DNA from: Psychrobium sp. MM17-31 | Lineage (GTDB): Bacteria > Pseudomonadota > Gammaproteobacteria > Enterobacterales > Psychrobiaceae | Length of the DNA stretch: 64,000 nucleotides | Assembly: GCF_022347785.1 (NCBI RefSeq) | Contig: NZ_JAKRGA010000004.1 | Coordinates: forward strand, 310,001 to 374,000 | Direction of reading: 5' to 3' | Shown here: positions 1-64,000 of the stretch, piece by piece | How positions within the stretch are numbered: position 1 is the first letter of the stretch | Layout of the letters: the number at the start of each line of letters is the position of its first letter | Notes under the pieces: generated by a model | What the model was told of the DNA's origin: nothing | The model's input: only the letters and a program-made list of their open reading frames with translations | Database searches by the model: none | Translations under genes and position numbers: made by a program

Positions 1-603
1 GCTCTGATTAAACTGATCGATTTTCGATTGATGCTGCTGTTCACGCATCTGCAATAGTCCCAGTTCCCCTTCAGAGCTTTCAGAAAAACTGTCGTTTTTC
101 CACAGTAAATACTCTTGCTTAGAACCGAGGTAGGCGGCATTTTGCATTTGATCTAGAATTTCTAACTTTGACTGAATGCGAATGTCGTCGATGGAAAAGC
201 GATCGGCAAAATCTTTCTCTTGGTCGATCATGCCAATATCTTTCTTAAGCGCACTAATTTGTTGTTCAAGAGAAGCATTTTTTTCGGTAATTTCTTCCCG
301 TGTAATGGCTAGTTCATTGGTTTTTTCCTGCGCTTTAATCATCATGGCTTCGCCGTCGATGCGGGCGATAACGTCGCCTTTTTTAACGCGGGTAAATTCC
401 GGGGCTAGCCATGCGAGATTTTGCATACCACGCCTAGTCATGGGTGCCGAAATATTGGTGGCTTTGGCGGCAAATAGTTCACCTTTAGCAGGTACTTCAA
501 CCTCAAGTTTTTCCGTTGTTACTGTATAGAGCAGCGGCGTTGCTGTTTCATCTGAGCAAGCCATTAAACTGAGTAGGCTTGCGGCAATAATTAACTTTTT
601 CAT
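1..603 (-). CDS. HlyD/MacA-like efflux adaptor lipoprotein, C-terminus cut by window edge
   Basis: The reading frame is open from the ATG at 603 to the window edge (201 codons), so the C-terminal part is missing. It begins MKKLIIAASLLSLMAC, a lipoprotein signal with lipobox LMAC and lipidated Cys16. A biotinyl-lipoyl-like segment follows (VKKGDVIARIDGEAM, about residues 68-82) and then a long Glu/Lys/Gln-rich coiled-coil hairpin, the usual plan of periplasmic adaptors for ABC or RND exporters. Its ATG overlaps the stop of the preceding gene (ATGA at 603-600), so translation is probably coupled. It is the third adaptor-like gene in a row after the ATPase at 2716-3420. Permease genes are expected beyond the left edge but are not visible. 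The family is clear; the substrate is unknown. Confidence 0.85.
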   Translation of the reverse strand, partial: MKKLIIAASLLSLMACSDETATPLLYTVTTEKLEVEVPAKGELFAAKATNISAPMTRRGMQNLAWLAPEFTRVKKGDVIARIDGEAMMIKAQEKTNELAITREEITEKNASLEQQISALKKDIGMIDQEKDFADRFSIDDIRIQSKLEILDQMQNAAYLGSKQEYLLWKNDSFSESSEGELGLLQMREQQHQSKIDQFNQS

Positions 604-1754
604 AATGCGACCTTATCTCCCGCGCTCAGGCCATCTTTGATTATAACTTTTGTGCCGTTGACGGCTTTAATGTCTAAGGTAACGAGTTCATCCGACACTG
701 TTCCGACTCGAGTAACCTGCGGTTTACCATTGTTAATGTTAACGATAGAAGCTGGTAAAGTGAGTTGATCTTTAAGGGTGTCAGTGACGATATCAACGCG
801 TGCGGTCATACCGGGACGTAAACGAGAGTCACTGCTATCAAATGCAATAATAACGTCGAAAATCCGGCGCTTGTCTTGAAATGATTTATCGCGAAATACG
901 CGGCCTAGATTTTCAATCTTTCCTTCAATAACGATTTCTTGTGTGCCATCTAAGGTGATTTTTACCCGCTGACCAACAGCTACTTTACCGCTATCAGGTT
1001 CTGCCACTTGGGCTTTGAGCTGCATTTGTTCGATAACGGCAATCTCCATTACTGGCTGGCCAAATTGAACACTTTCACCAGCCGCTGGTTTTTCACCTTC
1101 CCAGTTACTGCGATAGATCACCATGCCATCGATAGGCGACTTAACATTAAGCTTGGTAATATCTTGTTGTAGTTCTTTGACTTCTCCCGTCAGGCGATTA
1201 ACTTTGGCGCTCATTTGCTTGATGTTCAACTTGTTGTTTGAACGATGAAAATCGAGTTTTTTGCGCGCCAAAAACAGGTCGTTTTTAGCGATGGTAAAGT
1301 CAATAACCGCTTTTTTACGATCATTTTCAGAGCGACTGTTATCTAGGATATTTGCCTTGCGCTCCGCCTTCTCATATTCCATTTCTTTTTCGGCAATGGC
1401 GAGAATCAACTCTTGCTCTTTTTCTGTCTCTTTAAGCTTTTTATTTTCTAGCTCTTTAACCGCGCGATCGAGATTGGCTTGTTTATCTACCATGCGATCT
1501 CGAACTTTTTTATCGTCAAACGCAATTAAAAACTGGCCCTTTTTTACCTTAGTATTTTCAGGAATAATCTGCTTGATAGGATATTGCCACATGCGAGAGA
1601 CCGACGGTGGCGCAATAATCGCAGTTTGCTTGGACTCAAGTTCACCACTGGCGTTAACCACAAGTTCAACATCTTCTACTGTCACTTCTTGGGTTGGAGC
1701 TTGCTCACAACCAGCTAGCAATAATAGCCCGATGATAGGAAACAGTTTTTTCAT
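600..1754 (-). CDS. HlyD family efflux periplasmic adaptor, lipoprotein
   Basis: The 384-residue protein has a lipoprotein signal (MKKLFPIIGLLLLAGC, lipobox LAGC, Cys16), so it should be anchored in a membrane facing the periplasm. Residues around 55-80 form the first half of a lipoyl-like domain (VKKGQFLIAFDDKKV). A strongly charged coiled-coil hairpin spans about 80-200, followed by the second lipoyl half (VKSPIDGMVIYRS) and a beta-barrel/membrane-proximal region ending near LRPGMTARVDI. This is the MacA/HlyD architecture, which links an inner-membrane exporter to an outer-membrane channel. The gene overlaps both neighbours by 4 bases, indicating one transcript read from the ATPase gene toward the left edge. 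The transported molecule cannot be read from the sequence; the divergent small peptide at 3700 is a candidate. Confidence 0.9.
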   Translation of the reverse strand: MKKLFPIIGLLLLAGCEQAPTQEVTVEDVELVVNASGELESKQTAIIAPPSVSRMWQYPIKQIIPENTKVKKGQFLIAFDDKKVRDRMVDKQANLDRAVKELENKKLKETEKEQELILAIAEKEMEYEKAERKANILDNSRSENDRKKAVIDFTIAKNDLFLARKKLDFHRSNNKLNIKQMSAKVNRLTGEVKELQQDITKLNVKSPIDGMVIYRSNWEGEKPAAGESVQFGQPVMEIAVIEQMQLKAQVAEPDSGKVAVGQRVKITLDGTQEIVIEGKIENLGRVFRDKSFQDKRRIFDVIIAFDSSDSRLRPGMTARVDIVTDTLKDQLTLPASIVNINNGKPQVTRVGTVSDELVTLDIKAVNGTKVIIKDGLSAGDKVAL

Positions 1755-2716
1755 TTGCTTTGCTCCTTAGCATCGTCAAAGGAGATTTGGCCACTCATGC
1801 CCGGTAAGATTTTCAAGCCATTAGGATTGCTAAAAGCGAATTTTGTACGGTAATAAACATCATTGCCCCATTCTTTGCGGGCTTCTGGTTGAGTCGATAT
1901 TTCGGTGAGTGTGGTTTGCATTGGCTGCTTTAAGTAGGCGTCTAATGTCAGAGTTGCTTTGGCATTTATTTTGAGGTGCTGATAATCGACTTCGTGTACC
2001 CAGGCTTCCATGTATAGCCCATTTAATGAAGGTATTTCAGCTATTAGCCAAGATGGTTGTGCCGTCATGCCAACAAAGACTTTCTCGCCGTTCCAAGGGT
2101 GATTGGCGTAAATAACTGGGCCAGAACGTTCGGCACGCAATCCCATTTTACCAAGTTTACTGCGGTTATAATTCAGCGTTTTCTTAAGTTGGCTAATCGA
2201 GAGTTGTTGTTTGTTGAGGGATACTTTATTAGTAACTTTAGTTTGCGCTAGTTGCTCCTTTGATTTTGCAGCCTCTACTAGTGCTTTCTCATAGTTGAGT
2301 TGGTTCTGCTGATAATCGTATTCGCTAAGGTGCTCTTTGCTGACGTTCGCATCAATTCGCGCTTTTTCGAGGATAAGTTGGCTTCGTTTGTGATTAAATT
2401 CCGCCTCTAATAAGTCTTGTTCAGCCTTGCCCTGTAAACGGAAAAGTTCTTCTTCTGCCGCTAGTAAGCTATCAGTGGTTTGCTCAATGGTACTTTCGAT
2501 AGAGCTGCCATCAAACACCACAACTAAATCGCCTTCCTTCGCAATGTCACCTTCAGGCAGCATCCATTGAACTTGTACCCGCCAGTTGTCAGTTTTAGGC
2601 GAGAAAAAAGATTGATTGTCACCGGCTTTCACTTGGCCAGTAAAAATTATGGCATCGTTGGCGATAGCGTTACTTGATGTCAGCAGTAATAATGCTGACA
2701 AAGTTGATTTCAACAT
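1751..2716 (-). CDS. HlyD family secretion adaptor, non-lipidated
   Basis: This 321-residue protein has a cleavable-type signal peptide (MLKSTLSALLLLTSSNAIA) without a lipobox Cys, unlike the two adaptors after it. It contains a lipoyl-like segment (IAKEGDLVVVFDGSSI, about 60-75), a coiled-coil hairpin at about 78-185 rich in Gln/Glu/Lys, and a C-terminal barrel ending LPGMSGQISFD. It is shorter than typical MacA (about 370 residues). It overlaps the ATPase stop by one base and the following adaptor by four. Three consecutive adaptor genes with one ATPase is an unusual stoichiometry; they may form a mixed adaptor ring or serve separate permeases lying off the window. The family call is firm; the division of labour is inference. 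Confidence 0.85.
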   Translation of the reverse strand: MLKSTLSALLLLTSSNAIANDAIIFTGQVKAGDNQSFFSPKTDNWRVQVQWMLPEGDIAKEGDLVVVFDGSSIESTIEQTTDSLLAAEEELFRLQGKAEQDLLEAEFNHKRSQLILEKARIDANVSKEHLSEYDYQQNQLNYEKALVEAAKSKEQLAQTKVTNKVSLNKQQLSISQLKKTLNYNRSKLGKMGLRAERSGPVIYANHPWNGEKVFVGMTAQPSWLIAEIPSLNGLYMEAWVHEVDYQHLKINAKATLTLDAYLKQPMQTTLTEISTQPEARKEWGNDVYYRTKFAFSNPNGLKILPGMSGQISFDDAKEQSK

Positions 2717-3420
2717 TAGCTAACCTCACGCTTGGTAGTATAGTTTTGTGTTTGTTTGTCTTCGATAACTACGCCGTCTTTCATGCGAATAATGCGCTGG
2801 GCATATTCGGCAATATCTTCTTCGTGGGTCACCATGACAATGGTTTGTCCTTGTTGGTGAAGCTCGGTCAATAAATCCATGATTTCGTAGGAGGTTTTAC
2901 TGTCGAGGTTACCTGTCGGCTCGTCGGCGAAAATAACTTGTGGTCGGTTAACCAAGGCGCGGGCAATTGCAACACGCTGACGTTGACCACCCGACATTTC
3001 AAAAGGCTTGTGATGGGAGCGTTGGGCAAGTCCAACTTTTTCAAGCATTTCCATGCCGCGTTTTTTGGCTTCTTCTGGTGTAACGTCACTGTAGCGAAGC
3101 GGTAAGATCACGTTATCTAATGCCGATAACCGAGGCAATAAATGGAAAGTTTGGAAGATAAAACCGATTTTTTGATTGCGAATTTTCGACAGTGACACAT
3201 CGTCGATATCGGATATTAGTTGGTTGTCGAGTCGGTAATCTCCGCTGCTAGGGCTGTCCAAGCAACCGAGGATATTCATAAAGGTGGATTTACCGGAACC
3301 GGAAGTGCCCATTACGGCGACAAACTCGTTTTCTGCGATAAACAAAGAGACTTCTTTGAGGGCGTTAACGCGGGTTTCACCACTGCCGTAACAGCGACTA
3401 ATATTGTCGACTTTAATCAT
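2716..3420 (-). CDS. ABC transporter ATP-binding protein, MacB/LolD type
   Basis: This 234-residue nucleotide-binding subunit has every ATPase motif: Walker A GTSGSGKST (about 38-46), Q-loop (FIFQTF, about 88), signature MSGGQRQRVAIARAL (142-156), Walker B VIFADEPTG and H-loop His199. The sequence is typical of the MacB/LolD/SalX group, which pairs with FtsX-like permeases and powers export or extraction rather than import. It is the first gene of a leftward operon with three HlyD-type adaptors and lies about 280 bases from the divergent secreted-peptide gene at 3700. No permease is in the window, so the transporter is seen only in part. It may export a peptide, a lipid or a toxic compound. 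Confidence 0.9.
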   Translation of the reverse strand: MIKVDNISRCYGSGETRVNALKEVSLFIAENEFVAVMGTSGSGKSTFMNILGCLDSPSSGDYRLDNQLISDIDDVSLSKIRNQKIGFIFQTFHLLPRLSALDNVILPLRYSDVTPEEAKKRGMEMLEKVGLAQRSHHKPFEMSGGQRQRVAIARALVNRPQVIFADEPTGNLDSKTSYEIMDLLTELHQQGQTIVMVTHEEDIAEYAQRIIRMKDGVVIEDKQTQNYTTKREVS

Positions 3421-3699
3421 TTAAACATCCTGTTATGACTATTGTTTTAGAACGCATTGTATACAAATTTAATTATTTTAGTAGTGGAGCTTATTTCTAC
3501 ACATCTTATGTGTTGATGACAAATGACTTTAAAATTAATTATTTACAAAATGTAAAATAAGAATTATTGTTATTTGGCGTTATGGAAGACGATTTAATTA
3601 ATTCGAGACGATGCAGTACTTTCAACCGAAGTTGTTTAATGCAGTATTGACTCTGACGTAATGCAAAATATTAATTAAAATAAAAAAAGGATTATAAAA
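3421..3699. promoter_or_regulatory. Divergent AT-rich intergenic region of exporter and small peptide
   Basis: This 279-base spacer separates the leftward ABC/HlyD operon from the rightward small secreted protein, so it should hold both promoters. It is very AT-rich (many ATTAATTA-like runs). The small gene has a purine-rich AAAAAAAGGA Shine-Dalgarno just before its ATG. I could not single out a -35/-10 pair with confidence. Confidence 0.4.
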
Positions 3700-3942
3700 A
3701 TGACTTTAAAGAAAAAAGCACTATTAGCTAGTATTTTTGCAACCGCTGTTTCATCTTTCGCTTATGCTGCATTCCAACCAACTCATCATGTAGAGATTGA
3801 GTATTATAGTGATGCTGCAAAGACTAAACATGTTGGTTCAAGAATTCATACGTGTACTGGACGAACATTTGGTTCTGGTAGTACATCTCAGTATTTTGTC
3901 GTTGAAACAACATTCGCGTGTAATCGCGGCGGTGAGCTATAG
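3700..3942 (+). CDS. Small secreted protein, DUF6289-like
   Basis: The 80-residue product has a clear signal peptide (KKKALLASIFATAVSSFAYA, cleavage near residue 23), leaving a mature polypeptide of about 57 residues. The mature part contains EIEYYSDAAKTKHVG and two cysteines, Cys52 in THTCTGR-like context (IHTCTGR) and Cys74 near the C-terminus, which could form one disulfide. The EYYSD-x-x-VG-x-C-x-GR pattern resembles small proteins named DUF6289, a resemblance recalled and not searched. The gene stands alone, has a good terminator at 3957-3984, and is divergent from an ABC/HlyD export operon. That arrangement suggests, but does not prove, that the protein is the exporter's cargo or inducer. 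Its function is unknown. Confidence 0.8.
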   Translation: MTLKKKALLASIFATAVSSFAYAAFQPTHHVEIEYYSDAAKTKHVGSRIHTCTGRTFGSGSTSQYFVVETTFACNRGGEL

Positions 3943-3956
3943 TTCGCGTTTTTTCT

Positions 3957-3984
3957 GAAGCGGATTTATTCCGCTTCATTTTTA
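3957..3984 (+). terminator. Rho-independent terminator of the small secreted protein gene
   Basis: GAAGCGG at 3957-3963 pairs with CCGCTTC at 3971-3977 around an ATTTATT loop, followed by a T-rich tract. It begins 15 bases after the stop codon. Confidence 0.8.
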
Positions 3985-4088
3985 TCTTTTCTTACATTCT
4001 TATTAATTTTAATACCTATTATTTCTAGGGCATTAATTGGAAATTCGCTATAATTAGCGCCAATTTGTTGGGCTTATTTGGAATTTTC

Positions 4089-6518
4089 ATGTCGAATTCA
4101 CTTTCACACTGGGTTAATGTTTTACGCTGGCCAGTGCGTTTATTGGTTAAGAGTAAATTAGTGCCGCGCGATCCTTGTGCAGAACTTGGCATCGATCCTC
4201 AAAAACCAGTGATTTATATTCTTAAGACGGAATCAGTTACAGATTTAATCGCCCTTGAGCGCATCGCTAAATCACTTGGACTTCCCAACCCTAATACGCC
4301 AATTACCATTGGCGGCAAAGAGATCCCGCGTTATTTTTCTGTCTATGGTCGCATGCCTTTTATCGGTAAAGCCGCCCCGCAAGATGAAAAATCAATCGCT
4401 CAATTTAGTGAGTTGGTGCATCTATTAAGAGATGAAAAGCAACATGATATACAGCTGGTTCCTGTCGCACTGTTTTGGGGGCGTAAGCCTGGCAACGAAG
4501 ATAGTTCGGTAAAATCGGCTGTTTTAGAAGACGATCAAGCGTCATGGCTGCGTAAATTAATGATGGTGCTATTTTTAGGGCGCGATAATTTTGTCCGCTT
4601 TAGCCAACCCATTTCAATGACTCAAATGTTAGATGGTCGTAGCAGTGATGAGCGCATTGCTCATAAGTTATCTCGCTTAGCACGCTTTCATTTTTATCGC
4701 TTAGCGCAAACCATGCTTGGCCCCAAGTTGGTTTATCGCAATTCATTAGATAAGCGCATTATTAAATCATCAGCATTAGCACCAGTGATGGAAGAGTATG
4801 CCGCGCAAAAGAATTTAACCACTGAACAAGTTCATGCCGAAGTGGCTAAGTTGGTGGATGAAATCGCGGCTAATTATTCGGAACGATTGTTGCGAATTGG
4901 CGATCGCGTATTGTCTTGGTTGTGGAATAAGCTTTACAAGGGTATCAGCATTTCGAATGCCGAACGGGTGAGGCAATTATCGCAAGACGGTGAAGAAATA
5001 ATTTATGTGCCTTGTCACCGCAGCCACATGGATTACTTACTACTGAGTTACGTAATTTACCGTCAAGGCATGGCGCCACCGCATATTGCGGCGGGTATTA
5101 ACTTGAGTTTTTGGCCAGCAGGGCCAATTTTCCGCCGTGGTGGTGCGTTTTTCATGCGCCGTACCTTTAAAGGTAACAAGCTGTATGCGGCAGTATTTAG
5201 AGAATATCTCCATCAATTGTTTAACAATGGCTATTCTGTGAAGTACTTTACTGAAGGTGGCCGCTCTCGCACGGGACGCTTGCTCAATCCTAAAACTGGG
5301 ATGGTGGCAATGACTGTGCAGGGATTATTGCGTGGTATTGAGCGCCCGATTACCTTAGTGCCGGTTTATTTAGGTTATGACCACGTGATGGAAGTGAGTA
5401 CTTATCACGGCGAATTGAAAGGTAAATCGAAAGAGAAAGAGTCGATGGGGCAAGTATTTAAAACGCTTCGTAAGCTCAAAAATTTCGGTCGTGCTTATGT
5501 GAATTTCGGCGAGCCGATTTCTCTCAATAAATACTTAGATCAAAACGTAGCCGAGTGGCGCGATTCCATCGACCCTATTGAACTGCAAAAACCGAGCTGG
5601 TTAACACCGACAGTTAATGATATTGCCAATCGGGTGATGACTAACATTAACAACTGTGCAGCAGTTACGTCTATTACGTTAACCGCGCTGGCTGTGCTGG
5701 GTGTTGAGCGCCGTGCTATCGCTAAAAACAATCTGGTTAGTCAGCTCGATTGGTATCTAGACTTGTTGCGCAGTGTTCCTTATACCGACGGCGTAACAGT
5801 GCCAGAAGTTTCTGGTGCAGAGCTGTTAGAGCAAGCTATCGAGTTAGATAAATTCACTGTCACTAATGACGAACTTGGTGATGTGATAAGCCTGAGCGCT
5901 TCTGGTGCTGTCACTATGACCTACTATCGCAACAACATCCTCCATTTGTTTGCGCTACCATCTTTAGTTGCTGCTGGTTTGGTGTATAAAAACTTCACCA
6001 CCAAAGCGCAGTTACAAGATTTAGTGCATAGTTTATATCCACTGATTCAAAACGAGTTATTCCTCGGTTTCGAGCAATCGGATTTAAATGATTACGTCGA
6101 TGCTATAGTAGATAACCTGAAGCAAGCGGGACTGATTGAGCTTAATGACCAGCAAATTAGTGTCAATAGTAACACTAAAACACAGTTGATTATTATGGCG
6201 CAGCATATTCAAGAGACGCTACAACGCTATGCGATTGTTCTTAAGATCATGCAGAAGAAGCCAACAATAGAGCGTTCGGCGCTAAGCCATGACAGTCATG
6301 TGCTAGCGCAGCGTTTATCGAATATTCACGGTATTAACGCCCCTGAGTTTTTCGATAAGAATGTGCTATCTACTTTCATCACTGGGCTTAAAGAGTTGGA
6401 CTACTTTACTGGCGAGCAAGATGAGCACAATAGCGAAGAAGTTGCACTGCTGGTAGATACTGTAACAGGGCTATTACGACCAACAGTGTTAGCGACGATT
6501 AAAGCGAGTTTAAATTAG
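4089..6518 (+). CDS. plsB: Glycerol-3-phosphate acyltransferase PlsB
   Basis: PlsB transfers an acyl group from acyl-CoA or acyl-ACP to position 1 of sn-glycerol-3-phosphate, the first step of phospholipid synthesis at the inner membrane. The product from the ATG at 4089 is 809 residues, matching the family (about 800). It carries block I HRSHMD (near residue 309) and block III EGGRSRTGR (near 389), the acyltransferase catalytic and glycerol-3-phosphate-binding motifs. The N-terminus MSNSLSHWVNVLRWPVRLLV followed by KSKLVPRDP aligns with the E. coli start region. The frame is open upstream to a TTG at 4065, but that would add eight residues not seen in the family, so ATG 4089 is preferred; neither start has a strong Shine-Dalgarno. 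It is a single-gene unit here. Confidence 0.97.
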   Translation: MSNSLSHWVNVLRWPVRLLVKSKLVPRDPCAELGIDPQKPVIYILKTESVTDLIALERIAKSLGLPNPNTPITIGGKEIPRYFSVYGRMPFIGKAAPQDEKSIAQFSELVHLLRDEKQHDIQLVPVALFWGRKPGNEDSSVKSAVLEDDQASWLRKLMMVLFLGRDNFVRFSQPISMTQMLDGRSSDERIAHKLSRLARFHFYRLAQTMLGPKLVYRNSLDKRIIKSSALAPVMEEYAAQKNLTTEQVHAEVAKLVDEIAANYSERLLRIGDRVLSWLWNKLYKGISISNAERVRQLSQDGEEIIYVPCHRSHMDYLLLSYVIYRQGMAPPHIAAGINLSFWPAGPIFRRGGAFFMRRTFKGNKLYAAVFREYLHQLFNNGYSVKYFTEGGRSRTGRLLNPKTGMVAMTVQGLLRGIERPITLVPVYLGYDHVMEVSTYHGELKGKSKEKESMGQVFKTLRKLKNFGRAYVNFGEPISLNKYLDQNVAEWRDSIDPIELQKPSWLTPTVNDIANRVMTNINNCAAVTSITLTALAVLGVERRAIAKNNLVSQLDWYLDLLRSVPYTDGVTVPEVSGAELLEQAIELDKFTVTNDELGDVISLSASGAVTMTYYRNNILHLFALPSLVAAGLVYKNFTTKAQLQDLVHSLYPLIQNELFLGFEQSDLNDYVDAIVDNLKQAGLIELNDQQISVNSNTKTQLIIMAQHIQETLQRYAIVLKIMQKKPTIERSALSHDSHVLAQRLSNIHGINAPEFFDKNVLSTFITGLKELDYFTGEQDEHNSEEVALLVDTVTGLLRPTVLATIKASLN

Positions 6519-6562
6519 TCGATTTGAGGCCAAATGAGAATTACTCTTATCGACCTACGGCG

Positions 6563-6580
6563 TGTAAGATATATCTCACA
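6563..6580 (+). promoter_or_regulatory. GacA/UvrY-type box upstream of the CsrB-like RNA
   Basis: TGTAAGATATATCTCACA matches the GacA/UvrY/VarA upstream activating sequence (TGTAAG-N6-CTTACA) with one mismatch in the right arm. It lies about 170 bases before the predicted RNA start, a distance comparable with csrB/rsmZ promoters. Confidence 0.7.
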
Positions 6581-6749
6581 AATACGTGCGTAAATACGCT
6601 AGGCGTTGTGAAATATAGCCGTTAATAAAATGTTAAGCCCATGATTTTAAATTGATATTTGTAGTTTTGTTTTGGTTTTATCGCTGAGCGTAAAAATTAA
6701 TTTAAAAAAGCATATCGCCACATTAGCGTGATTCCCATAATATTAATCA

Positions 6750-6952
6750 CAGCTAGGAAGCACAGAGCAAAAGGAAATGCTCACCTTGTCAGGGAAAGGA
6801 AGTACAGACAGACGCTAGGAAGGTGTCAAAAAGGGATGCTAAGGACTGGCTCGCTAGGATGGCGAAAGTACTAATGGATTGGTATTTAACTCAGCGGATG
6901 AAAGCTCTCACGGAAAGAGAGAAAAGGCACAACTTCGGTTGTGCCTTTTTTT
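6750..6952 (+). ncRNA. csrB: CsrB/RsmZ-type regulatory RNA that sequesters CsrA
   Basis: This intergenic segment has no convincing ORF but carries 11 GGA triplets in about 155 bases, several as AGGA, AAGGA or GGGA (for example at 6756, 6773, 6798, 6817, 6842, 6857, 6896). It ends in a strong Rho-independent terminator: AAAGGCACAAC, a TTCGG-type loop, GTTGTGCC and a T7 run. Repeated GGA in loops is the hallmark of CsrB/CsrC/RsmY/RsmZ RNAs, which titrate the translational repressor CsrA. A plausible -10 CATAAT lies at 6736-6741, placing the start near 6750. About 200 nt is shorter than E. coli CsrB (about 370) and longer than RsmZ (about 120). The GacA box at 6563 supports the call. The exact 5' end is inferred. 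Confidence 0.8.
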
Positions 6953-6956
6953 ATGC
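6930..6956 (+). terminator. Terminator of the CsrB-like RNA
   Basis: The arms GGCACAAC and GTTGTGCC enclose a TTCG-type tetraloop and are followed by seven T residues. This is a strong intrinsic terminator. Confidence 0.85.
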
Positions 6957-7142
6957 TCATGGATGAGCGGTATGCCGCGATGCCATGGATGGCAAGGAGC
7001 GGCGATATTCAGGATGAATAGTATCTCGCGGTGCCATGGCAGAAAATCTGTTCCAGACAGTTTTGTTTCAAAAGAGCCTAAGTACCTACATCCATGTAGG
7101 CACAGACTTTATGCTCCTGCAAAGTCTAAGTTTTTCGCACCA
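6957..7142. repeat. Intergenic palindromic repeat cluster, copy 1
   Basis: The stretch between the csrB-like terminator and the ubiA stop holds short palindromes around CATGGATG and CCATGG. It then carries a unit TAAGTACCTACATCCATGTA followed by GGCACAGACTTTATGCTCCT and GCAAAGTCTAAGT (about 7077-7131). The same unit appears before epmA at 55537-55624. No coding gene is supported here. Confidence 0.65.
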
Positions 7143-8012
7143 TCACATTCCCACCAGCAAATAATGAATGGCTATCGCTGCGAACAGTACCCAGCCAACA
7201 TGGTTATTGGCTAAAAATGCTTTAAAACACCGCTCTCGATCGCGCTCTTTGGTTTGTATAAACTGAATTGCGAACAGCACGGTCATTACAGCGAGGCCAA
7301 CGTAATAAACTGCGGATAAACTCTCTAATAAACCTACTTGAATCAAGCAGCCTAAGGTGGTGAGTTGGAGTAACGCAATGGCAATACGATCGTATTGGCC
7401 AAACAAAATCGCAGTCGATTTTACGCCGAGCTTTAAATCATCATCGCGGTCTACCATTGCATAATAGGTGTCATAAGCGACTGTCCACGCGAGATTAGCA
7501 CTAAATAGCCACCACATACTGGTTGGTAGTTCATTGCTTTGCGCAGCAAAGGCCATTGGGATTGACCAGCCAAATGCGGCGCCAAGGACGACTTGAGGCA
7601 AATGCGTGTAACGCTTCATGAATGGGTAGGTGGTTGCCAGTGCTACAGCGACAAAAGACAGGCCGATGGTCAGACTGTTCATGGTTAGCACCAATAAAAA
7701 TGATGCGAGTAGTAAGCCAAAGAACAAGGCTAACGCTTCTTTACTCGACACCACGCCAGTCGCTAATGGCCGCTGCGCCGTACGTTTCACCTTGCCATCG
7801 ACTTTGCGATCGGCAAAGTCATTAATAACACAGCCTGCAGAGCGCATCATAAAAACGCCTAGGGTGAACACAATAAAAACATCAAGACTTGGTAGGCCGT
7901 CTGCACTTAGCCACAACGCCCAGTAGGTTGGCCATAATAAAAGTAGCGAGCCAATGGGTTTGTCTAACCTCATTAGCTGAATAAAGCCTTGGAATTTAGC
8001 TGCTGACATCAT
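7143..8012 (-). CDS. ubiA: 4-hydroxybenzoate polyprenyltransferase UbiA
   Basis: UbiA attaches the polyprenyl tail to 4-hydroxybenzoate in ubiquinone synthesis, in the inner membrane. The 289-residue product from ATG 8012 has the two Asp-rich prenyl-diphosphate-binding motifs of the family, [15 protein letters not shown] and [13 protein letters not shown], and eight to nine hydrophobic segments. The ATG at 8012 overlaps the ubiC stop (8011-8009), and a second ATG follows immediately. The frame stays open upstream inside ubiC, but that extension would be in-frame antifamily sequence and is rejected. It forms an operon with ubiC, which supplies its substrate. Confidence 0.96.
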
Positions 8013-8638
8013 AATAAGTTCTTTGAATAAGCGTAACTGGCGGGAAGAAAAAATTCGACGACGCATAGCGGCAGATCTTGGAGGTAAAACATCGAACGAC
8101 GGCCCCAAATAGTTTGCTGAGACGGTAACAATAACTGCTGACTCATCATGGCAAGCGGCGATAAATCGTTAAATTGGCACACTTCGATGGTGCTGCGGCG
8201 CATGCTTGGATCGCTAAACAAAATCTCACCAAGTGATGTATTACCTAGAGTCGCTAATTGCTCGTTGGCGTGATTGAGCGTCTCGCGAGGGATCAGCGTG
8301 CGCGCGTACACTTGCGCTTGCTCATCGCACACCAGCAAAACTTCTCGGCATGCAATATCCCCAGAGGCAAAGAGCTCTTGCTCTTGAGGGGATAACTGAG
8401 ATTGCGACTGATTCAGCACGATAACTTCAAAATGATTACTGTGATTGACAAGGCGCTTGGTTAGCGAAGCACTATCAAATAGCCAGTTGCTTAATGGTTC
8501 GCTTAACGCTGGTAGGTTTTCGCATTGAGCGTCTAACCAATGAGCGGTCAAACCGCGCTTGAATGGCATAGTAATTGAATGATAATTAGGCACTATCTTA
8601 GTACAAGATTTTGACGGTGCTTGTGGTATTGAAGTCAC
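8009..8638 (-). CDS. ubiC: Chorismate pyruvate-lyase UbiC
   Basis: UbiC removes pyruvate from chorismate to give 4-hydroxybenzoate, the committed ubiquinone precursor. The 209-residue product has the family landmarks LTKRL (near residue 58), the conserved Arg in VYARTLIP, the GRRSMF motif and the C-terminal [11 protein letters not shown], which corresponds to ELFLPASPLY in E. coli. The ORF is longer than E. coli UbiC (165 residues); part of the excess is N-terminal. An internal ATG at residue 24 ([11 protein letters not shown], about 8569) is a credible alternative start. It is followed with a 4-base overlap by ubiA, whose substrate it makes. Confidence 0.93.
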
Positions 8639-8799
8639 ATTGTCTAACTGTCGAAAAATAATGGCCTTATTATGCGTCAGCTAACACTAAAAATCATGTG
8701 AAAGTGGTGAATTAATTGCTAAAAACGACGCTTGGCTTTACCATTAACAACAAGTTAAAACGTTGTGAAGTTTAAGAAAAAGATTTTGGGGAGTGGATT

Positions 8800-9204
8800 G
8801 TGTTTAAGAAAATCCTTTTGAGCTTATTATTTGTATTTACCGTGGCATTAAGCCAGCAAAGTCGCGCCGAAGGTGGCGAAGACACCTATGCTTATTACGG
8901 ATTTGAACCTGATATCACCACCAACTTTATCAGTGATGGCAGCAAGCTGGGCTTTATAAGAATTACCTTAGAAATTATGGTGAAAAGTCCTGATCACGTT
9001 TCAATTATTGAACACCATGCACCTTTATTGCGTGCCAAAGTTGTTGAGATTTTAGGTGAACAACGCGAAGAAAAAATTAAATCGCCTGCTGGTAAAAGTG
9101 AGATTCGCGATATATGCCTTGAAGAGGTCAATAAATTGCTGAAAGAAGAAACTGGACAAGAGCTAGCTGTTAGTTTGCTATTTACTAAGTATATTTATAT
9201 GTAA
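8800..9204 (+). CDS. FliL-like secreted/membrane protein, not linked to flagellar genes
   Basis: The 134-residue product starts at GTG 8800, with GGGGAG six bases upstream as a good Shine-Dalgarno. The N-terminus MFKKILLSLLFVFTVALSQQ is a signal peptide or anchor. The rest, beginning YYGFEPDITTNFI with VRITLEI-like strand (FIRITLEIMV), REEKIKSPAGKSEIRD and a C-terminal LFTKYIYM, follows the FliL pattern: a stomatin/SPFH-like periplasmic domain that stabilises flagellar stators. No flagellar gene is nearby. It may be a FliL paralogue for another motor or an envelope role; that is inference. A shared terminator follows at 9224. Confidence 0.75.
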   Translation: MFKKILLSLLFVFTVALSQQSRAEGGEDTYAYYGFEPDITTNFISDGSKLGFIRITLEIMVKSPDHVSIIEHHAPLLRAKVVEILGEQREEKIKSPAGKSEIRDICLEEVNKLLKEETGQELAVSLLFTKYIYM

Positions 9205-9223
9205 ATTTAAGCCTATTTTAACT

Positions 9224-9252
9224 TTAAAGCCCTTACTATAAGGGCTTTTTAA
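9224..9252. terminator. Bidirectional terminator between fliL-like and rhomboid genes
   Basis: AAAGCCCTT and AAGGGCTTT form a stem around ACTAT, with T-rich tracts on both strands. It serves both convergent genes; the rhomboid stop lies at its right edge. Confidence 0.8.
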
Positions 9253-10090
9253 TGTCCTCTTTCTGCACAAGTGCCATTAATAATCCAGTGATTAATCCAC
9301 TAATTAGCATTGGAGTGGTATTTTGCAGTCCAAATATCCCGAAATAGCAGCACACTAGCCAAACTAGATAGAAAATAAATAAGCTATTATCCAGATTAAG
9401 GTTTCCGGAAGGTGTGATTTTTCCAGATAACCAGCTGTAGGCTATTACGGCATAAACAACACCTGCAATACCGCCAAAATATTCCATTGTATTAAACTGA
9501 ACAAGGTTAGAAATGATGGCGGAAACTAAGAATAAATTTAATAGTTTCCAAGATGAGTGCTTTCTTTCGATTTGCCCTGCGAAAATGACCCATATAGTTA
9601 TATTGATTATCAATTGATAAAAGTCAAAGTGAAGAAATGAAGGAGTTATCAGGCGCCACGGCTCGGATAAATTTAAAGTTTCGCCTTTATTCACAATAAA
9701 TAAATTATTGATAAAAGATTGGCTAAAATACGATTCAATTACAAATAAAAATACACAGGCGAGCGCGACTGTAGAGGTTATTATTCCACTTATATCAAGA
9801 ATAGAACTGAGAGAAAACCTCGACCGTCCTGCATACCAATAGTTAGTTAAAGAGTCACTAGTTTTATTTGAATGCCAAGATGACATCCAGTATTTATCGT
9901 TTGTTGGATCTAGCGAAAACTCTTCAAAGATTGAATCTGCGAGTTCTAATTTCTCTACATCAGCTAGTTGTATAATGTATGTAGCATTGTCTTCGTCGTA
10001 TTCATAACTACAATTCAACTGTATGGTGTTTGCGTAATCGACAAAGGCTTGGGCTAATCTTATATTGTCTACAGAGCCTATATATTTCAT
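9236..10090 (-). CDS. GlpG-like rhomboid pseudoprotease (catalytic Ser and His replaced)
   Basis: The 284-residue product aligns along its length with E. coli GlpG. It has an N-terminal cytoplasmic domain (IRLAQAFVDYA, about 10-72, ending DPTNDKYWMSSW), then six membrane segments with the conserved EPWRLITPSFLHF and GGxxGVVYAV-SWL motifs. Active GlpG needs Ser in GLSGVVYA and His in AHIAGLAVG. Here the serine position is Ala209 (GGIAGVVYAV, codon GCA at 9466-9464) and the histidine position is Leu262 (MLISGLITG). The oxyanion-hole His is Gln159, while Asn163 is kept. The protein should therefore be proteolytically inactive, like eukaryotic iRhoms, yet the fold and frame are intact. It starts 4 bases after the deacetylase stop, suggesting co-transcription. 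Confidence 0.88.
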   Translation of the reverse strand: MKYIGSVDNIRLAQAFVDYANTIQLNCSYEYDEDNATYIIQLADVEKLELADSIFEEFSLDPTNDKYWMSSWHSNKTSDSLTNYWYAGRSRFSLSSILDISGIITSTVALACVFLFVIESYFSQSFINNLFIVNKGETLNLSEPWRLITPSFLHFDFYQLIINITIWVIFAGQIERKHSSWKLLNLFLVSAIISNLVQFNTMEYFGGIAGVVYAVIAYSWLSGKITPSGNLNLDNSLFIFYLVWLVCCYFGIFGLQNTTPMLISGLITGLLMALVQKEDIKKPL

Positions 10091-10094
10091 TTAA

Positions 10095-11159
10095 TTATCC
10101 CTCGGGCCAGCTGCCGTCTTCGTTGCGATTAATCCATGGTTGTGAAAACCAGTAATAACCTGATTTAGTGCGGCTCTGTGCAGTACAGTTATAGCGTGAG
10201 CGACCTGCAGGCAAGTCAACGTTAGAGGCAATGCTAAACGAAGATTTATCAATCCAAGTGACATCGACGCGTTCACCTAAAATGTAGCAGGCAAGGGTTG
10301 GTTTATAGATGTCAGATAAATCTAAGGTGACGATAAGCTCAGGACGCTTAGGGTTGCCTTGAGTGTGTTGATCAAGCTGTGGGTTGTCATTTTTAAGCTT
10401 CTTAACAGGCATCGCCATGCTCTGTAGTTTAACTTTCAACGTCTTCAAATTGGCATAACGACCTGATGCTGGAAAACGCGGTAGGGTTTGCCAGTCTGAC
10501 TTTTTAGATAGCGCGCCTGAATGCTGACCAAAAGCAGTGAAATCTAGCGATTTCACCAATGAAACCAACTCGGTATTGTATTCACCATAAGGGTAGGCAA
10601 GATATTTAGGTTGCAGACCTAATTGCTCATCAATCATAGCTTGCGCTGTGGTGATGTCATCGCCAATTCGCTTTTTCCACGTCTCTACATCTTCATTCTC
10701 TAGCTGGCGATTTAAATGATCATGCTTTAGGCTGTGATTCAAAATTAAAACGCCTTGCCTTGATAGTTCTTTTAGCTGTGGCCATGACAGCATATTGCTG
10801 CGACCCTCATTAATTTCCTGCGGTGCAACGAAGATAGCGTAAGGAAACTCATTGGCTTTCAAGATAGGATCGGCGTTGGTTAAAATATTGAGATAACCAT
10901 CATCAAAGGTAATAGCGACAGTTTTCGCAGCAAACTTTTTACCTTTCTTAAGGCCGTCAACGACTTCGTTTAACGGTAGCACTTTGAAGTTTTGCTGCTT
11001 TAAATAATTCATATGCAGTGTAAACTGCTCAATAGAAATTGAGGTAGAGGCGGGAGTCGTATCACTCACGTGATGGTATTGTAAAATCACAACAGCCTTG
11101 GCGTTAAAAGCGCCAATCAAACTCAACAACACAATAAATAACAACTGCTTAACACGCAT
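10095..11159 (-). CDS. Polysaccharide deacetylase family protein, secreted
   Basis: The 354-residue product has a signal peptide (MRVKQLLFIVLLSLIGAFNAKA) and a NodB-type carbohydrate-esterase 4 domain. The metal/catalytic motif AITFDDGY is at about residues 82-89 and the zinc-binding NHSLKHDHL at about 140-148; YLAYPYGEYN is the third motif. It should remove N-acetyl groups from an extracytoplasmic polysaccharide or peptidoglycan, as PgaB and related enzymes do. The C-terminal 110 residues are a separate region with two cysteines (CYILGE and YNCTAQ) and a Trp-rich end, perhaps carbohydrate-binding. It is the first gene of a pair with the pseudo-rhomboid. The substrate is unknown. Confidence 0.88.
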   Translation of the reverse strand: MRVKQLLFIVLLSLIGAFNAKAVVILQYHHVSDTTPASTSISIEQFTLHMNYLKQQNFKVLPLNEVVDGLKKGKKFAAKTVAITFDDGYLNILTNADPILKANEFPYAIFVAPQEINEGRSNMLSWPQLKELSRQGVLILNHSLKHDHLNRQLENEDVETWKKRIGDDITTAQAMIDEQLGLQPKYLAYPYGEYNTELVSLVKSLDFTAFGQHSGALSKKSDWQTLPRFPASGRYANLKTLKVKLQSMAMPVKKLKNDNPQLDQHTQGNPKRPELIVTLDLSDIYKPTLACYILGERVDVTWIDKSSFSIASNVDLPAGRSRYNCTAQSRTKSGYYWFSQPWINRNEDGSWPEG

Positions 11160-11183
11160 ATCAGCTTCCTAAGGTTAATTTCA

Positions 11184-12521
11184 ATGAGCATTGTCGCCTC
11201 CATTGCAACACAGCGCAAGTTATTGCTTTTGGCATTGCCAATGATCTTATCCAATATCACCACGCCACTGCTTGGTATGGTGGACACTGCTGTTATCGGT
11301 CATTTAGAACATCCGTATTATCTTGGCGGTATTGCGGTAGGTTCAATGATTATTAGTATCATCTTTTGGCTATCTGGCTTTTTACGGATGTCTACGACAG
11401 GCGTTATCGCGCAAGCTAATGGCGCTGACAATATCGATGATGTGTGGCGTTATTTCTTTCATTCCAGCATGCTAGCGTTGGGTATTGCGTCGTTATTACT
11501 GGTTTTTCATGCACCACTGATTAGCACTATTTTAGGGGCAATGGATGCGAGTGATGAAGTCGCGCAATACGCTAAAGTGTATTTCGATATTCGAATTTTC
11601 TCTGCGCCTGCGGCATTGCTTAATTTAGTGGTATTAGGTTATTTCGTTGCTCGTCAGCAAGTGAAGTGGGTGGTGTATCAGCTATTTGTTATCAACGTGA
11701 TTAATATTACCCTCGATATTCTGTTGGTGGTGTATTGGGAGTGGGGCGTTGCTGGCGCGGCAACTGCATCGGTGATTGCGGATTACTGCGGCTTAGCGAT
11801 GCTAATGTTGGTGCTAATGTCACAAGCTAAACAAGTGGATTGGCGCCGATTAATTAAGCCGCAGGCGGCTTTTTTCAACCGTCTGCTTAGCCTTAATAAA
11901 GACATTTTTATTCGCTCACTGGCACTGCAAGCTTGTCTTGGTTTTGTCACCATCACAGGCGCTGCGTTAGGCGATGTCACCGTTGCAGCTAACGCTATTC
12001 TGCTTAATCTATTTTTATTTGCCTCATACGGTCTCGATGGTTTTGCTTATGCCGCTGAGTCCCTAGTCGGAGAAGCAAAAGGGCAACGGGATAAACAGCG
12101 CTTGCATCAGGTGGTGATGGTGAGTGGATTGTGGAGTGCTATTGTCGGTGGCTTGTTCGCACTAGTTTTATATGCCATCGGTAATCAGTGGATCGCTTTT
12201 CTTACCGATTTGTCAGCAGTACGCGATTATGCGGCGGAATATTTACCATGGATGATCGCAATTTGCGCTATTGGTTGGTTAACATTTTTGATGGACGGTG
12301 TTTATGTTGGGCTGACTCGCAGTAAGCAAATGCGCGATTCTATGTTGCTATCCTGCGTGGTCTTTTTTGCGGTTTGGTTTAGCTTCGAAGAGTGGCAGAA
12401 TCACGGCTTGTGGCTGGCGTTTTTCTGCTTTATTGCCACACGTTCCATTAGCTTGGCTATCGATTATGCACTGTTTTATAGTAGTGGCAGAATGGAACAA
12501 GAGCTTAAAGCTGACGGGTAA
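11184..12521 (+). CDS. dinF: MATE family efflux transporter, DinF type
   Basis: The 445-residue product has twelve predicted membrane helices and the start LLALPMILSNITTPLLGMVD followed by TAVIGHL, typical of DinF. Family members expel cationic or bile-like compounds using a Na+ or H+ gradient. It is divergent from the deacetylase gene with only 24 bases between starts, so their promoters must overlap or be embedded in the neighbours. Its last 17 bases overlap the convergent DUF962 gene. In E. coli dinF follows lexA; no lexA is here, so SOS control is not indicated and no LexA box was recognised. Confidence 0.9.
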   Translation: MSIVASIATQRKLLLLALPMILSNITTPLLGMVDTAVIGHLEHPYYLGGIAVGSMIISIIFWLSGFLRMSTTGVIAQANGADNIDDVWRYFFHSSMLALGIASLLLVFHAPLISTILGAMDASDEVAQYAKVYFDIRIFSAPAALLNLVVLGYFVARQQVKWVVYQLFVINVINITLDILLVVYWEWGVAGAATASVIADYCGLAMLMLVLMSQAKQVDWRRLIKPQAAFFNRLLSLNKDIFIRSLALQACLGFVTITGAALGDVTVAANAILLNLFLFASYGLDGFAYAAESLVGEAKGQRDKQRLHQVVMVSGLWSAIVGGLFALVLYAIGNQWIAFLTDLSAVRDYAAEYLPWMIAICAIGWLTFLMDGVYVGLTRSKQMRDSMLLSCVVFFAVWFSFEEWQNHGLWLAFFCFIATRSISLAIDYALFYSSGRMEQELKADG

Positions 12522-12804
12522 GAATCTGCCAGAACATCTTCCAGTCACCCATTAGACTCCACAGTGGATAGGTGAAAGTGGCTGGTCTATTTTTCTCAAA
12601 AGCAAAGTGGCCGACCCACGCGAAACCATAGCCGATAATTGGCAGACTAATGAGCCAAATAAAGTGCTGTGAGTAAAGGATATAGCCTAAGACAATTAGG
12701 ATTAATGCGCTGCCAATAAAGTGTAATCGACGGCATGTTGGATGCTGATGCTGGGAAAGATAAAAGGGATAAAACTCACTAAAACTCTGATAACGTTGTT
12801 CCAT
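12505..12804 (-). CDS. DUF962/Mpo1-like membrane protein
   Basis: The 99-residue product has the DUF962 signature: an N-terminal FYPFYLSQHQHPTCRRLHFIG, where His and Arg residues are conserved, two hydrophobic hairpins (LILIVLGYILY and LISLPIIGYGFAW) and the motif VGHFAFEKNRPATF. The yeast relative Mpo1 is an Fe(II) dioxygenase acting on 2-hydroxy fatty acids; whether this bacterial member does the same is unknown. It is a complete, single-domain family member, convergent with dinF and overlapping it by 17 bases. Confidence 0.88.
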   Translation of the reverse strand: MEQRYQSFSEFYPFYLSQHQHPTCRRLHFIGSALILIVLGYILYSQHFIWLISLPIIGYGFAWVGHFAFEKNRPATFTYPLWSLMGDWKMFWQILTRQL

Positions 12805-12830
12805 GGTTTATCCCCTTTATTGGTGATGGC

Positions 12831-13532
12831 CTATTTTAGGTAAGGTAGTGCGTCACCGTGCATGTTTTCGATGTTCATGCCTTGCGTTAAGAAGGCATCG
12901 CGTACTACGCCAACCATCTCGAAACGACCAGCGGCGTAGATTTCATAAGCGCTTAAATCGCTAATGTCTTTCATTACCGCTTTGTGTACTTGGCCTTCGC
13001 CGCCGTTCCAATTCTCTGGTGTGTTTTCAACAACAGGAATAAAAGTTATCTTGTCGTGTACATCGGCTAATGCTTGCATTTCGTCGAATAAGTACATGTG
13101 CTCAACCGCTTGACAGCCCCAGTATACGGTAACGTCGCGCTTGTCTTCGGTTGCCATTAACTCACGTACGATAGAGCGTACGTAGCTAAAACCTGTGCCG
13201 CCAGCCACTAATAAAATTGGACGTTCGTTGCTGTTGTCTAGCTGGGCTTCGCCGTGTGGCGCAAGAATAGTAATTTCGCCATTTTCTTTCATGCGATCGA
13301 TAACTTGCATTGGGTAGCTTTGCAGCTCCGATGCGCCAATGTGTAGTTCGATTAGTTCGCCATCACTTGGCGCGCTAGCAATCGAAAATGGGCGTTTGTC
13401 GTCGTCAGACATCTTTACCATGAGGTATTGACCAGCCTCGAAGCTAAACGGCTGCTCTGGACGTAATACAACGTGGAATACGCTGTCGTTAAAAGGTTCT
13501 AATTTAACAACCTGACAGTTGATTTCTGACAT
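12831..13532 (-). CDS. fre: NAD(P)H-flavin reductase Fre
   Basis: Fre uses NAD(P)H to reduce free flavins and can support ubiquinone-pathway flavoenzymes, ribonucleotide reductase activation or iron reduction. The 233-residue product fits the family length. It shows the flavin-binding RPFSIAS motif (about residues 46-52), the pyridine-nucleotide motif LLVAGGTGFSYVRSI and the downstream VYWGCQ, all as in Fre/LuxG. It sits downstream of ubiD on the same strand with a 99-base gap, an order known from other gammaproteobacteria. A hairpin (GGGCGAG/CTCGCCC, 13587-13609) lies in that gap but lacks a T-tract. Confidence 0.95.
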   Translation of the reverse strand: MSEINCQVVKLEPFNDSVFHVVLRPEQPFSFEAGQYLMVKMSDDDKRPFSIASAPSDGELIELHIGASELQSYPMQVIDRMKENGEITILAPHGEAQLDNSNERPILLVAGGTGFSYVRSIVRELMATEDKRDVTVYWGCQAVEHMYLFDEMQALADVHDKITFIPVVENTPENWNGGEGQVHKAVMKDISDLSAYEIYAAGRFEMVGVVRDAFLTQGMNIENMHGDALPYLK

Positions 13533-13631
13533 TAACTTACCTGAATTTGTCTAAATGAGTTGGAATTGCCTAAGAATATCGCAATTGGGCGAGGTTTAGA
13601 ACTCGCCCAACCAAGTAATCGGCGGTTTTAT

Positions 13632-15110
13632 CTACTTTTCTTTGGGGAAGATCGCTAACTCATCCCAGATATCGTCGACGCGATCTTTCACTTCTTGCGT
13701 CATGACTATCGGCTCGCCCCATTCGCGATCTGTTTCACCTTGCCATTTGTTGGTGGCATCTAGACCCATCTTAGAGCCAAGACCAGCCACTGGTGAGGCA
13801 AAGTCGAGATAGTCGATTGGCGTGTTTTCGATCATAGTGGTATCACGAGCTGGATCCATACGGGTGGTAATGGCCCAAATCACATCATCCCAGCTACGGG
13901 CGTTTACGTCGTCGTCACACACAATCACGAACTTGGTATACATGAACTGGCGTAAGAACGACCACACACCCATCATCACGCGTTTGGCATGACCTGGATA
14001 TTGCTTCTTAATAGTCACCACCGCCATGCGGTATGAACAGCCTTCTGGTGGCAGATAAAAATCAACAATCTCAGGGAATTGTTTCTTTAAAATCGGCACG
14101 AATACTTCGTTTAGGGCAACGCCTAAAATCGCTGGCTCATCAGGTGGACGGCCAGTGTAAGTACTGTGATAAATCGGATCTTTACGATGGGTAATATGAG
14201 TGACGGTAAATACCGGAAACTCTTCTACTTCGTTGTAATAACCTGTGTGATCGCCATAGGGCCCTTCTGGCGCCATCTCACCTGGCTCTAGATAGCCTTC
14301 AAGTACATATTCGGCACTGGCTGGCACTTCTAAATCATTGCTTAAACACTTAACCACTTCGCTGCGACTGCCACGTAGTAGTCCGGCAAAGGCATATTCA
14401 GATAGCGTATCAGGTACAGGCGTTACCGCGCCGATGATCGTTGCAGGATCGGCACCTAAGGCAACAGAAACAGGATAGCGTTCACCGGGATTTGTTTGTT
14501 GGAATTCTTGGAAATCTAACGCACCACCGCGATGCGATAACCAACGCATAATTAATTTGTTTTTACCAAGCAATTGCTGACGGTAAATACCGAGGTTCTG
14601 ACGCTCTTTGTGAGGGCCACGAGTAATGGTTAAGCCCCAAGTGACTAACGGTGCAACATCCCCCGGCCAGCAATGCTGAATAGGTAGTTTTGTTAAATCA
14701 ACATCATCGCCTTCCATCACGATGTCCTGACAAGGGGCTTTTTTCAGGCGCTTAGTCGGCATGTTTAGTACTTGTTTGTACATCGGCAGCTGATCCCACG
14801 CGTCCTTTAAGCCTTTCGGCGGCTCTGGCTCTTTAAGTTTCGCCATCAATTCACCCACTTCACGTAATGCCTCAGTCGATGTTTGTCCCATCGCAAGGGC
14901 TACACGTTCTGGTGTACCGAATAGGTTGGCTAATACAGGTGTGGTATGGCCTTTGACGTTTTCAAATAATAATGCTGGACCTTGGGCGCGTAGGGTACGG
15001 TCGCCAATTTCAGTCATTTCTAGGTAAGGATCAATTTCTTTAGTGATTCTTTTTAGTTGACCTAGTTTTTCTAGCTGCGTGATGAAGTCACGTAGATCTT
15101 TGTATTTCAT
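13632..15110 (-). CDS. ubiD: 3-octaprenyl-4-hydroxybenzoate carboxy-lyase UbiD
   Basis: UbiD decarboxylates 3-polyprenyl-4-hydroxybenzoate in ubiquinone synthesis using prenylated FMN made by UbiX. The 492-residue product is full length. Typical blocks include [19 protein letters not shown] at the start, the [19 protein letters not shown] region, [17 protein letters not shown] and [12 protein letters not shown]. With ubiC and ubiA at 7143-8638, three ubiquinone genes lie within 8 kb but not in one operon. The preceding 540 bases hold a composite repeat rather than a gene. Confidence 0.97.
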
Positions 15111-15650
15111 TTTCTTTCCCGAAAGGGTTTAGTATGTTGTTAATTTTTAGAACAACTTGAGTGCATCTGAGAATATGATGCGCTTAAAAATATAGCGTTA
15201 CCATCAAATCTTATGAAAGCGCATCAGTTACTTTTCTTTATGTAATACATCCTTGTATTTCACCCTGCGGGCCAGCTAATCGCTGTTCAAATTTGTTCCT
15301 GACAAATTTGTGCGTCGCCACTAGAATATCTGGAATATTCTAGGACAGCTTCAGCTGGTCGCATAGCGATAAATTTCAGGACGAAATTTACAATAAAAGT
15401 AACCAAAAGAAAGGCGACCCGCAGATTTATCGCTTATCTCAACCTACGAATTGGCTGTTCAATAACGTATTTGATCTGCATCCATGCAGCAAATACTAAA
15501 AAATCGTCCCTGATTTTTTCATTGGCCAATTAGTACGTTGAGGCGATAAATAACGGGGAGTTTCCCACACTTTACTTCAGTCTCTATCTCTACAACTCTG
15601 TGGTTGTAAGCTTAGTGACAATGAACGTTATCAATTACGCTAACGCGATA
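15111..15650. repeat. Composite intergenic repeat element, copy A
   Basis: No gene is seen in this 540-base gap. From about 15228 to 15561 it is a mosaic of short inverted repeats: CAAATTTGT around TCCTGA, CTAGAATAT/ATATTCTAG, and CATCCATG palindromes. Several blocks recur at 24651-24952: AAGTAACCAAAA, AAAGGCGACCCGCAGATTTA, CGTATTTGATC, TGCATCCATGCAG, GCAAATACT, CCCTGATTTTT and TTAACGGG-like ends. The rest is AT-rich and should include the ubiD promoter. Confidence 0.65.
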
Positions 15651-17441
15651 TTAGTCGATCACTAAATCTAATGTTTTCTTAAATTGTTCTGGCCCTTGAA
15701 AGCCAACCACTCGGTTGCTGTTCAGAGGGTTTCCGTCTTTATCAAACAAAATAATGGTGGGTAATCCCAATACCGTCATTCTCTCTTGAATATCGATGTC
15801 TAGTGCGTCATTGGCGGTAACATCAGTTTGAATCAATACCATTTCATCAAGCATTGCTTTGATCATTGGATCGGAAAACGTTTTGGTTTCAAAATCTTTA
15901 CAAGCGATACACCAGTCGGCGTAGAAGTCTAGCATTACTGGTTTGCCTGCAGCCTTAGCGATAGCTAATTGCTCATGTAACTCGTCGTAGCCTTTTACTT
16001 GAATGAAATCTGTTGCATGCACAGATGCTGACGCGCTGTTTACGCTGTTATTTTCCGGAATTAACCAAGGTTTGATGCCCCATAGTGCGCTGCCGAACAA
16101 AATCAATAATGAGGCTACTAAACGCAAGCTTTTGCCAATGCTGGCGTTGGTGAATTGATTATGGTGTAGCAGGTAGGTAGCAAAGCTAACACCTAATAGG
16201 CTCCACGCGAGATTAACCCACAATTCGTCGACGAAGCGGCCGAGTAATACAATAACCACCGACAACAGCATAAAGCCGAATGCGCCTTTGACAACGTCCA
16301 TCCAAGCACCGGCTTTCGGTAATAATTTACCGCCTGATGCCCCCATGATTAACAACGGTACACCCATGCCTAGTGATAGCGCATACAAAGTCACGCCGCC
16401 AAGTAATAAATCGCCTGATTGCGCCACGTAAATTAATACGCCAGATAATGGCGCTGTGGTGCAAGGCGATGCGACTAGGCCTGAGATAACACCCATGGTA
16501 AAGACGCTGGCGTATTTACCGCCTTGTTGCTTGTTTGAGGCGCTGTTGAGTTTCTCGGTCCAGCTGCTTGGTAGTTGGAGATTAATAAAACCAAACATCG
16601 ACGCCGCTAAAAAGGTGAACAATACCGCTAGCGAACCCAACACATAAGGATGCTGGAAAGCCGCCTGAAATTGCAGGCCGAGGGATGCCACAACCAAGCC
16701 TAAAATCGAATAGGTTAGCGCCATACCTTGCACATATACAAAAGATAAGGCGAAGGCGTGCTTGGTGGAAATCTTGTTACCCGCGCCAACGATAATGCCA
16801 GATAAAATGGGATACATCGGAAATACACATGGCGTAAACGCAAGGCCAATGCCTAAGCCAAAGAATGCGAGTAATGACCAAAATAGCGTTTTGTTTGTTA
16901 ACCAGCTGGCAAACATATCTTGCTCGCTCACCGGTGGTTGGTTCTGAGCTGCGCTTTGGCTTGCCGTTGCTTGTTCTAAAGTTTGTGTATTGATAAAGCT
17001 AGGATCGAAAAACAGCGATACTTTACTTGGCGGGTAACACAGCCCAGCATCCGCACAACCTTGATATTCTAGCGTTATTTCTTGGTCTCTCGACTTATCT
17101 GCGACACTAAACGAGAATTCAACACTGTCGCGATATACCTCTTGCTCACCAAAGTACTCATCGTAATGATCTTCGCCTTTGGGTAACGCAATATCGCTAA
17201 TGGCCGTGGTTGGGCTTTTTATTTTAAATTTTTCTTTATAGAGGTAGTAACCATCGTGAATTTGCCAGCGAATGATTACTCGCTCTTGCTGCTGCGAAAA
17301 GCTAAAAATGAATGCTTGCTCTTGAGGAAGAAACTTCGGACCTTGCGAGAATAAATCAGTGAATGCGGTAGTTGCTTGGCTAACTTGAGCCGTAAATGTT
17401 AAAAATAGCAATGCCGTAGCAAGCAAAATGCGTTTGATCAT
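15651..17441 (-). CDS. dsbD: Thiol:disulfide interchange protein DsbD
   Basis: DsbD carries electrons from cytoplasmic thioredoxin across the inner membrane to DsbC, DsbG and CcmG. The 596-residue product has all three modules: a signal peptide plus periplasmic alpha domain with the Cys pair GCADAGLCYPP; an eight-helix membrane domain with TPCVFPMYPILSG and SPCTTAPLSG, the two redox cysteines; and a C-terminal thioredoxin-like domain with DWCIACK (about residue 505). Every catalytic cysteine is present. It is monocistronic, divergent from fxsA. Confidence 0.97.
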   Translation of the reverse strand: MIKRILLATALLFLTFTAQVSQATTAFTDLFSQGPKFLPQEQAFIFSFSQQQERVIIRWQIHDGYYLYKEKFKIKSPTTAISDIALPKGEDHYDEYFGEQEVYRDSVEFSFSVADKSRDQEITLEYQGCADAGLCYPPSKVSLFFDPSFINTQTLEQATASQSAAQNQPPVSEQDMFASWLTNKTLFWSLLAFFGLGIGLAFTPCVFPMYPILSGIIVGAGNKISTKHAFALSFVYVQGMALTYSILGLVVASLGLQFQAAFQHPYVLGSLAVLFTFLAASMFGFINLQLPSSWTEKLNSASNKQQGGKYASVFTMGVISGLVASPCTTAPLSGVLIYVAQSGDLLLGGVTLYALSLGMGVPLLIMGASGGKLLPKAGAWMDVVKGAFGFMLLSVVIVLLGRFVDELWVNLAWSLLGVSFATYLLHHNQFTNASIGKSLRLVASLLILFGSALWGIKPWLIPENNSVNSASASVHATDFIQVKGYDELHEQLAIAKAAGKPVMLDFYADWCIACKDFETKTFSDPMIKAMLDEMVLIQTDVTANDALDIDIQERMTVLGLPTIILFDKDGNPLNSNRVVGFQGPEQFKKTLDLVID

Positions 17442-17654
17442 GGGGTCGATGTTTCCTCAATACCTAAATAACTAAAGTTCAGTTATTAGCTAAAAAATGC
17501 GCCGTAATAGTAACTTATCTAGCGCTGGTTTGCTCGTGAATTATTGACCTTGGATTAGCGGTAATAATTCCATTGAATTGACATAAAATGACCCCATATC
17601 AAAAAATACAGTCCGTAAAAGGACACGTTAGTTAACAGTGAACCGAGGTGTAAT

Positions 17655-18164
17655 GTGCTATTCATTCTATTTTTTATCTTTATCGTAATACCTGTAATTG
17701 AAATTACGGTATTGATTGAAGTTGGCGAACAGCTCGGCGCATTGACTACAGTAGCGCTTGTGATCCTGACAGCGGCGGTTGGTGCTTCGTTAGTACGTAG
17801 CCAAGGATTACAAACACTGCGCAGTGCACAGCAGAAAATGCAACTTGGCCAGCAGCCGGGACAAGAAATGATTGAAGGCATCATGCTAGCTATTGCTGGT
17901 GTAATGTTGGTAACTCCCGGTTTTGTCACCGATTTCCTTGGTCTTTTATTATTACTGCCTTTTACCCGACAGTTCTTTGCTAACAAACTACTAGAACGTA
18001 TCATCATTAAAAATATGGCGCGCCAACAGCAACCCTTTAATGGTGGATTCGGCCAGCAACACAATCCAAATTCAGATGACGTGATAGACGGCGAATTTGT
18101 GAACAAAGATCACGATTTTCAACTAAAAAATCAAAATAAATCACCAGATCACAAAGACCAATAA
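17655..18164 (+). CDS. fxsA: FxsA family membrane protein
   Basis: FxsA is an inner-membrane protein named for suppressing F-plasmid exclusion of phage T7. The 169-residue product starts at GTG 17655, with GAGGTG upstream. It has the family pattern: an N-terminal helix LFILFFIFIVIPVIEITVLI, ALTTVALVILTAAVGASLVR with conserved Gly/Arg, and LVTPGFVTDFLGLLLLLP. The cytoplasmic tail is Gln/Asn/Asp-rich and variable. In many gammaproteobacteria fxsA directly precedes groES; here 8.3 kb of other genes separates them. Confidence 0.92.
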   Translation: MLFILFFIFIVIPVIEITVLIEVGEQLGALTTVALVILTAAVGASLVRSQGLQTLRSAQQKMQLGQQPGQEMIEGIMLAIAGVMLVTPGFVTDFLGLLLLLPFTRQFFANKLLERIIIKNMARQQQPFNGGFGQQHNPNSDDVIDGEFVNKDHDFQLKNQNKSPDHKDQ

Positions 18165-18298
18165 TTATTGTGGTAGCATCGACCGATTAGTTTTTTAGAA
18201 CTACTTATTATCTTGTTGTAATACTTTATTATTATTTGTGTGATTTAATAGCCCATTATTGGTAGTCACACAGATAATGTATTTAAGCGGTTGGTGAT

Positions 18299-20218
18299 AT
18301 GAATAATTTATCGATAAAGCAAAAAATTATATTTCTCTTGGTGTTAGTGGTAACCGTTACCTCTATTTTCATCGGAGTTTTTAGTCAAAATACAGCGAAA
18401 TCTATTATTGAGCAGCGCGTACTTAAAAACGAGCTGCCTAATATCATTAAGCAAATCAACCTCACCATCGATCGCCAAATCTCCATCATGCTCGCGGTAT
18501 CCAAGCAGGTGGCCAACGACGAGTTTATTCTAGAGTGGAATACCGGAGACAAATCTGCCGTTGGTGAACAACGACTATTACAAAAACTCGGCCGTATTCA
18601 ACGTGACTACGATCTGAGTAATGTTTCTTTTGCTAACCGTCAAACAGCCGATTACTGGAATCAAGACGGTTTCTTACGTCGCTTGCAGGACGACAATGTC
18701 GATGGCTGGTTTTACCGCTATGTCGAAAGTGGCCAAGAGAGCATGGTGAGTATTTATGCTTATCCTGATAGCGAACGTGTTGATTTATTCGTTAATCATC
18801 AACAACCTAATGGCACTGGTCTTAGTGGCGTATCACGTTCATTTGCCGATGTGGTAAATCTTCTCAACGGCTTTAAATTAGAAAAATCTGGCTTTGTTTA
18901 TCTTGTTGATGACAAAGGTAGCGTGCAATTACATCGCGACCGCAGCTTATTGGGCAAAGCTTCACTGTCATCGCTTTACAACAACGACACTGCTAATCAA
19001 CTGCTTAATAAAACCGAATTCAATTTAACGCATACCGACATCGACGGCGAAGATTACATCGTAGTAAGTAGCTTTATCCCAAGCATGAAGTGGTATGTAG
19101 TGGCACAAGTGCCAGCGCAAGAAATGTTTGCATCACTTAACAAAGCGACACTAAGCATCTTTATGTGGGTTATTATCGCGACAATTTTAGCGACGATATT
19201 CGCCTACTTTATCGCTAATAGCTTGAGCAAGCCTATTTTGAGTATGGCCAAAATGTTCTCTGATCTCGGCCAAGGCGATGCCGATGTTTCTATTCGTATG
19301 CCAGAACAAGGACAAAAAGAGCTAGTAGCAGTAGCGCGTGGTTATAATGCGTTTGCCAACAATCTGCAAAATGCCTTTGTCGAAATCGCTCGCAATAGCC
19401 ATCAACTAAAAGACTACGTAGTGTCTTTACGTCACCAAGCGCAAGAAACGTCGCTAAATGCCGCCGATAATAACGTGCAAGTGCAAGAAGTGTCACAAGC
19501 TATTGTTCAAATCGACAATATGCTGGTTGATGTAGCGGGAAGTGCCTCTCAAGCGTTGGAAACTTCAAAAGTAATCGCTGAAAACGATGAGGCGATGAGT
19601 GAATTAGTGTCGCAAACACACCGCGAACTGTCAGATTTATCGTCGAAAATCGGCGATGTTGCTGGTGTTATTACCAATTTGACTGGCCGCACCGAAACTA
19701 TTGCCAATGCATTAGGCGTAATCAAAAGTATTTCTGACCAAACAAACTTACTCGCACTTAATGCAGCTATTGAAGCGGCGCGCGCTGGTGAACATGGTCG
19801 TGGCTTCTCGGTTGTTGCCGATGAAGTACGAAATTTGGCCTCGAAAACCACTGAATCGACGGACGAAATTCAAAACATTATGGACGATTTGCAGCGCAGC
19901 TCGAAACTTGCGGTTACTGAAATTGAAGCCATTATTGGTCAGTCATCAGCGGCTAGTGACGCCTTTAGCAGTGCCCAAGAAGTCTTGTTAGCCAATAAAG
20001 ACCACGTCGAAAGCGTTTATGAAACTAACAAGAGTGTGGCGGGCGCAACCGAAGAGCAATCGGCAAGTGTGGCGCAAATCTCTAGCAGCATGGCGACAAT
20101 GCAGCAGGGAACACAGCAACAGAATCAAAGCATTGAGCAAATTGCTAATGATGCGACTAATATTGATGACTTGGCGGCAAATCTTGATAAACTCGTCGCC
20201 CAGTTTGAAAAGAAATAA
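18299..20218 (+). CDS. Methyl-accepting chemotaxis protein
   Basis: The 639-residue receptor has one N-terminal membrane helix (about 9-28), a periplasmic Cache-like sensor (about 35-275) with YSN-free [15 protein letters not shown] strand typical of Cache folds, a second helix (about 280-303), a HAMP domain and a cytoplasmic signalling domain. The hairpin tip [20 protein letters not shown] is intact, so it should bind CheA/CheW. It lacks a C-terminal CheR-tethering pentapeptide, ending LVAQFEKK. The ligand is unknown. It lies just before the SPFH gene (25 bases), so the two may share a transcript. Confidence 0.93.
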
Positions 20219-20243
20219 TTGATTCACCTAACAAGGAAGGAAT

Positions 20244-21155
20244 ATGTCAAATATTAAAGTTAAATCACCTAATCCACTGAAAGGGTTATCTAAGTTTTTA
20301 GTAGTGATCCCTGTCATCTTCGCAATTTGGATGATGTTTTACACCATCGACGAAGGTCATGTTGGTATCGTAAAGCGTTTCGGTGAAGCAACGGAGCAGG
20401 TTAATCCAGGGCTACATTTTAAACTGCCATTTGCCGATGGCGTTGAAGAGCTAGAAATTCGTACACGTAAAAATGCTGAGAAACTTAGAGCATCTACCTT
20501 TGAGCAAATGCCAGTTGATGCTGAAGTATCGGTAAACTGGACGGTAGTGCGCCCAGAAGCTTTTAACCTATACAAAAACTATGGTGGTTTAGAGCAGTTT
20601 GAAAACCGTATTCTAGATCCGCGTCTGCGCAGTGCCGCAAAAGATGCATTGGCACGCTACAAGGCAGAAGAAATCGTGCAAAACCGCGGTAAGGTAATTC
20701 AGAAAATTGAAGAGACTTTACTAGCAACTATGAAAGAATTCCCGGTGAAGCTAGATAGTGTACAAATCGAAAATCTCGAATTGCCACGTAAATACCTACA
20801 AAGTATTGAAACCAAGCAAACAGAAAAGAACTTAGCGCAAGCGGAAAAACACCGTTTAGAACGTCAAAAGCTAGAAGCGCAACGTGAAGTAAATACTGCT
20901 GAAGCTGCACGTGATGCCGACAAAGCTCGCGCCGATGGTTCTGCATACGCCATTTTGACCAACGCGAAGTCAGAAGCTGAAGCAATCCGCTTAAAAGGTT
21001 TGGCAGAAGCAGAAGCAATCAAAAAGAAAGCCGAAGCGATTAAAACCAACAAGGTTTTAGTAGATTACATGCGCGCGCAGCAGTGGGATGGCAAAATGCC
21101 AACAACCATGATGGGCAGCGACCAAAGTGTGCTTTGGAATATGAAACAGAAGTAA
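20244..21155 (+). CDS. SPFH/prohibitin-family membrane protein
   Basis: The 303-residue product has a single N-terminal membrane segment (LVVIPVIFAIWMMFYTI, about 19-35), a band-7/SPFH domain beginning DEGHVGIVKRFGE (about 37-200), and a long Ala/Glu/Lys-rich coiled coil (about 190-265) followed by a short conserved-looking tail. It resembles prohibitin-like HflC relatives, which form large membrane rings and organise microdomains or control FtsH proteolysis. There is no HflK partner or NfeD gene alongside. An AAGGAAGG Shine-Dalgarno precedes ATG 20244, and a strong terminator follows at 21195. Confidence 0.88.
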   Translation: MSNIKVKSPNPLKGLSKFLVVIPVIFAIWMMFYTIDEGHVGIVKRFGEATEQVNPGLHFKLPFADGVEELEIRTRKNAEKLRASTFEQMPVDAEVSVNWTVVRPEAFNLYKNYGGLEQFENRILDPRLRSAAKDALARYKAEEIVQNRGKVIQKIEETLLATMKEFPVKLDSVQIENLELPRKYLQSIETKQTEKNLAQAEKHRLERQKLEAQREVNTAEAARDADKARADGSAYAILTNAKSEAEAIRLKGLAEAEAIKKKAEAIKTNKVLVDYMRAQQWDGKMPTTMMGSDQSVLWNMKQK

Positions 21156-21194
21156 ATAGTTTTAATCTCTCTTAAAACTTTTATTAACGATGTA

Positions 21195-21230
21195 AAAGGC
21201 GCTCACAGTTTCTGTGGGCGCTTTTTTTAT
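21195..21230 (+). terminator. Terminator after the SPFH gene
   Basis: AAAGGCGCTCACAG and CTGTGGGCGC form a stem around TTT, followed by a T7 tract. Confidence 0.85.
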
Positions 21231-21392
21231 GCGGTAAATTAATTAATCCAAATCAAAGGCATCTACAAATTTGCTTGATTTGTGACCAAAAATAGGTGGA
21301 TACTAAATAAGTACTAAAAGTGTGGGTATGGCTAGTTAAAAATAATTATTTAAAAACTAACTCTCATTGCTAGCTAAAGAAAAGGAAGTCTA

Positions 21393-24300
21393 ATGGCGCT
21401 AACGATCAAAAATTTGCAGTATAAATTTACCATCCGATTAGCGGTGTTAAGTGTTTTTATCTTAACTAATGTCCTCATCGTGGGGATTGCCTTAGGCCTG
21501 CAATATTATTTTAGTAAGAAAATGGCGACGGAATCGGCGTTTAATTACTATGATACAACAGCCTCGCAAACCGCTGATTATCTCCAGCGAATCGATTCCC
21601 AAGCTACTCAATCAACTAAATCTCTCGCTCAGATCCCAAGCCTTGTCGACGGCGATGAGATAGGCGCAGTCACCCAGCAGATATTCGCTCAAGTACTGCA
21701 AAGCTCCAATAGCTTCTATTCCGCCATTATCGGGTTTGAAAACGGCGATCTATACCAAGTGATTAACTTGGCGCTGAGTAATGATGTTCGTCGCAATCTC
21801 AATGCCGCGCCATCAGATCGCTGGCTGGTGGTGACAGTGCGTGAGCAACAGGGACGTCGCTTACGGGAAACAGCCTATTTTGATGAGACGTTTAAGCTGC
21901 GGGTTAGTCACGTTGAAGACAGTGATTACGATGTTAGAACACGCCCTTGGTACGTCAATGCCCTTGGCGGCGAGGTTCATAAAACCGCACCTTACTTATT
22001 CAAAAGCTTACAATCGCCGGGGCAAACGTATTCCACGGTCATTCCAAATTCCCGCGATGTGGTAGCGATTGATATTGCGCTATCGTCTATTTCTACCTAC
22101 CTCAAGAAGCAAAAACTCAGTGATGAAGGCGAAATTTATCTCTATCAAAAAAGCGGTGAGATCATTGCCAGCAATCAAAAAAGCGAGTTGCAGGCGAGTC
22201 TTTCGCAAGTCTCTCAAGTGGAACTCACCGAACAGCAACAAACTTATTTAGCCGCTCATGGCAGTTTTAAGATCTCAAATTCCGCCGACTGGTCACCCAT
22301 CGATTTTGCGATTTCTGGTAAGCCACAAGGTTATGCGATTGATGTGCTAGATATTGTTAGCGCCAAGACAGGCATCGAATTTGAGTTTGTGAACGGCCAT
22401 ACTTGGCCTGAGCTGATGAGCATGTATGACAATGGCCAGTTAGATGCACTGCCAGCGGTGTATGACAACGAAGAAAACAAAGCCATGGGTCACTTGTCAG
22501 ATACCATTCTCGATATGCCTTTTTCTGTAATAACTTCGCCAAACGTCGCTGAAATATCACAAATTGAACAGTTATTCGGGAAAACTGTCGCAATTACCCA
22601 AGGTTGGTCATTTAGTAATATTCTGCGTAAAAATTATCCGCAAATCAATTTAGTCGAAGTGCCTTTGCTCAAAGATGTATTCGATGAGGTTCGTCAGGGA
22701 CGTGCATTTGCTGGCATCGATAGCAAGCTGATTCTGCAACACACGGCGCAGCAGTTTTTTATCGATGATGTTGCCTTTCATCCGGCGCTAGATTTTGGCG
22801 GCGTTAAAGTACCAAGTACCTTGCATGTAGTGGCTAAAGATCCGCAATTAGTTGAAATCATCAATTTGGCGCTGGCTAAATTCACGCCGCAAATGAAAGC
22901 GCAATTAGATAAGAAGTGGGGTGTTAATCAACAGCGCGATGTTAAACCTGTCACTAACGGCGTTGTACCTTATTATCAGCTCATAACGCTAGCGCGAGAG
23001 TCGAAGTTCCACAACCAGATGACCATGCTGGACATCAATGGCACATCTTACTTCATCTACGTTAAGCCAATGGCCGATAGTACAGATACCTTTTCGGTGA
23101 TTATGCCAGTGGATCAAGTGCTGGGCGAAAGTATGCTGGAAATCAAATGGTCGATTGTGATTACTGCTATCTGTCTGCTGTTTATGCTGTTTTTGACTGG
23201 CGCTTTTGTCTCGCCAATAGTTGCGCCGATCCGCAAACTATCGCATCAAAATGACAAGATAAAGCAGCGAAAATACAGTGAAGTGAAATATACGCCAAGT
23301 AGCATTATCGAACTTGAACAACTGTCGCGCTCGATGATCGAAATGGCGAAATCTATTGAGCAACACGAAAAAGCGCAAAAGAACCTGCTCGATTCCTTTA
23401 TCAAGATTATCTCGCAAGCGATTGATGACAAATCTCATTACACCGGCGGTCACTGTGAGCGCGTGCCAGAACTCGGTTTACAACTGGCCCATGCGGCAAG
23501 CGAAGCAAAACACGGCGTATTCAAAGACTTTGAATTTAAAAACGATGATGAAATTCGCGAATTTACCATTGCCGCTTGGCTGCACGACTGTGGCAAGATT
23601 ACCACGCCTGTGCATATCGTCGACAAAGGCACCAAGTTAGAGGTGATTTACAACCGTATCCACGAAATTCGCATGCGCTTCGAAGTGCTATGGCGTGACG
23701 CTGAAATTGAATATCTCAAGCAACTAGCCAAAACACCTGAGCGCCAAGAACAGTTACAACAAGCACTTGATAATAATCGCAAACAACTGCGCGAAGACTT
23801 TGCTTTTATCGCTCAAGCAAACGTTGGCGGTGAGTTTATGGATGAAGCACATATTCAGCGCCTCAATAGCCTCAAAGAAATCACATGGCAACGCTACTTC
23901 GACAATCGTCTTGGCCTGTCGCCAGTGGAAGAAAGTAAGCTCGACATGAGTGAGCAATCGCTGCCGATGACAGAATCTTTACTGGCAGATAAACGCGAGC
24001 ACATTGAATACCGCACCAAACCTGTTGAGTTCCCGCCGGAATTCGAGATTAAGATGGAAGTGCCACAGTACGTGAGTAATCAAGGTGAAGTGTATAACCT
24101 GTCGATTGGCCGCGGCACCTTAACCGCGGAAGATAGATATATCATCAACGAACACGTCATTAGCACTATCAAGATGCTAGAGGCATTGCCACTGCCACCA
24201 GAGTTATCTCGTGTTTCTCGCTATGCATCCACTCATCACGAAACCTTAAAAGGTACAGGCTATCCGCGAAAATTAAGCGCTGAGGATTTATCAATTCCCG

Positions 24301-24569
24301 AACGGGTAATGGTCATTGCCGATATTTTCGAGGCATTAACTGCCGCTGATAGGCCGTATAAGAAAGCTAAACCTGTCAGTGTTGCCATCGATATTTTGCA
24401 CAAGATGGCGTTGGATGAACACGTAGATATCGACTTGTTTGAGTTGTTGCTGACTAGCGGTATTTATAAGGAATACGCACAGCAGTGTATGCCTGAGGCG
24501 CAGGTTGATGAGGTGGATATTAGTAAGTATCTACGCAGCAAAGTTGAGGTAGCGGATACGTTGGCATAG
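21393..24569 (+). CDS. HD-GYP c-di-GMP phosphodiesterase with Cache and SBP_bac_3-like sensors
   Basis: This 1058-residue protein should hydrolyse cyclic di-GMP in response to extracytoplasmic ligands. Order: membrane helix (about 14-38); Cache-type sensor (about 45-265, with TRPWYVNAL and LYQKSGEIIASN); a solute-binding-protein (SBP_bac_3)-like domain (about 290-535, from FKISNSADWSPIDF through MKAQLDKKWG); a resumed Cache strand (MTMLDINGTSYFIYVKPM); a second helix (about 588-612); a HAMP linker; and HD-GYP. The HD motif HDCGK starts at His731 and the GYP motif at Gly956 (GTGYP). About 190 residues separate the two, longer than in compact HD-GYP proteins. The SBP module appears nested inside the Cache domain. 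It has its own AAAGGAAG ribosome site. Confidence 0.92.
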   Translation: MALTIKNLQYKFTIRLAVLSVFILTNVLIVGIALGLQYYFSKKMATESAFNYYDTTASQTADYLQRIDSQATQSTKSLAQIPSLVDGDEIGAVTQQIFAQVLQSSNSFYSAIIGFENGDLYQVINLALSNDVRRNLNAAPSDRWLVVTVREQQGRRLRETAYFDETFKLRVSHVEDSDYDVRTRPWYVNALGGEVHKTAPYLFKSLQSPGQTYSTVIPNSRDVVAIDIALSSISTYLKKQKLSDEGEIYLYQKSGEIIASNQKSELQASLSQVSQVELTEQQQTYLAAHGSFKISNSADWSPIDFAISGKPQGYAIDVLDIVSAKTGIEFEFVNGHTWPELMSMYDNGQLDALPAVYDNEENKAMGHLSDTILDMPFSVITSPNVAEISQIEQLFGKTVAITQGWSFSNILRKNYPQINLVEVPLLKDVFDEVRQGRAFAGIDSKLILQHTAQQFFIDDVAFHPALDFGGVKVPSTLHVVAKDPQLVEIINLALAKFTPQMKAQLDKKWGVNQQRDVKPVTNGVVPYYQLITLARESKFHNQMTMLDINGTSYFIYVKPMADSTDTFSVIMPVDQVLGESMLEIKWSIVITAICLLFMLFLTGAFVSPIVAPIRKLSHQNDKIKQRKYSEVKYTPSSIIELEQLSRSMIEMAKSIEQHEKAQKNLLDSFIKIISQAIDDKSHYTGGHCERVPELGLQLAHAASEAKHGVFKDFEFKNDDEIREFTIAAWLHDCGKITTPVHIVDKGTKLEVIYNRIHEIRMRFEVLWRDAEIEYLKQLAKTPERQEQLQQALDNNRKQLREDFAFIAQANVGGEFMDEAHIQRLNSLKEITWQRYFDNRLGLSPVEESKLDMSEQSLPMTESLLADKREHIEYRTKPVEFPPEFEIKMEVPQYVSNQGEVYNLSIGRGTLTAEDRYIINEHVISTIKMLEALPLPPELSRVSRYASTHHETLKGTGYPRKLSAEDLSIPERVMVIADIFEALTAADRPYKKAKPVSVAIDILHKMALDEHVDIDLFELLLTSGIYKEYAQQCMPEAQVDEVDISKYLRSKVEVADTLA

Positions 24570-25012
24570 GTTGAGGTCAATCTGTTTCGTTGTCCTTCTG
24601 GTGTGCTTATGAGTTACTCGTGTTCAAATTACTTTTGTGATCGCACACCAGTTACTTTTTTCTACCGCCAAAAAAGTAACCAAAAAGGCGACCCGCAGAT
24701 TTATCACTATTCTTAAATAAAAAATAGTCTTTTCGATACCGTATTTGATCCGCATCTCGGCAACTGCTCCTGCGTTGCTCTACCTCCTGCATCCATGCAG
24801 TCGCCTGCGGCAAATACTCAAAAGTTTGTCTGGAACAAACTTTAACAGCTTTAGCTGGCCTCGAAGAGGTGAGTACATGGAATGTACGAATCAAAATCAT
24901 CCCTGATTTTTACTCCGCGCAATCGGTTATTTAAAGCGATAATTAACGGGAGGTTGTCACGCGCTGAAAGTTGCTTAGATATAAAGTTATAGTGATTTCG
25001 AAGGTTGAAAAA
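24570..25012. repeat. Composite intergenic repeat element, copy B
   Basis: No gene is supported in this 443-base convergent gap. Positions about 24651-24952 share a series of blocks with 15228-15561: AAAAAGTAACCAAAAAGGCG, ACCCGCAGATTTATC, CGTATTTGATCCGCATC, TGCATCCATGCAG, GCAAATACTC, CATCCCTGATTTTT and GCGATAATTAACGGGAG. The order is the same but the filler differs. The two convergent coding regions flanking it have no other obvious terminator. Confidence 0.65.
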
Positions 25013-26344
25013 CTAACTACTCTTCCCTTCGGTAATCCTTGTCGCCAAAATATAACAAGCGCCACCCATCAGAATATTACCTATGGCAATTGCGGCGAAG
25101 ACGCCGTTGGTGCCTAGTAACTCTTTACCTAGCCACACCATTGGTAGCATGAGTAAGAACAGGCGGGCGACGTTGACTAGCAATGACGCGCCGGGGCGGT
25201 TGTAGGCGTTTAACGCATTGGCAACCACAATCACCATACCGAGTGCGCCGTAGGCGAATGGCACTAGATAGAGGAACACAACCACGTAGTCGATAACGGC
25301 TTCATCGTCGCTGAATAAGCCAGCTAATGGGCGGGCGAGTAGGGCGATGATGACGTAGAGCACGAACTGGCTAATAATGGAGAATTTGGCGCTGCCTAGC
25401 AAAGCGCTTTTAGCCCGCTCAACCTGACCAGCTCCCATGTTTTGCGCCAAAAACGGCATGAGTGATGATGCCAGTGCTATCACACCAATGAGCATTACCG
25501 ACTCGATGCGAATTCCCACACCATAAGCAGCTACTGCTTTGCTATCGATACTAGCTAACATACTCATGACTATGGCGTTAAACAGCGGATTTATCATCTG
25601 TGAAATCGCTGCTGCTTGGCCAACGCGTAACACGGTGCGCCATGTTTTTAATACGCCGCTAATTGTTAAATTTACCCAGCCAATGAGTTCGCTGCGATGA
25701 AGCATAATTAACGAGGCTACCAGCGACATCGCCCACGCAATTAATGTGGCGACGGCTGCCCCTTGAATGCCCATAGGCGCGATTGGCCCAAAACCGAAGA
25801 TTAAAATAGGGTCCAGCACGACATTGACGATACCCGCGCCCATCATGATGTAGCTTGGGTATTTGGCATTTCCTGTGGCGCGCAGCGCGCTGTTGCCCAT
25901 CATGGGAACGACTAAAAAGACGATGGCAATTAGCCATACATTGAGGTAATCGTGAATAAGCGGCAACAGCTTTTCTTCTGCGCCGAGTAATCTAAACAGC
26001 GGATCGCTGCCCCAAAAGCCTAACGTCGTTAGCACGGCTATAGTGACCAGTCCCAATAACAAGGCGCTAATGACAAAGCTTTTGAGATTGTCCGTCTCGC
26101 CTTTGCCAATCAACCTTGCCAACGCCGCCGATAAACCCGAGCCAAAACCGATGATGATGCTAGAGATAATAAAGGTCAGCGGAAATGTGAAACTAATCGC
26201 CGTTAACGCATCGGTGCCCAGCAAGCTAATAAAGAAGGTATCGGTGATGTTAAACAGCAAAATACTCAAGATGCCGAGACCCGTCGGAATACTCATCGAG
26301 GTTAAGACTTGGCGGGTGGGGGCGTTAAGTAAATCGTGTTTCAA
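25013..26344 (-). CDS. MATE family efflux transporter, NorM-like
   Basis: The 443-residue product has twelve hydrophobic segments arranged as two six-helix halves, beginning LTSMSIPTGLGILSILLFNI and TDTFFISLLG, the MATE N-terminal signature. Such pumps expel drugs or metabolites with Na+ or H+. It differs clearly from the DinF-type pump at 11184, so the window has two MATE subfamilies. It reads leftward, divergent from groESL, whose sigma-32 promoter lies in the intervening 170 bases. Confidence 0.88.
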   Translation of the reverse strand: MKHDLLNAPTRQVLTSMSIPTGLGILSILLFNITDTFFISLLGTDALTAISFTFPLTFIISSIIIGFGSGLSAALARLIGKGETDNLKSFVISALLLGLVTIAVLTTLGFWGSDPLFRLLGAEEKLLPLIHDYLNVWLIAIVFLVVPMMGNSALRATGNAKYPSYIMMGAGIVNVVLDPILIFGFGPIAPMGIQGAAVATLIAWAMSLVASLIMLHRSELIGWVNLTISGVLKTWRTVLRVGQAAAISQMINPLFNAIVMSMLASIDSKAVAAYGVGIRIESVMLIGVIALASSLMPFLAQNMGAGQVERAKSALLGSAKFSIISQFVLYVIIALLARPLAGLFSDDEAVIDYVVVFLYLVPFAYGALGMVIVVANALNAYNRPGASLLVNVARLFLLMLPMVWLGKELLGTNGVFAAIAIGNILMGGACYILATRITEGKSS

Positions 26345-26431
26345 AATGACGTTGCGCGAGCGAATAAAGAGTCAATTGTAACGACAAAAATAACTTTCAC
26401 TAGTTAAATTTATGAAAATTTAGGGCAAGGT

Positions 26432-26459
26432 CTTGGATCTGTATTTTTCGTCCCCATTT
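26432..26459 (+). promoter_or_regulatory. Sigma-32 heat-shock promoter of groESL
   Basis: CTTGGAT at 26432-26438 and CCCCATTT at 26452-26459 match the sigma-32 consensus (CTTGAAA, CCCCATNT) with a 13-base spacer. The -10 is a perfect match; the -35 has two mismatches. No CIRCE element was seen. Confidence 0.85.
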
Positions 26460-26517
26460 CTAATGTAAATCAAACGGCAAAGCGCCGAGAACTAATTACA
26501 CAGTAAGGAAATTTTCT

Positions 26518-26811
26518 ATGACTATTCGTCCTTTACATGATCGCGTAATCATCAAACGCATCGAAGTTGAATCTAAATCAAGCGGCGGCATCGTACTAAT
26601 GGGCAGTGCTGCAGAAAAGTCTACTCGCGGTGAAGTAGTTGCAGTTGGCACTGGTCGCATCCTAGACAGCGGCGAAGTTCGTCCGCTAGCAGTTAGCGTT
26701 GGCGACACGGTAATCTTCAAAGAAGGTTACGGCGCTGAGAAAGAAAAAATCGACGGCGAAGAAGTATTAATTCTGTCTGAGTCAGACATCCTAGCAATCG
26801 TAGAAGAATAA
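26518..26811 (+). CDS. groS: Co-chaperonin GroES
   Basis: GroES is the seven-subunit lid of the GroEL folding chamber in the cytoplasm. The 97-residue product has the canonical [14 protein letters not shown] start, the mobile loop ([15 protein letters not shown], about 21-35) with the Ile-Val-Leu GroEL-contact tripeptide, and the ending [13 protein letters not shown]. An AAGGAAATTTT ribosome site precedes it. It forms the groESL operon with groEL 22 bases downstream, under the sigma-32 promoter at 26432. Confidence 0.99.
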
Positions 26812-26815
26812 TTAG

Positions 26816-28483
<1,668 letters not shown>

Positions 28484-28514
28484 TAAACATCGCTGCTTAT
28501 TGAGCATCATATAC

Positions 28515-28550
28515 CGAAAAGCCCGAGCAGAAATGTTTGGGCTTTTTTAT
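28515..28550 (+). terminator. groESL terminator
   Basis: AAAAGCCCGAGCA and TGTTTGGGCTTTTTT form a G-C-rich stem followed by T residues, about 35 bases after the groEL stop. Confidence 0.8.
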
Positions 28551-28654
28551 TAACTGTATATCTCCGCTATAGCATTAAGGTAACTTATAGACTATTAGTT
28601 TCATCCATTAAAATTAAATGTAGCGTGTATTTAACATATTAGAGAAGGCTATTA

Positions 28655-28957
28655 ATGACCGATATTACAGATAACTATGCAAAGATCTCATTCGATGATC
28701 TAAGTATATACTTGAATAAAAAAGGTATTTCCACTCAATGTAGGGAGTGTGGCGTCTCAGATCCTTCTATTAGTGTAAATGAGGAAGATCTAGTTCATAT
28801 TACTAATTTGAGCATTATTAATTCACCTAAACAGCAATATCATGTTTTTCATGTTGAATGTAATAATTGCCATAGTATGAGGTTTTTCAATTGGATTAGC
28901 ATTGAAAAAGAGATTTTGAGAATGAAAGACGAGGGGATCTTTTACGATGAGAACTAA
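28655..28957 (+). CDS. Small zinc-ribbon-like protein, unknown function
   Basis: I do not recognise this 100-residue protein. It contains two Cys pairs, CREC (with CGV context, about residues 29-32) and CNNC (about 67-70), spaced about 35 residues apart like a zinc ribbon. The remaining sequence is acidic and soluble with no signal peptide. GAGAAGG upstream of ATG 28655 is a fair ribosome site. The last 11 bases overlap the next gene, so the two are probably translated together. The stretch is much more AT-rich than groEL or neighbouring housekeeping genes, suggesting acquisition by transfer. Metal binding is inferred from the Cys spacing only. Confidence 0.75.
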   Translation: MTDITDNYAKISFDDLSIYLNKKGISTQCRECGVSDPSISVNEEDLVHITNLSIINSPKQQYHVFHVECNNCHSMRFFNWISIEKEILRMKDEGIFYDEN

Positions 28958-30026
28958 GCATTTAACAATTGCGTTAGTTATTTATGCAATGATATTTGTC
29001 CTTTTATTTTATGTATCCAATGAATTTGTTAAAAACCCTACTGGAAGTTTTGAGATATTTTCTTTGACGATAGAGTCATCTATGGTTGAGTCTTATCTAG
29101 CTTCGTCACTAGATAATATTATTTTTTTCTCAACTATAGGAATATTATTGTTTTTAATTTCCAAAGAGAAGCCTGAAAATAATAAGTTATTTGAAAAAAT
29201 TAAATATATTTTTCCTATAGTTGAACAAGACAAACAGTTGAGTAGCTATTTAAAGAAGAAAATTTCTTCATTGGCTTGCATTGTGACCGAGTCAGAAAGA
29301 AATATAGAGTTAATGGAGTCTTCTAGTTGCGATAAGTTTGTAAAGCTCTCAATAAGTAGCGAATCTCATTTGAAGAATATTTATGGAAAAGATGATTTTA
29401 TAAGTGATGAAATTATCTTTAGTGTAAAAGTTGACCCTGTACCTTTTGAAGACATCTATGGCGAGATTTCGGAAGTTTATATTACTGATACTTTAGAAGC
29501 TATTCCAAAGGACAATGAGAAACTTAAATTTATTAAACGTTTAGTTAAGGATGATTGTGAATTTTCTAAAAGGTTGAAGGTAAAACTAAAACCTAATAAA
29601 GGCGCTTTATATAAAACTACTGCATGGTATTGGCAAAATATTGATGAGAAGTTTAATTTTCATGTTAGTAGATTTACGGAAAAACAGATTTATAATGTGA
29701 CCAATAGTACAGCTAATGCTATGAATGTAACGTTTGGCTCTAATAAAATAAAGCTTAACTTTAATCAAAAACTAAGCAAGATTGTTTCTAATCTTTCAAG
29801 TGGTGAATTTGTAGATTTTTTCCAAGATTCAAAGAAAGTAGATGATAGTTTAAGACAATTGGAGAGTGAGCACCTTAAAGAGTTAACATATTCGATAGAG
29901 CCTGGCGAAAGTGTGAAGCTAGAATTGGTAAATGTTACACCCGATGATCAGTTTACTATTCAAGTTAATCAGTCCGACACAAAATCTAATTTTTCAAAAG
30001 CACATGCAAATTTATCAAATCAGTAA
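28947..30026 (+). CDS. Two-helix membrane protein with large soluble domain, unknown
   Basis: I do not recognise this 359-residue protein. Two membrane segments occur near the N-terminus (LTIALVIYAMIFVLLFYV, about 6-23, and IIFFSTIGILLFLIS, about 58-72). They are followed by a soluble domain of about 285 residues rich in Lys, Ser and Asn with many predicted beta strands (for example CEFSKRLKVKLKP and YSIEPGESVKLELVNV). There is no signal peptide, so the large domain faces the cytoplasm if the two helices form a hairpin. It overlaps the zinc-ribbon gene by 11 bases. Codon use is AT-rich. The membrane/soluble layout is compatible with a sensor or defence effector, but nothing proves it. Confidence 0.7.
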   Translation: MRTKHLTIALVIYAMIFVLLFYVSNEFVKNPTGSFEIFSLTIESSMVESYLASSLDNIIFFSTIGILLFLISKEKPENNKLFEKIKYIFPIVEQDKQLSSYLKKKISSLACIVTESERNIELMESSSCDKFVKLSISSESHLKNIYGKDDFISDEIIFSVKVDPVPFEDIYGEISEVYITDTLEAIPKDNEKLKFIKRLVKDDCEFSKRLKVKLKPNKGALYKTTAWYWQNIDEKFNFHVSRFTEKQIYNVTNSTANAMNVTFGSNKIKLNFNQKLSKIVSNLSSGEFVDFFQDSKKVDDSLRQLESEHLKELTYSIEPGESVKLELVNVTPDDQFTIQVNQSDTKSNFSKAHANLSNQ

Positions 30027-30088
30027 AATTAATACTTAGAAAACTACAAAAATACCAAAAATGTGGTAATCTTTAATTTATGAATAAG

Positions 30089-30263
30089 TAACTCTACGAT
30101 TAGGAGCTTGCAAATGATTGTGAATGGTTCAGATTTTACAGGTGCTTAGATAAAGCATAAATCCTGTATTGCTAAATGAAGCAGAGTTAATTTAAAACTT
30201 ATCGATAAACCTTTGCTTAAAGTTGTTTAAATTAAAAGCCGAATAGAAATATTCGGCTTTTTT
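30089..30263 (+). ncRNA. Putative structured short transcript with 11-residue ORF
   Basis: TAACTCT (30089-30095) and AGAGTTA (30183-30189) can close a long stem. Inside are an AGGAG ribosome site (30102), a tiny ORF MIVNGSDFTGA (30114-30149) whose stop lies in a hairpin, and that hairpin itself: TACAGG-TGCTT with AAGCA and CCTGTA (30137-30168). An intrinsic terminator follows (AAAGCCGAAT/ATATTCGGCTTTTTT, 30234-30263). The combination suggests a small regulatory RNA, a leader or a mini-protein gene. No downstream gene continues past the terminator, so attenuation is not obvious. I found no match in memory. Confidence 0.4.
30234..30263 (+). terminator. Terminator of the short structured transcript
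   Basis: AAAAGCCGAATA and TATTCGGCTTTT form a stem around GAAA, followed by Ts. Confidence 0.8.
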
Positions 30264-30283
30264 GTGTAGTGAAAAGATTTGAC

Positions 30284-30343
30284 AGACGATCATTTCTAAT
30301 TCATTGTCGAAATCATGTTGGCTTCGACTACATTTGATAAGCT
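30284..30343 (+). repeat. Diverged direct repeat flanking the lipoprotein gene, left copy
   Basis: Blocks CGATCA, TAATT, ATTGT, AATCATGTT, GCTT and TGATAAG occur in the same order at 30908-30958, with a gap of about 10 bases in the right copy. The two copies bracket the gene at 30489. Confidence 0.5.
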
Positions 30344-30488
30344 TATATCGAGCGTAGTAGAAATCGAATATGACTAAAGCAAAACATCAGCTTACTGATT
30401 TGTCGGCAACTTCTTACTCTATAACTATCAATCATCCGGTTAATTTTATAATATCAGCTTCGAATTAAATTAATATCAAGGATGAATT

Positions 30489-30869
30489 ATGCGCTTAAGC
30501 GTTATCGCATTAGTTATTGTTGCAGCTTCTGGCTGTAGTACCACTCAGCAACAAACTCCCGTAAAAAACACCAACGTTTCACTTGTAGCTCAACAAGAAG
30601 TTAAGCCGTCTGGTAATGAGAGTTACTCGATATTTTCTATCATTTCTAATCAAGCTTTAGCTTCTTATAAAACTAAATATAGGGAAGCGACAAATCATAA
30701 GGCATTTGCGCAATCTGCTGCTGGTGCATGGAATTGGCGATCTAATAGAACATCAAAGCAACACGCAATCGATAGTGCATTAATTGCATGCCAAGCAAAC
30801 AATGAAAAATACGAGGCTAAGCATCCATGTCGAATTATCAATGTAGACGGTAAATGGATTACAGAATGA
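30489..30869 (+). CDS. Small lipoprotein, DUF4189-like C-terminus
   Basis: The 126-residue product has a lipoprotein signal MRLSVIALVIVAASGC (lipobox ASGC, Cys16). A hydrophilic linker precedes a C-terminal domain from about residue 70: KAFAQSAAGAWNWRS, then SKQHAIDSALIACQ and PCRIINVDGKWI. This resembles the short repeat in DUF4189-like proteins (A-x-x-x-x-G-x-W-G/N-x-S/R followed by A-x-x-x-A-x-x-x-C), which is recalled rather than searched. AAGGATGA precedes ATG 30489. It is bracketed by two diverged direct repeats, as if a cassette. Its role in the envelope is unknown. Confidence 0.7.
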   Translation: MRLSVIALVIVAASGCSTTQQQTPVKNTNVSLVAQQEVKPSGNESYSIFSIISNQALASYKTKYREATNHKAFAQSAAGAWNWRSNRTSKQHAIDSALIACQANNEKYEAKHPCRIINVDGKWITE

Positions 30870-30907
30870 TAAATAGAAGGTAGACATTTGATTGAAAAAT
30901 ATGAGGC

Positions 30908-30958
30908 TGGCGATCACTTTTAATTGATTGTTGGAATCATGTTAGCTTTGATAAGTTT
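30908..30958 (+). repeat. Diverged direct repeat flanking the lipoprotein gene, right copy
   Basis: It matches 30284-30343 in order (CGATCA, TAATTGATTGT, AATCATGTTAGCTT, TGATAAG) with substitutions and one internal deletion. Confidence 0.5.
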
Positions 30959-31111
30959 GAACAGAACATAATTCTCTCCTTGCCCCTATTAGTTATTGGA
31001 GTATGATTAACTATTGATGTAGCAGACATGTAGAAGTATGACATCACGTAACCTTTGAGGTCGAGGCAGTGTCCGGTAATGACGTTCTGAATCCAAGATG
31101 ATGTCTTGGCG

Positions 31112-31142
31112 AAGGCTCCCTAGATGGAGCCTTTGTTATTTC
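31112..31142 (+). terminator. Terminator-like hairpin
   Basis: AAGGCTCC pairs with GGAGCCTT around CTAGAT and is followed by TTGTTATTTCTT. It lies 240 bases after the lipoprotein stop and may end a transcript from that side. Confidence 0.55.
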
Positions 31143-31215
31143 TTGTGTGGGATAAATGTTGAAACTCAGTCGGGGCTTTACTGGCAACGGTTATGAGCAA
31201 ACCTTTCATTACTCG

Positions 31216-33714
31216 TTAATCCACACTCTCCACCGACTGCAAATACTGCCGATAAAACTCATCTGTTTTTATCGCGGGTGACCAGTAATATCCTTGGCCG
31301 TATTTGCCGCCCAGTGTTCGAATAACTTCTAATTCACCGTCGTTTTCTATGCCTTCGATAATAGTTTCTGATTGTAGGGTTTTGGCGAGTTTTAGCAGGG
31401 TTTCTACCACGGATTGGTTAATTGGGTTGTGGTCTATGCCGCTGACAAATGCCATGTCGATTTTTATTTCGTCGGGATCGATTTGACTGAGGTAAATCAT
31501 TGATGAATAGCCAGTGCCAAAGTCGTCGATGGATATTTTAAAGCCCATTTCTTTTAGCTTTCGAATAACGGCGAATAGCTCTTGTGAGTTGTCTAAATCT
31601 TGCGATTCGGTGATTTCTAACATGATGTTAGCGCGGTTGATTGGGTGGCTTTCACATAGTTGCTGAATAAACGGGATAAATTGATCGTGCTGGAGATCGA
31701 ATACCGATAAATTGATAGACAGAGAGATATCTGGCTTGTGCTGATTCATCCACACAAAGGCTTGGCGTAGCGCTATTTTGGTAATTTCAAAGATGAGGCC
31801 GCTGTGCTCGGCAATGGGAATGAACACGCCGGGGCTGATAAAGCCGTCTTCTTTGTCGTGCCAGCGCATTAAGGTTTCGCCGCCAATGACTCGTTGGGTA
31901 AATAAGTCGACTTTAGGTTGAATGTAGATTTCCAGTGCTTGTCGTTCGATAGCTAGCTCAAGTTTGTTGAGTAAGTTAACGCGTTCTTTCGCTTGTAGAT
32001 CGAGGTTGATATCAAACAATGCCCAATCGCTGCTTTGTCGTTTTGCTTCAATGACGGCGGTGCTCGCTCTGCGATAGAGTTCGACGGGATCGTCTTTCAT
32101 GTCGCTGACATCGAGAATACTGGCTCTGATTTGGATGTTGATGTGATTGGTAACTTGCGCGGTTGCGCTATGCCAACAGTTAATCACATTGTTGACCTGT
32201 GTTTCTGAGCTTTGCTCGCCTCTAACTAAGACTAAAACCTGCTTGGTGCCCATGAAAATAACTGAGTAGCTCTCGTTGCGAATTAACGAAATATCGCAGC
32301 TCCATGGCTGTTGAGTTAGTGCTTTATTAAACTCATTTAGGCAATTGGCAATGTATTTTGTCACTACCACGCTGCCGAGGAGGGTGGTTTGTTCATCGAC
32401 GCCTTCCAGCTTGATTAAAACCATTTTTAAGCTGGCATCTTGTCCGCTTTTTTTTGCTAGCTGAGTTTTAAATTCTTGGTAATAAAAGTTGCTGTTAGGT
32501 AGTTTGTAAATCGGATCGATAAAGCTTTTACGCTTTTGCTGTAGCTCATTAAATTCAAGCCGTTTAGCGAGGGCAATCGATAGGATATAAAGCTCTAACA
32601 GAGAGCCGATTAAAAACGCGTGCATGGTAATGACGTTTTGCGGCAAAAAGCCTGCATAGGTTGATATGCCGACCAGTCCGCCAATGACAATTGAAAGCCA
32701 TGATAAGAGGTATATTGATGCTGGCGAATAGCCTTTGATTAAGGCTTTGTATCCGACATAAATACAGGTAATAGCTACCGCTAACAACAAGGGCGTGGAA
32801 ATGGCCATCATGGTGTATTCGGGGAGTACGAATCCTAATAAGCTGATGGCGGGCAGAAGCCAATGTGTGCGGGAGATAAATTTGTAGAGCTTCTTGGAAT
32901 AGGTTTTCATTTCTAAGAAGTAGCAACTAAACAGCAAGGCAAACCAAATCAGGTTTATGTTTATCATGCTGATATGCTGGGCTAACCAGCGTATAGAAGC
33001 CTCAGGGAAGATGAAGTAGCCAAAGCCAAACAACGCAGAGAATTCTAGAAAAACTGCAGTTTGGTAGAGCATGTACCATTTGTAAGTAGCAGAGCGGTGC
33101 AGGGCATAAATAATCGCATTATAGCCGGACAACGCAATGAAGATGCCGATGATAACGCCGTAAAACATTAGGATATTTATTTTGTAGTCTGCTAGCGGTT
33201 GATGGCTCATTACCGTGATTGGCATGATCTTAGGGCCTTTGCTTTCTTTGCGGATCAGCAAGGTTGCACGCTCGTTTGGTACTAGCTCAAATTCGAATAG
33301 CACGCCGTGATAAGTTGAAGTAAGCGCAGGTCTATTCTTCAATCCAAGTTGGGCTGTGCGGTCTAAAACGCCGTCGCGGTATAGGTAAACGTCTAGCTGT
33401 TCAATAACATGTGATTGGAACAGCAGCGCGATGGTGTTGTTTTCACTGGCTATTTCAGAGCGAATGCTGAGTCGGTGCCAGTAGATTGCTCGCGATGCTT
33501 GATTGGATTCAGCGAATAATTCTGGCGTAAATTCTTTCGAGTAGAGCAGCTGGTTAGGATCGAGTTGGCTATTAGTTTTAAGGGTTGCTAAAGGCTGTAG
33601 GATGTTAACTTTAGGCTGTGCTTTACTTATGACAATATCAGCCCCAATGCTGTAAAAAGAGCATGAAAGAATCACGAGTGTGATGATAAGAGCTGATATT
33701 TTTTTGAAATCCAT
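31216..33714 (-). CDS. EAL-domain c-di-GMP phosphodiesterase with 7TMR-DISM sensor
   Basis: Start ATG 33714 is chosen because GGGGAG lies eight bases upstream; an earlier ATG at 33789 adds 25 residues without signal character. The 832-residue product has a signal peptide, a periplasmic 7TMR-DISM extracellular domain (about 25-160), seven membrane helices (about 175-380), a degenerate GGDEF-like domain lacking GGDEF (SYSVIFMG in its place), and a C-terminal EAL domain (about 590-825). The EAL motif is ETL (GGETLMRW) but the other catalytic signatures are kept: LSINLS, LEITES, IDDFGTGYSS, KIDMAFV and EGIEN. It probably degrades c-di-GMP, with the GGDEF remnant regulatory. Confidence 0.9.
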   Translation of the reverse strand: MDFKKISALIITLVILSCSFYSIGADIVISKAQPKVNILQPLATLKTNSQLDPNQLLYSKEFTPELFAESNQASRAIYWHRLSIRSEIASENNTIALLFQSHVIEQLDVYLYRDGVLDRTAQLGLKNRPALTSTYHGVLFEFELVPNERATLLIRKESKGPKIMPITVMSHQPLADYKINILMFYGVIIGIFIALSGYNAIIYALHRSATYKWYMLYQTAVFLEFSALFGFGYFIFPEASIRWLAQHISMININLIWFALLFSCYFLEMKTYSKKLYKFISRTHWLLPAISLLGFVLPEYTMMAISTPLLLAVAITCIYVGYKALIKGYSPASIYLLSWLSIVIGGLVGISTYAGFLPQNVITMHAFLIGSLLELYILSIALAKRLEFNELQQKRKSFIDPIYKLPNSNFYYQEFKTQLAKKSGQDASLKMVLIKLEGVDEQTTLLGSVVVTKYIANCLNEFNKALTQQPWSCDISLIRNESYSVIFMGTKQVLVLVRGEQSSETQVNNVINCWHSATAQVTNHINIQIRASILDVSDMKDDPVELYRRASTAVIEAKRQSSDWALFDINLDLQAKERVNLLNKLELAIERQALEIYIQPKVDLFTQRVIGGETLMRWHDKEDGFISPGVFIPIAEHSGLIFEITKIALRQAFVWMNQHKPDISLSINLSVFDLQHDQFIPFIQQLCESHPINRANIMLEITESQDLDNSQELFAVIRKLKEMGFKISIDDFGTGYSSMIYLSQIDPDEIKIDMAFVSGIDHNPINQSVVETLLKLAKTLQSETIIEGIENDGELEVIRTLGGKYGQGYYWSPAIKTDEFYRQYLQSVESVD

Positions 33715-33833
33715 CCAAAGCTCCCCATCCTGAATAAGTAATACTTTTATAGCATGCCTCATGATAAAGTTGCAAAGCTGTGATGCCATTAAATCAACGG
33801 ATTTTGAGCGAAATTAAATTATAGGAATACTCA

Positions 33834-34172
33834 GTGACAACTTGGCCTGCCATTATCAAATTCGAAGCAGATGACGAGCTGTTTTTCATCGCTGACGCAG
33901 CGCAGTGGAACAGTGATCGCGATCTTTGTGGCACTGACTATCATTCGTCAGACATCTTAATCGACGCCGCTGGTGCAATACATCATCTAAACCATCAATC
34001 TGATGGCAAAGTTACTCCTCAATCGACTAAGCAAGTGATGGAGCTTTCCAGCGCCATCGAACTGGTAAAAGCACATTTCTCTGCCATCGGTGCATGCTGC
34101 TCGGCAAAACTCTCCGCACGAACTTTTGAAGAATTATTTGAAATGGTTGGCGCTAGTGAAGCTCATAAGTGA
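33834..34172 (+). CDS. DUF4144-like protein
   Basis: The 112-residue product starts at GTG 33834 with AGGAAT upstream. It is acidic and soluble, without signal peptide, and starts TTWPAIIKFEADDELFFIAD, followed by SSDILIDAAGAIHHL and a C-terminal helix with CCSAKL. This resembles short gammaproteobacterial proteins called DUF4144; the assignment is from memory. The gene is divergent from the EAL gene and ends two bases before the stop of the convergent gene at 34175. Function unknown. Confidence 0.7.
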   Translation: MTTWPAIIKFEADDELFFIADAAQWNSDRDLCGTDYHSSDILIDAAGAIHHLNHQSDGKVTPQSTKQVMELSSAIELVKAHFSAIGACCSAKLSARTFEELFEMVGASEAHK

Positions 34173-34174
34173 GC

Positions 34175-34726
34175 TTATTTACGCTGGTAACGATCGAGTT
34201 CGATAATAATCACGTCAGTATCAGTTTGACTGATAAAATAAAATGGATGATGTCGCAGGGTTCCACTTTTCAGTGCTCTACCAAATGCCACTGCTTGTTC
34301 AATTTGCCCCTTATCATTCATGTACACCTTAAGTTGGCAGGTAGTACTGCGGCACTCGATATCCTTGAGACTAAATTGGGCTAATGAGTCGTCATTAATA
34401 AATATTTCGTGAACTTGATGAGTAAAATTATCAGCCCATTCATAGTCAATTGGTTGTTCTTTAAAAGGCTGTTGTTTGAGAGTGTTTTCTTCAATAGGGG
34501 AATTTTGTGTCGTCTCTATGGCAGTAATAATTTCCTTCTTCTCGAAACGTTCTTGAATTCTAGCTTGGGCTTCGGCCGTATCAATTATGGGAATATCGGT
34601 AGCTTGAATTGGCGCTTTTTCAGTAGCTGATTGCTGGCGCGTTATCGAATCATTCGTCTTGTTCATTGGAACTAATTGATAAGCTAAAGCCGCTGCGATA
34701 AGGATAAGTGCTAGGAAATATTTCAT
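34175..34726 (-). CDS. Membrane-anchored hypothetical protein
   Basis: I do not recognise this 183-residue protein. An N-terminal hydrophobic segment (MKYFLALILIAAALAYQLV) should anchor it or be cleaved. A polar linker of about 75 residues rich in Gln, Glu and Thr leads to a compact C-terminal domain (about 95-180) with two cysteines in CRSTTCQLKVYM, a spacing suited to a disulfide, and the end TDVIIIELDRYQRK. A periplasmic role is likely. It is convergent with the DUF4144-like gene, two bases apart. Confidence 0.65.
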   Translation of the reverse strand: MKYFLALILIAAALAYQLVPMNKTNDSITRQQSATEKAPIQATDIPIIDTAEAQARIQERFEKKEIITAIETTQNSPIEENTLKQQPFKEQPIDYEWADNFTHQVHEIFINDDSLAQFSLKDIECRSTTCQLKVYMNDKGQIEQAVAFGRALKSGTLRHHPFYFISQTDTDVIIIELDRYQRK

Positions 34727-34930
34727 TTCACCGTCCGTTGGTCTCTTTATAGAAAATAACCTATTGATAATATGTTATTTAATTACAATCACCAATAGAA
34801 TTTTGAGTTCGATAATTTTAGTTTATCAATAAATTAATAGATTTATCCCTCGTTAATGTTGAGGTAATTAGAGTGCTCACTCGCCAATCATGATGTGATG
34901 TAAATTAAATTTTCAAATGGAGATCTTTAA

Positions 34931-35527
34931 ATGATTTTAACGGTAGGTACGGATTCGACTTGGTCATTGAGGGCGTGGATTTGTGCTCAGTTGGCAGATA
35001 TTAAAACAGAGATTAATGTTATCGATTTATCGAGCGCTGATTATAAAAATGAAATTGCCAAGGTGTCAGATGCTGGACTGGTGCCTGTTTTGTCAAATGG
35101 TTCGCTGCGAATGCACGATTCGTTAGCGATTGTGGAATATTTTGATGAGTTGTCACAGGGCAAGCTTTACCCTGCGGCGTTGAATGAAAGAGCATTAGCA
35201 AGAAGTTTGTGCTGTGAAATGCATGCTGGTTTTATGGCGTTGCGCGCTAACTGTCCTTTTACATTAGAGAATGTAGAGCCAATAACTGATTTAACTGATG
35301 CTATGCGCAGTGATCTTGCACGTGTCGAGTCAATTTTCGAAGGGGCAAAGTTGCCCTTTATGTTTGATTCGCCGAATGCTGTTGACGCGTTTTACGCCAT
35401 TCTTGCCTATCGATTGAGTGCTTACGGCATAGTGTTAAAAGGTCAAGCGGGAGACTATCAAAAGAGCCTATTAAATTGGTCATTATTAAAAGATGCCATT
35501 GGTTTCGCTAAGTCGTGTAAGGCGTAA
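34931..35527 (+). CDS. Glutathione S-transferase family protein
   Basis: The 198-residue product has an N-terminal thioredoxin-like GST domain: a SxxS-type start (TDSTWSLRAWICAQLA, with Ser in the usual active-site position), the cis-Pro GLVPVL and the glutathione-binding HDSLAIVEYF (ES/DS motif). An all-helical C-terminal domain follows. GSTs conjugate or reduce electrophiles with glutathione; the substrate cannot be predicted. The gene is alone, with AATGGAGA upstream of its ATG. Confidence 0.9.
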   Translation: MILTVGTDSTWSLRAWICAQLADIKTEINVIDLSSADYKNEIAKVSDAGLVPVLSNGSLRMHDSLAIVEYFDELSQGKLYPAALNERALARSLCCEMHAGFMALRANCPFTLENVEPITDLTDAMRSDLARVESIFEGAKLPFMFDSPNAVDAFYAILAYRLSAYGIVLKGQAGDYQKSLLNWSLLKDAIGFAKSCKA

Positions 35528-35631
35528 TAAGTCGATGGTTTAATCTTGAATTAGCGAAAGCATTTTATTTGTTGTAACAACGCTGTATAGTCGGTGCCTT
35601 CTTTTGGGTACTAATAATTATTCGTATTACG

Positions 35632-36834
35632 ATGAGCAAGCAATTCTGGTTTAAAATTCACAGTTGGGTAGGTATTAAGCTGGCGTTGCTGACTTGTTTT
35701 ATTTTGATCACCGGAACATTTGCGGTGGTGTCCAATGAAATCGATTGGCTTACAAATTCGGCGATGCGTGCCGATGTCAGTAGTAATACGATGCAATGGC
35801 AAGCTATTTACGATAACGCCAGTCGCATGAGGCCTGAAGACTCTATTGCTTGGGTATCACGCCCTAAAGATCCTTGGTTTGCCACAGAAGTCATTATGCG
35901 CGGAGTTGATGGTGAGCGTTATCGCTTGTTCTTTCATCCGGAGACAGCCCAGTATCAAGGTGACGGCCGTTGGTATAATTGGCAGCGCTTTTTTCGGATG
36001 ACTCATCGTCATTTGATGATGCCCAGTCAGATCGGTATCACCATTGTGTGCTTAGTTGGCTTGTTTCTTTTTATGTCGGGCATTTCCGGCATTTTGATTT
36101 ATAAGCGCTGGTGGCGGGATTTCTTCCGTAAACCTCGAACACATAACCCAAAGTTGTTTTGGCATGATATTCATCGAGTTATGGGGTTGTGGAGTTTGTG
36201 GCTGCTACTTATCATTTGCGTTACTGGCGTATGGTATCTCTTGGAAATTTGGGGACTGCGCGCTCAATTCCCCAAAGATGCTAAGCCAGTCTCTGAGCAA
36301 GCGCAAACCATTGCTGTGCAGCCGCAAGCAGACATTATTGGGCGAGTCATCGCGAAAGCAAAAGAGACACGGCCTGAGCTGGACATAACCAGTATTCGTC
36401 TGCCAACTCGTGCCAATCAAGGTATTGTGATTCAAGGGTACGATGATACGGTATTGGTACGTGAACGGGCTAATAATTTGGTCTTTGATCCTATTTCGGG
36501 TGACTTGCTTTCAGTGCGTTATGCCAGTGAGCAGGGGGCGCATGTAAGAATTTCAGAAGCTGCCGATCCGTTGCATTTTGGAACCTTCGGCGGATTAACG
36601 ACAAAGCTGATTTACTTTGTGTTTGGCATTATTCTTAGTGGCTTGGCTGTCGCTGGAACCTATTTGTATGGCATGCGTCAACTGCGTGCACCGCGTGGTG
36701 AAACTGTAGCGGCAAAAAACTATTGGCGTGTTTCGTGGCTGGGGCAAGGAAAGTGGCGCTGGTTATCGGTGTTATTATTGACGATATGCACGATTCTAAC
36801 AGTGGTTTTGTTTGCAGGAATTGCGCAGGCATAA
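35632..36834 (+). CDS. PepSY-associated membrane protein
   Basis: The 400-residue product has four strong membrane helices: about 14-34 (GIKLALLTCFILITGTFAVV), 137-157, 185-205 and 320-340, plus a C-terminal one. Large periplasmic loops carry PepSY-like segments. Histidines paired with helices (RMTHRHLMMP, HDIHRVMGLWSLW, DPLHFGTFGG) are those thought to ligate haem in this family. Relatives are often linked to siderophore or metal reduction at the inner membrane. There is no TonB receptor beside it here, so the substrate is open. A convergent terminator follows at 36865. Confidence 0.85.
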   Translation: MSKQFWFKIHSWVGIKLALLTCFILITGTFAVVSNEIDWLTNSAMRADVSSNTMQWQAIYDNASRMRPEDSIAWVSRPKDPWFATEVIMRGVDGERYRLFFHPETAQYQGDGRWYNWQRFFRMTHRHLMMPSQIGITIVCLVGLFLFMSGISGILIYKRWWRDFFRKPRTHNPKLFWHDIHRVMGLWSLWLLLIICVTGVWYLLEIWGLRAQFPKDAKPVSEQAQTIAVQPQADIIGRVIAKAKETRPELDITSIRLPTRANQGIVIQGYDDTVLVRERANNLVFDPISGDLLSVRYASEQGAHVRISEAADPLHFGTFGGLTTKLIYFVFGIILSGLAVAGTYLYGMRQLRAPRGETVAAKNYWRVSWLGQGKWRWLSVLLLTICTILTVVLFAGIAQA

Positions 36835-36864
36835 CTGTGAATAGTTGACGTGATATGGGCAGAA

Positions 36865-36891
36865 ATACGCTATCGCAAACCGATAGCGTAT
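36865..36891. terminator. Convergent terminator hairpin
   Basis: ATACGCTATCG and CGATAGCGTAT form a perfect 11-base stem around CAAAC, between the PepSY and DUF1826 genes. T-tracts are short, so efficiency is uncertain. Confidence 0.6.
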
Positions 36892-36903
36892 CATTATTGC
36901 GGT

Positions 36904-37563
36904 TTAATCATCGATAAAATCAATAGTAAGTAGCAGTCTCTTTTCACCAGCAGCAACTGCTGGCGAACGATGGACTAGCCCAAATCCTTCTTCCTCACTC
37001 CAATATTCACCTTTTAGCAGCGCAACATCGCCAGTCGTGAGCTGATTAATGGTTGTATCGGCGCTGATTAATCCTGAATCCTCATCTGGCAAGCCTTGGC
37101 TTTTGGCCCCGAGTTTGTCGCGATTAACATCGTCGTGGTTAAGCCATTGAGTGGCAATGCCGTTATAGGTAGTAACTAATCGGCACGGAATGCGATCGAC
37201 GTGAAAACGCGGGCACATAGCGCGATCGAGTACAGTTAATCTAACCCCCGCACGTTTTTGTTCGAATAGGCAGCAAAACATATCGACTAGCTGGGCAATG
37301 TCTTGGTGTAATTCTGCCCCCATATTTTTAGTCTCGAAATCCTTACTAAGCACCTCAATGGCGTTGTCTGGTGTCATGGCCAAAGAAGCGGAAGCCTTGG
37401 GATGATTAGTAATGAAATCATGTATTTCATGATTTAGTTCTTCGGATAAGTCCCTTTGCCAAACAGATATATTGACAGACGCTTGATAGATATCTGCTAA
37501 TACACTCGGTTCGTCACTAATGCTTGGAATTCGCGTTGGTATTGATTCGGCTAGATTATTCAC
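36904..37563 (-). CDS. DUF1826 family protein
   Basis: The 219-residue product fits DUF1826: VNISVWQRDL near the N-terminus, the central block RFHVDRIPCRLVTTYNGIAT followed by QWL, and a C-terminal VHRSPAVAAGEKRLLLTIDF. The pattern of His and Asp (H-x-D ... VHRSP ... R) recalls an Fe(II)/2-oxoglutarate oxygenase-like fold, but I cannot confirm that. In other bacteria DUF1826 is often near zinc-uptake genes; none are here. It is soluble with no signal peptide. Confidence 0.8.
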   Translation of the reverse strand: MNNLAESIPTRIPSISDEPSVLADIYQASVNISVWQRDLSEELNHEIHDFITNHPKASASLAMTPDNAIEVLSKDFETKNMGAELHQDIAQLVDMFCCLFEQKRAGVRLTVLDRAMCPRFHVDRIPCRLVTTYNGIATQWLNHDDVNRDKLGAKSQGLPDEDSGLISADTTINQLTTGDVALLKGEYWSEEEGFGLVHRSPAVAAGEKRLLLTIDFIDD

Positions 37564-37730
37564 GGTGCTATTGTCTCTGTGTTATTTTTATTTGTGAAAT
37601 GTTATATCGTAACAGTTGATTTTTCCAGTGAGATAATAGGGCTTGTTGTATATCTTGCTGACGAACTAACTTTTGTTGCGGTAATATTGGCCTTAGTAGA
37701 GGTTAATTGTGAAGTAGCGAGAATAATCTG

Positions 37731-38171
37731 ATGGCTAATCAGCAAACTTATCATTGTAAAATTATCAAAGAAGGTAACTTAACGGCGATTCCCGTACCTT
37801 TTGATCCCAAAGCAGTATTTGGTAAAGTCCGTGCGCCTGTCGTGGTTCAACTTAAGGGTTATGAATATCGCAGTACGATTTCGTCGATGAAAGGTAAGGT
37901 GTTTATTCCGTTTCGCAAGAGTCATGTTGAAGCGTCCGGCGTTGATCTTGATGCCGAGATAGAAATTACCTTGACCTTTGATGATGCGCCGCGCGAGGTT
38001 GAAATTCCGAAAGTGCTGGCAGAGCGTTTAGCGCAGACGGCTAGCGGATTAAGCAAGTGGGATGCACTGAGCTATACCGCTAAAAAGGAATTTGCGATAG
38101 CGATTAACGACGCTAAGAAAGAAGAAACAAAATTGCGCCGGTTAGAAAAAATTGTCGGGCAGTTGAGTTAA
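37731..38171 (+). CDS. DUF1905/YdeI-like small protein
   Basis: The 146-residue product has an N-terminal DUF1905 domain, a small beta barrel (about 1-88, with VPFDPKAVFGKVRAPVVVQL and GKVFIPFRKSHVEASGV), then a YdeI/OmpD-associated helical tail (LSKWDALSYTAKKEFAIAIN followed by DAKKEETKLRRLEKIV). Biochemical function is unknown. Start ATG 37731 follows a weak ribosome site. A strong bidirectional terminator follows. Confidence 0.85.
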   Translation: MANQQTYHCKIIKEGNLTAIPVPFDPKAVFGKVRAPVVVQLKGYEYRSTISSMKGKVFIPFRKSHVEASGVDLDAEIEITLTFDDAPREVEIPKVLAERLAQTASGLSKWDALSYTAKKEFAIAINDAKKEETKLRRLEKIVGQLS

Positions 38172-38196
38172 CCCTTACAGCCTAAATTTAGCTTTA

Positions 38197-38230
38197 AAAG
38201 CCAGTGTCGTCATCGACACTGGCTTTGTTA
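38197..38230. terminator. Bidirectional terminator
   Basis: AAAGCCAGTGTCG and CGACACTGGCTTT form a perfect 13-base stem around TCAT. It sits between the convergent genes ending at 38171 and 38243, with T runs on both strands. Confidence 0.85.
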
Positions 38231-38242
38231 TGTTTATGAGAT

Positions 38243-39274
38243 TTAAAACTCATTTTCAGCGATGGTTTCGGCAATTTTGTTTACCAATAAACCAGCGTTG
38301 CCAACATTACTAAAGGCGACAACCATGCCGTCGACTTCTGGCACTAATACGATGATGGTACTAAAGCCGTCGATACCGCCAGAGTGAGTGTAGGTCTTCA
38401 TGCCTTTAGTTTCTGTCACTATCCAGCCAAAACCGTAACCTTGCTGTGGGTAAACTTCTGCAATGTCACTATCTGATAGCAGCGTATGTGACATAACTGC
38501 TTCGCCCCATGCTTCGTAATCGCTGAGATTACTCGATAGCGCACCTGCAGCATAAGGCACCGACATGTTAATGCTATCGGCGCGAGACGATTGCGATGAT
38601 GTTTTGTAACCCAGTGCGTAGTTGTTACCGCTAATTACACTACTACCCATTTCAGTATTTTCCATGCCGAGCGGCATTAGAATATGCGCATTGAGAAAGT
38701 CGAAATAGCTGGTGTTTGAGATACGCTCGATTAACTGCCCCAATAAAAAGTAATTTGAATTGGAGTATTGGAATTGACTGCCTGGGGTAAATTCTAGTGA
38801 TTTATTTTTAAATAAATTGATAAGTTCCGATTGTTGATAGTGTTTGTTTTTGTTTACCAAACTTAGATAGTCGGGAATGCCACTTCTGTGCGTTAACAGC
38901 TGACGAATGGTGATTTGCTTGTTGGGATAGTCGGTTAAGTAAGTTGCCACTGGATCGTCGAAACTATCGATTAAATCTTGCTGTTTTAGCTGCACAACGG
39001 CCAAAGCGGTAAATGCCTTAGTAAGTGATGCAATGCGATATTTGGTATCAACGTCATTGGTGCGTTTAGCGGCTTTATCGGCGTAGCCATAGCCTTTCTT
39101 TAAAATGGTTGTGTCGCCTTTTTTGACTAGCACGCTGCCAATAAAACCATTGTCTAAAACATATTGCTGCGCTGAAACGTATGCATTGGTTTTGATGGGT
39201 TGTTGTTTGTTGCTGCCGCTGCCACCACAGGCGCAGAGCAATAGTGCGAGTGAAATACAAAGTGTGTTTCTCAT
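38243..39274 (-). CDS. Serine hydrolase, beta-lactamase/class C type lipoprotein
   Basis: The 343-residue product starts with a lipoprotein signal (MRNTLCISLALLLCACGG; Cys14 or Cys16 as the lipidation site). The beta-lactamase fold motifs are present: SLTK with Ser83 and Lys86, YSN with Tyr170, and HSGG near residue 310. This is the class C/penicillin-binding-like (Pfam Beta-lactamase) family, which includes esterases, D-aminopeptidases and DD-peptidases; true lactamase activity is not implied. The mature protein probably acts in the periplasm or outer membrane. Confidence 0.88.
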   Translation of the reverse strand: MRNTLCISLALLLCACGGSGSNKQQPIKTNAYVSAQQYVLDNGFIGSVLVKKGDTTILKKGYGYADKAAKRTNDVDTKYRIASLTKAFTALAVVQLKQQDLIDSFDDPVATYLTDYPNKQITIRQLLTHRSGIPDYLSLVNKNKHYQQSELINLFKNKSLEFTPGSQFQYSNSNYFLLGQLIERISNTSYFDFLNAHILMPLGMENTEMGSSVISGNNYALGYKTSSQSSRADSINMSVPYAAGALSSNLSDYEAWGEAVMSHTLLSDSDIAEVYPQQGYGFGWIVTETKGMKTYTHSGGIDGFSTIIVLVPEVDGMVVAFSNVGNAGLLVNKIAETIAENEF

Positions 39275-39390
39275 GATGCTTCCTTGTCTATTGATTAAAG
39301 TGACGACATTGTAGGCAGCATCGATGTGTGATTCAGTTTGAACTCTGTAAGTGATTTGTCAGAATTTGTAAGACGCAGTAAAAATTTATG

Positions 39391-40197
39391 TCAATCGGCG
39401 GCTGGGGTCATAGCTTCTTTAATTTCGTCGCTGGTAAATCCCTTGCGCGATAGATAGGCATAGGCTTTCGATTTTTCTTTAAAGTCTGATAAATCGTAGC
39501 GTTTTTTGGCGAGTTGTTGTTGGCAGCTGTGATAAAAGTCGATGTCGTCAGCCATTTCTAATTGATAGACAATATCTTCAAAATCAGAGACATCGATAAG
39601 CCGTTGTTTGAGCTCGTTTAAAATCAATGTCCGGCCTTTGCCTTTGCGATAGAGCTTGATAATTTCTTGGCTTAAATCAGCTTTATCTGCTTTGATGGCC
39701 AGTTTAGTGCGCAAGCTGTCTTTAGCTGGGTGAGCGGCAATCGCGCGTTCTGTTTGAGCATGGCTAAAGCCGCGACTGGCCATTTGTGAATAGAGTTTTT
39801 CTTTACTGATGCCGTCAAAATTGTCATAGCGCATTTGCAGTCGTTCGATGGCCATTTGCTGGAAATCGACGCTGTCTTGTTCAATAACCCGTTCGATGGC
39901 GGTTTCTATATCTGTGGTGCTAATTCCCCGTTTAGTGAGCTTTTGACCAATGGCGCCTTTGCCAATACCGTTGCTAAAGGCTGATTCACAAAACCTGACG
40001 GCAAACTCTAGATTTGTTTTGAGATATTTATTGTCGATTAGGTGATTCATCACCTCGTCGATCCACGCTTGATTGGTGGTTTTTCTGTTGAGCTTTTTGC
40101 GGATTTCCTCGATGGTGAAATCTTGCTGATTGAGATGCCAATATGCGCTATTAAACACTTGGTCGATGGTTTTAGCTTGTTTGAGAGGCTGTTGCAT
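39391..40197 (-). CDS. recX: RecX-like regulatory protein, long form
   Basis: RecX binds and restrains RecA filaments. The 268-residue product consists of repeated three-helix units: FTIEEIRKKLNRKTTNQAWI, GKGAIGQKLTKRGISTTDIE, SKEKLYSQMASRGFSHAQTE, GRTLILNELKQRLID and KAYAYLSRKGFTSDEIKEAM, all with the (A/G)-x-x-x-L-x-x-(K/R)-G-(I/F)-(S/T) pattern of RecX. E. coli RecX is 166 residues, whereas the B. subtilis type is about 264, so this is long-form. It is not beside recA in this window. The family call is good; the direct role in RecA control is inferred. Confidence 0.75.
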   Translation of the reverse strand: MQQPLKQAKTIDQVFNSAYWHLNQQDFTIEEIRKKLNRKTTNQAWIDEVMNHLIDNKYLKTNLEFAVRFCESAFSNGIGKGAIGQKLTKRGISTTDIETAIERVIEQDSVDFQQMAIERLQMRYDNFDGISKEKLYSQMASRGFSHAQTERAIAAHPAKDSLRTKLAIKADKADLSQEIIKLYRKGKGRTLILNELKQRLIDVSDFEDIVYQLEMADDIDFYHSCQQQLAKKRYDLSDFKEKSKAYAYLSRKGFTSDEIKEAMTPAAD

Positions 40198-40491
40198 GGC
40201 GGGTAACTGCTGATCGTGATAAGCAATTAGTGTAGCAGAGGTTATGCCTCAAAATAACTAAGCTCGTCGTAATAACGAGCTGTTATAACCTGAACTCGGG
40301 ATAACAAACGCCTTTCTGAAAGCCCTTTTCACCGCTATCTGTGTTAAATCTGCTTGCAATAGGCTAGCTATTGACGCGCAGATTTGCCTTGCTATCGAAG
40401 AAAATGACTAATCAGAAAGAATATATAAATAACTTATTGATGTTGTCGTATCTGATATCGTCTCTTAACCCAAGCTCAGGTTATCAAATTT
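40198..40491. other. Intergenic region without recognised features
   Basis: This 294-base gap between two leftward genes contains imperfect short inverted repeats but no ORF or RNA that I can support. It should hold the recX promoter. Confidence 0.3.
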
Positions 40492-41703
40492 TTAATCGAC
40501 GTTAATTTTCTCGATGCCATCCATGAGATTTATCGGCTTCTCGGTACTGTCATCTAACATAAAGTTGAGCTGGACATAAACGTCTTCTGCGCCAGTAACG
40601 CTTGGCTTGTATTTCCATTGTTTTAGGGCGCGGCGACTTTCTTTGTTAAATATGCCTGCTGGAACGGCTTTGACCACCGACACATTCATCACGTTGCCCG
40701 CAGGCATAATGTCGTATTTTAAAACCACTGAGCCGACAATGCCTTCTTCAGCCGCTTTAATAGGATAACGAGGCTCAATACGAATTTCAGGCGCGATAAT
40801 TTTGCTGTCATTGGCTGGTAGTGGCGGCTTAGCCACGGTAATACCAGCGGTAAATGTGGCAGCGAGTAGCGCGACCGTGAGTTGCGCTTTTTTACTCACG
40901 CTGTTGTGATTTTTCAACATATCAATTCGTTTAAACATAATATTCCTTTGGGTGTAGTGAGAATCTATACAAAGTTTGTGATGGGCACTTTGCGCGCAGT
41001 TAACCAGTGCCTTGGAGTATTCCAAGCGATCGTTAGTCGATTTACGCTGCAAAACGCTGGCGTCACAGGCGATTTCTTGGCTCTTGCGAAACGCGCGATA
41101 ACCTAGCCATGCCAGCGGGTTAAACCAAAACATGCTCAAGCCAGTCACTGCAACCGCATTGACTAAATTGTCTTTGCGGTGAAAGTGACAAAGTTCGTGC
41201 TGTAAAATTAGCTGTTGTTGCTGCGCGCTGTATAGCTGATGGAAGTTGTGGGGCAATACTAATTTAGGCGCAAATATACCTACTAGCATTGGGCCTGAAA
41301 CTTCGCTGCTGCCATAGACACTAAGAGACTTGGGCAATGTTACTGAAAGTGTATTGCGATCAAATTCGACTAAACCGCGTTGAAAGCGATTTGTTACTGT
41401 CGAATAAATACTGATAGCTGCCACAACCAGAGCACCACTTAGCCACACCACCTGCCAAGATACTAACTCGCCAACATGGGCGCCTTGATTGTTTAAGGTG
41501 ACAATATAACGGCTAATCTCACTGCTGTTGCCTACGGAAATATGTTGGGAAATGCTGTTGATAAACAAGACTGTTGGGATCATTAACCACAGCGTGTAGC
41601 TCATTCTGCCACCGAGATATTTACTGGTGTGTCGCTCGTTGAGCAATAACAAAATAACTATCAGACTAAATAGCCACTGCTGCGATAAGATCCAACTAGC
41701 CAT
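40492..41703 (-). CDS. BlaR1/M56 peptidase sensor with TonB-like C-terminus
   Basis: Start ATG 41703 is chosen over an upstream ATG at 41766 because it begins MASWILSQQWLFSLIVILLL, a proper first membrane helix, and overlaps the blaI stop by 8 bases. The 403-residue product has several membrane helices, a cytoplasmic M56 metalloprotease domain with HELCH (residues 169-173), and a C-terminal TonB-like domain (RYPIKAAEEGIVGSVVLKYD, SRRALKQWKYKP). M56 sensors cleave their partner repressor when a ligand is sensed. TonB-like tails replace the penicillin-binding sensor of classic BlaR1, so the signal may be envelope-related rather than beta-lactam. Confidence 0.88.
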   Translation of the reverse strand: MASWILSQQWLFSLIVILLLLNERHTSKYLGGRMSYTLWLMIPTVLFINSISQHISVGNSSEISRYIVTLNNQGAHVGELVSWQVVWLSGALVVAAISIYSTVTNRFQRGLVEFDRNTLSVTLPKSLSVYGSSEVSGPMLVGIFAPKLVLPHNFHQLYSAQQQQLILQHELCHFHRKDNLVNAVAVTGLSMFWFNPLAWLGYRAFRKSQEIACDASVLQRKSTNDRLEYSKALVNCAQSAHHKLCIDSHYTQRNIMFKRIDMLKNHNSVSKKAQLTVALLAATFTAGITVAKPPLPANDSKIIAPEIRIEPRYPIKAAEEGIVGSVVLKYDIMPAGNVMNVSVVKAVPAGIFNKESRRALKQWKYKPSVTGAEDVYVQLNFMLDDSTEKPINLMDGIEKINVD

Positions 41704-42070
41704 TGTCTTTCTCCCATTGATTAATGAGGGCTTTGAGTTCATCGATGTCGTCTTTCGACAACTCATCGCTTTTCACAAAGTGAGAAACTAACGGACTCAA
41801 ACGGCCGCTAAACATGCGCTCTAGCAGGCTTTTACTTTCTTTGTAGGTGTATTCTTCGCGGGCAAATAGCGGTGAATAAAAATAACTGCGCTGGACTTTT
41901 TCAAAGCTGATAGCTTCTTTCTTGACCATGCGATTGAGTAGCGTTTTAACGGTTTTTTCATGCCAAGGTTTTTGCTCATTTAAACGCTCAATGATCTGTT
42001 GGGCGCTTGCGGGGTGCTCTTGCCATATGGCTTCGAGTACCTCGAATTCTGTTTTACTGATTTCTGTCAT
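41696..42070 (-). CDS. BlaI/MecI family transcriptional repressor
   Basis: The 124-residue product is a winged-helix repressor of the BlaI/Penicillinase_R family: KTEFEVLEAIWQEHPASAQQ, then EKTVKTLLNRMVKKEAISFE as the recognition region, and a C-terminal dimerisation part with LVSHFVKSDELSKDDIDEL. It is co-transcribed with the M56 protease that should inactivate it. Two TACA-N2-TGTA-like operators lie 46 and 68 bases upstream, supporting autoregulation. Confidence 0.92.
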   Translation of the reverse strand: MTEISKTEFEVLEAIWQEHPASAQQIIERLNEQKPWHEKTVKTLLNRMVKKEAISFEKVQRSYFYSPLFAREEYTYKESKSLLERMFSGRLSPLVSHFVKSDELSKDDIDELKALINQWEKDNG

Positions 42071-42115
42071 CCGGATGTTTCTCTACAGTTAATGTCAGTG
42101 GTTAAGAGGATTGAT

Positions 42116-42147
42116 TACAATTGTAGTTTATAAGTATTACGCTTGTA
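42116..42147. promoter_or_regulatory. Paired BlaI-type operators
   Basis: TACAATTGTA at 42116-42125 matches the BlaI/MecI core TACA-N2-TGTA exactly, and TACGCTTGTA at 42138-42147 matches with one mismatch. Their starts are 22 bases apart, two helical turns, which suits cooperative dimers. They lie between the blaI operon and the divergent PH-domain gene, so could regulate both. Confidence 0.65.
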
Positions 42148-42209
42148 ATTTTGTTTTGCAACCGTTTTTTAGGTAGGGTGTCATTTCACAATTAAATCAA
42201 AGGATTAAA

Positions 42210-42578
42210 ATGATAGACTTTAACAACAAGGGATTTTTCAAATTAAAAAGCAACCCAGAATATGCTGAAAAGGTTAGCGAACTATTGCTAGACGGTGAGC
42301 AAATTGTCGATGCGTATAAATCGATGCGCGATGGCGTGGTGTTCACTAATAAACGTATCATAGCGGTGAACGTTCAAGGGCTCACGGGCAGTAAGAAAGA
42401 CTTTACGTCATTACCCTACAAGAACATTGTTGCTTATTCGGTAGAAACTGCTGGTACTTTTGATCTCGACAGTGAATTAGAGGTGTATTTTTCTGAAGTA
42501 GGCGCGGTTAAATTTGAGTTTTCTGGCCAAACTAAGATCTTGGAGATTTCAAAGATTATCGCTGAGTTTTTGTTGTAA
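42210..42578 (+). CDS. Bacterial PH-domain protein
   Basis: The 122-residue product is a single bacterial pleckstrin-homology-like domain: LLDGEQIVDAYKSMRDGVVF followed by TNKRIIAVNVQGLTG, SLPYKNIVAYSVETAGTFDL and VKFEFSGQTKILEISKIIA. It is close to the PH-domain (DUF1696/bPH) proteins of many bacteria. It is cytosolic, with AAAGGA before the ATG. Function is unknown. It is divergent from blaI, with the operators in between. Confidence 0.85.
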   Translation: MIDFNNKGFFKLKSNPEYAEKVSELLLDGEQIVDAYKSMRDGVVFTNKRIIAVNVQGLTGSKKDFTSLPYKNIVAYSVETAGTFDLDSELEVYFSEVGAVKFEFSGQTKILEISKIIAEFLL

Positions 42579-42736
42579 CTGCTGTTGCGAAATATGCGCA
42601 GACCTAATGCCACTAAAATTTCAAACACATGTTGATGTTAAACAGGCTAATAAGGTAAATTAGCTCTCTTATAAAGTGCTATGGATATCCTTTTATTTCA
42701 TAGTGATAGTCAATATTTTGAGGGGGCTGTTTTAAT

Positions 42737-43780
42737 ATGGAAGTTCGCTTTATTAAGCTTACGTCTGTTCTTATCGCTATTGCATTGCTTGGCGCTTGTA
42801 GCTCAACCCGCGATAGAAGTAATGCAAACCAGCCAACTGAATCAAATCAATCGCAGTCTGTTAATGCGCCAACGCAAGTCGCGCAACGCGATCCTTTCGC
42901 TTTTGAAAAGCAAGAGCTTAATCAAACGCAATTACTTGAAAATAAATCCGTTAAGCTGGCAGTCAGCAAAAATAAAGTTAAATCCAGCCACGTTAATCAG
43001 GCGATGTCTCTCACTAAAGATAAAGTGAAAATGACGCGATACACCTTTGGGCTCAACAATCCTATTTATGTTGCCGATTTTAAGAACGCGCTGCTCTTTG
43101 ATCACAATAAATCTGTGATTAACCGCCAAGATGTTGGAGCCTTGCGCAGTTTTGCTCGCGTTTATGATTCGCAGGCGTTTGGTAAATATTTGTATGTCGT
43201 GGGACACACAGATTCAGATGGCAGTGAAAATTACAATTATAGTTTGAGCACAAGACGCGCTCAGGCGGTTGTAGATACCTTGATTGCCGGTGGTATTTCT
43301 TCGAAGAAACTCAAAGTGATTCCCGCTGGCGAGCACATGCCAAAGGCATCGAATAAGACTCGTCGTGGCAAGCAAATTAATCGCCGTGTGGAAGTGATTT
43401 CGTCGGATAGTCGCGCGTTAATTGAATCGTATTTGAGGCAAATTAAGTGTCCGAGTAACGAGCAATGTCGTCGTAAGTTGTTAAATATTTACGATGTGCG
43501 AGTGGTGAACCGTGAAGCGGAATTAGATCTTAATAAGGTGTCTCATATTGCGACCTTTTCGCCGGAAATCAATAAACTATCTGAGCTACACCAAGCCTTA
43601 TTATCAGGCTCAATAGCGCAAGAAAAGAAACTGCTGAATATTAACGACCAACGAAAGTTAATGGAGATGGGACACTCTAAACGTAGTTTCAGCATTAAAC
43701 GCCAAATTCGCCCTGTGCTGCGTCTTATTCAAGATAAGCGCAAGGGATTTACCATTCCCAGTGGATACATCATTAAATAA
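42737..43780 (+). CDS. OmpA-family lipoprotein, first gene of three-gene operon
   Basis: The 347-residue product has a lipoprotein signal (VLIAIALLGACSS, Cys near residue 21) and a peptidoglycan-binding OmpA domain (about 110-225): NALLFDHNKSVINRQDVGAL, VVGHTDSDGSENYNYSLSTR and RRVEV. These are the Asp/Arg residues that bind diaminopimelate. Unusually, about 120 residues follow the OmpA domain, including CPSNEQCRRKLL, with a Cys pair. It would tether outer membrane to cell wall. It is followed after 18 bases by a coiled-coil membrane protein and a secreted protein, in one apparent operon. Confidence 0.85.
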   Translation: MEVRFIKLTSVLIAIALLGACSSTRDRSNANQPTESNQSQSVNAPTQVAQRDPFAFEKQELNQTQLLENKSVKLAVSKNKVKSSHVNQAMSLTKDKVKMTRYTFGLNNPIYVADFKNALLFDHNKSVINRQDVGALRSFARVYDSQAFGKYLYVVGHTDSDGSENYNYSLSTRRAQAVVDTLIAGGISSKKLKVIPAGEHMPKASNKTRRGKQINRRVEVISSDSRALIESYLRQIKCPSNEQCRRKLLNIYDVRVVNREAELDLNKVSHIATFSPEINKLSELHQALLSGSIAQEKKLLNINDQRKLMEMGHSKRSFSIKRQIRPVLRLIQDKRKGFTIPSGYIIK

Positions 43781-43798
43781 AAATTAAAAAGGACCCTT

Positions 43799-45112
43799 AT
43801 GGAAGACTTAAAGCGTTCAATAGAAAAACTCATTAATGAGTCGCCTGTTGACGAAGCAACTAAGCATCACGATAAGACTCATATCGCTCAGTTGGTTCAA
43901 GAAGATGTTGAAGAAGCTAAAACGTCGGGCGTTTTACACACGGACAAAAATTATCGCACCCACCGTATTGAAGAAGCCGCTATCGGCAGCATCAAGGAGC
44001 GTATCGGACGTTGGGCTAACAAGCGTAATGATGTTGTTTTACAGGCTAAGGGAATGATTGCCAAGCAATCGAACTCCGAGCTAGACATTAAAAAGCGTCA
44101 ACTTATTGAAGAAATGGAAGACGCTAAGGCGAAGGCTACAGACACCTATATTCGCGACAATAACTATTCAGATTTAAAAGCGAATTTCGAAGGAACTAAA
44201 CGTCGTTATGAAGACATGCGCGCCGAACTCGGTGGTAAGCCGCCTGTGGCTAGTCGCATGTGGTTGTACATTATCGCAATTTTATTTATTGGCTGTATTG
44301 AGTGGTTTGTTAACTACTCAACCTTTAGTTTTAAATATCCACCGGGTATTGCATTTGGCGCGACAATTATTGTGGCACTGTCGATTGCTACAGCATCACA
44401 TTTTCACGGTGGGTTACTCAAGCAGCGCCTGGCATTATTTGCGAATCACCGCACGAAAGCCGAAAAGCGCCAAGTTATTATTAAGCAATGTGTGTTTTCA
44501 TTATTGCTGGTGTTTGCGCTCGTGCTTGTGACTTACACGCGTTACGATATTTTACTGGCCAACACCCTTGATGCTGGTGGTGTTACGCTACCGGGGCAAG
44601 AAGAAGAAACTGAGTCTATTGCCGGTGTTTTAACACAGTTTGTATTACTGAATTTATTAGTGTGGATTGTCGGTATGGCAATTTCGTACTTTATTCACGA
44701 TCCGCGCCCTGACTATCAAGAAGCGCTTAAAGACTACGAAAAAGCCAAAGGAAAATTCCACAAGGCTGATACTGGTTTACAAGAAGAAGTAGAGCGTATT
44801 GGCAATGAGTTTGAAGATAAGCTTAAGCGATTAACTAATTCGTTAAACTCGCATCAGCAAGACATTAAAGAGCTTAATACTGAGTTAGAGCGTTTAGCGT
44901 CCAAAGAAACGAGTTTGATTTCTCAAGCTACCCATTCCATCAATAATATGTTGGAAAAACACCATGCAATGCTAGTTACCGAATTTAATAGCAACGGATT
45001 ACAGCAAACTACTGTTGGTCCAGATGCGTTATCGGTTGACGATTACAAAAAACTCAACATTTCAGTAGACGCTGAATTTATTCGCAGAACACTTGCTTTA
45101 GAGGTTATTTAA
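43799..45112 (+). CDS. Coiled-coil polytopic membrane protein, unknown
   Basis: I do not recognise this 437-residue protein. An N-terminal cytoplasmic-like region (about 1-150) is rich in Lys/Glu heptads. Four membrane segments follow: about 153-172 (WLYIIAILFIGCIEWFV), 183-201, 227-246 and 273-294 (LNLLVWIVGMAISYFIH). A long coiled coil (about 300-385) then leads to a short C-terminal end. It reads as a scaffold or gated assembly protein. It has a GGACCC-type weak ribosome site 18 bases after the OmpA gene and is followed by the secreted gene after 1 base, so the three are surely co-expressed. A motor or channel role is speculative. Confidence 0.75.
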   Translation: MEDLKRSIEKLINESPVDEATKHHDKTHIAQLVQEDVEEAKTSGVLHTDKNYRTHRIEEAAIGSIKERIGRWANKRNDVVLQAKGMIAKQSNSELDIKKRQLIEEMEDAKAKATDTYIRDNNYSDLKANFEGTKRRYEDMRAELGGKPPVASRMWLYIIAILFIGCIEWFVNYSTFSFKYPPGIAFGATIIVALSIATASHFHGGLLKQRLALFANHRTKAEKRQVIIKQCVFSLLLVFALVLVTYTRYDILLANTLDAGGVTLPGQEEETESIAGVLTQFVLLNLLVWIVGMAISYFIHDPRPDYQEALKDYEKAKGKFHKADTGLQEEVERIGNEFEDKLKRLTNSLNSHQQDIKELNTELERLASKETSLISQATHSINNMLEKHHAMLVTEFNSNGLQQTTVGPDALSVDDYKKLNISVDAEFIRRTLALEVI

Positions 45113-45113
45113 A

Positions 45114-46265
45114 ATGTTTAAGAAAATGATCATTGCTGCTGCGTTATTTCCGGCGTTAGCATCAGCCAATACCTTGTTAAAAACGACAAATCTCGATAAG
45201 TATTGTCAAACAAATCCAGGCGATCGCCAAACTGTTATCTATTTGGATCAAAACATTATCGCCTCTAAAGATCCTAACTGGTACAAAGACATTGTTAACA
45301 AAGTTGAATATCGCCCCGGTGAAAAAATTCAGTTTGTTAATATTAACAATGGTGGCTCGACCGTAGAGCTAATTTGGGAAACCTGTCATCCGTCGTATAC
45401 CGCAGAGCAATACAAAAAAGCACGCGCTAACGAAGGCATGGGCTCTATTTTTATGGGTGGCATTGACGATACGCTAAAAGAAGATAAGAAGTTCTTTAAA
45501 AAGCAATTTATGCGTGCGTTGGCTCATCCACTACAAAAAACACGTCACGAAATGGCACCCTCATATAGCAAGGCTGATTTTCCACGTAAGAAGTTAGTTG
45601 AAGCTATTTATTATGATGCCAAGCGTCTTGATGTCGATGATGTGTTTAGTCGCGTTATTGTGTTTTCAGACATGATCGAAAATAGCGAGTTGTTTAATCT
45701 GACTAATTTCGACCCAATGAAAGCGGCTCAGAGCGTTGCCAAGCGTTACCCTATGTTTTTAAATTACGCTAACTTCCAGATCTACGGCATTAATTACACT
45801 AACTCAGAGACTAAGATTAACGAGAATATTCGCGACTTTTGGAAGCAATATCTGTTGTTATCTGGTGCCTACGTTGAGCAATATGGTGCGCAGCTGGCAG
45901 TAGAGGAAGACTCAAAGGCGTGGCAATTTGCTAAATACAAAGGTCATGTCACTGTGGGGAATGTGAAAGGTGCATCAGAATTTAGATTTGTAATTGGTGA
46001 TGATAACAAGCTGCGTCATGGCTGGTTAGAAATTGCAGATCTTTATTTACCTGTGACAGGTGAGATCAGCTGTTCAGGTCAAAATTGTAGTATTGATGCT
46101 GAGATCTTAGCCTCGTCAAACAAAGATGCCTTTAGAAAGAAAGATGTGTTGCGTGTTAAAGGCACTAACTCAAAATATAAGGGTTACGTTGGCGGTAAAG
46201 ATGAGTCGGTTATTGATGCGCAGGGAAATACCTATCAGCATCCAATTTCACTGACTCGATTCTAA
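45114..46265 (+). CDS. Secreted protein of three-gene envelope operon, unknown
   Basis: I do not recognise this 383-residue protein. It has a signal peptide (MFKKMIIAAALFPALASA). Two alternating hydrophobic strands (TVIYLDQNIIA and RVIVFSDMIENSELF), with helices between, recall a Rossmann-like/von Willebrand A fold, but the MIDAS DxSxS motif is not seen. The C-terminal part (about 275-383) looks like a beta-rich domain: HGWLEIADLYLPVTGEISCS, with Cys pair CSGQNC. It starts 1 base after the preceding stop, indicating tight coupling, and a terminator follows at 46295. A periplasmic partner of the OmpA lipoprotein is the simplest idea. Confidence 0.75.
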   Translation: MFKKMIIAAALFPALASANTLLKTTNLDKYCQTNPGDRQTVIYLDQNIIASKDPNWYKDIVNKVEYRPGEKIQFVNINNGGSTVELIWETCHPSYTAEQYKKARANEGMGSIFMGGIDDTLKEDKKFFKKQFMRALAHPLQKTRHEMAPSYSKADFPRKKLVEAIYYDAKRLDVDDVFSRVIVFSDMIENSELFNLTNFDPMKAAQSVAKRYPMFLNYANFQIYGINYTNSETKINENIRDFWKQYLLLSGAYVEQYGAQLAVEEDSKAWQFAKYKGHVTVGNVKGASEFRFVIGDDNKLRHGWLEIADLYLPVTGEISCSGQNCSIDAEILASSNKDAFRKKDVLRVKGTNSKYKGYVGGKDESVIDAQGNTYQHPISLTRF

Positions 46266-46294
46266 TCGATCGCTCATTTAATGCATTAAAGAAT

Positions 46295-46326
46295 GGCCAT
46301 ATCGTTTTGATATGGCCTATTTTTTG
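46295..46326 (+). terminator. Terminator of the three-gene operon
   Basis: GGCCATATC and GATATGGCC form a nine-base stem around GTTTT, followed by TATTTTTTG. Confidence 0.85.
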
Positions 46327-46369
46327 ACTAGTATTAATAAGGATTTATCGGATCACCAAGGAAGATATT

Positions 46370-46554
46370 ATGAAAAAAGAGAATGTGGCAGCAAAGCAAA
46401 AACAACCTTCGGCATTCGAACAAATCGTAGAGTCTGATACAGAGTTCGCCTTTTTAAAATCCCTCACCCAATCAAAAGAGCTAGCAATTTTACCTTAATC
46501 GGCACCGTATTATTCGGCGGCTTTTTCGCTTTTTTATACGTGATGGCTAGCTAG
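46370..46554 (+). pseudogene. Small single-helix membrane protein gene broken by a frameshift
   Basis: ATG 46370 follows AAGGAAG. The frame reads MKKENVAAKQKQPSAFEQIV and continues to a stop at 46496-46498 (42 residues). The -1 frame from 46486 continues NFTLIGTVLFGGFFAFLYVM AS and stops at 46552-46554, a clear membrane helix that has no start of its own. Joining them would give a coherent small protein of about 60 residues with a soluble N-terminus and a C-terminal helix. Adding one A at GCAATTTT would restore the frame. It is therefore a recent one-base deletion, a sequencing error, or less likely a programmed shift. It precedes the ligase gene by 11 bases. Confidence 0.55.
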
Positions 46555-46565
46555 AGATTACCGCA

Positions 46566-47447
46566 ATGAAAGGTTGGTTATTGCAGCTTTTCAAAATACT
46601 TACTTGGGGGATTCTATTTGGATTAAGCGCCATATATTGTGATGCTCAATTTGTACTTGCCAATGAACCTCAGCGGCCTGCGATTCAACTAGCAAGTCGC
46701 TATCATCAAGATATCGAACTTAGCGACTATTTGGTTAGTGAAAAGCTCGATGGCGTGAGAGCGCGTTGGGATGGTAATAAACTGATAAGCCGCGGCGGGC
46801 ATGTGATTAATGCGCCGCAGTGGTTTACCAGCGACTTTCCCAATGTGACCCTTGACGGTGAATTGTGGATTACGCGCAATGCTTTCGATGAAGTCTCCGC
46901 CATTGCCCGTCGTAAAGCGCCTATTGATAAACAGTGGCGAAAAGTATCCTTTCAAGTATTTGATTTGCCATTATCTACCAAACCTTTTGGTCAGCGTTAT
47001 CGGGAGTTATCTACATTACTCCTTTCCTCTAATAATTCTTCGTCTCCCCATATTAAGTTAATTCCTCATAAAAAAATGGTCAGCCGCGATGCATTGATGT
47101 TATGGCTCGACAAGGTGGTGGCATTAGGTGGCGAAGGATTGATGCTGCATCATCAAGATGCTTTATATCAGCATAAGCGCAGCAAACAGTTGTTGAAGCT
47201 TAAAAAACGCTATGACGCCGAAGCGAAAGTCATTGGTTATGTTGCTGGCAAAGGAAAGTATCGCGGTAAAGTCGGGGCGCTATTGATGCGCACCGCAGAT
47301 GGTATTGAGTTTAAGCTAGGCTCTGGCTTAAGTGACGCGTTGCGAGAAAATCCACCGCCTATTGGCAGTTTAGTGACGTATCAATATTTAGGGAAAACAA
47401 AAACTGGCAAACCACGTTTCGCTAGTTATTTACGAGTAAGACAATAG
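46566..47447 (+). CDS. ligE: Secreted ATP-dependent DNA ligase, LigE type
   Basis: The 293-residue product joins DNA nicks using ATP. A signal peptide (GWLLQLFKILTWGILFGLSA) sends it to the periplasm. The nucleotidyltransferase domain has motif I SEKLDGVRARW (Lys60 adenylylated), DGELW (motif III) and GEGLMLH (motif IV) and LKLKK (motif V). The OB-fold region at the C-terminus includes the KTGKPRFASY ending. Small minimal ligases of this kind (Lig E) occur in many proteobacteria; a role in DNA uptake or extracellular DNA has been proposed for relatives. It is the only gene after the frameshifted ORF and is convergent with the sigma gene 3 bases away. Confidence 0.93.
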   Translation: MKGWLLQLFKILTWGILFGLSAIYCDAQFVLANEPQRPAIQLASRYHQDIELSDYLVSEKLDGVRARWDGNKLISRGGHVINAPQWFTSDFPNVTLDGELWITRNAFDEVSAIARRKAPIDKQWRKVSFQVFDLPLSTKPFGQRYRELSTLLLSSNNSSSPHIKLIPHKKMVSRDALMLWLDKVVALGGEGLMLHHQDALYQHKRSKQLLKLKKRYDAEAKVIGYVAGKGKYRGKVGALLMRTADGIEFKLGSGLSDALRENPPPIGSLVTYQYLGKTKTGKPRFASYLRVRQ

Positions 47448-47450
47448 ATC

Positions 47451-49055
47451 TTACTCCCTTAGGTGTTTTCTCACTTTTCTGGCATACCAAACCGACGGAA
47501 TAATCACTAAAGCGCTAATGCTAGCGAGCAACCATGGCAGGCTAATATTGAGCGAGTTGAGGTTAATGATTTGACTTGCTAACTCGTTATTAACTTGTTC
47601 GCCATAAGCGATGTGGCCAATGGCTGCGTCATTAGCAATGGAAAAACCATTGCTAAAGGCACTTTCCCAACCCATCGCAGATAACGACGCGTAGGCTTTG
47701 TAACCAATGGCGCTAGCGCCAAATGCGATCACACCAATAGCAGCAGCGCTTAAACTCACCAGTCCGATACCAACGCCGCCAATAGTGACAATGCCATAGG
47801 AAATAATACCAACGCTAATAGGCGCTACGGCCACGCCTCCCCACGCGAATAGTAAACCATGAGCGTAGTTGCCGCCTGCAATCCAGCCAAATGCTGGTTT
47901 GTCATTGGCTTCTAGCGCGCCCAGTTGAAAATGAATAAGTGGCACACCCAATAAAGTTAGTCGCGATTTGTACTCACGCTGGTTCGCGTCTTTATCTGAT
48001 GCATGTTTAAAGGCTTCGGGATGAAAGATACGCTCTTGCATCCGCAGAGTCCGCACGGCGTTAAACATACGCGGGACTAATATTAGATAGCTTGCAATAA
48101 AGCCGATGACAATGAGCTGCGATAGCGCGGTGTAAATGTCGGCATTAGCGGGACTAGCCAGGGTAATATATTTTAGCGCTAGCACGCCGCCCACAAAGAT
48201 GATGGCAAAACCAATGAATAAGGCGGCACTTTTGATGGCGAGTTTACGTTCTCGTTCAGTACGCGATTGATCGAGGCTTGCACGTAAGCCAAAGAACGAA
48301 CTGATAAGTCCTGAGAATGACGCTAAAAATGCCAGTGCTGTTGTTAAGTTCAATAGTAGGCCACCTTTGGCTGCGCCTGCGGCCAGAAGTTTGCTCGGCG
48401 GAGAAATCTGGCTGACAGCGCTCATAACGCCTAGGGTAAAGGCTGGATTTGGTTTGCTGTCTCTGAGGCCTTTTTCTACCAACTCCGTTACCGCTTGAGT
48501 GAGTAGTTTTCGGCCGCGTGACAGGCGTTGTTTTGCGGTTTCTGGTGATAATTCTAGTTGTTCAGCAACTTGTTTGACACTTTGTTGTTCGCGGTAAAAC
48601 AAAATCAATGGTTCACGGTAGGTTGCATCAATAGCATCGAGAGTTTGCCATAAGATTGCTTGTTGTTGCTCGTCGATGGCGTCTTGTTCCAGCTCTGGAC
48701 CTATGGTGTCATTAGTTGCTTCTTCATCAAGTTCCGCCGCTTTGTTGGTCGCTTGATGTTTTTCGCTGCGAAAATAGCGGCTAACTTTAAATCGCAAAAT
48801 GCCACACAACCAAGCTTTAAGCTTTTCTGGATCGTGAAGAGTATCGAGTTTTTTCCATGCTTCAACAAAGGCTTCTTGGGCAATGTCTTCGCTGTGTTTT
48901 AAATCCCCTACAGAAGAATAAGCTAGTGAGCAGAGCAGGGTTTGATAGCGAGTGACTATTTCGCAAAAGGCATCGCGATTACCGCCCAAGGAATGGGTGA
49001 CTAAACTGGCATCGGGAGTATCGGCGGCAAATTGTAAGCGTTTAAATAGACTCAT
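47451..49055 (-). CDS. ECF sigma factor fused to a C-terminal membrane domain
   Basis: The N-terminal about 190 residues are an ECF sigma factor: region 2 (GDLKHSEDIAQEAFVEAWKK, LKAWLCGILRFKV) and region 4 (VAEQLELSPETAKQRLSRGR), with SFKVRYF-like core binding. The rest (about 200-534) is unlike classic ECF sigma factors. It has membrane segments (about 232-256, 275-300, 312-335) and then a Gly/Ala/Ile-rich stretch of short repeats (about 390-460: AGGNYAHGLLFAWGG, VSLSAAAIGVIAFGASAIGY), then a final helix ending WYARKVRKHLRE. A sigma factor held at the membrane would not need a separate anti-sigma; release or exposure must be regulated. Its own promoter carries the same signature as the divergent gene at 49236. 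Confidence 0.88.
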   Translation of the reverse strand: MSLFKRLQFAADTPDASLVTHSLGGNRDAFCEIVTRYQTLLCSLAYSSVGDLKHSEDIAQEAFVEAWKKLDTLHDPEKLKAWLCGILRFKVSRYFRSEKHQATNKAAELDEEATNDTIGPELEQDAIDEQQQAILWQTLDAIDATYREPLILFYREQQSVKQVAEQLELSPETAKQRLSRGRKLLTQAVTELVEKGLRDSKPNPAFTLGVMSAVSQISPPSKLLAAGAAKGGLLLNLTTALAFLASFSGLISSFFGLRASLDQSRTERERKLAIKSAALFIGFAIIFVGGVLALKYITLASPANADIYTALSQLIVIGFIASYLILVPRMFNAVRTLRMQERIFHPEAFKHASDKDANQREYKSRLTLLGVPLIHFQLGALEANDKPAFGWIAGGNYAHGLLFAWGGVAVAPISVGIISYGIVTIGGVGIGLVSLSAAAIGVIAFGASAIGYKAYASLSAMGWESAFSNGFSIANDAAIGHIAYGEQVNNELASQIINLNSLNISLPWLLASISALVIIPSVWYARKVRKHLRE

Positions 49056-49086
49056 AAGTAATAATTTTTTGGACTCTTTATAGTAT

Positions 49087-49113
49087 GTGCCTATCTACGT
49101 TGAAAAGGTGACA
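49087..49113 (-). promoter_or_regulatory. ECF-type promoter, leftward (sigma gene)
   Basis: Read on the minus strand, TGTCACC (49113-49107) and GGCAC (49091-49087) are separated by exactly 15 bases. The start would be near 49080, 25 bases before the sigma gene ATG. Confidence 0.65.
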
Positions 49114-49157
49114 ACTTTTTTTAATTTTTTTGTGAGAGCAGAAACCTAAAAAAATTT

Positions 49158-49184
49158 TGTCACCTTTTTTCATCGCAGTGGCAC
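49158..49184 (+). promoter_or_regulatory. ECF-type promoter, rightward (CIA30-like gene)
   Basis: TGTCACC (49158-49164) and GGCAC (49180-49184) have exactly 15 bases between them, the same spacing and bases as in the divergent leftward promoter. The start would be near 49192, 44 bases before ATG 49236. Confidence 0.65.
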
Positions 49185-49235
49185 TTGTAAGCCAGAAAGC
49201 AACATTCTTTATATTCATTTACAAGGAGCACTAAG

Positions 49236-49823
49236 ATGACTCAATTAAAAACACTATTCGCCCTATTGTCGATGTCGCTATCGGTAGCAGTTATTGCTAA
49301 ACCTATGCCGCAGGAACAATCTTTACTCATTGATAATTTCGATAATCAACAACAAACAAGTGTTGGTAGTGATCGTCTATTTATTAGTGATGCGGCTGCT
49401 GGTGGCGGTACTAAATCTAACTATGAAATAAAAGATGGTGTAATTCATCTTGCGGGTGATATTGCACCACCACGTGGCCAACCGGGTTGGTCGAGCATGG
49501 TGTTACCCTTGGCTGAAATGGGCAAAGGTTATGATGCTAGTAATTTCAGCGGTGTGCGTTTAACGGTGAAAGTTAACAAAGGTAATTTCTCTTTATCTGC
49601 CAATAGCACCGAGGTGACCAATTTTGATTATCACGCAGCGCCAATTGTGGTTAAGGCTGATGGCAATTTTCATACCATTGAAATTCCGTTTGATAGCATG
49701 AAACGCGCGTGGTCTGCGCAAACGACGCTCAACAAAAAGACCATCAATAGCTTGAGTATTGTCGCATTTGGCTTACAAAAATCAGCGTTTGATTTCGATA
49801 TCGATGAAGTAAGTTTTTACTAA
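49236..49823 (+). CDS. CIA30-family secreted protein
   Basis: The 195-residue product has a signal peptide (LKTLFALLSMSLSVAVIA) and one galactose-binding-like beta-sandwich domain of the CIA30/CBM type: SLLIDNFDNQQQTSVGSDRL, PGWSSMVLPLAEMG, FSGVRLTVKVNKGNFSLS and FHTIEIPFDSMK, ending FDFDIDEVSFY. Such domains usually bind carbohydrate or act as accessory folds. It follows AAGGAGCA. The next gene, an acyltransferase, starts 13 bases later, so the pair forms a putative ECF-controlled operon. Confidence 0.85.
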   Translation: MTQLKTLFALLSMSLSVAVIAKPMPQEQSLLIDNFDNQQQTSVGSDRLFISDAAAGGGTKSNYEIKDGVIHLAGDIAPPRGQPGWSSMVLPLAEMGKGYDASNFSGVRLTVKVNKGNFSLSANSTEVTNFDYHAAPIVVKADGNFHTIEIPFDSMKRAWSAQTTLNKKTINSLSIVAFGLQKSAFDFDIDEVSFY

Positions 49824-49835
49824 AGCGGAGTTTGA

Positions 49836-51047
49836 GTGATGACTAATCTAAATACGCAAGCAGGCAATCGCTTACATTATCTCGATGCCGTTCGAGCTGG
49901 CGCGCTGTTGTTAGGCATTGTATTCCACGCCTGCCTGTCTTTTATGCCCATTTTTATTGGTTGGGCGGTAATGGACATTAATACGAGTAACAGCGTTGGC
50001 GTGTTTGCGTTGATTAGTCATTCGTTTCGCATGGAACTGTTCTTTTTCATTGCTGGCTTCTTCGCTTGTTTAAGTGTCAATAAACATGGCATTGGCGGAT
50101 TTATTCGGTCGCGTGTTTTACGCATTGGTGTGCCTTTCACTATTGGTTGGATAGCATTGAGGCCGTTGATTATTGCCGGCTGGACTATTGGCGGGCAAAG
50201 CATGCAAGGTGATGTCGATGTGCTTGCTGGCTTAGCAAACGGCTTAACAGCCTTTAATGGCCAAGACATCTTAGTAGGCACGCATTTGTGGTTTTTGTAT
50301 TACTTGCTACTCATTACTTTTACTGTATTGGCGGCTAAGTGGATTTTAAATCGAGCCAGTGGTTTGAGCGAATGGATAGACAATGCAACAAGTAATGTAG
50401 CCAATATTGGGGCGCGGTTTTCGATAATTGGCTTGCTCTGTGTATTCCCTATCATGTTGTGTTTGTGGTTTATGAACGGTTGGGACGTTGATACGCCTGA
50501 CAAATCGCTATGGCCAATATGGTCTGTATTTGCACTTTATGGCTGCTTTTTTGTTGCTGGCTGGCTTGTGGCTAAGCATCAAGTATTGCTAGATATGCTG
50601 AGTAAATTCAGCTGGTGGCGAGTTGCCTTATGTTGCGCTGCAATTATGGCGGTGCTCTCGTTGTCGGGTTATGAAAGTCAGCGTGCCCACGATGACTATA
50701 TGTGGCTTAAACTCACCTATTTACTGAGTTATGCACTGATGATGTGTTTACTTGTGACCTTGAGTTTAGCCATTTGCCGTAAGCTCTTTGCTCGCGGCAA
50801 TAAAGTGGTGAGCTATATTGCTGACGCGTCTTACTGGATGTATCTCATTCATTTACCGCTGGTGGTTTGGCTGCAGGTGGCGGTCGCTGAGTTGCCATGG
50901 CATTGGGGTGTCAAGTTGCTAGTAATTTGCAGTGCAACAGTAATGATCTCGTTGGCGATTTACGATGCATGTATTCGCTCAACTTTTGTTGGCTCGCTAC
51001 TCAATGGCAAGCGAGCCTCACGATTTATAGCTTCCAAGAGAAACTAA
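49836..51047 (+). CDS. Acyltransferase 3 family membrane protein, OpgC-like
   Basis: The 403-residue product has ten membrane segments and the family start RLHYLDAVRAGALLLGIVFHA, with conserved His/Arg residues (FRMELFFFIAGFFA; RVLRIGVPF). Family members acylate exopolysaccharide, glucans or antibiotics; OpgC adds succinyl groups to periplasmic glucans. The acceptor here is not defined. It forms a unit with the CIA30-like gene, both downstream of the ECF promoter. Its last 23 bases overlap the convergent LpxR-like gene. Confidence 0.88.
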   Translation: MMTNLNTQAGNRLHYLDAVRAGALLLGIVFHACLSFMPIFIGWAVMDINTSNSVGVFALISHSFRMELFFFIAGFFACLSVNKHGIGGFIRSRVLRIGVPFTIGWIALRPLIIAGWTIGGQSMQGDVDVLAGLANGLTAFNGQDILVGTHLWFLYYLLLITFTVLAAKWILNRASGLSEWIDNATSNVANIGARFSIIGLLCVFPIMLCLWFMNGWDVDTPDKSLWPIWSVFALYGCFFVAGWLVAKHQVLLDMLSKFSWWRVALCCAAIMAVLSLSGYESQRAHDDYMWLKLTYLLSYALMMCLLVTLSLAICRKLFARGNKVVSYIADASYWMYLIHLPLVVWLQVAVAELPWHWGVKLLVICSATVMISLAIYDACIRSTFVGSLLNGKRASRFIASKRN

Positions 51048-52020
51048 TGGTGCCAAACTCGGTGAGGTCGGCTAACGCTTGCTCGTCTGTATCGTCTTCT
51101 AAAATGTTGAAGTCGTTGATGGCAAAAGTAATAGAAAGATCTCGCCATGTATAAGCAAAGCCTGTGGTAAGACTAACGTAATCGTTTTGGTAGTTAATAG
51201 AGCGTGAGTCTCGGAAGGTATTACCGTCAACCGCGATGTTGTTATACATGTAGCCAAAACTTGCGCCTAAAAATACATACCAGCCGTCAACTGCAATTGG
51301 GTTTGTGATGCGTGAAGCAGATAGCAAGGTGGTGGCATGAGATTGCTCAAGGTTGCGACCGTATCTGATAAAGCCACCAACGCTGGCCGATGTTTCAATT
51401 GTTCCCAGTGTCGCACGGCCATTAACCAGCGCATCAAAGTGATTATCCTGACTGCTCCAAGCGCGGTAAGATCGAGCGCGCGCAAATTCGAATACCACTT
51501 CATTTTTAATTTGTGTGTCCCATCCTTTAGGTTCATTTGCGCCAATAATTTTGTGAACAAATGTCTGAACTTCTTCACCAAGCGCCATCGGGCCAACGAG
51601 TCCTATGGTGGTTGTGGCCAAATCGGCATATTCTGGCGTGATGGTTATGTAGCTGTTAGACATTGCTAGTAGCGCAGAATAGGGTAGTTCATTGAGACTT
51701 GGATTCTCAATTTTTATGTCGCTAGGCGTATTAAGCTGCTGGCCAAAAGAGTATGCGTTGGCGGTCATCGTAAATTTATCTTTCGGCATACTCCACATTA
51801 GCGGCGTTACCCAAAGATCGTTGTCTGGTTGATTGGTTGGCGTTTTGTTTACTTCAAACGTCGATACAAATAAGCCATTGGAATAACCGCTGTCATTACC
51901 AACAAAGGCGTCATTGTCGATAGTAATTGAAATCCAATTTTCTTTATCGTCTGTTGCATTCTCCGTTGCAAAAGCAATTACTTGAATATTGAGTAACACG
52001 AGCAATAAGAGGATGCGCAT
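51025..52020 (-). CDS. LpxR-like outer membrane lipid A deacylase
   Basis: The 331-residue product has a signal peptide (MRILLLLVLLNIQVIAFA) and the LpxR start WISITIDNDAFVGNDSGYSN followed by GLF, which includes the Asn/Asp residues that bind Ca2+ and catalyse removal of the 3'-acyloxyacyl chains of lipid A. The C-terminal segments are alternating strands consistent with a beta barrel, ending in FSFSWKL-like aromatic residue (FGTISFSWKL). It should lie in the outer membrane. It is convergent with the acyltransferase gene; both concern envelope lipids or polysaccharides. Confidence 0.82.
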   Translation of the reverse strand: MRILLLLVLLNIQVIAFATENATDDKENWISITIDNDAFVGNDSGYSNGLFVSTFEVNKTPTNQPDNDLWVTPLMWSMPKDKFTMTANAYSFGQQLNTPSDIKIENPSLNELPYSALLAMSNSYITITPEYADLATTTIGLVGPMALGEEVQTFVHKIIGANEPKGWDTQIKNEVVFEFARARSYRAWSSQDNHFDALVNGRATLGTIETSASVGGFIRYGRNLEQSHATTLLSASRITNPIAVDGWYVFLGASFGYMYNNIAVDGNTFRDSRSINYQNDYVSLTTGFAYTWRDLSITFAINDFNILEDDTDEQALADLTEFGTISFSWKL

Positions 52021-52208
52021 ATCAAGAACCTTATCTAACTAGTTGAATCTTACTTGTAAGTGGTACATTGTAATCCATTGGTTGTATTTAATTAAACCTA
52101 AATTGGTTGTTCTGTGAACAATATTGGGTAACTTCAGCATAAGTTAAGTGGAACTTTCGTATGGTTCTTGGCTCTATTTCTATGCGCTACTAATAATAAG
52201 GAGGCAAA

Positions 52209-52712
52209 ATGATTAAGCCTTTAATGATGGGACTTGTATTGTCCTCGACTTTTTTAGTTGGCTCGCTGCACGCTGCGACCAACACTGATCCTGTTATGAT
52301 CGATTGGATCAAGCCTGAAAAATTCCGCGATGTTGATACGGCTAACGGCAACAAGAAACGCTATCAGGCTCGTGTTATGAAAGAGCTTGAAAAATATATC
52401 CAACAAGAATTACCTAAATTTTTAAATAATGGTCAAAGGATCAAGCTGAAAGTTTATGATCTCGATTTAGCTGGTGATGTACGCCCGATGATGGCAGCTG
52501 GTAATGACATTCGGGTGATTAAGAGTATTTATCCACCGATGATCGATATCGAATATTCTGTGCTCGATAACAACGGTAAAGTTATTAAAGCGCAGCGCAA
52601 ACGCTTTAGAGACATGGCATTTAATATGGGATCACCGCTGGTTGCATCTAAACAATTGGGCTATGAAAAAGCGATGCTTAAGAAATGGATGCGTAACGAG
52701 CTAACGCGATAA
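52209..52712 (+). CDS. DUF3016 family secreted protein
   Basis: The 167-residue product has a signal peptide (MIKPLMMGLVLSSTFLVGSLHA) and the DUF3016 pattern: VMIDWIKPEKFRDVDTANG, LKVYDLDLAGDVRPM, IDIEYSVLD and RFRDMAFNMGSPL with a C-terminal KKWMRNEL. Function is unknown; relatives are found widely in gammaproteobacterial periplasms. ATAAGGAGGCAAA is a strong ribosome site. It is monocistronic, with a terminator at 52726. Confidence 0.85.
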   Translation: MIKPLMMGLVLSSTFLVGSLHAATNTDPVMIDWIKPEKFRDVDTANGNKKRYQARVMKELEKYIQQELPKFLNNGQRIKLKVYDLDLAGDVRPMMAAGNDIRVIKSIYPPMIDIEYSVLDNNGKVIKAQRKRFRDMAFNMGSPLVASKQLGYEKAMLKKWMRNELTR

Positions 52713-52725
52713 CAGCTCTTTGACA

Positions 52726-52764
52726 CTAAAAACGGCAACAACGACAATTTTTGCCGTTTTTTAA
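52726..52764 (+). terminator. Terminator of the DUF3016 gene
   Basis: AAAACGGCAA and TTGCCGTTTT form a stem around CAACGACAATT, followed by T residues. Confidence 0.8.
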
Positions 52765-52915
52765 TGCCAGTGATTAACGATCAGTAGCTAAGTTATTGAT
52801 CTTTTTCGATCGAAGAATATTTTTGTAAGTTGGCATCGCAATTGCTTTAAATAAAATATCTATAACTTGTCAGTGTGAAGTTCAAATTTCTGACACATGA
52901 ACCAAGGATATTATT

Positions 52916-53332
52916 ATGTTTAAAAGTGAAATCGCAGTACACGCTCGTGCCAGTGCAGAAACAGATCAAATGGTATTAAACAGCTTAGGCTTAGAGCACG
53001 AAGGTCACGTGCAATACATGGTGATTAAGAGTGAATTTTCGGGTGAAGAAATTTACTGTGCATTAGCTGGTGGCGAAATCGTAGGTAACGACATTAACCT
53101 AACGCCGGTAGGTACAGGTGCTTATGAAGCGCTTGATTCAATTCCGGGTGAAGAGATTGCTCTATACGCATTAAGTGAAGATGATGACATCATGGCACAG
53201 CAAATCCCTGGCATCATGGAACAGCATAAAACAGGCGACCGCATCTGTTTTATCAGCGATACGTTAGTTGAGCGTCAAGCGCAAATCATGCAAGCATTTG
53301 CAATGGATGACGCTAGTCGCCAAGCAGCTTAA
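52916..53332 (+). CDS. Hypothetical protein, unknown
   Basis: I do not recognise this 138-residue acidic soluble protein. It begins MFKSEIAVHARASAETDQMV, has a central SEFSGEEIYCALAGGEIVGN and LTPVGTGAYEALDSIPG, and a helical C-terminal half with two Met/Gln-rich stretches. No signal peptide or known motif is visible. AAGGATATT precedes its ATG. It is convergent with the gene at 53353, with a hairpin (CTGCTGAA/TTCAGCAG, 53344-53366) across the gap. Codon use resembles neighbouring well-expressed genes. Confidence 0.7.
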   Translation: MFKSEIAVHARASAETDQMVLNSLGLEHEGHVQYMVIKSEFSGEEIYCALAGGEIVGNDINLTPVGTGAYEALDSIPGEEIALYALSEDDDIMAQQIPGIMEQHKTGDRICFISDTLVERQAQIMQAFAMDDASRQAA

Positions 53333-53343
53333 GCGTCATAGGA

Positions 53344-53366
53344 CTGCTGAAATTACTTTTCAGCAG
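53344..53366. terminator. Convergent hairpin
   Basis: CTGCTGAA and TTCAGCAG form an eight-base stem around AATTACTT at the end of both convergent genes. T-tracts are poor. Confidence 0.5.
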
Positions 53367-53685
53367 GCTTAGCTTTTAAGTTACTTTTAAACACTTGTAG
53401 CAGCTGCAATTGGATTTCAATTTTAGAAACCAGCGGCTGCACATTTGTTGCTACATCATCTGGGTTGCCTTGTTGTAAAGCGACGAGATCATTTCCCAAT
53501 TCTTCAGCATAAGGCGTAAAGCGGTTAGCTTTGGTCTTAAATCCTTGTTGCTCGTTAAAAATAGCGGCAAATTTTGCCATGTCTTGTTGGCGTAATTCGT
53601 CCAACTTTTTATCGGCGTCGATAGATTGACGATAAATAACGCGAATATTTTCTTTTAACGCTTCAAATAATGATGTGTGTGGCAT
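53353..53685 (-). CDS. Small helical hypothetical protein
   Basis: I do not recognise this 110-residue protein. It is nearly all predicted helix: FEALKENIRVIYRQSIDADK, LDELRQQDMAKFAAIFNEQQ, and a C-terminal VSKIEIQLQLLQVFKSNLKA. It has no signal peptide or cysteine. It is downstream of epmB in the same orientation with 32 bases between, so it may be co-transcribed; no functional link to EF-P is known to me. Confidence 0.65.
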   Translation of the reverse strand: MPHTSLFEALKENIRVIYRQSIDADKKLDELRQQDMAKFAAIFNEQQGFKTKANRFTPYAEELGNDLVALQQGNPDDVATNVQPLVSKIEIQLQLLQVFKSNLKAKPAEK

Positions 53686-53717
53686 AACAATCTCGGTGGA
53701 AATTTTAATTGGCTGGA

Positions 53718-54749
53718 TTATAACTCAGGGTGCAAGCCTAAATCGATAGGTGTTTTGTGCGCTTCACCGCCAATTTCACGCACCAATTTAGGCACTAAAA
53801 AACCCGGAAGCTGACGATAGAGCTGATGCATCAGATTAATTGCCTCTTGCTGTGGCACATCAAAGTGCACTGCACCATTGACCTTGTCTAGTAAATGTAG
53901 GTAGTAGGGCATAATGCCCGCATCAAATAACTTCTCGTTGAGCTCAACTTGCGCCGCAGCGCTATCGTTGATGTCTTTGAGCAAAACTGCTTGGTTTAGC
54001 AAGGTGACATTATGAGCTTTGAGGGATTTGGCCATGTTGACAACATGCTCATCGATTTCATTACCGTGATTAACATGCAGCACCATCACCACATTAAACG
54101 GCGCTTGGTTTAATGCTGTTAACAACTCGGGTGTAATACGCGAGGGAATAACTACTGGTAAACGGGTGTGAATGCGCAGTCGGGTGATATGCTTGAGCTT
54201 GGATAACAACTCAATTAGCTGAATAACATGCTTATCACTAGCCATCAGCGGATCGCCACCAGAAAGGATCACTTCGTTAATCTGAGGTTTGTCTGCGATG
54301 TAATCGGCAATTTGTTGTAATTTTTGTTGATTAACGCTGTTCTCTTGATAAGGGAAGTGACGGCGAAAACAGTAGCGGCAATTAACGGCGCAGGCGGTTT
54401 TTAGCATTAACAATACGCGGTTGTCGTATTTGTGCAGTAAACCGGGAATGGCGGCATCTTGTTCGAGTAGCGGATCGTTACTAAAACCTTCTTCGGTAAG
54501 GAACTCATCGCTAGAGGTCATTACTTGTTTGAGCAATGGATCATTGATATTGCCTTGTTCCATACGATCAGCAAAAGGAACCGGTACTCGTAGCGGAAAA
54601 AGCTTGCGCGCTTTGAATGATTCGCGAAATTGCGCTTCGTCAATAGCCAAGTATTGCAGCAGTTTTTGAGGATCGGTAAATACCTGTCCTAGCTCTTTTT
54701 GCCAAGAACTTTGATGTGGAATTAAATTTTGGACGACTATCTGCGGCAT
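53718..54749 (-). CDS. epmB: EF-P beta-lysylation protein EpmB (lysine 2,3-aminomutase)
   Basis: EpmB is a radical-SAM, PLP-dependent enzyme that converts L-lysine to (R)-beta-lysine, which EpmA attaches to EF-P. The 343-residue product has the radical-SAM cluster motif with Cys120, Cys124 and Cys127 (CAVNCRYCFRRHFPY), the ILSGGDPL glycine motif, and the C-terminal PYYLHLLDKVNGAVHF region common to aminomutases. It is divergent from efp with 163 bases between, and epmA lies just after efp. All three parts of the beta-lysylation pathway are therefore together. Confidence 0.96.
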   Translation of the reverse strand: MPQIVVQNLIPHQSSWQKELGQVFTDPQKLLQYLAIDEAQFRESFKARKLFPLRVPVPFADRMEQGNINDPLLKQVMTSSDEFLTEEGFSNDPLLEQDAAIPGLLHKYDNRVLLMLKTACAVNCRYCFRRHFPYQENSVNQQKLQQIADYIADKPQINEVILSGGDPLMASDKHVIQLIELLSKLKHITRLRIHTRLPVVIPSRITPELLTALNQAPFNVVMVLHVNHGNEIDEHVVNMAKSLKAHNVTLLNQAVLLKDINDSAAAQVELNEKLFDAGIMPYYLHLLDKVNGAVHFDVPQQEAINLMHQLYRQLPGFLVPKLVREIGGEAHKTPIDLGLHPEL

Positions 54750-54912
54750 TTGTTTTTAGATTGGCAATTAATCAGGTAGAATCCCCTGACTAAAAATTTT
54801 AATGATGAGTGGACTATAGCAATTATTCAAATTCGCTGTAAGGTTGTCTCCACTTTATTACGCTAAATATTACAGAAAATGAGCACTAGGCTCAGAATAT
54901 AACGAGGAAGTC

Positions 54913-55482
54913 ATGGCTACAGTTAGCACGAATGAATTTAAAAATGGTTTAAAGTTAATTTTTGAAGGTGAGCCAAGCACCATCATCGAAAACGAAATCG
55001 TTAAACCAGGTAAAGGCCAAGCCTTTAACCGCGTTAAAATTCGCAAACTGATTACAGGCAAAGTTCTAGAGAAAACCATCAAGTCTGGTGAGTCATTTGA
55101 AGTGGCTGACGTGATGGAATGTGATCTTTCTTACCTATACAACGATGGTGAGTTCTGGCACTTCATGAACAATGAAACATTCGAGCAAATCGCTGCAGAC
55201 GCTAAGGCGATTGGCGATGCAACTAAATGGTTAGTAGAGCAAGACGAATGTATCATTACTTTATACAACGGTAACCCAATCATCGTTACACCACCTAACT
55301 TCGTAGAGTTAGAAGTAACTGAAACAGATCCAGGTCTTAAAGGCGATACTGCGGGTACTGGTGGTAAGCCGGCAACATTAAGCACAGGTGCTGTTGTTCG
55401 CGTTCCACTATTCATCCAAATCGGTGAAGTAATCAAAGTAGATACTCGTACTGGCGAATACGTTTCTCGCGTAAGCAAGTAA
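54913..55482 (+). CDS. efp: Elongation factor P
   Basis: EF-P relieves ribosome stalling at polyproline. The 189-residue product is full length, starts [20 protein letters not shown], and has the modified lysine Lys34 in VKPGKGQAF, the site for beta-lysylation. The two OB-like C-terminal domains end [21 protein letters not shown] is a good ribosome site. A strong terminator follows at 55496. Flanking epmB and epmA support beta-lysylation rather than rhamnosylation. Confidence 0.98.
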
Positions 55483-55495
55483 TAGTAAATATTTT

Positions 55496-55536
55496 AAAAA
55501 GCCCGATTAAACGATAAGTTTAATCGGGCTTTTTTA
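55496..55536 (+). terminator. efp terminator
   Basis: GCCCGATTAAAC (55501-55512) and GTTTAATCGGGC (55518-55529) form a perfect 12-base stem with loop GATAA-type, preceded by As and followed by Ts. It could also act in the reverse direction. Confidence 0.9.
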
Positions 55537-55624
55537 TGCTCCTGCAAAGTCTAAGTACCTACATCCATGTAGGCACGGACTTTATGCTCCTGCAAAGTCA
55601 TAGTACTTACATCCATGTAAGCAA
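55537..55624. repeat. Intergenic palindromic repeat, copy 2 (two units)
   Basis: Units with ATGCTCCTGCAAAGTC and TACCTACATCCATGTAGGCA, and a second, slightly changed unit (TACTTACATCCATGTAAGCA), occur in tandem. The same unit is at about 7077-7131. It explains why the epmA frame appears to extend upstream to 55536. Confidence 0.75.
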
Positions 55625-55664
55625 TGCCGTGAAGCGGCGATGTGTTTTTTTAGAGGAAAACTTG

Positions 55665-56645
55665 ATGAGCAACGAACCGACAAATTGGCAACCTAGCGCT
55701 GATATCGCGACACTTCGCGCTCGTTCGAAAATTATCGCCACTATTCGCCGCTTTTTTGACGATAAAGGCGTGATGGAAGTAGAGACACCAACGCTGTCGC
55801 AGGCGACGGTAACAGATGTTCACTTACACACTTTCGATACCACCTTCGTAGGGCCGGGCTTTGCCGATGGGCAACAGCTGTTTATGCAAACGTCACCAGA
55901 GTTTCATATGAAGCGCTTGCTGTGTGCGGGAAGTGGAGCTATTTATCAACTCGCTAAAGCCTTTCGTAATGAAGAGTCAGGACGTCATCACAACCCTGAA
56001 TTTACCATGCTGGAATGGTATCAGCCTGATTATGACCACATGACGCTGATCAATGAAGTGGATGAGTTATTACAGCTGGTATTAGGAAGTTTGCCTTGCG
56101 ACATCAAATCTTATCAGCAAGTGTTTATCGAACATCTAAATCTAGATCCATTAACTAGTGATATCGAAGCTGTTCGAAAGGTTGCGCTGAGCTATGACTT
56201 TGGTGATTTTGTTGCGGTCGAGACCAATATCGACACGCTATTACAATGTCTATTTTGCTTTGTGATCGAGCCTAAAATTGGCCTCGACAGGCCGATGGCT
56301 ATCTACAACTTTCCCGCATCACAAGCGGCACTGGCGCAGCTAGATAGTGATGATAAACGCGTGGCGCGTCGCTTTGAGTTTTACTATCGCGGTATTGAAT
56401 TGGCTAATGGTTTTCACGAGCTGCAAGATGCCAAAGAGCAGTTAGCGCGATTCGAACAAGATAACGCTGAGCGAGTAGCAAGTGGTTTAGCACCGCAGCC
56501 GATAGATCATCACCTAATTGATGCATTGGCACAGGGATTGCCTGATTGTGCAGGCGTTGCCTTGGGGATTGATCGTTTGATCATGTTAGCGCTTGGCAAG
56601 ACGCACATTCGCGATGTCATCAGTTTCGATGTCGCGCGTTCATAA
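55665..56645 (+). CDS. epmA: EF-P lysine ligase EpmA
   Basis: EpmA, a truncated class II lysyl-tRNA synthetase relative, ligates beta-lysine to EF-P Lys34. From ATG 55665 the product is 326 residues, as in E. coli. AGAGGAAAA precedes it. The frame is open further upstream, but that segment is repeat-derived and not family sequence. Class II synthetase motifs are visible: [14 protein letters not shown] near motif 1, [20 protein letters not shown] (motif 2) and [16 protein letters not shown] (motif 3). The anticodon-binding domain is absent, as expected. Confidence 0.96.
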
Positions 56646-56847
56646 GTGGAGAATGGAAACTTTGCTGGTAAGCGCTCTCAATGCTTGCCAAGCGGGTAAT
56701 AAAACAGTACTAATGAAGTTAAGACAAGATTCAAGGCGACTAAAGCACAAGATCGTCAGTGAACACCAATGTTGATACTTTTGTTATAATGTTGCACCCA
56801 GCTCCAAGTTATAATAGCTAATCAGTGTTTTTTGGGAGAGCGTATTA
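56646..56847. other. Intergenic region
   Basis: About 200 bases with an AATGTTGCACC-like segment and a GGGAGAG ribosome site for the next gene. Nothing else is recognised. Confidence 0.3.
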
Positions 56848-59214
56848 ATGAGTCACAGTGACATAGCGTCCATCGTTGAAGCGGCAAGAGCTAATGCAGT
56901 TTCTGAGCTTGCGCTTGTTGATACACTGCCCGAAGAACGTTTTGATCGCATTGTTCGCCTAGCAATGGCATTGATGGAAATGCCATATTCCTTTGTTAAC
57001 TTAGTTGATAAAGAGCGTATTTGGGCAAAAGCGACCTTCAATCAAAAAGATTACGAAAGTACTCGCGACCAATCTATTTGTAATTTCGCTATTCGCAATC
57101 CTTTGCCTACAGTTATCGAAGACACCTTACTCGATGACAATGTTCATCATTTAAATTACGTTGTTAGCACGCCTAAGTTCCGTTGTTATGTAGGGATCCC
57201 ACTTATTTATGCGGGAGAAATTGTTGGTGCCTTATGTACTTTAGATACTAAGCCGCGCAAAATTCCAGCGCAAAAAGTTCAGCTGCTTAGCGATTTAGCA
57301 AAAGTGGTCGAAAGTGAATTTCAAAATGTTCAACTAGAGCAAGAATCTCATGGCTTGCGAGCGCAGAAAAAAGCATGGCGCGATCTATCCACCAAACTGC
57401 ACGGTAATGATCAGCTTAGCGGGTTGCGCAGTCACGCGTTAGAGCTGGTGGCGCAAGGGACACCGCTTAAATCGACTTTTCATGAAATGATCGCCGGCGT
57501 TGAGCGTGAGTTTCCCGAGATGATTTGTAGTATTTTGATTCTCGATGATGACTCGGAGCACGTCGTTCGTTGTTATGGACCATCATTACCAGATGCCTAT
57601 AACAAAGCGTTAATAGGTTTAAAAATTGGCCATGGTGTGGGCTCTTGTGGCACTGCTGCCGCGACAGCCGAGCGGGTGGTTGTTAGCGATATTTTCAATC
57701 ATGAATATTGGAGTGATTATTTGGCGCTAGCCGAAATGGCTGGCGTTGGTGCTTGTTGGTCTGAGCCTATTTTGAGTAGCGATGGCAAAGTACTCGGAAC
57801 CTTTGCTATCTATCATCGAGAGATTCGTGAACCGCAAGAAATTGAATTTCGCCTAATCGAACAAACTGCACATCTAGCCTCGATTGCAATCGAACGCGAT
57901 CGCGCCAATAAGCTCATTTGGCAACAAGCCAATTATGATGCGCTAACTGGGTTACCAAATCGCGAATTAAGTGCCGTGCACATTAATGTTGCTATCAATA
58001 ATGCGACTCGCAACAAACAAAAGTTTGCGCTGATGTTTTTGGATTTAGACCGCTTTAAAGAAGTTAATGATACGCTTGGCCATGACGCTGGGGATTTATT
58101 ATTGATCGAGGCATCTAGAAGAATTCAAAATTGTGTTCGAGCGAGTGATTCGGTAGCGCGCTTGGGTGGTGATGAATTCGTAGTGTTGCTCAATGATGTC
58201 CGTGGTGAAAAAGGGGTTGAGAAAGTCGCTAGTAATATTTTGCAGGCGTTAACAGACCCTTTTCAACTCAATGAAGATATCGCGCATGTGTCGGCTAGTA
58301 TTGGGATTACTTTCTTCCCTGATGACGGCAAAGGACTCGATGAGCTGATGAAAAATGCTGACCAGGCAATGTATCAAGCTAAAGAGTCTGGTCGCGATCG
58401 CTTTAGCTATTTTACTAATGAGCTGCGTGAAGAAGCCAATGAACGTCGTCAATTATCTGAAGATTTACGTCGCGCCATTAAAGAAGATGAACTAGTACTG
58501 CACTACCAGCCAGTGGTTGACCTTAAATCAGGAAAAATAATCGGCGCTGAAGCATTATTGCGTTGGCAACATCCCACTCGTGGCATGTTATATCCAGATG
58601 ATTTTATTGAGCTAAGTGATGAAACTGGACAAACATTCCCGTTGACTCACTGGGTTGTTAAGAAAGCGATATCTCAATCGATGATTTGGCGAGAGGTGGC
58701 TGGGGAAGCCTTTAAAATTTGCGTCAATACATCGCTGCGTCAATACACAGATAATAGCCGTCACAGTGAGCACTGGCTAACAGAATTAGAAGCGCATAAA
58801 GATAAAGCAAACAATATTATCTTTGAAGTTAGCGAACAGCTATTGGTGAACCCAACCGACGATATTATTGCTAATATTGAACGTATAAAGGCTTGTGGCA
58901 TTGAGTTAGCTATTGATGATTTTGGCGCAGGATATTCTTCGCTGGCCTTTATTAAAGAGCTTGGTATTGATTATTTGAAAATTGATAAGCAGTTTATCGC
59001 TAATGTCGCGGCAACTAAAGATGGCCAAGTACTTTGTGAAGCGATTCTTGCGATGGCAACTAAGCTGGGTACAAAAGTGGTGGCAGAAGGGATTGAGCAG
59101 CCACAGCAACTACAAGTACTGCAGCATATTGGTTGTGAGTTTGGCCAAGGCTATTACCTAGCTTATCCACTTACAGCGCAAGTATTTTCAGAGCGCCTCG
59201 CGCAGCAAAGCTAA
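56848..59214 (+). CDS. GAF-GAF-GGDEF-EAL c-di-GMP signalling protein
   Basis: The 788-residue cytosolic protein has two GAF-type sensor domains (about 20-165 with NFAIRNPLPTVIEDTLLD; about 200-350 with GHGVGSCGTAAATAERVVVS), then a GGDEF domain with intact RLGGDEF (Gly440) and an EAL domain with intact EAL at residues 568-570. The GGDEF domain has the LDLDRFKEVND metal site. The EAL signatures VNTSLRQ, EVSEQLL, IDDFGAGYSS, KIDKQF and AEGIEQ are kept. Both synthesis and hydrolysis of c-di-GMP are therefore possible, with the balance set by the GAF ligand. The GAF ligand is not known. A terminator follows at 59240. Confidence 0.93.
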   Translation: MSHSDIASIVEAARANAVSELALVDTLPEERFDRIVRLAMALMEMPYSFVNLVDKERIWAKATFNQKDYESTRDQSICNFAIRNPLPTVIEDTLLDDNVHHLNYVVSTPKFRCYVGIPLIYAGEIVGALCTLDTKPRKIPAQKVQLLSDLAKVVESEFQNVQLEQESHGLRAQKKAWRDLSTKLHGNDQLSGLRSHALELVAQGTPLKSTFHEMIAGVEREFPEMICSILILDDDSEHVVRCYGPSLPDAYNKALIGLKIGHGVGSCGTAAATAERVVVSDIFNHEYWSDYLALAEMAGVGACWSEPILSSDGKVLGTFAIYHREIREPQEIEFRLIEQTAHLASIAIERDRANKLIWQQANYDALTGLPNRELSAVHINVAINNATRNKQKFALMFLDLDRFKEVNDTLGHDAGDLLLIEASRRIQNCVRASDSVARLGGDEFVVLLNDVRGEKGVEKVASNILQALTDPFQLNEDIAHVSASIGITFFPDDGKGLDELMKNADQAMYQAKESGRDRFSYFTNELREEANERRQLSEDLRRAIKEDELVLHYQPVVDLKSGKIIGAEALLRWQHPTRGMLYPDDFIELSDETGQTFPLTHWVVKKAISQSMIWREVAGEAFKICVNTSLRQYTDNSRHSEHWLTELEAHKDKANNIIFEVSEQLLVNPTDDIIANIERIKACGIELAIDDFGAGYSSLAFIKELGIDYLKIDKQFIANVAATKDGQVLCEAILAMATKLGTKVVAEGIEQPQQLQVLQHIGCEFGQGYYLAYPLTAQVFSERLAQQS

Positions 59215-59239
59215 AAAGTAACCCTAGCTCTGAATACTA

Positions 59240-59272
59240 AAAAACCAAGTGAATTCACTTGGTTTTTTTATT
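59240..59272. terminator. Bidirectional terminator
   Basis: AAAACCAAGTGAATTCACTTGGTTTT is an extended palindrome with As before and Ts after. It ends the EAL gene and the convergent small gene. Confidence 0.85.
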
Positions 59273-59279
59273 AGGTCTA

Positions 59280-59510
59280 TTAATGATCCCACTCTTCTTC
59301 AATAAGACGGCGCAATTCTCGCTGTTCATTTATTTCATCAATTCTTGCTCTAATAGCACGTCGTTTAGCGACGCTAGAACGCTTTCGTGGTGATTCAGTT
59401 ACTTCAAATGCTGAGTCATAAATAATGTCTTGGGTTTGGTCATCGTTGATATCACGCATAACTACCTCACTATCTACAAGTTGTTTTAATAACTTCTTAA
59501 GTATAGACAC
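59280..59510 (-). CDS. PA3496-like small protein
   Basis: The 76-residue product has the Arg-rich C-terminus typical of PA3496-like proteins: RKRSSVAKRRAIRARIDEIN followed by EQRELRRLIEEEWDH. A second ATG (residue 18, MRDINDDQTQD, about 59459) is an alternative start. Function is unknown; family members are conserved in gammaproteobacteria. It is convergent with the GGDEF-EAL gene. Confidence 0.7.
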   Translation of the reverse strand: MSILKKLLKQLVDSEVVMRDINDDQTQDIIYDSAFEVTESPRKRSSVAKRRAIRARIDEINEQRELRRLIEEEWDH

Positions 59511-59565
59511 AGAATATGACTAAAAAGTTACACCATTTAATTTGCGAGGTAAATTTTAAATAGAC

Positions 59566-59658
59566 AAAAAAACCGAGTCGATTATTTAAAATGGACTCGG
59601 TACAAGGAAATGTAACTTAAGGAGATAACTAACTACATTTTGTTAGTCAGTGGTCAGT
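59566..59658 (-). ncRNA. sRNA-like unit 1 (farthest from polA)
   Basis: Read on the minus strand it runs from the CTGACCACTGAC start to a terminator ACCGAGTC...GACTCGGT with seven Ts. The stem arms are at 59594-59600 and 59573-59579. A single-stranded segment contains TTATCTCCTTAAGTTA and TTTCCTTG, i.e. C/U-rich sequences able to pair with Shine-Dalgarno regions. It is nearly identical to unit 2 in the core. Confidence 0.7.
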
Positions 59659-59719
59659 TGAAAAAGTTCATCAACTTAATGAATATTTTTTAGGGGATGT
59701 AATTTGGCGGAAACAGGGC

Positions 59720-59814
59720 AAAAAAAACCGAGTCGATTATTTAAAATGGACTCGGTACAAGGAAATGTAACTTAAGGAGATAACTAACTACATTTTGTTA
59801 GTCAGTGGCCAGTC
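59720..59814 (-). ncRNA. sRNA-like unit 2
   Basis: The minus-strand unit has the same core and terminator arms (59749-59755 with 59728-59734) followed by eight Ts. It is identical to unit 1 over more than 80 bases around the core, then diverges in the upstream spacer. Confidence 0.7.
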
Positions 59815-59863
59815 GATAAAGTTCATCAGTTTTATAAATAATTTTCTAAGAAGAATTTAAGGC

Positions 59864-59958
59864 AAAAAAAACGAGTCGATTTTTTTCAAAACGACTCGTC
59901 ACAAGGAAATATAACTTAAGGAGATAACTAACTACATTTCATTAGTCAGCCCCCAGTC
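59864..59958 (-). ncRNA. sRNA-like unit 3 (closest to polA)
   Basis: This minus-strand unit keeps the TTATCTCCTTAAGTTA and TTTCCTTGT core, but its terminator arms differ (CGAGTCG/CGACTCG, 59892-59898 with 59872-59878). Both arms changed together, preserving pairing, which is strong evidence that the hairpin is functional. Upstream, TTGATC at about 59993-59998 is a possible -35. Confidence 0.7.
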
Positions 59959-60007
59959 AAATTAGTTCACTTAAGATGTAAATTATTTTAAGCGATCAAG
60001 TTTTCAG

Positions 60008-62815
60008 TTAGTGCGCCTGCTGCCAGTTGTCACCAGAGCCAGCTTCCGCAACCAATGGTACGTCTAAATCTGCGGCTTGCGACATCAGTTGTGCAACGTC
60101 TTTGTTAAACTGCTCAACTTTGTCTGCTTGCACCTCAAACACTAATTCATCGTGTACCTGCATGATCATGGTTGCTAGTTCACTTGGCTGCGCTTTGAGC
60201 CAATCGCTCACTAATAGCATGGCTTTCTTTATGATATCAGCCGCGGTACCTTGCATCGGCGCGTTGATTGCGGCGCGTTCCGCTGCCTTACGGCGAGCAC
60301 CGTTACTTGCTTTGATGTCAGGCAAATACAGACGGCGACCGTCAAGCGTCTCAACATAGCCTTTGTCGGCAGCATTGGTGCGGGTGTCTTCCATGTATTG
60401 CATTACGCCCGGGTATTTGTCGAAGTAGCTATCGATGTATTGCTGCGCGAGGCCACGTGGAATATCGAGTTGTTTCGATAAACCAAAGGCTGACATGCCG
60501 TAAATTAAACCGAAGTTTACGGCTTTAGCGCTGCGACGTTGATCGTCAGACACTTCATCAAATGGCGTGTTAAATACTTCAGAAGCCGTTGCGCGGTGAA
60601 TGTCGAGATCGTTAGCAAAGGCTTTTAACAAGCCTTCGTCTTGTGACAAGTGCGCCATGATGCGAAGTTCGATTTGGCTGTAATCGATAGCGACAACTTT
60701 GTATCCGTCGCGGGCAACAAAGGCTTGGCGAATACGCTTGCCTTCGTTTGAGCGAATTGGAATGTTCTGTAAGTTAGGATCTGTCGACGATAAACGACCC
60801 GTTGCCGTTACTGCTTGATGGTAGCTAGTGTGAACACGGCCAGTGTCAGCGTTAATCATTAGCGGCAGTTTGTCGGTGTAGGTTGATTTGAGCTTAGTTA
60901 AGCTGCGGTATTCCAAGATAACTTTTGGTAGCTCGTAGTCGTGCGCTAACTCCTGTAGCACTTCCTCATTGGTTGAAGGCGCGCCTTTTGGCGTTTTCTT
61001 GATAATTGGCAATGCCATTTTATCTTCGTCGAACAAGATTTCTTGCAGCTGCTTAGTTGAACCTAGTTTGAATTCTTGACCCGCTAATTGCCATGCCTGT
61101 TGCTCTAACTCGTCGATGCGTGTTGCTAATTCGCCACTTTGGGCAAACAGCTGAGTGTCATCGATTAATACGCCATTGCGTTCCATGTCTGCTAATACAG
61201 GCAATAATGGCATTTCAATAGTGTCATAGAGTTTGCGCAGGCTTGGCTCGCCATCTAAGCGCTCAATCAGGTTGTGGTGCAGACGTAGGGTAATGTCGGC
61301 ATCTTCTGCAGCATAAGGTGCTGCTTCGCTGATCTTAATTTGATTAAAGGTTAACTGTTTTGCGCCTTTACCAGCGATATCTTCAAACTTAATGGTTTTA
61401 TGGCCAAGGTATTTCAGCGATAGCGCATCCATGTTGTGCTTAACGGCGGTTGAGTTAAACACATAAGAAGCTAGCATGGTGTCGTGACTAATGCCGTTTA
61501 AGGTAATATCGTAGTTTTTAAGCACATTGCGATCGTATTTTAGGTTTTGACCGATCTTCTTCAGGGATTCATCTTCTAACAGCGGCTTGAACTTCTCTAG
61601 TGCCATCTCTAGCGAGATTTGCTTCGGTGCATCTTCGTAATCATGAGCCAATGGTAGGTAGGCGGCTTCGAACTCATCGCCATTCTCTCCATCACGTTTT
61701 ATCGCAAACGACATACCGACGATTTTGGCCTGCATGTAATCGAGGCTAGTGGTTTCTAAATCAAAGGCAAATTCTTTTGCTTCTGTTAGTTTGCGAATCC
61801 ATTGCATTAATTGACCTAGTGTATAAAGCACTGGGTAGTTATTGGTTTTAATGCTTGATGTCGGCGCATCATCTGAGCCTGATGCGGTGGCTGCGCGCGG
61901 TGCACCGTCGCCACCAACACCTAATGGGTTGCGACCATCTAAGGCCTCGGCCAGCCAACGCTTAAATTCTAATTGGCCTAAGATCTCGATGATCTTGTCG
62001 AGATCAGGTTTAGCCATTACAAAATCTTTGTGCTCTTGCTCTAATTCAACATCGAGTTTAATTGTCGCTAGCTCGTAAGATAGGCGCGCCATTTCTTCGT
62101 GCTCTAGCATGCGCTTACCTATGGTTTTTGCGCCGCGGAAGCTTAATGTCGCTAGCTTGTCGATGTTGTTGTAAATATCATTAATGCTACCAATACCTTG
62201 TAGCATGCCTAGCGCGGTTTTCTCACCAACTTTTGGTACACCCGGAATGTTATCAGAGCTATCACCCATTAGGCCTAAGAAGTCGATAATTAGCTCTGGT
62301 GGCACACCAAATTTCTCAACGACGCCTTCGCGATCCAGTATCGTATTAGTCATGGTATTGATTAGCGTAGTGTTTTCGTCGACCAGCTGCGCCATGTCTT
62401 TGTCACCAGTACTAATCAGCGTGTGGATGCCTTGCTTACTGGCTTGTGTTGCTAGAGTACCGATAACATCGTCGGCCTCGACGCCTGGGATCGAAATTAA
62501 TGGAATCCCCATTGCTTTGATCAAGTTGTGCAGTGGTTCGATTTGAATGCGTAGATCGTCTGGCATTGGCGGACGATTTGCTTTGTACTCACTGTAAAGA
62601 TCGTTTCTAAAGGTTGGCCCTTTAGCATCAAAAACAACCACCATATTGGTAGGCTGATATTGGTTGATCAACGATCGTAACATGTTGATCACGCCATAGA
62701 CGGCACCAGTCGCTTCGCCTTTTGAATTGGTTAAATGAGGCGGCGCAAAAAACGCGCGAAATAAATAGGATGATCCATCAACTAAGACGAAAGGATTTTC
62801 TTTTACGTTGGCCAT
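60008..62815 (-). CDS. polA: DNA polymerase I
   Basis: PolA repairs gaps and removes Okazaki primers. The 935-residue product has the three domains: 5'-3' exonuclease (about 1-300, [38 protein letters not shown]); 3'-5' proofreading exonuclease (about 330-525) with the acidic residues [18 protein letters not shown] and [10 protein letters not shown] all present; and polymerase (about 540-935) with the [30 protein letters not shown] and QVHDELVFE motifs. It should be fully active. The sRNA-like units lie directly downstream, in the position where enterobacteria carry spf (Spot 42). Confidence 0.98.
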
Positions 62816-63360
62816 AATAGTGATCGTTCTTGTGATTATTATTGGTAAATTGGCAGCTATCTTAGCACGCCAATCTAGCGGGTGTTAGCGTGATAATTCT
62901 GATTGGTGAATTGGCGCTAAATTTAACTCACAATCAGCGCTGGTTTCTGTGGATAACTCTGTGGGATAAAATATTTCGAAAAAGATGAAAACAGAAAAGT
63001 AATAAAAAGATAGTCTTTAAAGGGTTGATTTATATAGATAAGTTATATAAGAATCAAATCACACAATTTTTAGTCGTAATGTGGATAATACATACAACTT
63101 GGCATAAGGATTGCCGTGTTGAAAAGTGTAAATATTTTGAGAATTAAGGCTGTGAACAACTTGAAAATGAATCATCAATTGATGAATTATTGACCGCGTT
63201 TTTTGAGCCGGAGCGTTAATTTAACAGATTGGATTTTTATTACCAGTATTAATTTAAAAAAAGATCATTTTATTTTTAATTGACGATCCTTGGCTTTGAT
63301 CTTTTGCGTTAAATTGGTTTAATAACGGCAGCAATTTTACCGACAAATTAAGGGATCTTT
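62816..63360. promoter_or_regulatory. AT-rich intergenic region with DnaA boxes and GATC cluster
   Basis: This 545-base divergent gap holds polA and elbB promoters. Read on the minus strand it has TTATCCACAG (62956-62947) and TTATCCACAT (63088-63079), both perfect DnaA boxes, and a one-mismatch TTGTTCACAG (63159-63150). Four GATC sites fall within 95 bases (63263, 63285, 63298, 63354), next to AT-rich runs including GATCATTTTATTTTT. It looks like a DnaA-binding regulatory or origin-like region; oriC identity is not shown. Confidence 0.5.
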
Positions 63361-64000
63361 ATGAAAAAAGTAGCGGTGATCTTATCTGGATCTGGCGTTT
63401 ATGATGGCGCTGAATTACAAGAGAGTATTTTAACTTTATTAAGCCTTGATCGCGCAGGTGTGTCGATTGAATGTTTTGCACCAAATAAAGCACAGCATCA
63501 CGTTATTAATCACTTAACGGGCGAAGAAGACACGTCTGCGACACGCAATGTTTTAGAAGAAGCTGCGCGTATTAATCGTGGTGATGTGAAAGATTTGACG
63601 ACTTGTGTAGCTAAAGACTTTGACGGTCTTGTGGTTGTTGGCGGTTTTGGTGTTGCAAAAAATCTATCGAACTTCGCATTTGAAGGTACCGCTTGCCAAG
63701 TGGATGAAACTGCTCTGGCAGTATTTAAAGATTTTGCGACTTTATCGCGTCCTTCGCTATATATGTGTATTGCTCCTGCGTTATTACCGGCGGTTTACGG
63801 TGAAGGTGTTGAGCTAACTATCGGCAATGATCCTGACACCATTCAAGCTATTGAGGCGATGGGCGGTAAACATATCGAGCGCACTGTTGAAGAGATTGCG
63901 GTTGACGAATCACGCAATGTGATTTCTACACCAGCCTACATGTTGGCGCAATCAATTTCACAAGCTGCTTCTGGTATCGAAAACGGCGTTGCGCAGCTAG
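63361..64000 (+). CDS. elbB: Isoprenoid biosynthesis-linked protein ElbB, C-terminus cut
   Basis: ElbB (glyoxalase III-like DJ-1/PfpI superfamily) is an early isoprenoid-associated protein; its physiological role is still debated. The frame runs to the window edge, 213 residues, only a few short of the usual 217. It begins MKKVAVILSGSGVYDGAELQ and has the nucleophile-elbow YMCIAPALLP with Cys, and the conserved VVGGFGVAKNLSNFAF and STPAYMLAQSI blocks. ATG 63361 follows AAGGGATCTTT. It is divergent from polA. Confidence 0.93.
   Translation, partial: MKKVAVILSGSGVYDGAELQESILTLLSLDRAGVSIECFAPNKAQHHVINHLTGEEDTSATRNVLEEAARINRGDVKDLTTCVAKDFDGLVVVGGFGVAKNLSNFAFEGTACQVDETALAVFKDFATLSRPSLYMCIAPALLPAVYGEGVELTIGNDPDTIQAIEAMGGKHIERTVEEIAVDESRNVISTPAYMLAQSISQAASGIENGVAQL

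Follow-up and report, generated by a model that had tools for sequence, protein, structure and literature searches.

Three tandem units downstream of polA

The window, that is, the whole 64,000-nt stretch of Psychrobium sp. MM17-31 DNA that was analysed (genome G000 below), contains three direct repeats (59566-59690, 59721-59845, and 59865-59989), all on the minus strand, as is polA. In ungapped comparison with the first repeat, the second is 94% and the third 71% identical; the 94% identity of units 1 and 2 holds across 125 nt including the promoter region, and unit 3 is more diverged. The features of the locus are as follows.

59280..59459, minus: PA3496-family putative envelope integrity protein, a small gene downstream of the units (NF046101 of NCBIfam, 26.1 bits, cut-off 22)
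59566..59636, minus: predicted unit 1 sRNA (polA-distal), 71 nt, 5' GTAG at 59636, the +1 being placed from the promoter register
59572..59601, minus: unit 1 terminator hairpin, then U tract
59643..59648, minus: unit 1 -10 box, GACTAA
59665..59670, minus: unit 1 -35 box, TGAACT
59720..59791, minus: predicted unit 2 sRNA, 72 nt, body as in unit 1 except for the count of final U
59798..59803, minus: unit 2 -10 box, GACTAA
59820..59825, minus: unit 2 -35 box, TGAACT
59864..59935, minus: predicted unit 3 sRNA (polA-proximal), 72 nt, altered terminator stem
59942..59947, minus: unit 3 -10 box, GACTAA
59964..59969, minus: unit 3 -35 box, TGAACT, 38 nt past the polA stop
60008..62815, minus: polA, upstream neighbour, an ORF named from reading of the sequence

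A sequence-only reading of this DNA had described three tandem sRNA-like genes, and three direct minus-strand units, each with an intrinsic terminator, are indeed present. It had also read each unit as a ~93-95-nt RNA; such an RNA takes in TGACTAAC, which is better read as the -10 region of a promoter (see below), so that its 5' end lies ~20 nt too far upstream. The RNA made from each unit is most likely 71-72 nt long and starts 5'-GUAGUUAGUUAUCUC. A Csr-like reading of the plus strand, with AAGGA motifs, was dropped, since only on the minus strand does U follow the hairpins. Further along, a palindrome (AAAAAACCAAGTGAATTCACTTGGTTTTTTT, 59240-59270) between a GGDEF/EAL-type ORF and the PA3496-family gene reads as a bidirectional terminator.

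Conservation in Psychrobiaceae

The unit is present in all nine Psychrobiaceae genomes examined (all of one genus), which together hold 14 units at one to three per genome: three in G000, two each in G001, G005, and G007, and one each in G002, G003, G004, G006, and G008. A DNA search recovered the unit in eight of the nine; G004 was added by a covariance model derived from 13 units (alignment A2), with which all nine genomes gave the unit. In every one of these genomes, the first unit begins 52-124 nt past the polA stop on the same strand, with the same polA C-terminal end upstream, and because of this recurrence the units cannot be put down to chance.

Searching 394 genomes of the order with the covariance model, under stricter filters meant for many genomes, gave the nine Psychrobiaceae genomes, nine others with weak matches, and 376 with none. 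Conservation among relatives thus held throughout the family, and outside it there were weak matches only, in 9 of 385 genomes (10 matches, E 0.0018-0.079). Nine of these 10 (all but a second place in G029) were inspected and showed neither the two boxes within 100 nt upstream nor a polA C-terminus within ~1.5 kb upstream; on these grounds, we judge these nine to be chance.

No Rfam family matched anywhere in the window at the gathering threshold, and none of the papers listed by literature searches on Psychrobium, on σE and small RNAs in related genera, and on tandem σE siblings described this RNA. We take the units to form a genuine sRNA family whose sequence is new, to judge by Rfam and these listed papers.

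Anatomy of the predicted RNA and covariation in its terminator

The best-conserved part of the predicted RNA is its 5' block, GTAGTTAGTTATCTC, which 11 of the 13 A2 units keep without change (the exceptions being TTATTTC in G008 and an extra A in G002); the 14th unit, that of G004, begins GTGATTAGTTATCTC. Next comes a linker that varies in sequence and length, and then ATTTCCTTGTNCC, which precedes the terminator and is less strictly kept (altered in unit 3 of G000 and in G007_b, G008, G002, and G004). The earlier proposal that an internal CU-rich stretch is the pairing region therefore does not fit the alignment, in which the 5' end GTAGTTAGTTATCTC is conserved instead. Its anti-Shine-Dalgarno-like core, CCTTAAGTTA, does exist in the linker of four of the nine genomes (G000, G001, G007, and G008), but it is not the most conserved part of the RNA.

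In the genus-wide alignment, for seven of the eight pairs of the terminator stem there is one unit or more in which both partners have changed, and a U tract is present in all 14 units; the units thus carry the conserved hairpin and U tract of a trans-acting sRNA with an intrinsic terminator. Unit 3 of G000 has A-U at a position that is C-G in 12 of the 13 aligned units, so that the compensated terminator singled out by the sequence-only reading is real and is one case of a covariation that runs through the genus.

A σE-type promoter upstream of each unit

Upstream of the RNA, at a fixed distance, stands TGAACT-N15-TGACTAA, unchanged in 14 of 14 units except for one TGAACC (G006), whereas the 15 columns between the boxes have pairwise identities of 0.22-0.64. 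These boxes, which the sequence-only reading had missed, have the geometry GAACTW-N16-ACTAA-6 nt-GTAG (5 nt in G005 and G003, GAACC in G006). The same register is found upstream of the rpoE genes of the genus, all nine of which have GAACTT-N16-TCTAY ~85 nt 5' of the start codon; the nine rpoE products exceed the cut-off of the RpoE model, and in G000 a gene with both RseA domains (rseA) directly follows rpoE. For E. coli, counted to the 5' ends of rybB and micA, the promoters read GAACTT-N16-TCTTA-6 nt-+1 (rybB, by eye) and GAACTC-N16-TCTGA-6 nt-+1 (micA). At the level of sequence, the units therefore have the promoter expected of σE-dependent sRNAs, as judged against rpoE in nine of nine genomes and E. 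coli rybB and micA, with a difference in the first base of the -10, which is A rather than T (ACTAA versus TCTAY at rpoE). The pattern is rare: TGAACTW-N16-ACTAAY occurs four times on both strands of 464 kb of G000, and three of the occurrences are the units.

Conserved boxes around a diverged spacer are better read as a σE (RpoE) promoter than as a transcribed element, and the comparisons support this reading well. Because the register matches that of rybB, micA, and rpoE, σE would be expected to initiate at the very base where the strongest conservation of the RNA sets in, and the best-conserved segment would thus begin at +1, as in σE sRNAs with a 5'-end seed. Elsewhere in the window, a σE-type match (GAACTT-N16-TCTA, 52151-52176, plus strand) lies ~58 nt 5' of a 167-aa ORF with an exported-protein-like start.

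The main rival to the σE reading is that the RNA is ~93 nt long, starts further upstream, and opens with a 5' hairpin (TGACTAAC-loop-GTTAGTTA), TGACTAA being an RNA stem rather than a -10 box. An 8-bp stem between TGACTAAC and GTTAGTTA, with one or two G-U pairs, can form in 13 of the 14 units, and 7 pairs in the 14th, with a loop of varying length. Seven of the eight pairs never vary, however, and the eighth (C-G in nine units, U-G in four, unpaired in one) shows no double change, so that covariation lends the stem no support; moreover, when the region was shuffled 3000 times, 6.7% of the shuffles contained an inverted repeat as large. By eye, no conserved promoter precedes a ~93-nt start in the 14 units, and a transcribed stem leaves the fixed distance to TGAACT unexplained. 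We consider this longer RNA unlikely, while granting it a modest chance. The inverted repeat itself (TGACTAAC...GTTAGTTA, 59626-59649 in unit 1 and at the same place in the others) spans the -10 box and the 5' end of the RNA; that it forms a DNA operator is unlikely because the spacing of its arms varies between 7 and 9 nt.

If the 71-72-nt sRNA is accepted, its driver might still be another ECF sigma factor, or σ70 with an activator. G000 has 14 matches to the RpoE model, one of them above the cut-off, and the -10 of the units differs from the rpoE one. Against this stand the GAACT box, the exact 16-nt spacing, and the ~6 nt to +1 that the units have in common with E. coli rybB and micA, the spacing being common also to the rpoE promoters; in addition, the sole minus-strand σ70-like match in the scan falls inside the unit 1 terminator. 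A different driver thus seems to us rather improbable.

The position behind polA suggests a further origin, in which the polA mRNA, ending at the terminators of the units, would be processed by RNase E to give the RNAs as its 3'-end products (type II 3'UTR sRNAs). The units follow polA in nine of nine genomes, the -35 box of unit 3 lies only 38 nt past the polA stop, and no terminator was seen between polA and unit 3; a minus-strand terminator scan of 59200-60200 likewise found none, which is weak evidence since the scan also missed the terminators of the units. Yet every unit, the second and third included, has promoter boxes of its own. We give this origin a low probability as the explanation of the RNAs; it could also coexist with transcription from σE promoters.

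The units are like Spot 42 in position

Given the location after polA, the units might be a highly diverged Spot 42, or else a diverged SdsR. Other families supplied 21 Spot 42 loci (some of them below the Rfam cut-off), which lie after polA in every case but one (20 of 21; the exception is in G053), and the Spot 42 sequence likewise starts GTAG. But the Spot 42 model (RF00021, cut-off 80) gave no match at E 0.1 in G000, G001, G002, and G003, and the other five genomes of the family reached at most 26.8 bits, which is noise; above the cut-off, Spot 42 was found in 11 of the 58 genomes searched and in none of the nine Psychrobiaceae. The view of the sequence-only reading that the units are not Spot 42 is thereby borne out. 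Among 12 matches from a relaxed Rfam search of 59200-60100, SdsR (RF00111) was the one taken seriously, scoring 21.0 bits on unit 1 and 19.3 on unit 2; these scores fall short of the cut-off of 38 bits, and SdsR was rejected because the genome carries its own SdsR elsewhere, at 44 bits. A Spot 42 or SdsR identity is thus largely refuted, and we regard it as highly improbable.

The downstream gene here is not yihA/engB, so that the locus has only its polA side in common with the classic spf locus. In the other families, no box of σE geometry was found between polA and Spot 42 in any of the 20 polA-linked loci.

Three side observations concern these known RNAs. The SdsR of the genus (in G000 at L050, G000:C1:77914-78004) is divergent, scoring 28.7 to 44 bits across the nine genomes with three above the cut-off, and has a TTCCCCTAAGCTCGG core in the seven loci compared. 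Spot 42-like RNAs after polA in G009, G034, and G055 (L037-L039) score 38.5-41.6 bits against the cut-off of 80, and genuine Spot 42 RNAs of several families may be lost at that cut-off. In G053, where spf is not behind polA, GGAACTT-N16-ACTAA lies 5' of Spot 42 (L035, reverse complement ~1314-1420), followed ~70 nt on by a terminator-like CCCCGGTATTCGTACTGGGGATTTTTTT; by eye, this element has no sequence likeness to the units, and it is possibly a σE-type sRNA beside spf in another family.

Predicted pairing with outer-membrane-protein mRNAs

Pairing predictions suggest outer-membrane targets (ompW and porins), which we treat as a lead and not as a result. The target set held 95 outer-membrane-protein genes from nine genomes (26 of 30 Porin_4, 30 of 43 TonB-receptor (G000), 28 of 72 OMP_b-brl, and 11 of 12 Toluene_X matches), matches that lacked a locus being omitted along with seven loci removed manually (L145, L150, L152, L153, L198, L210, and L225); the background comprised 277 genes from 400 kb of G000 alone. 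A script picked the start codons and, in the outer-membrane set alone, gave a bonus to signal peptides; the thresholds were examined after the fact. Removal of six ortholog duplicates, with diverged porin orthologs retained, left 89 start regions.

With the first 22 nt of the RNA, 13 of the 89 outer-membrane start regions fell below the 5% quantile of the background, a count that 1 of 150 shuffled RNAs reached (on average, 5.3% of regions fell below the quantile for shuffled RNAs, sd 2.8). With a 15-nt seed, 9 of the 89 did so, again reached by 1 of 150 shuffles, and the mean shift was ordinary (28% of shuffles). At -12 kcal/mol, the same seed showed no enrichment in the G000 set (2 of 39 versus 7 of 277), and the pairing medians of outer-membrane and background genes did not differ for 39 G000 genes (p=0.29), 30 TonB receptors (p=0.59), or 65 non-TonB genes of the nine genomes (p=0.15); by subset, they gave p=0.005 for four Porin_4, p=0.28 for four OMP_b-brl, and p=0.92 for one Toluene_X. 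Genome-wide in G000, sites matching the anti-seed with at most 2 mismatches showed no excess (36, including the 3 units, versus 68 for the reversed control).

Among individual candidates, the ompW genes of G000, G001, and G007 have GGAGATAACTC directly 5' of the ATG, giving 10 pairs with the sRNA, and those of G002, G003, G005, and G006 are without a match to it; the OmpW locus of G008 was left out, having no readable OmpW start. Porin leaders match in G005 (GAGATAACTAAC, 12 pairs) and G003 (AACTAACTAC, 10 pairs). The strongest pairing among the 277 background genes is with the GATAACTAACTGC leader of a gene that by eye is reverse transcriptase-like (L239, G000:C3:360001-380000, minus strand, ~12000 in the reverse complement), which is probably chance.

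Relation to known σE-dependent sRNAs and proposed mechanism

RybB and MicA of E. coli and Salmonella resemble the units in their -35 GAACT, 16 nt, -10 pentamer, and 6 nt to +1, in a length of ~70-80 nt, and in a terminator with a U tail, and in both RNAs the 5' end serves as seed, as it likely does in the units. The units differ from them in having no Rfam match at the gathering threshold, in being limited to one family, and in lying in tandem at another locus. VrrA and MicV of Vibrio, encoded at separate loci, were compared by sequence through the Rfam scan of the window only (Rfam presumably includes VrrA), which gave no match at the gathering threshold. A review describes them as under σE control with a single seed common to both (PMC7602753), in which respects they are like what is predicted for the units, and this review and a research paper describe σE sRNAs as repressing major outer-membrane proteins (PMC7602753, PMC11005410).

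Spot 42 (spf) shares with the units the place directly after polA on the same strand. The two are set apart by their control, the units having a σE-type promoter and E. coli spf being repressed by CRP and cAMP according to PMC3295665. The same paper reports VSsrna24, a glucose-repressed sRNA of ~60 nt in the intergenic region after polA, as limited to Vibrionaceae; compared by description only, it also is an sRNA after polA, with the difference that it lies behind spf (PMC3295665).

The observed units, their conservation, the terminator covariation, and the promoter boxes in their register lead us to favour, with fair though far from full confidence, a Psychrobiaceae-specific family of σE-dependent trans-acting sRNAs, present here in three tandem copies, which probably help tune the outer membrane under stress. 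Within the σE-dependent class, the family most likely represents a member peculiar to this lineage, with a function that we infer. Envelope stress would free σE (RpoE) from RseA, and σE would then transcribe each unit from its own TGAACT-N15-TGACTAA promoter, starting at or near the predicted +1; the ~71-nt RNA would stop at the intrinsic terminator, and its U tail would be expected to bind Hfq. The conserved 5' end GUAGUUAGUUAUCUC may pair with the translation-start regions of outer-membrane-protein mRNAs, the top candidates being ompW (GGAGATAACT adjoining the ATG) and the major porins, the synthesis of which would be lowered, and more copies would give a higher dosage. If this is true, the σE response gains a sequence-unrelated sRNA in its noncoding arm, and does so in a lineage for which the papers listed by our searches describe none.

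Copy history and dosage

Across species, promoters are alike by position, with a likeness of 0.93 between the first copies of G001 and G007 and of 0.80 between unit 2 of G000 and the second copy of G001. Within genomes, the two copies of G001 have bodies alike at 1.00 and promoters at 0.73; for units 1 and 2 of G000, the values are 1.00 and 0.88, and for the G005 pair 0.93 and 0.90. Two results count against general homogenisation: the G007 bodies are 0.85 alike, the first of them being 0.95 like either G001 copy, and the unit 3 body of G000 is 0.86 like those of units 1 and 2. The polA+rpoE tree places G000 with G001 and G007, and G005 with G003 and G006. To judge from these short sequences, one duplication would be old, the third copy of G000 recent, and the G005 pair the product of a duplication of its own; the G001 copies would have been homogenised.

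The idea, raised by the sequence-only reading, that the copies act redundantly or additively is plausible, given that units 1 and 2 have the same body and that copy number varies between species. The tandem near-identical copies recall OmrA/B and PrrF1/2, the latter under the regulator Fur; they are likened here by arrangement, with no homology claimed. In PMC4211561, OmrA and OmrB are tandem sibling sRNAs with their first and last parts in common, and the regulators named, EnvZ/OmpR for OmrA/B and iron for PrrF, differ from that proposed for the units.

More tentatively, the site after polA, occupied by Spot 42 in many families, would in Psychrobiaceae hold an unrelated σE-driven sRNA that has been duplicated more than once (the old pair of G000, G001, and G007, the later third copy of G000, and the separate G005 pair), each copy with its own promoter and the G001 bodies kept identical despite differing promoters, which may reflect selection for the dosage of a single envelope-stress seed. 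We hold this to be a possibility falling somewhat short of an even chance, and lowered it in view of the G007 pair, whose bodies are not homogenised. The genus offers a natural series of one, two, and three copies of one sRNA with clean comparisons of promoter and body, and the dosage question, whether σE stress selects for more copies of one seed, is therefore testable.
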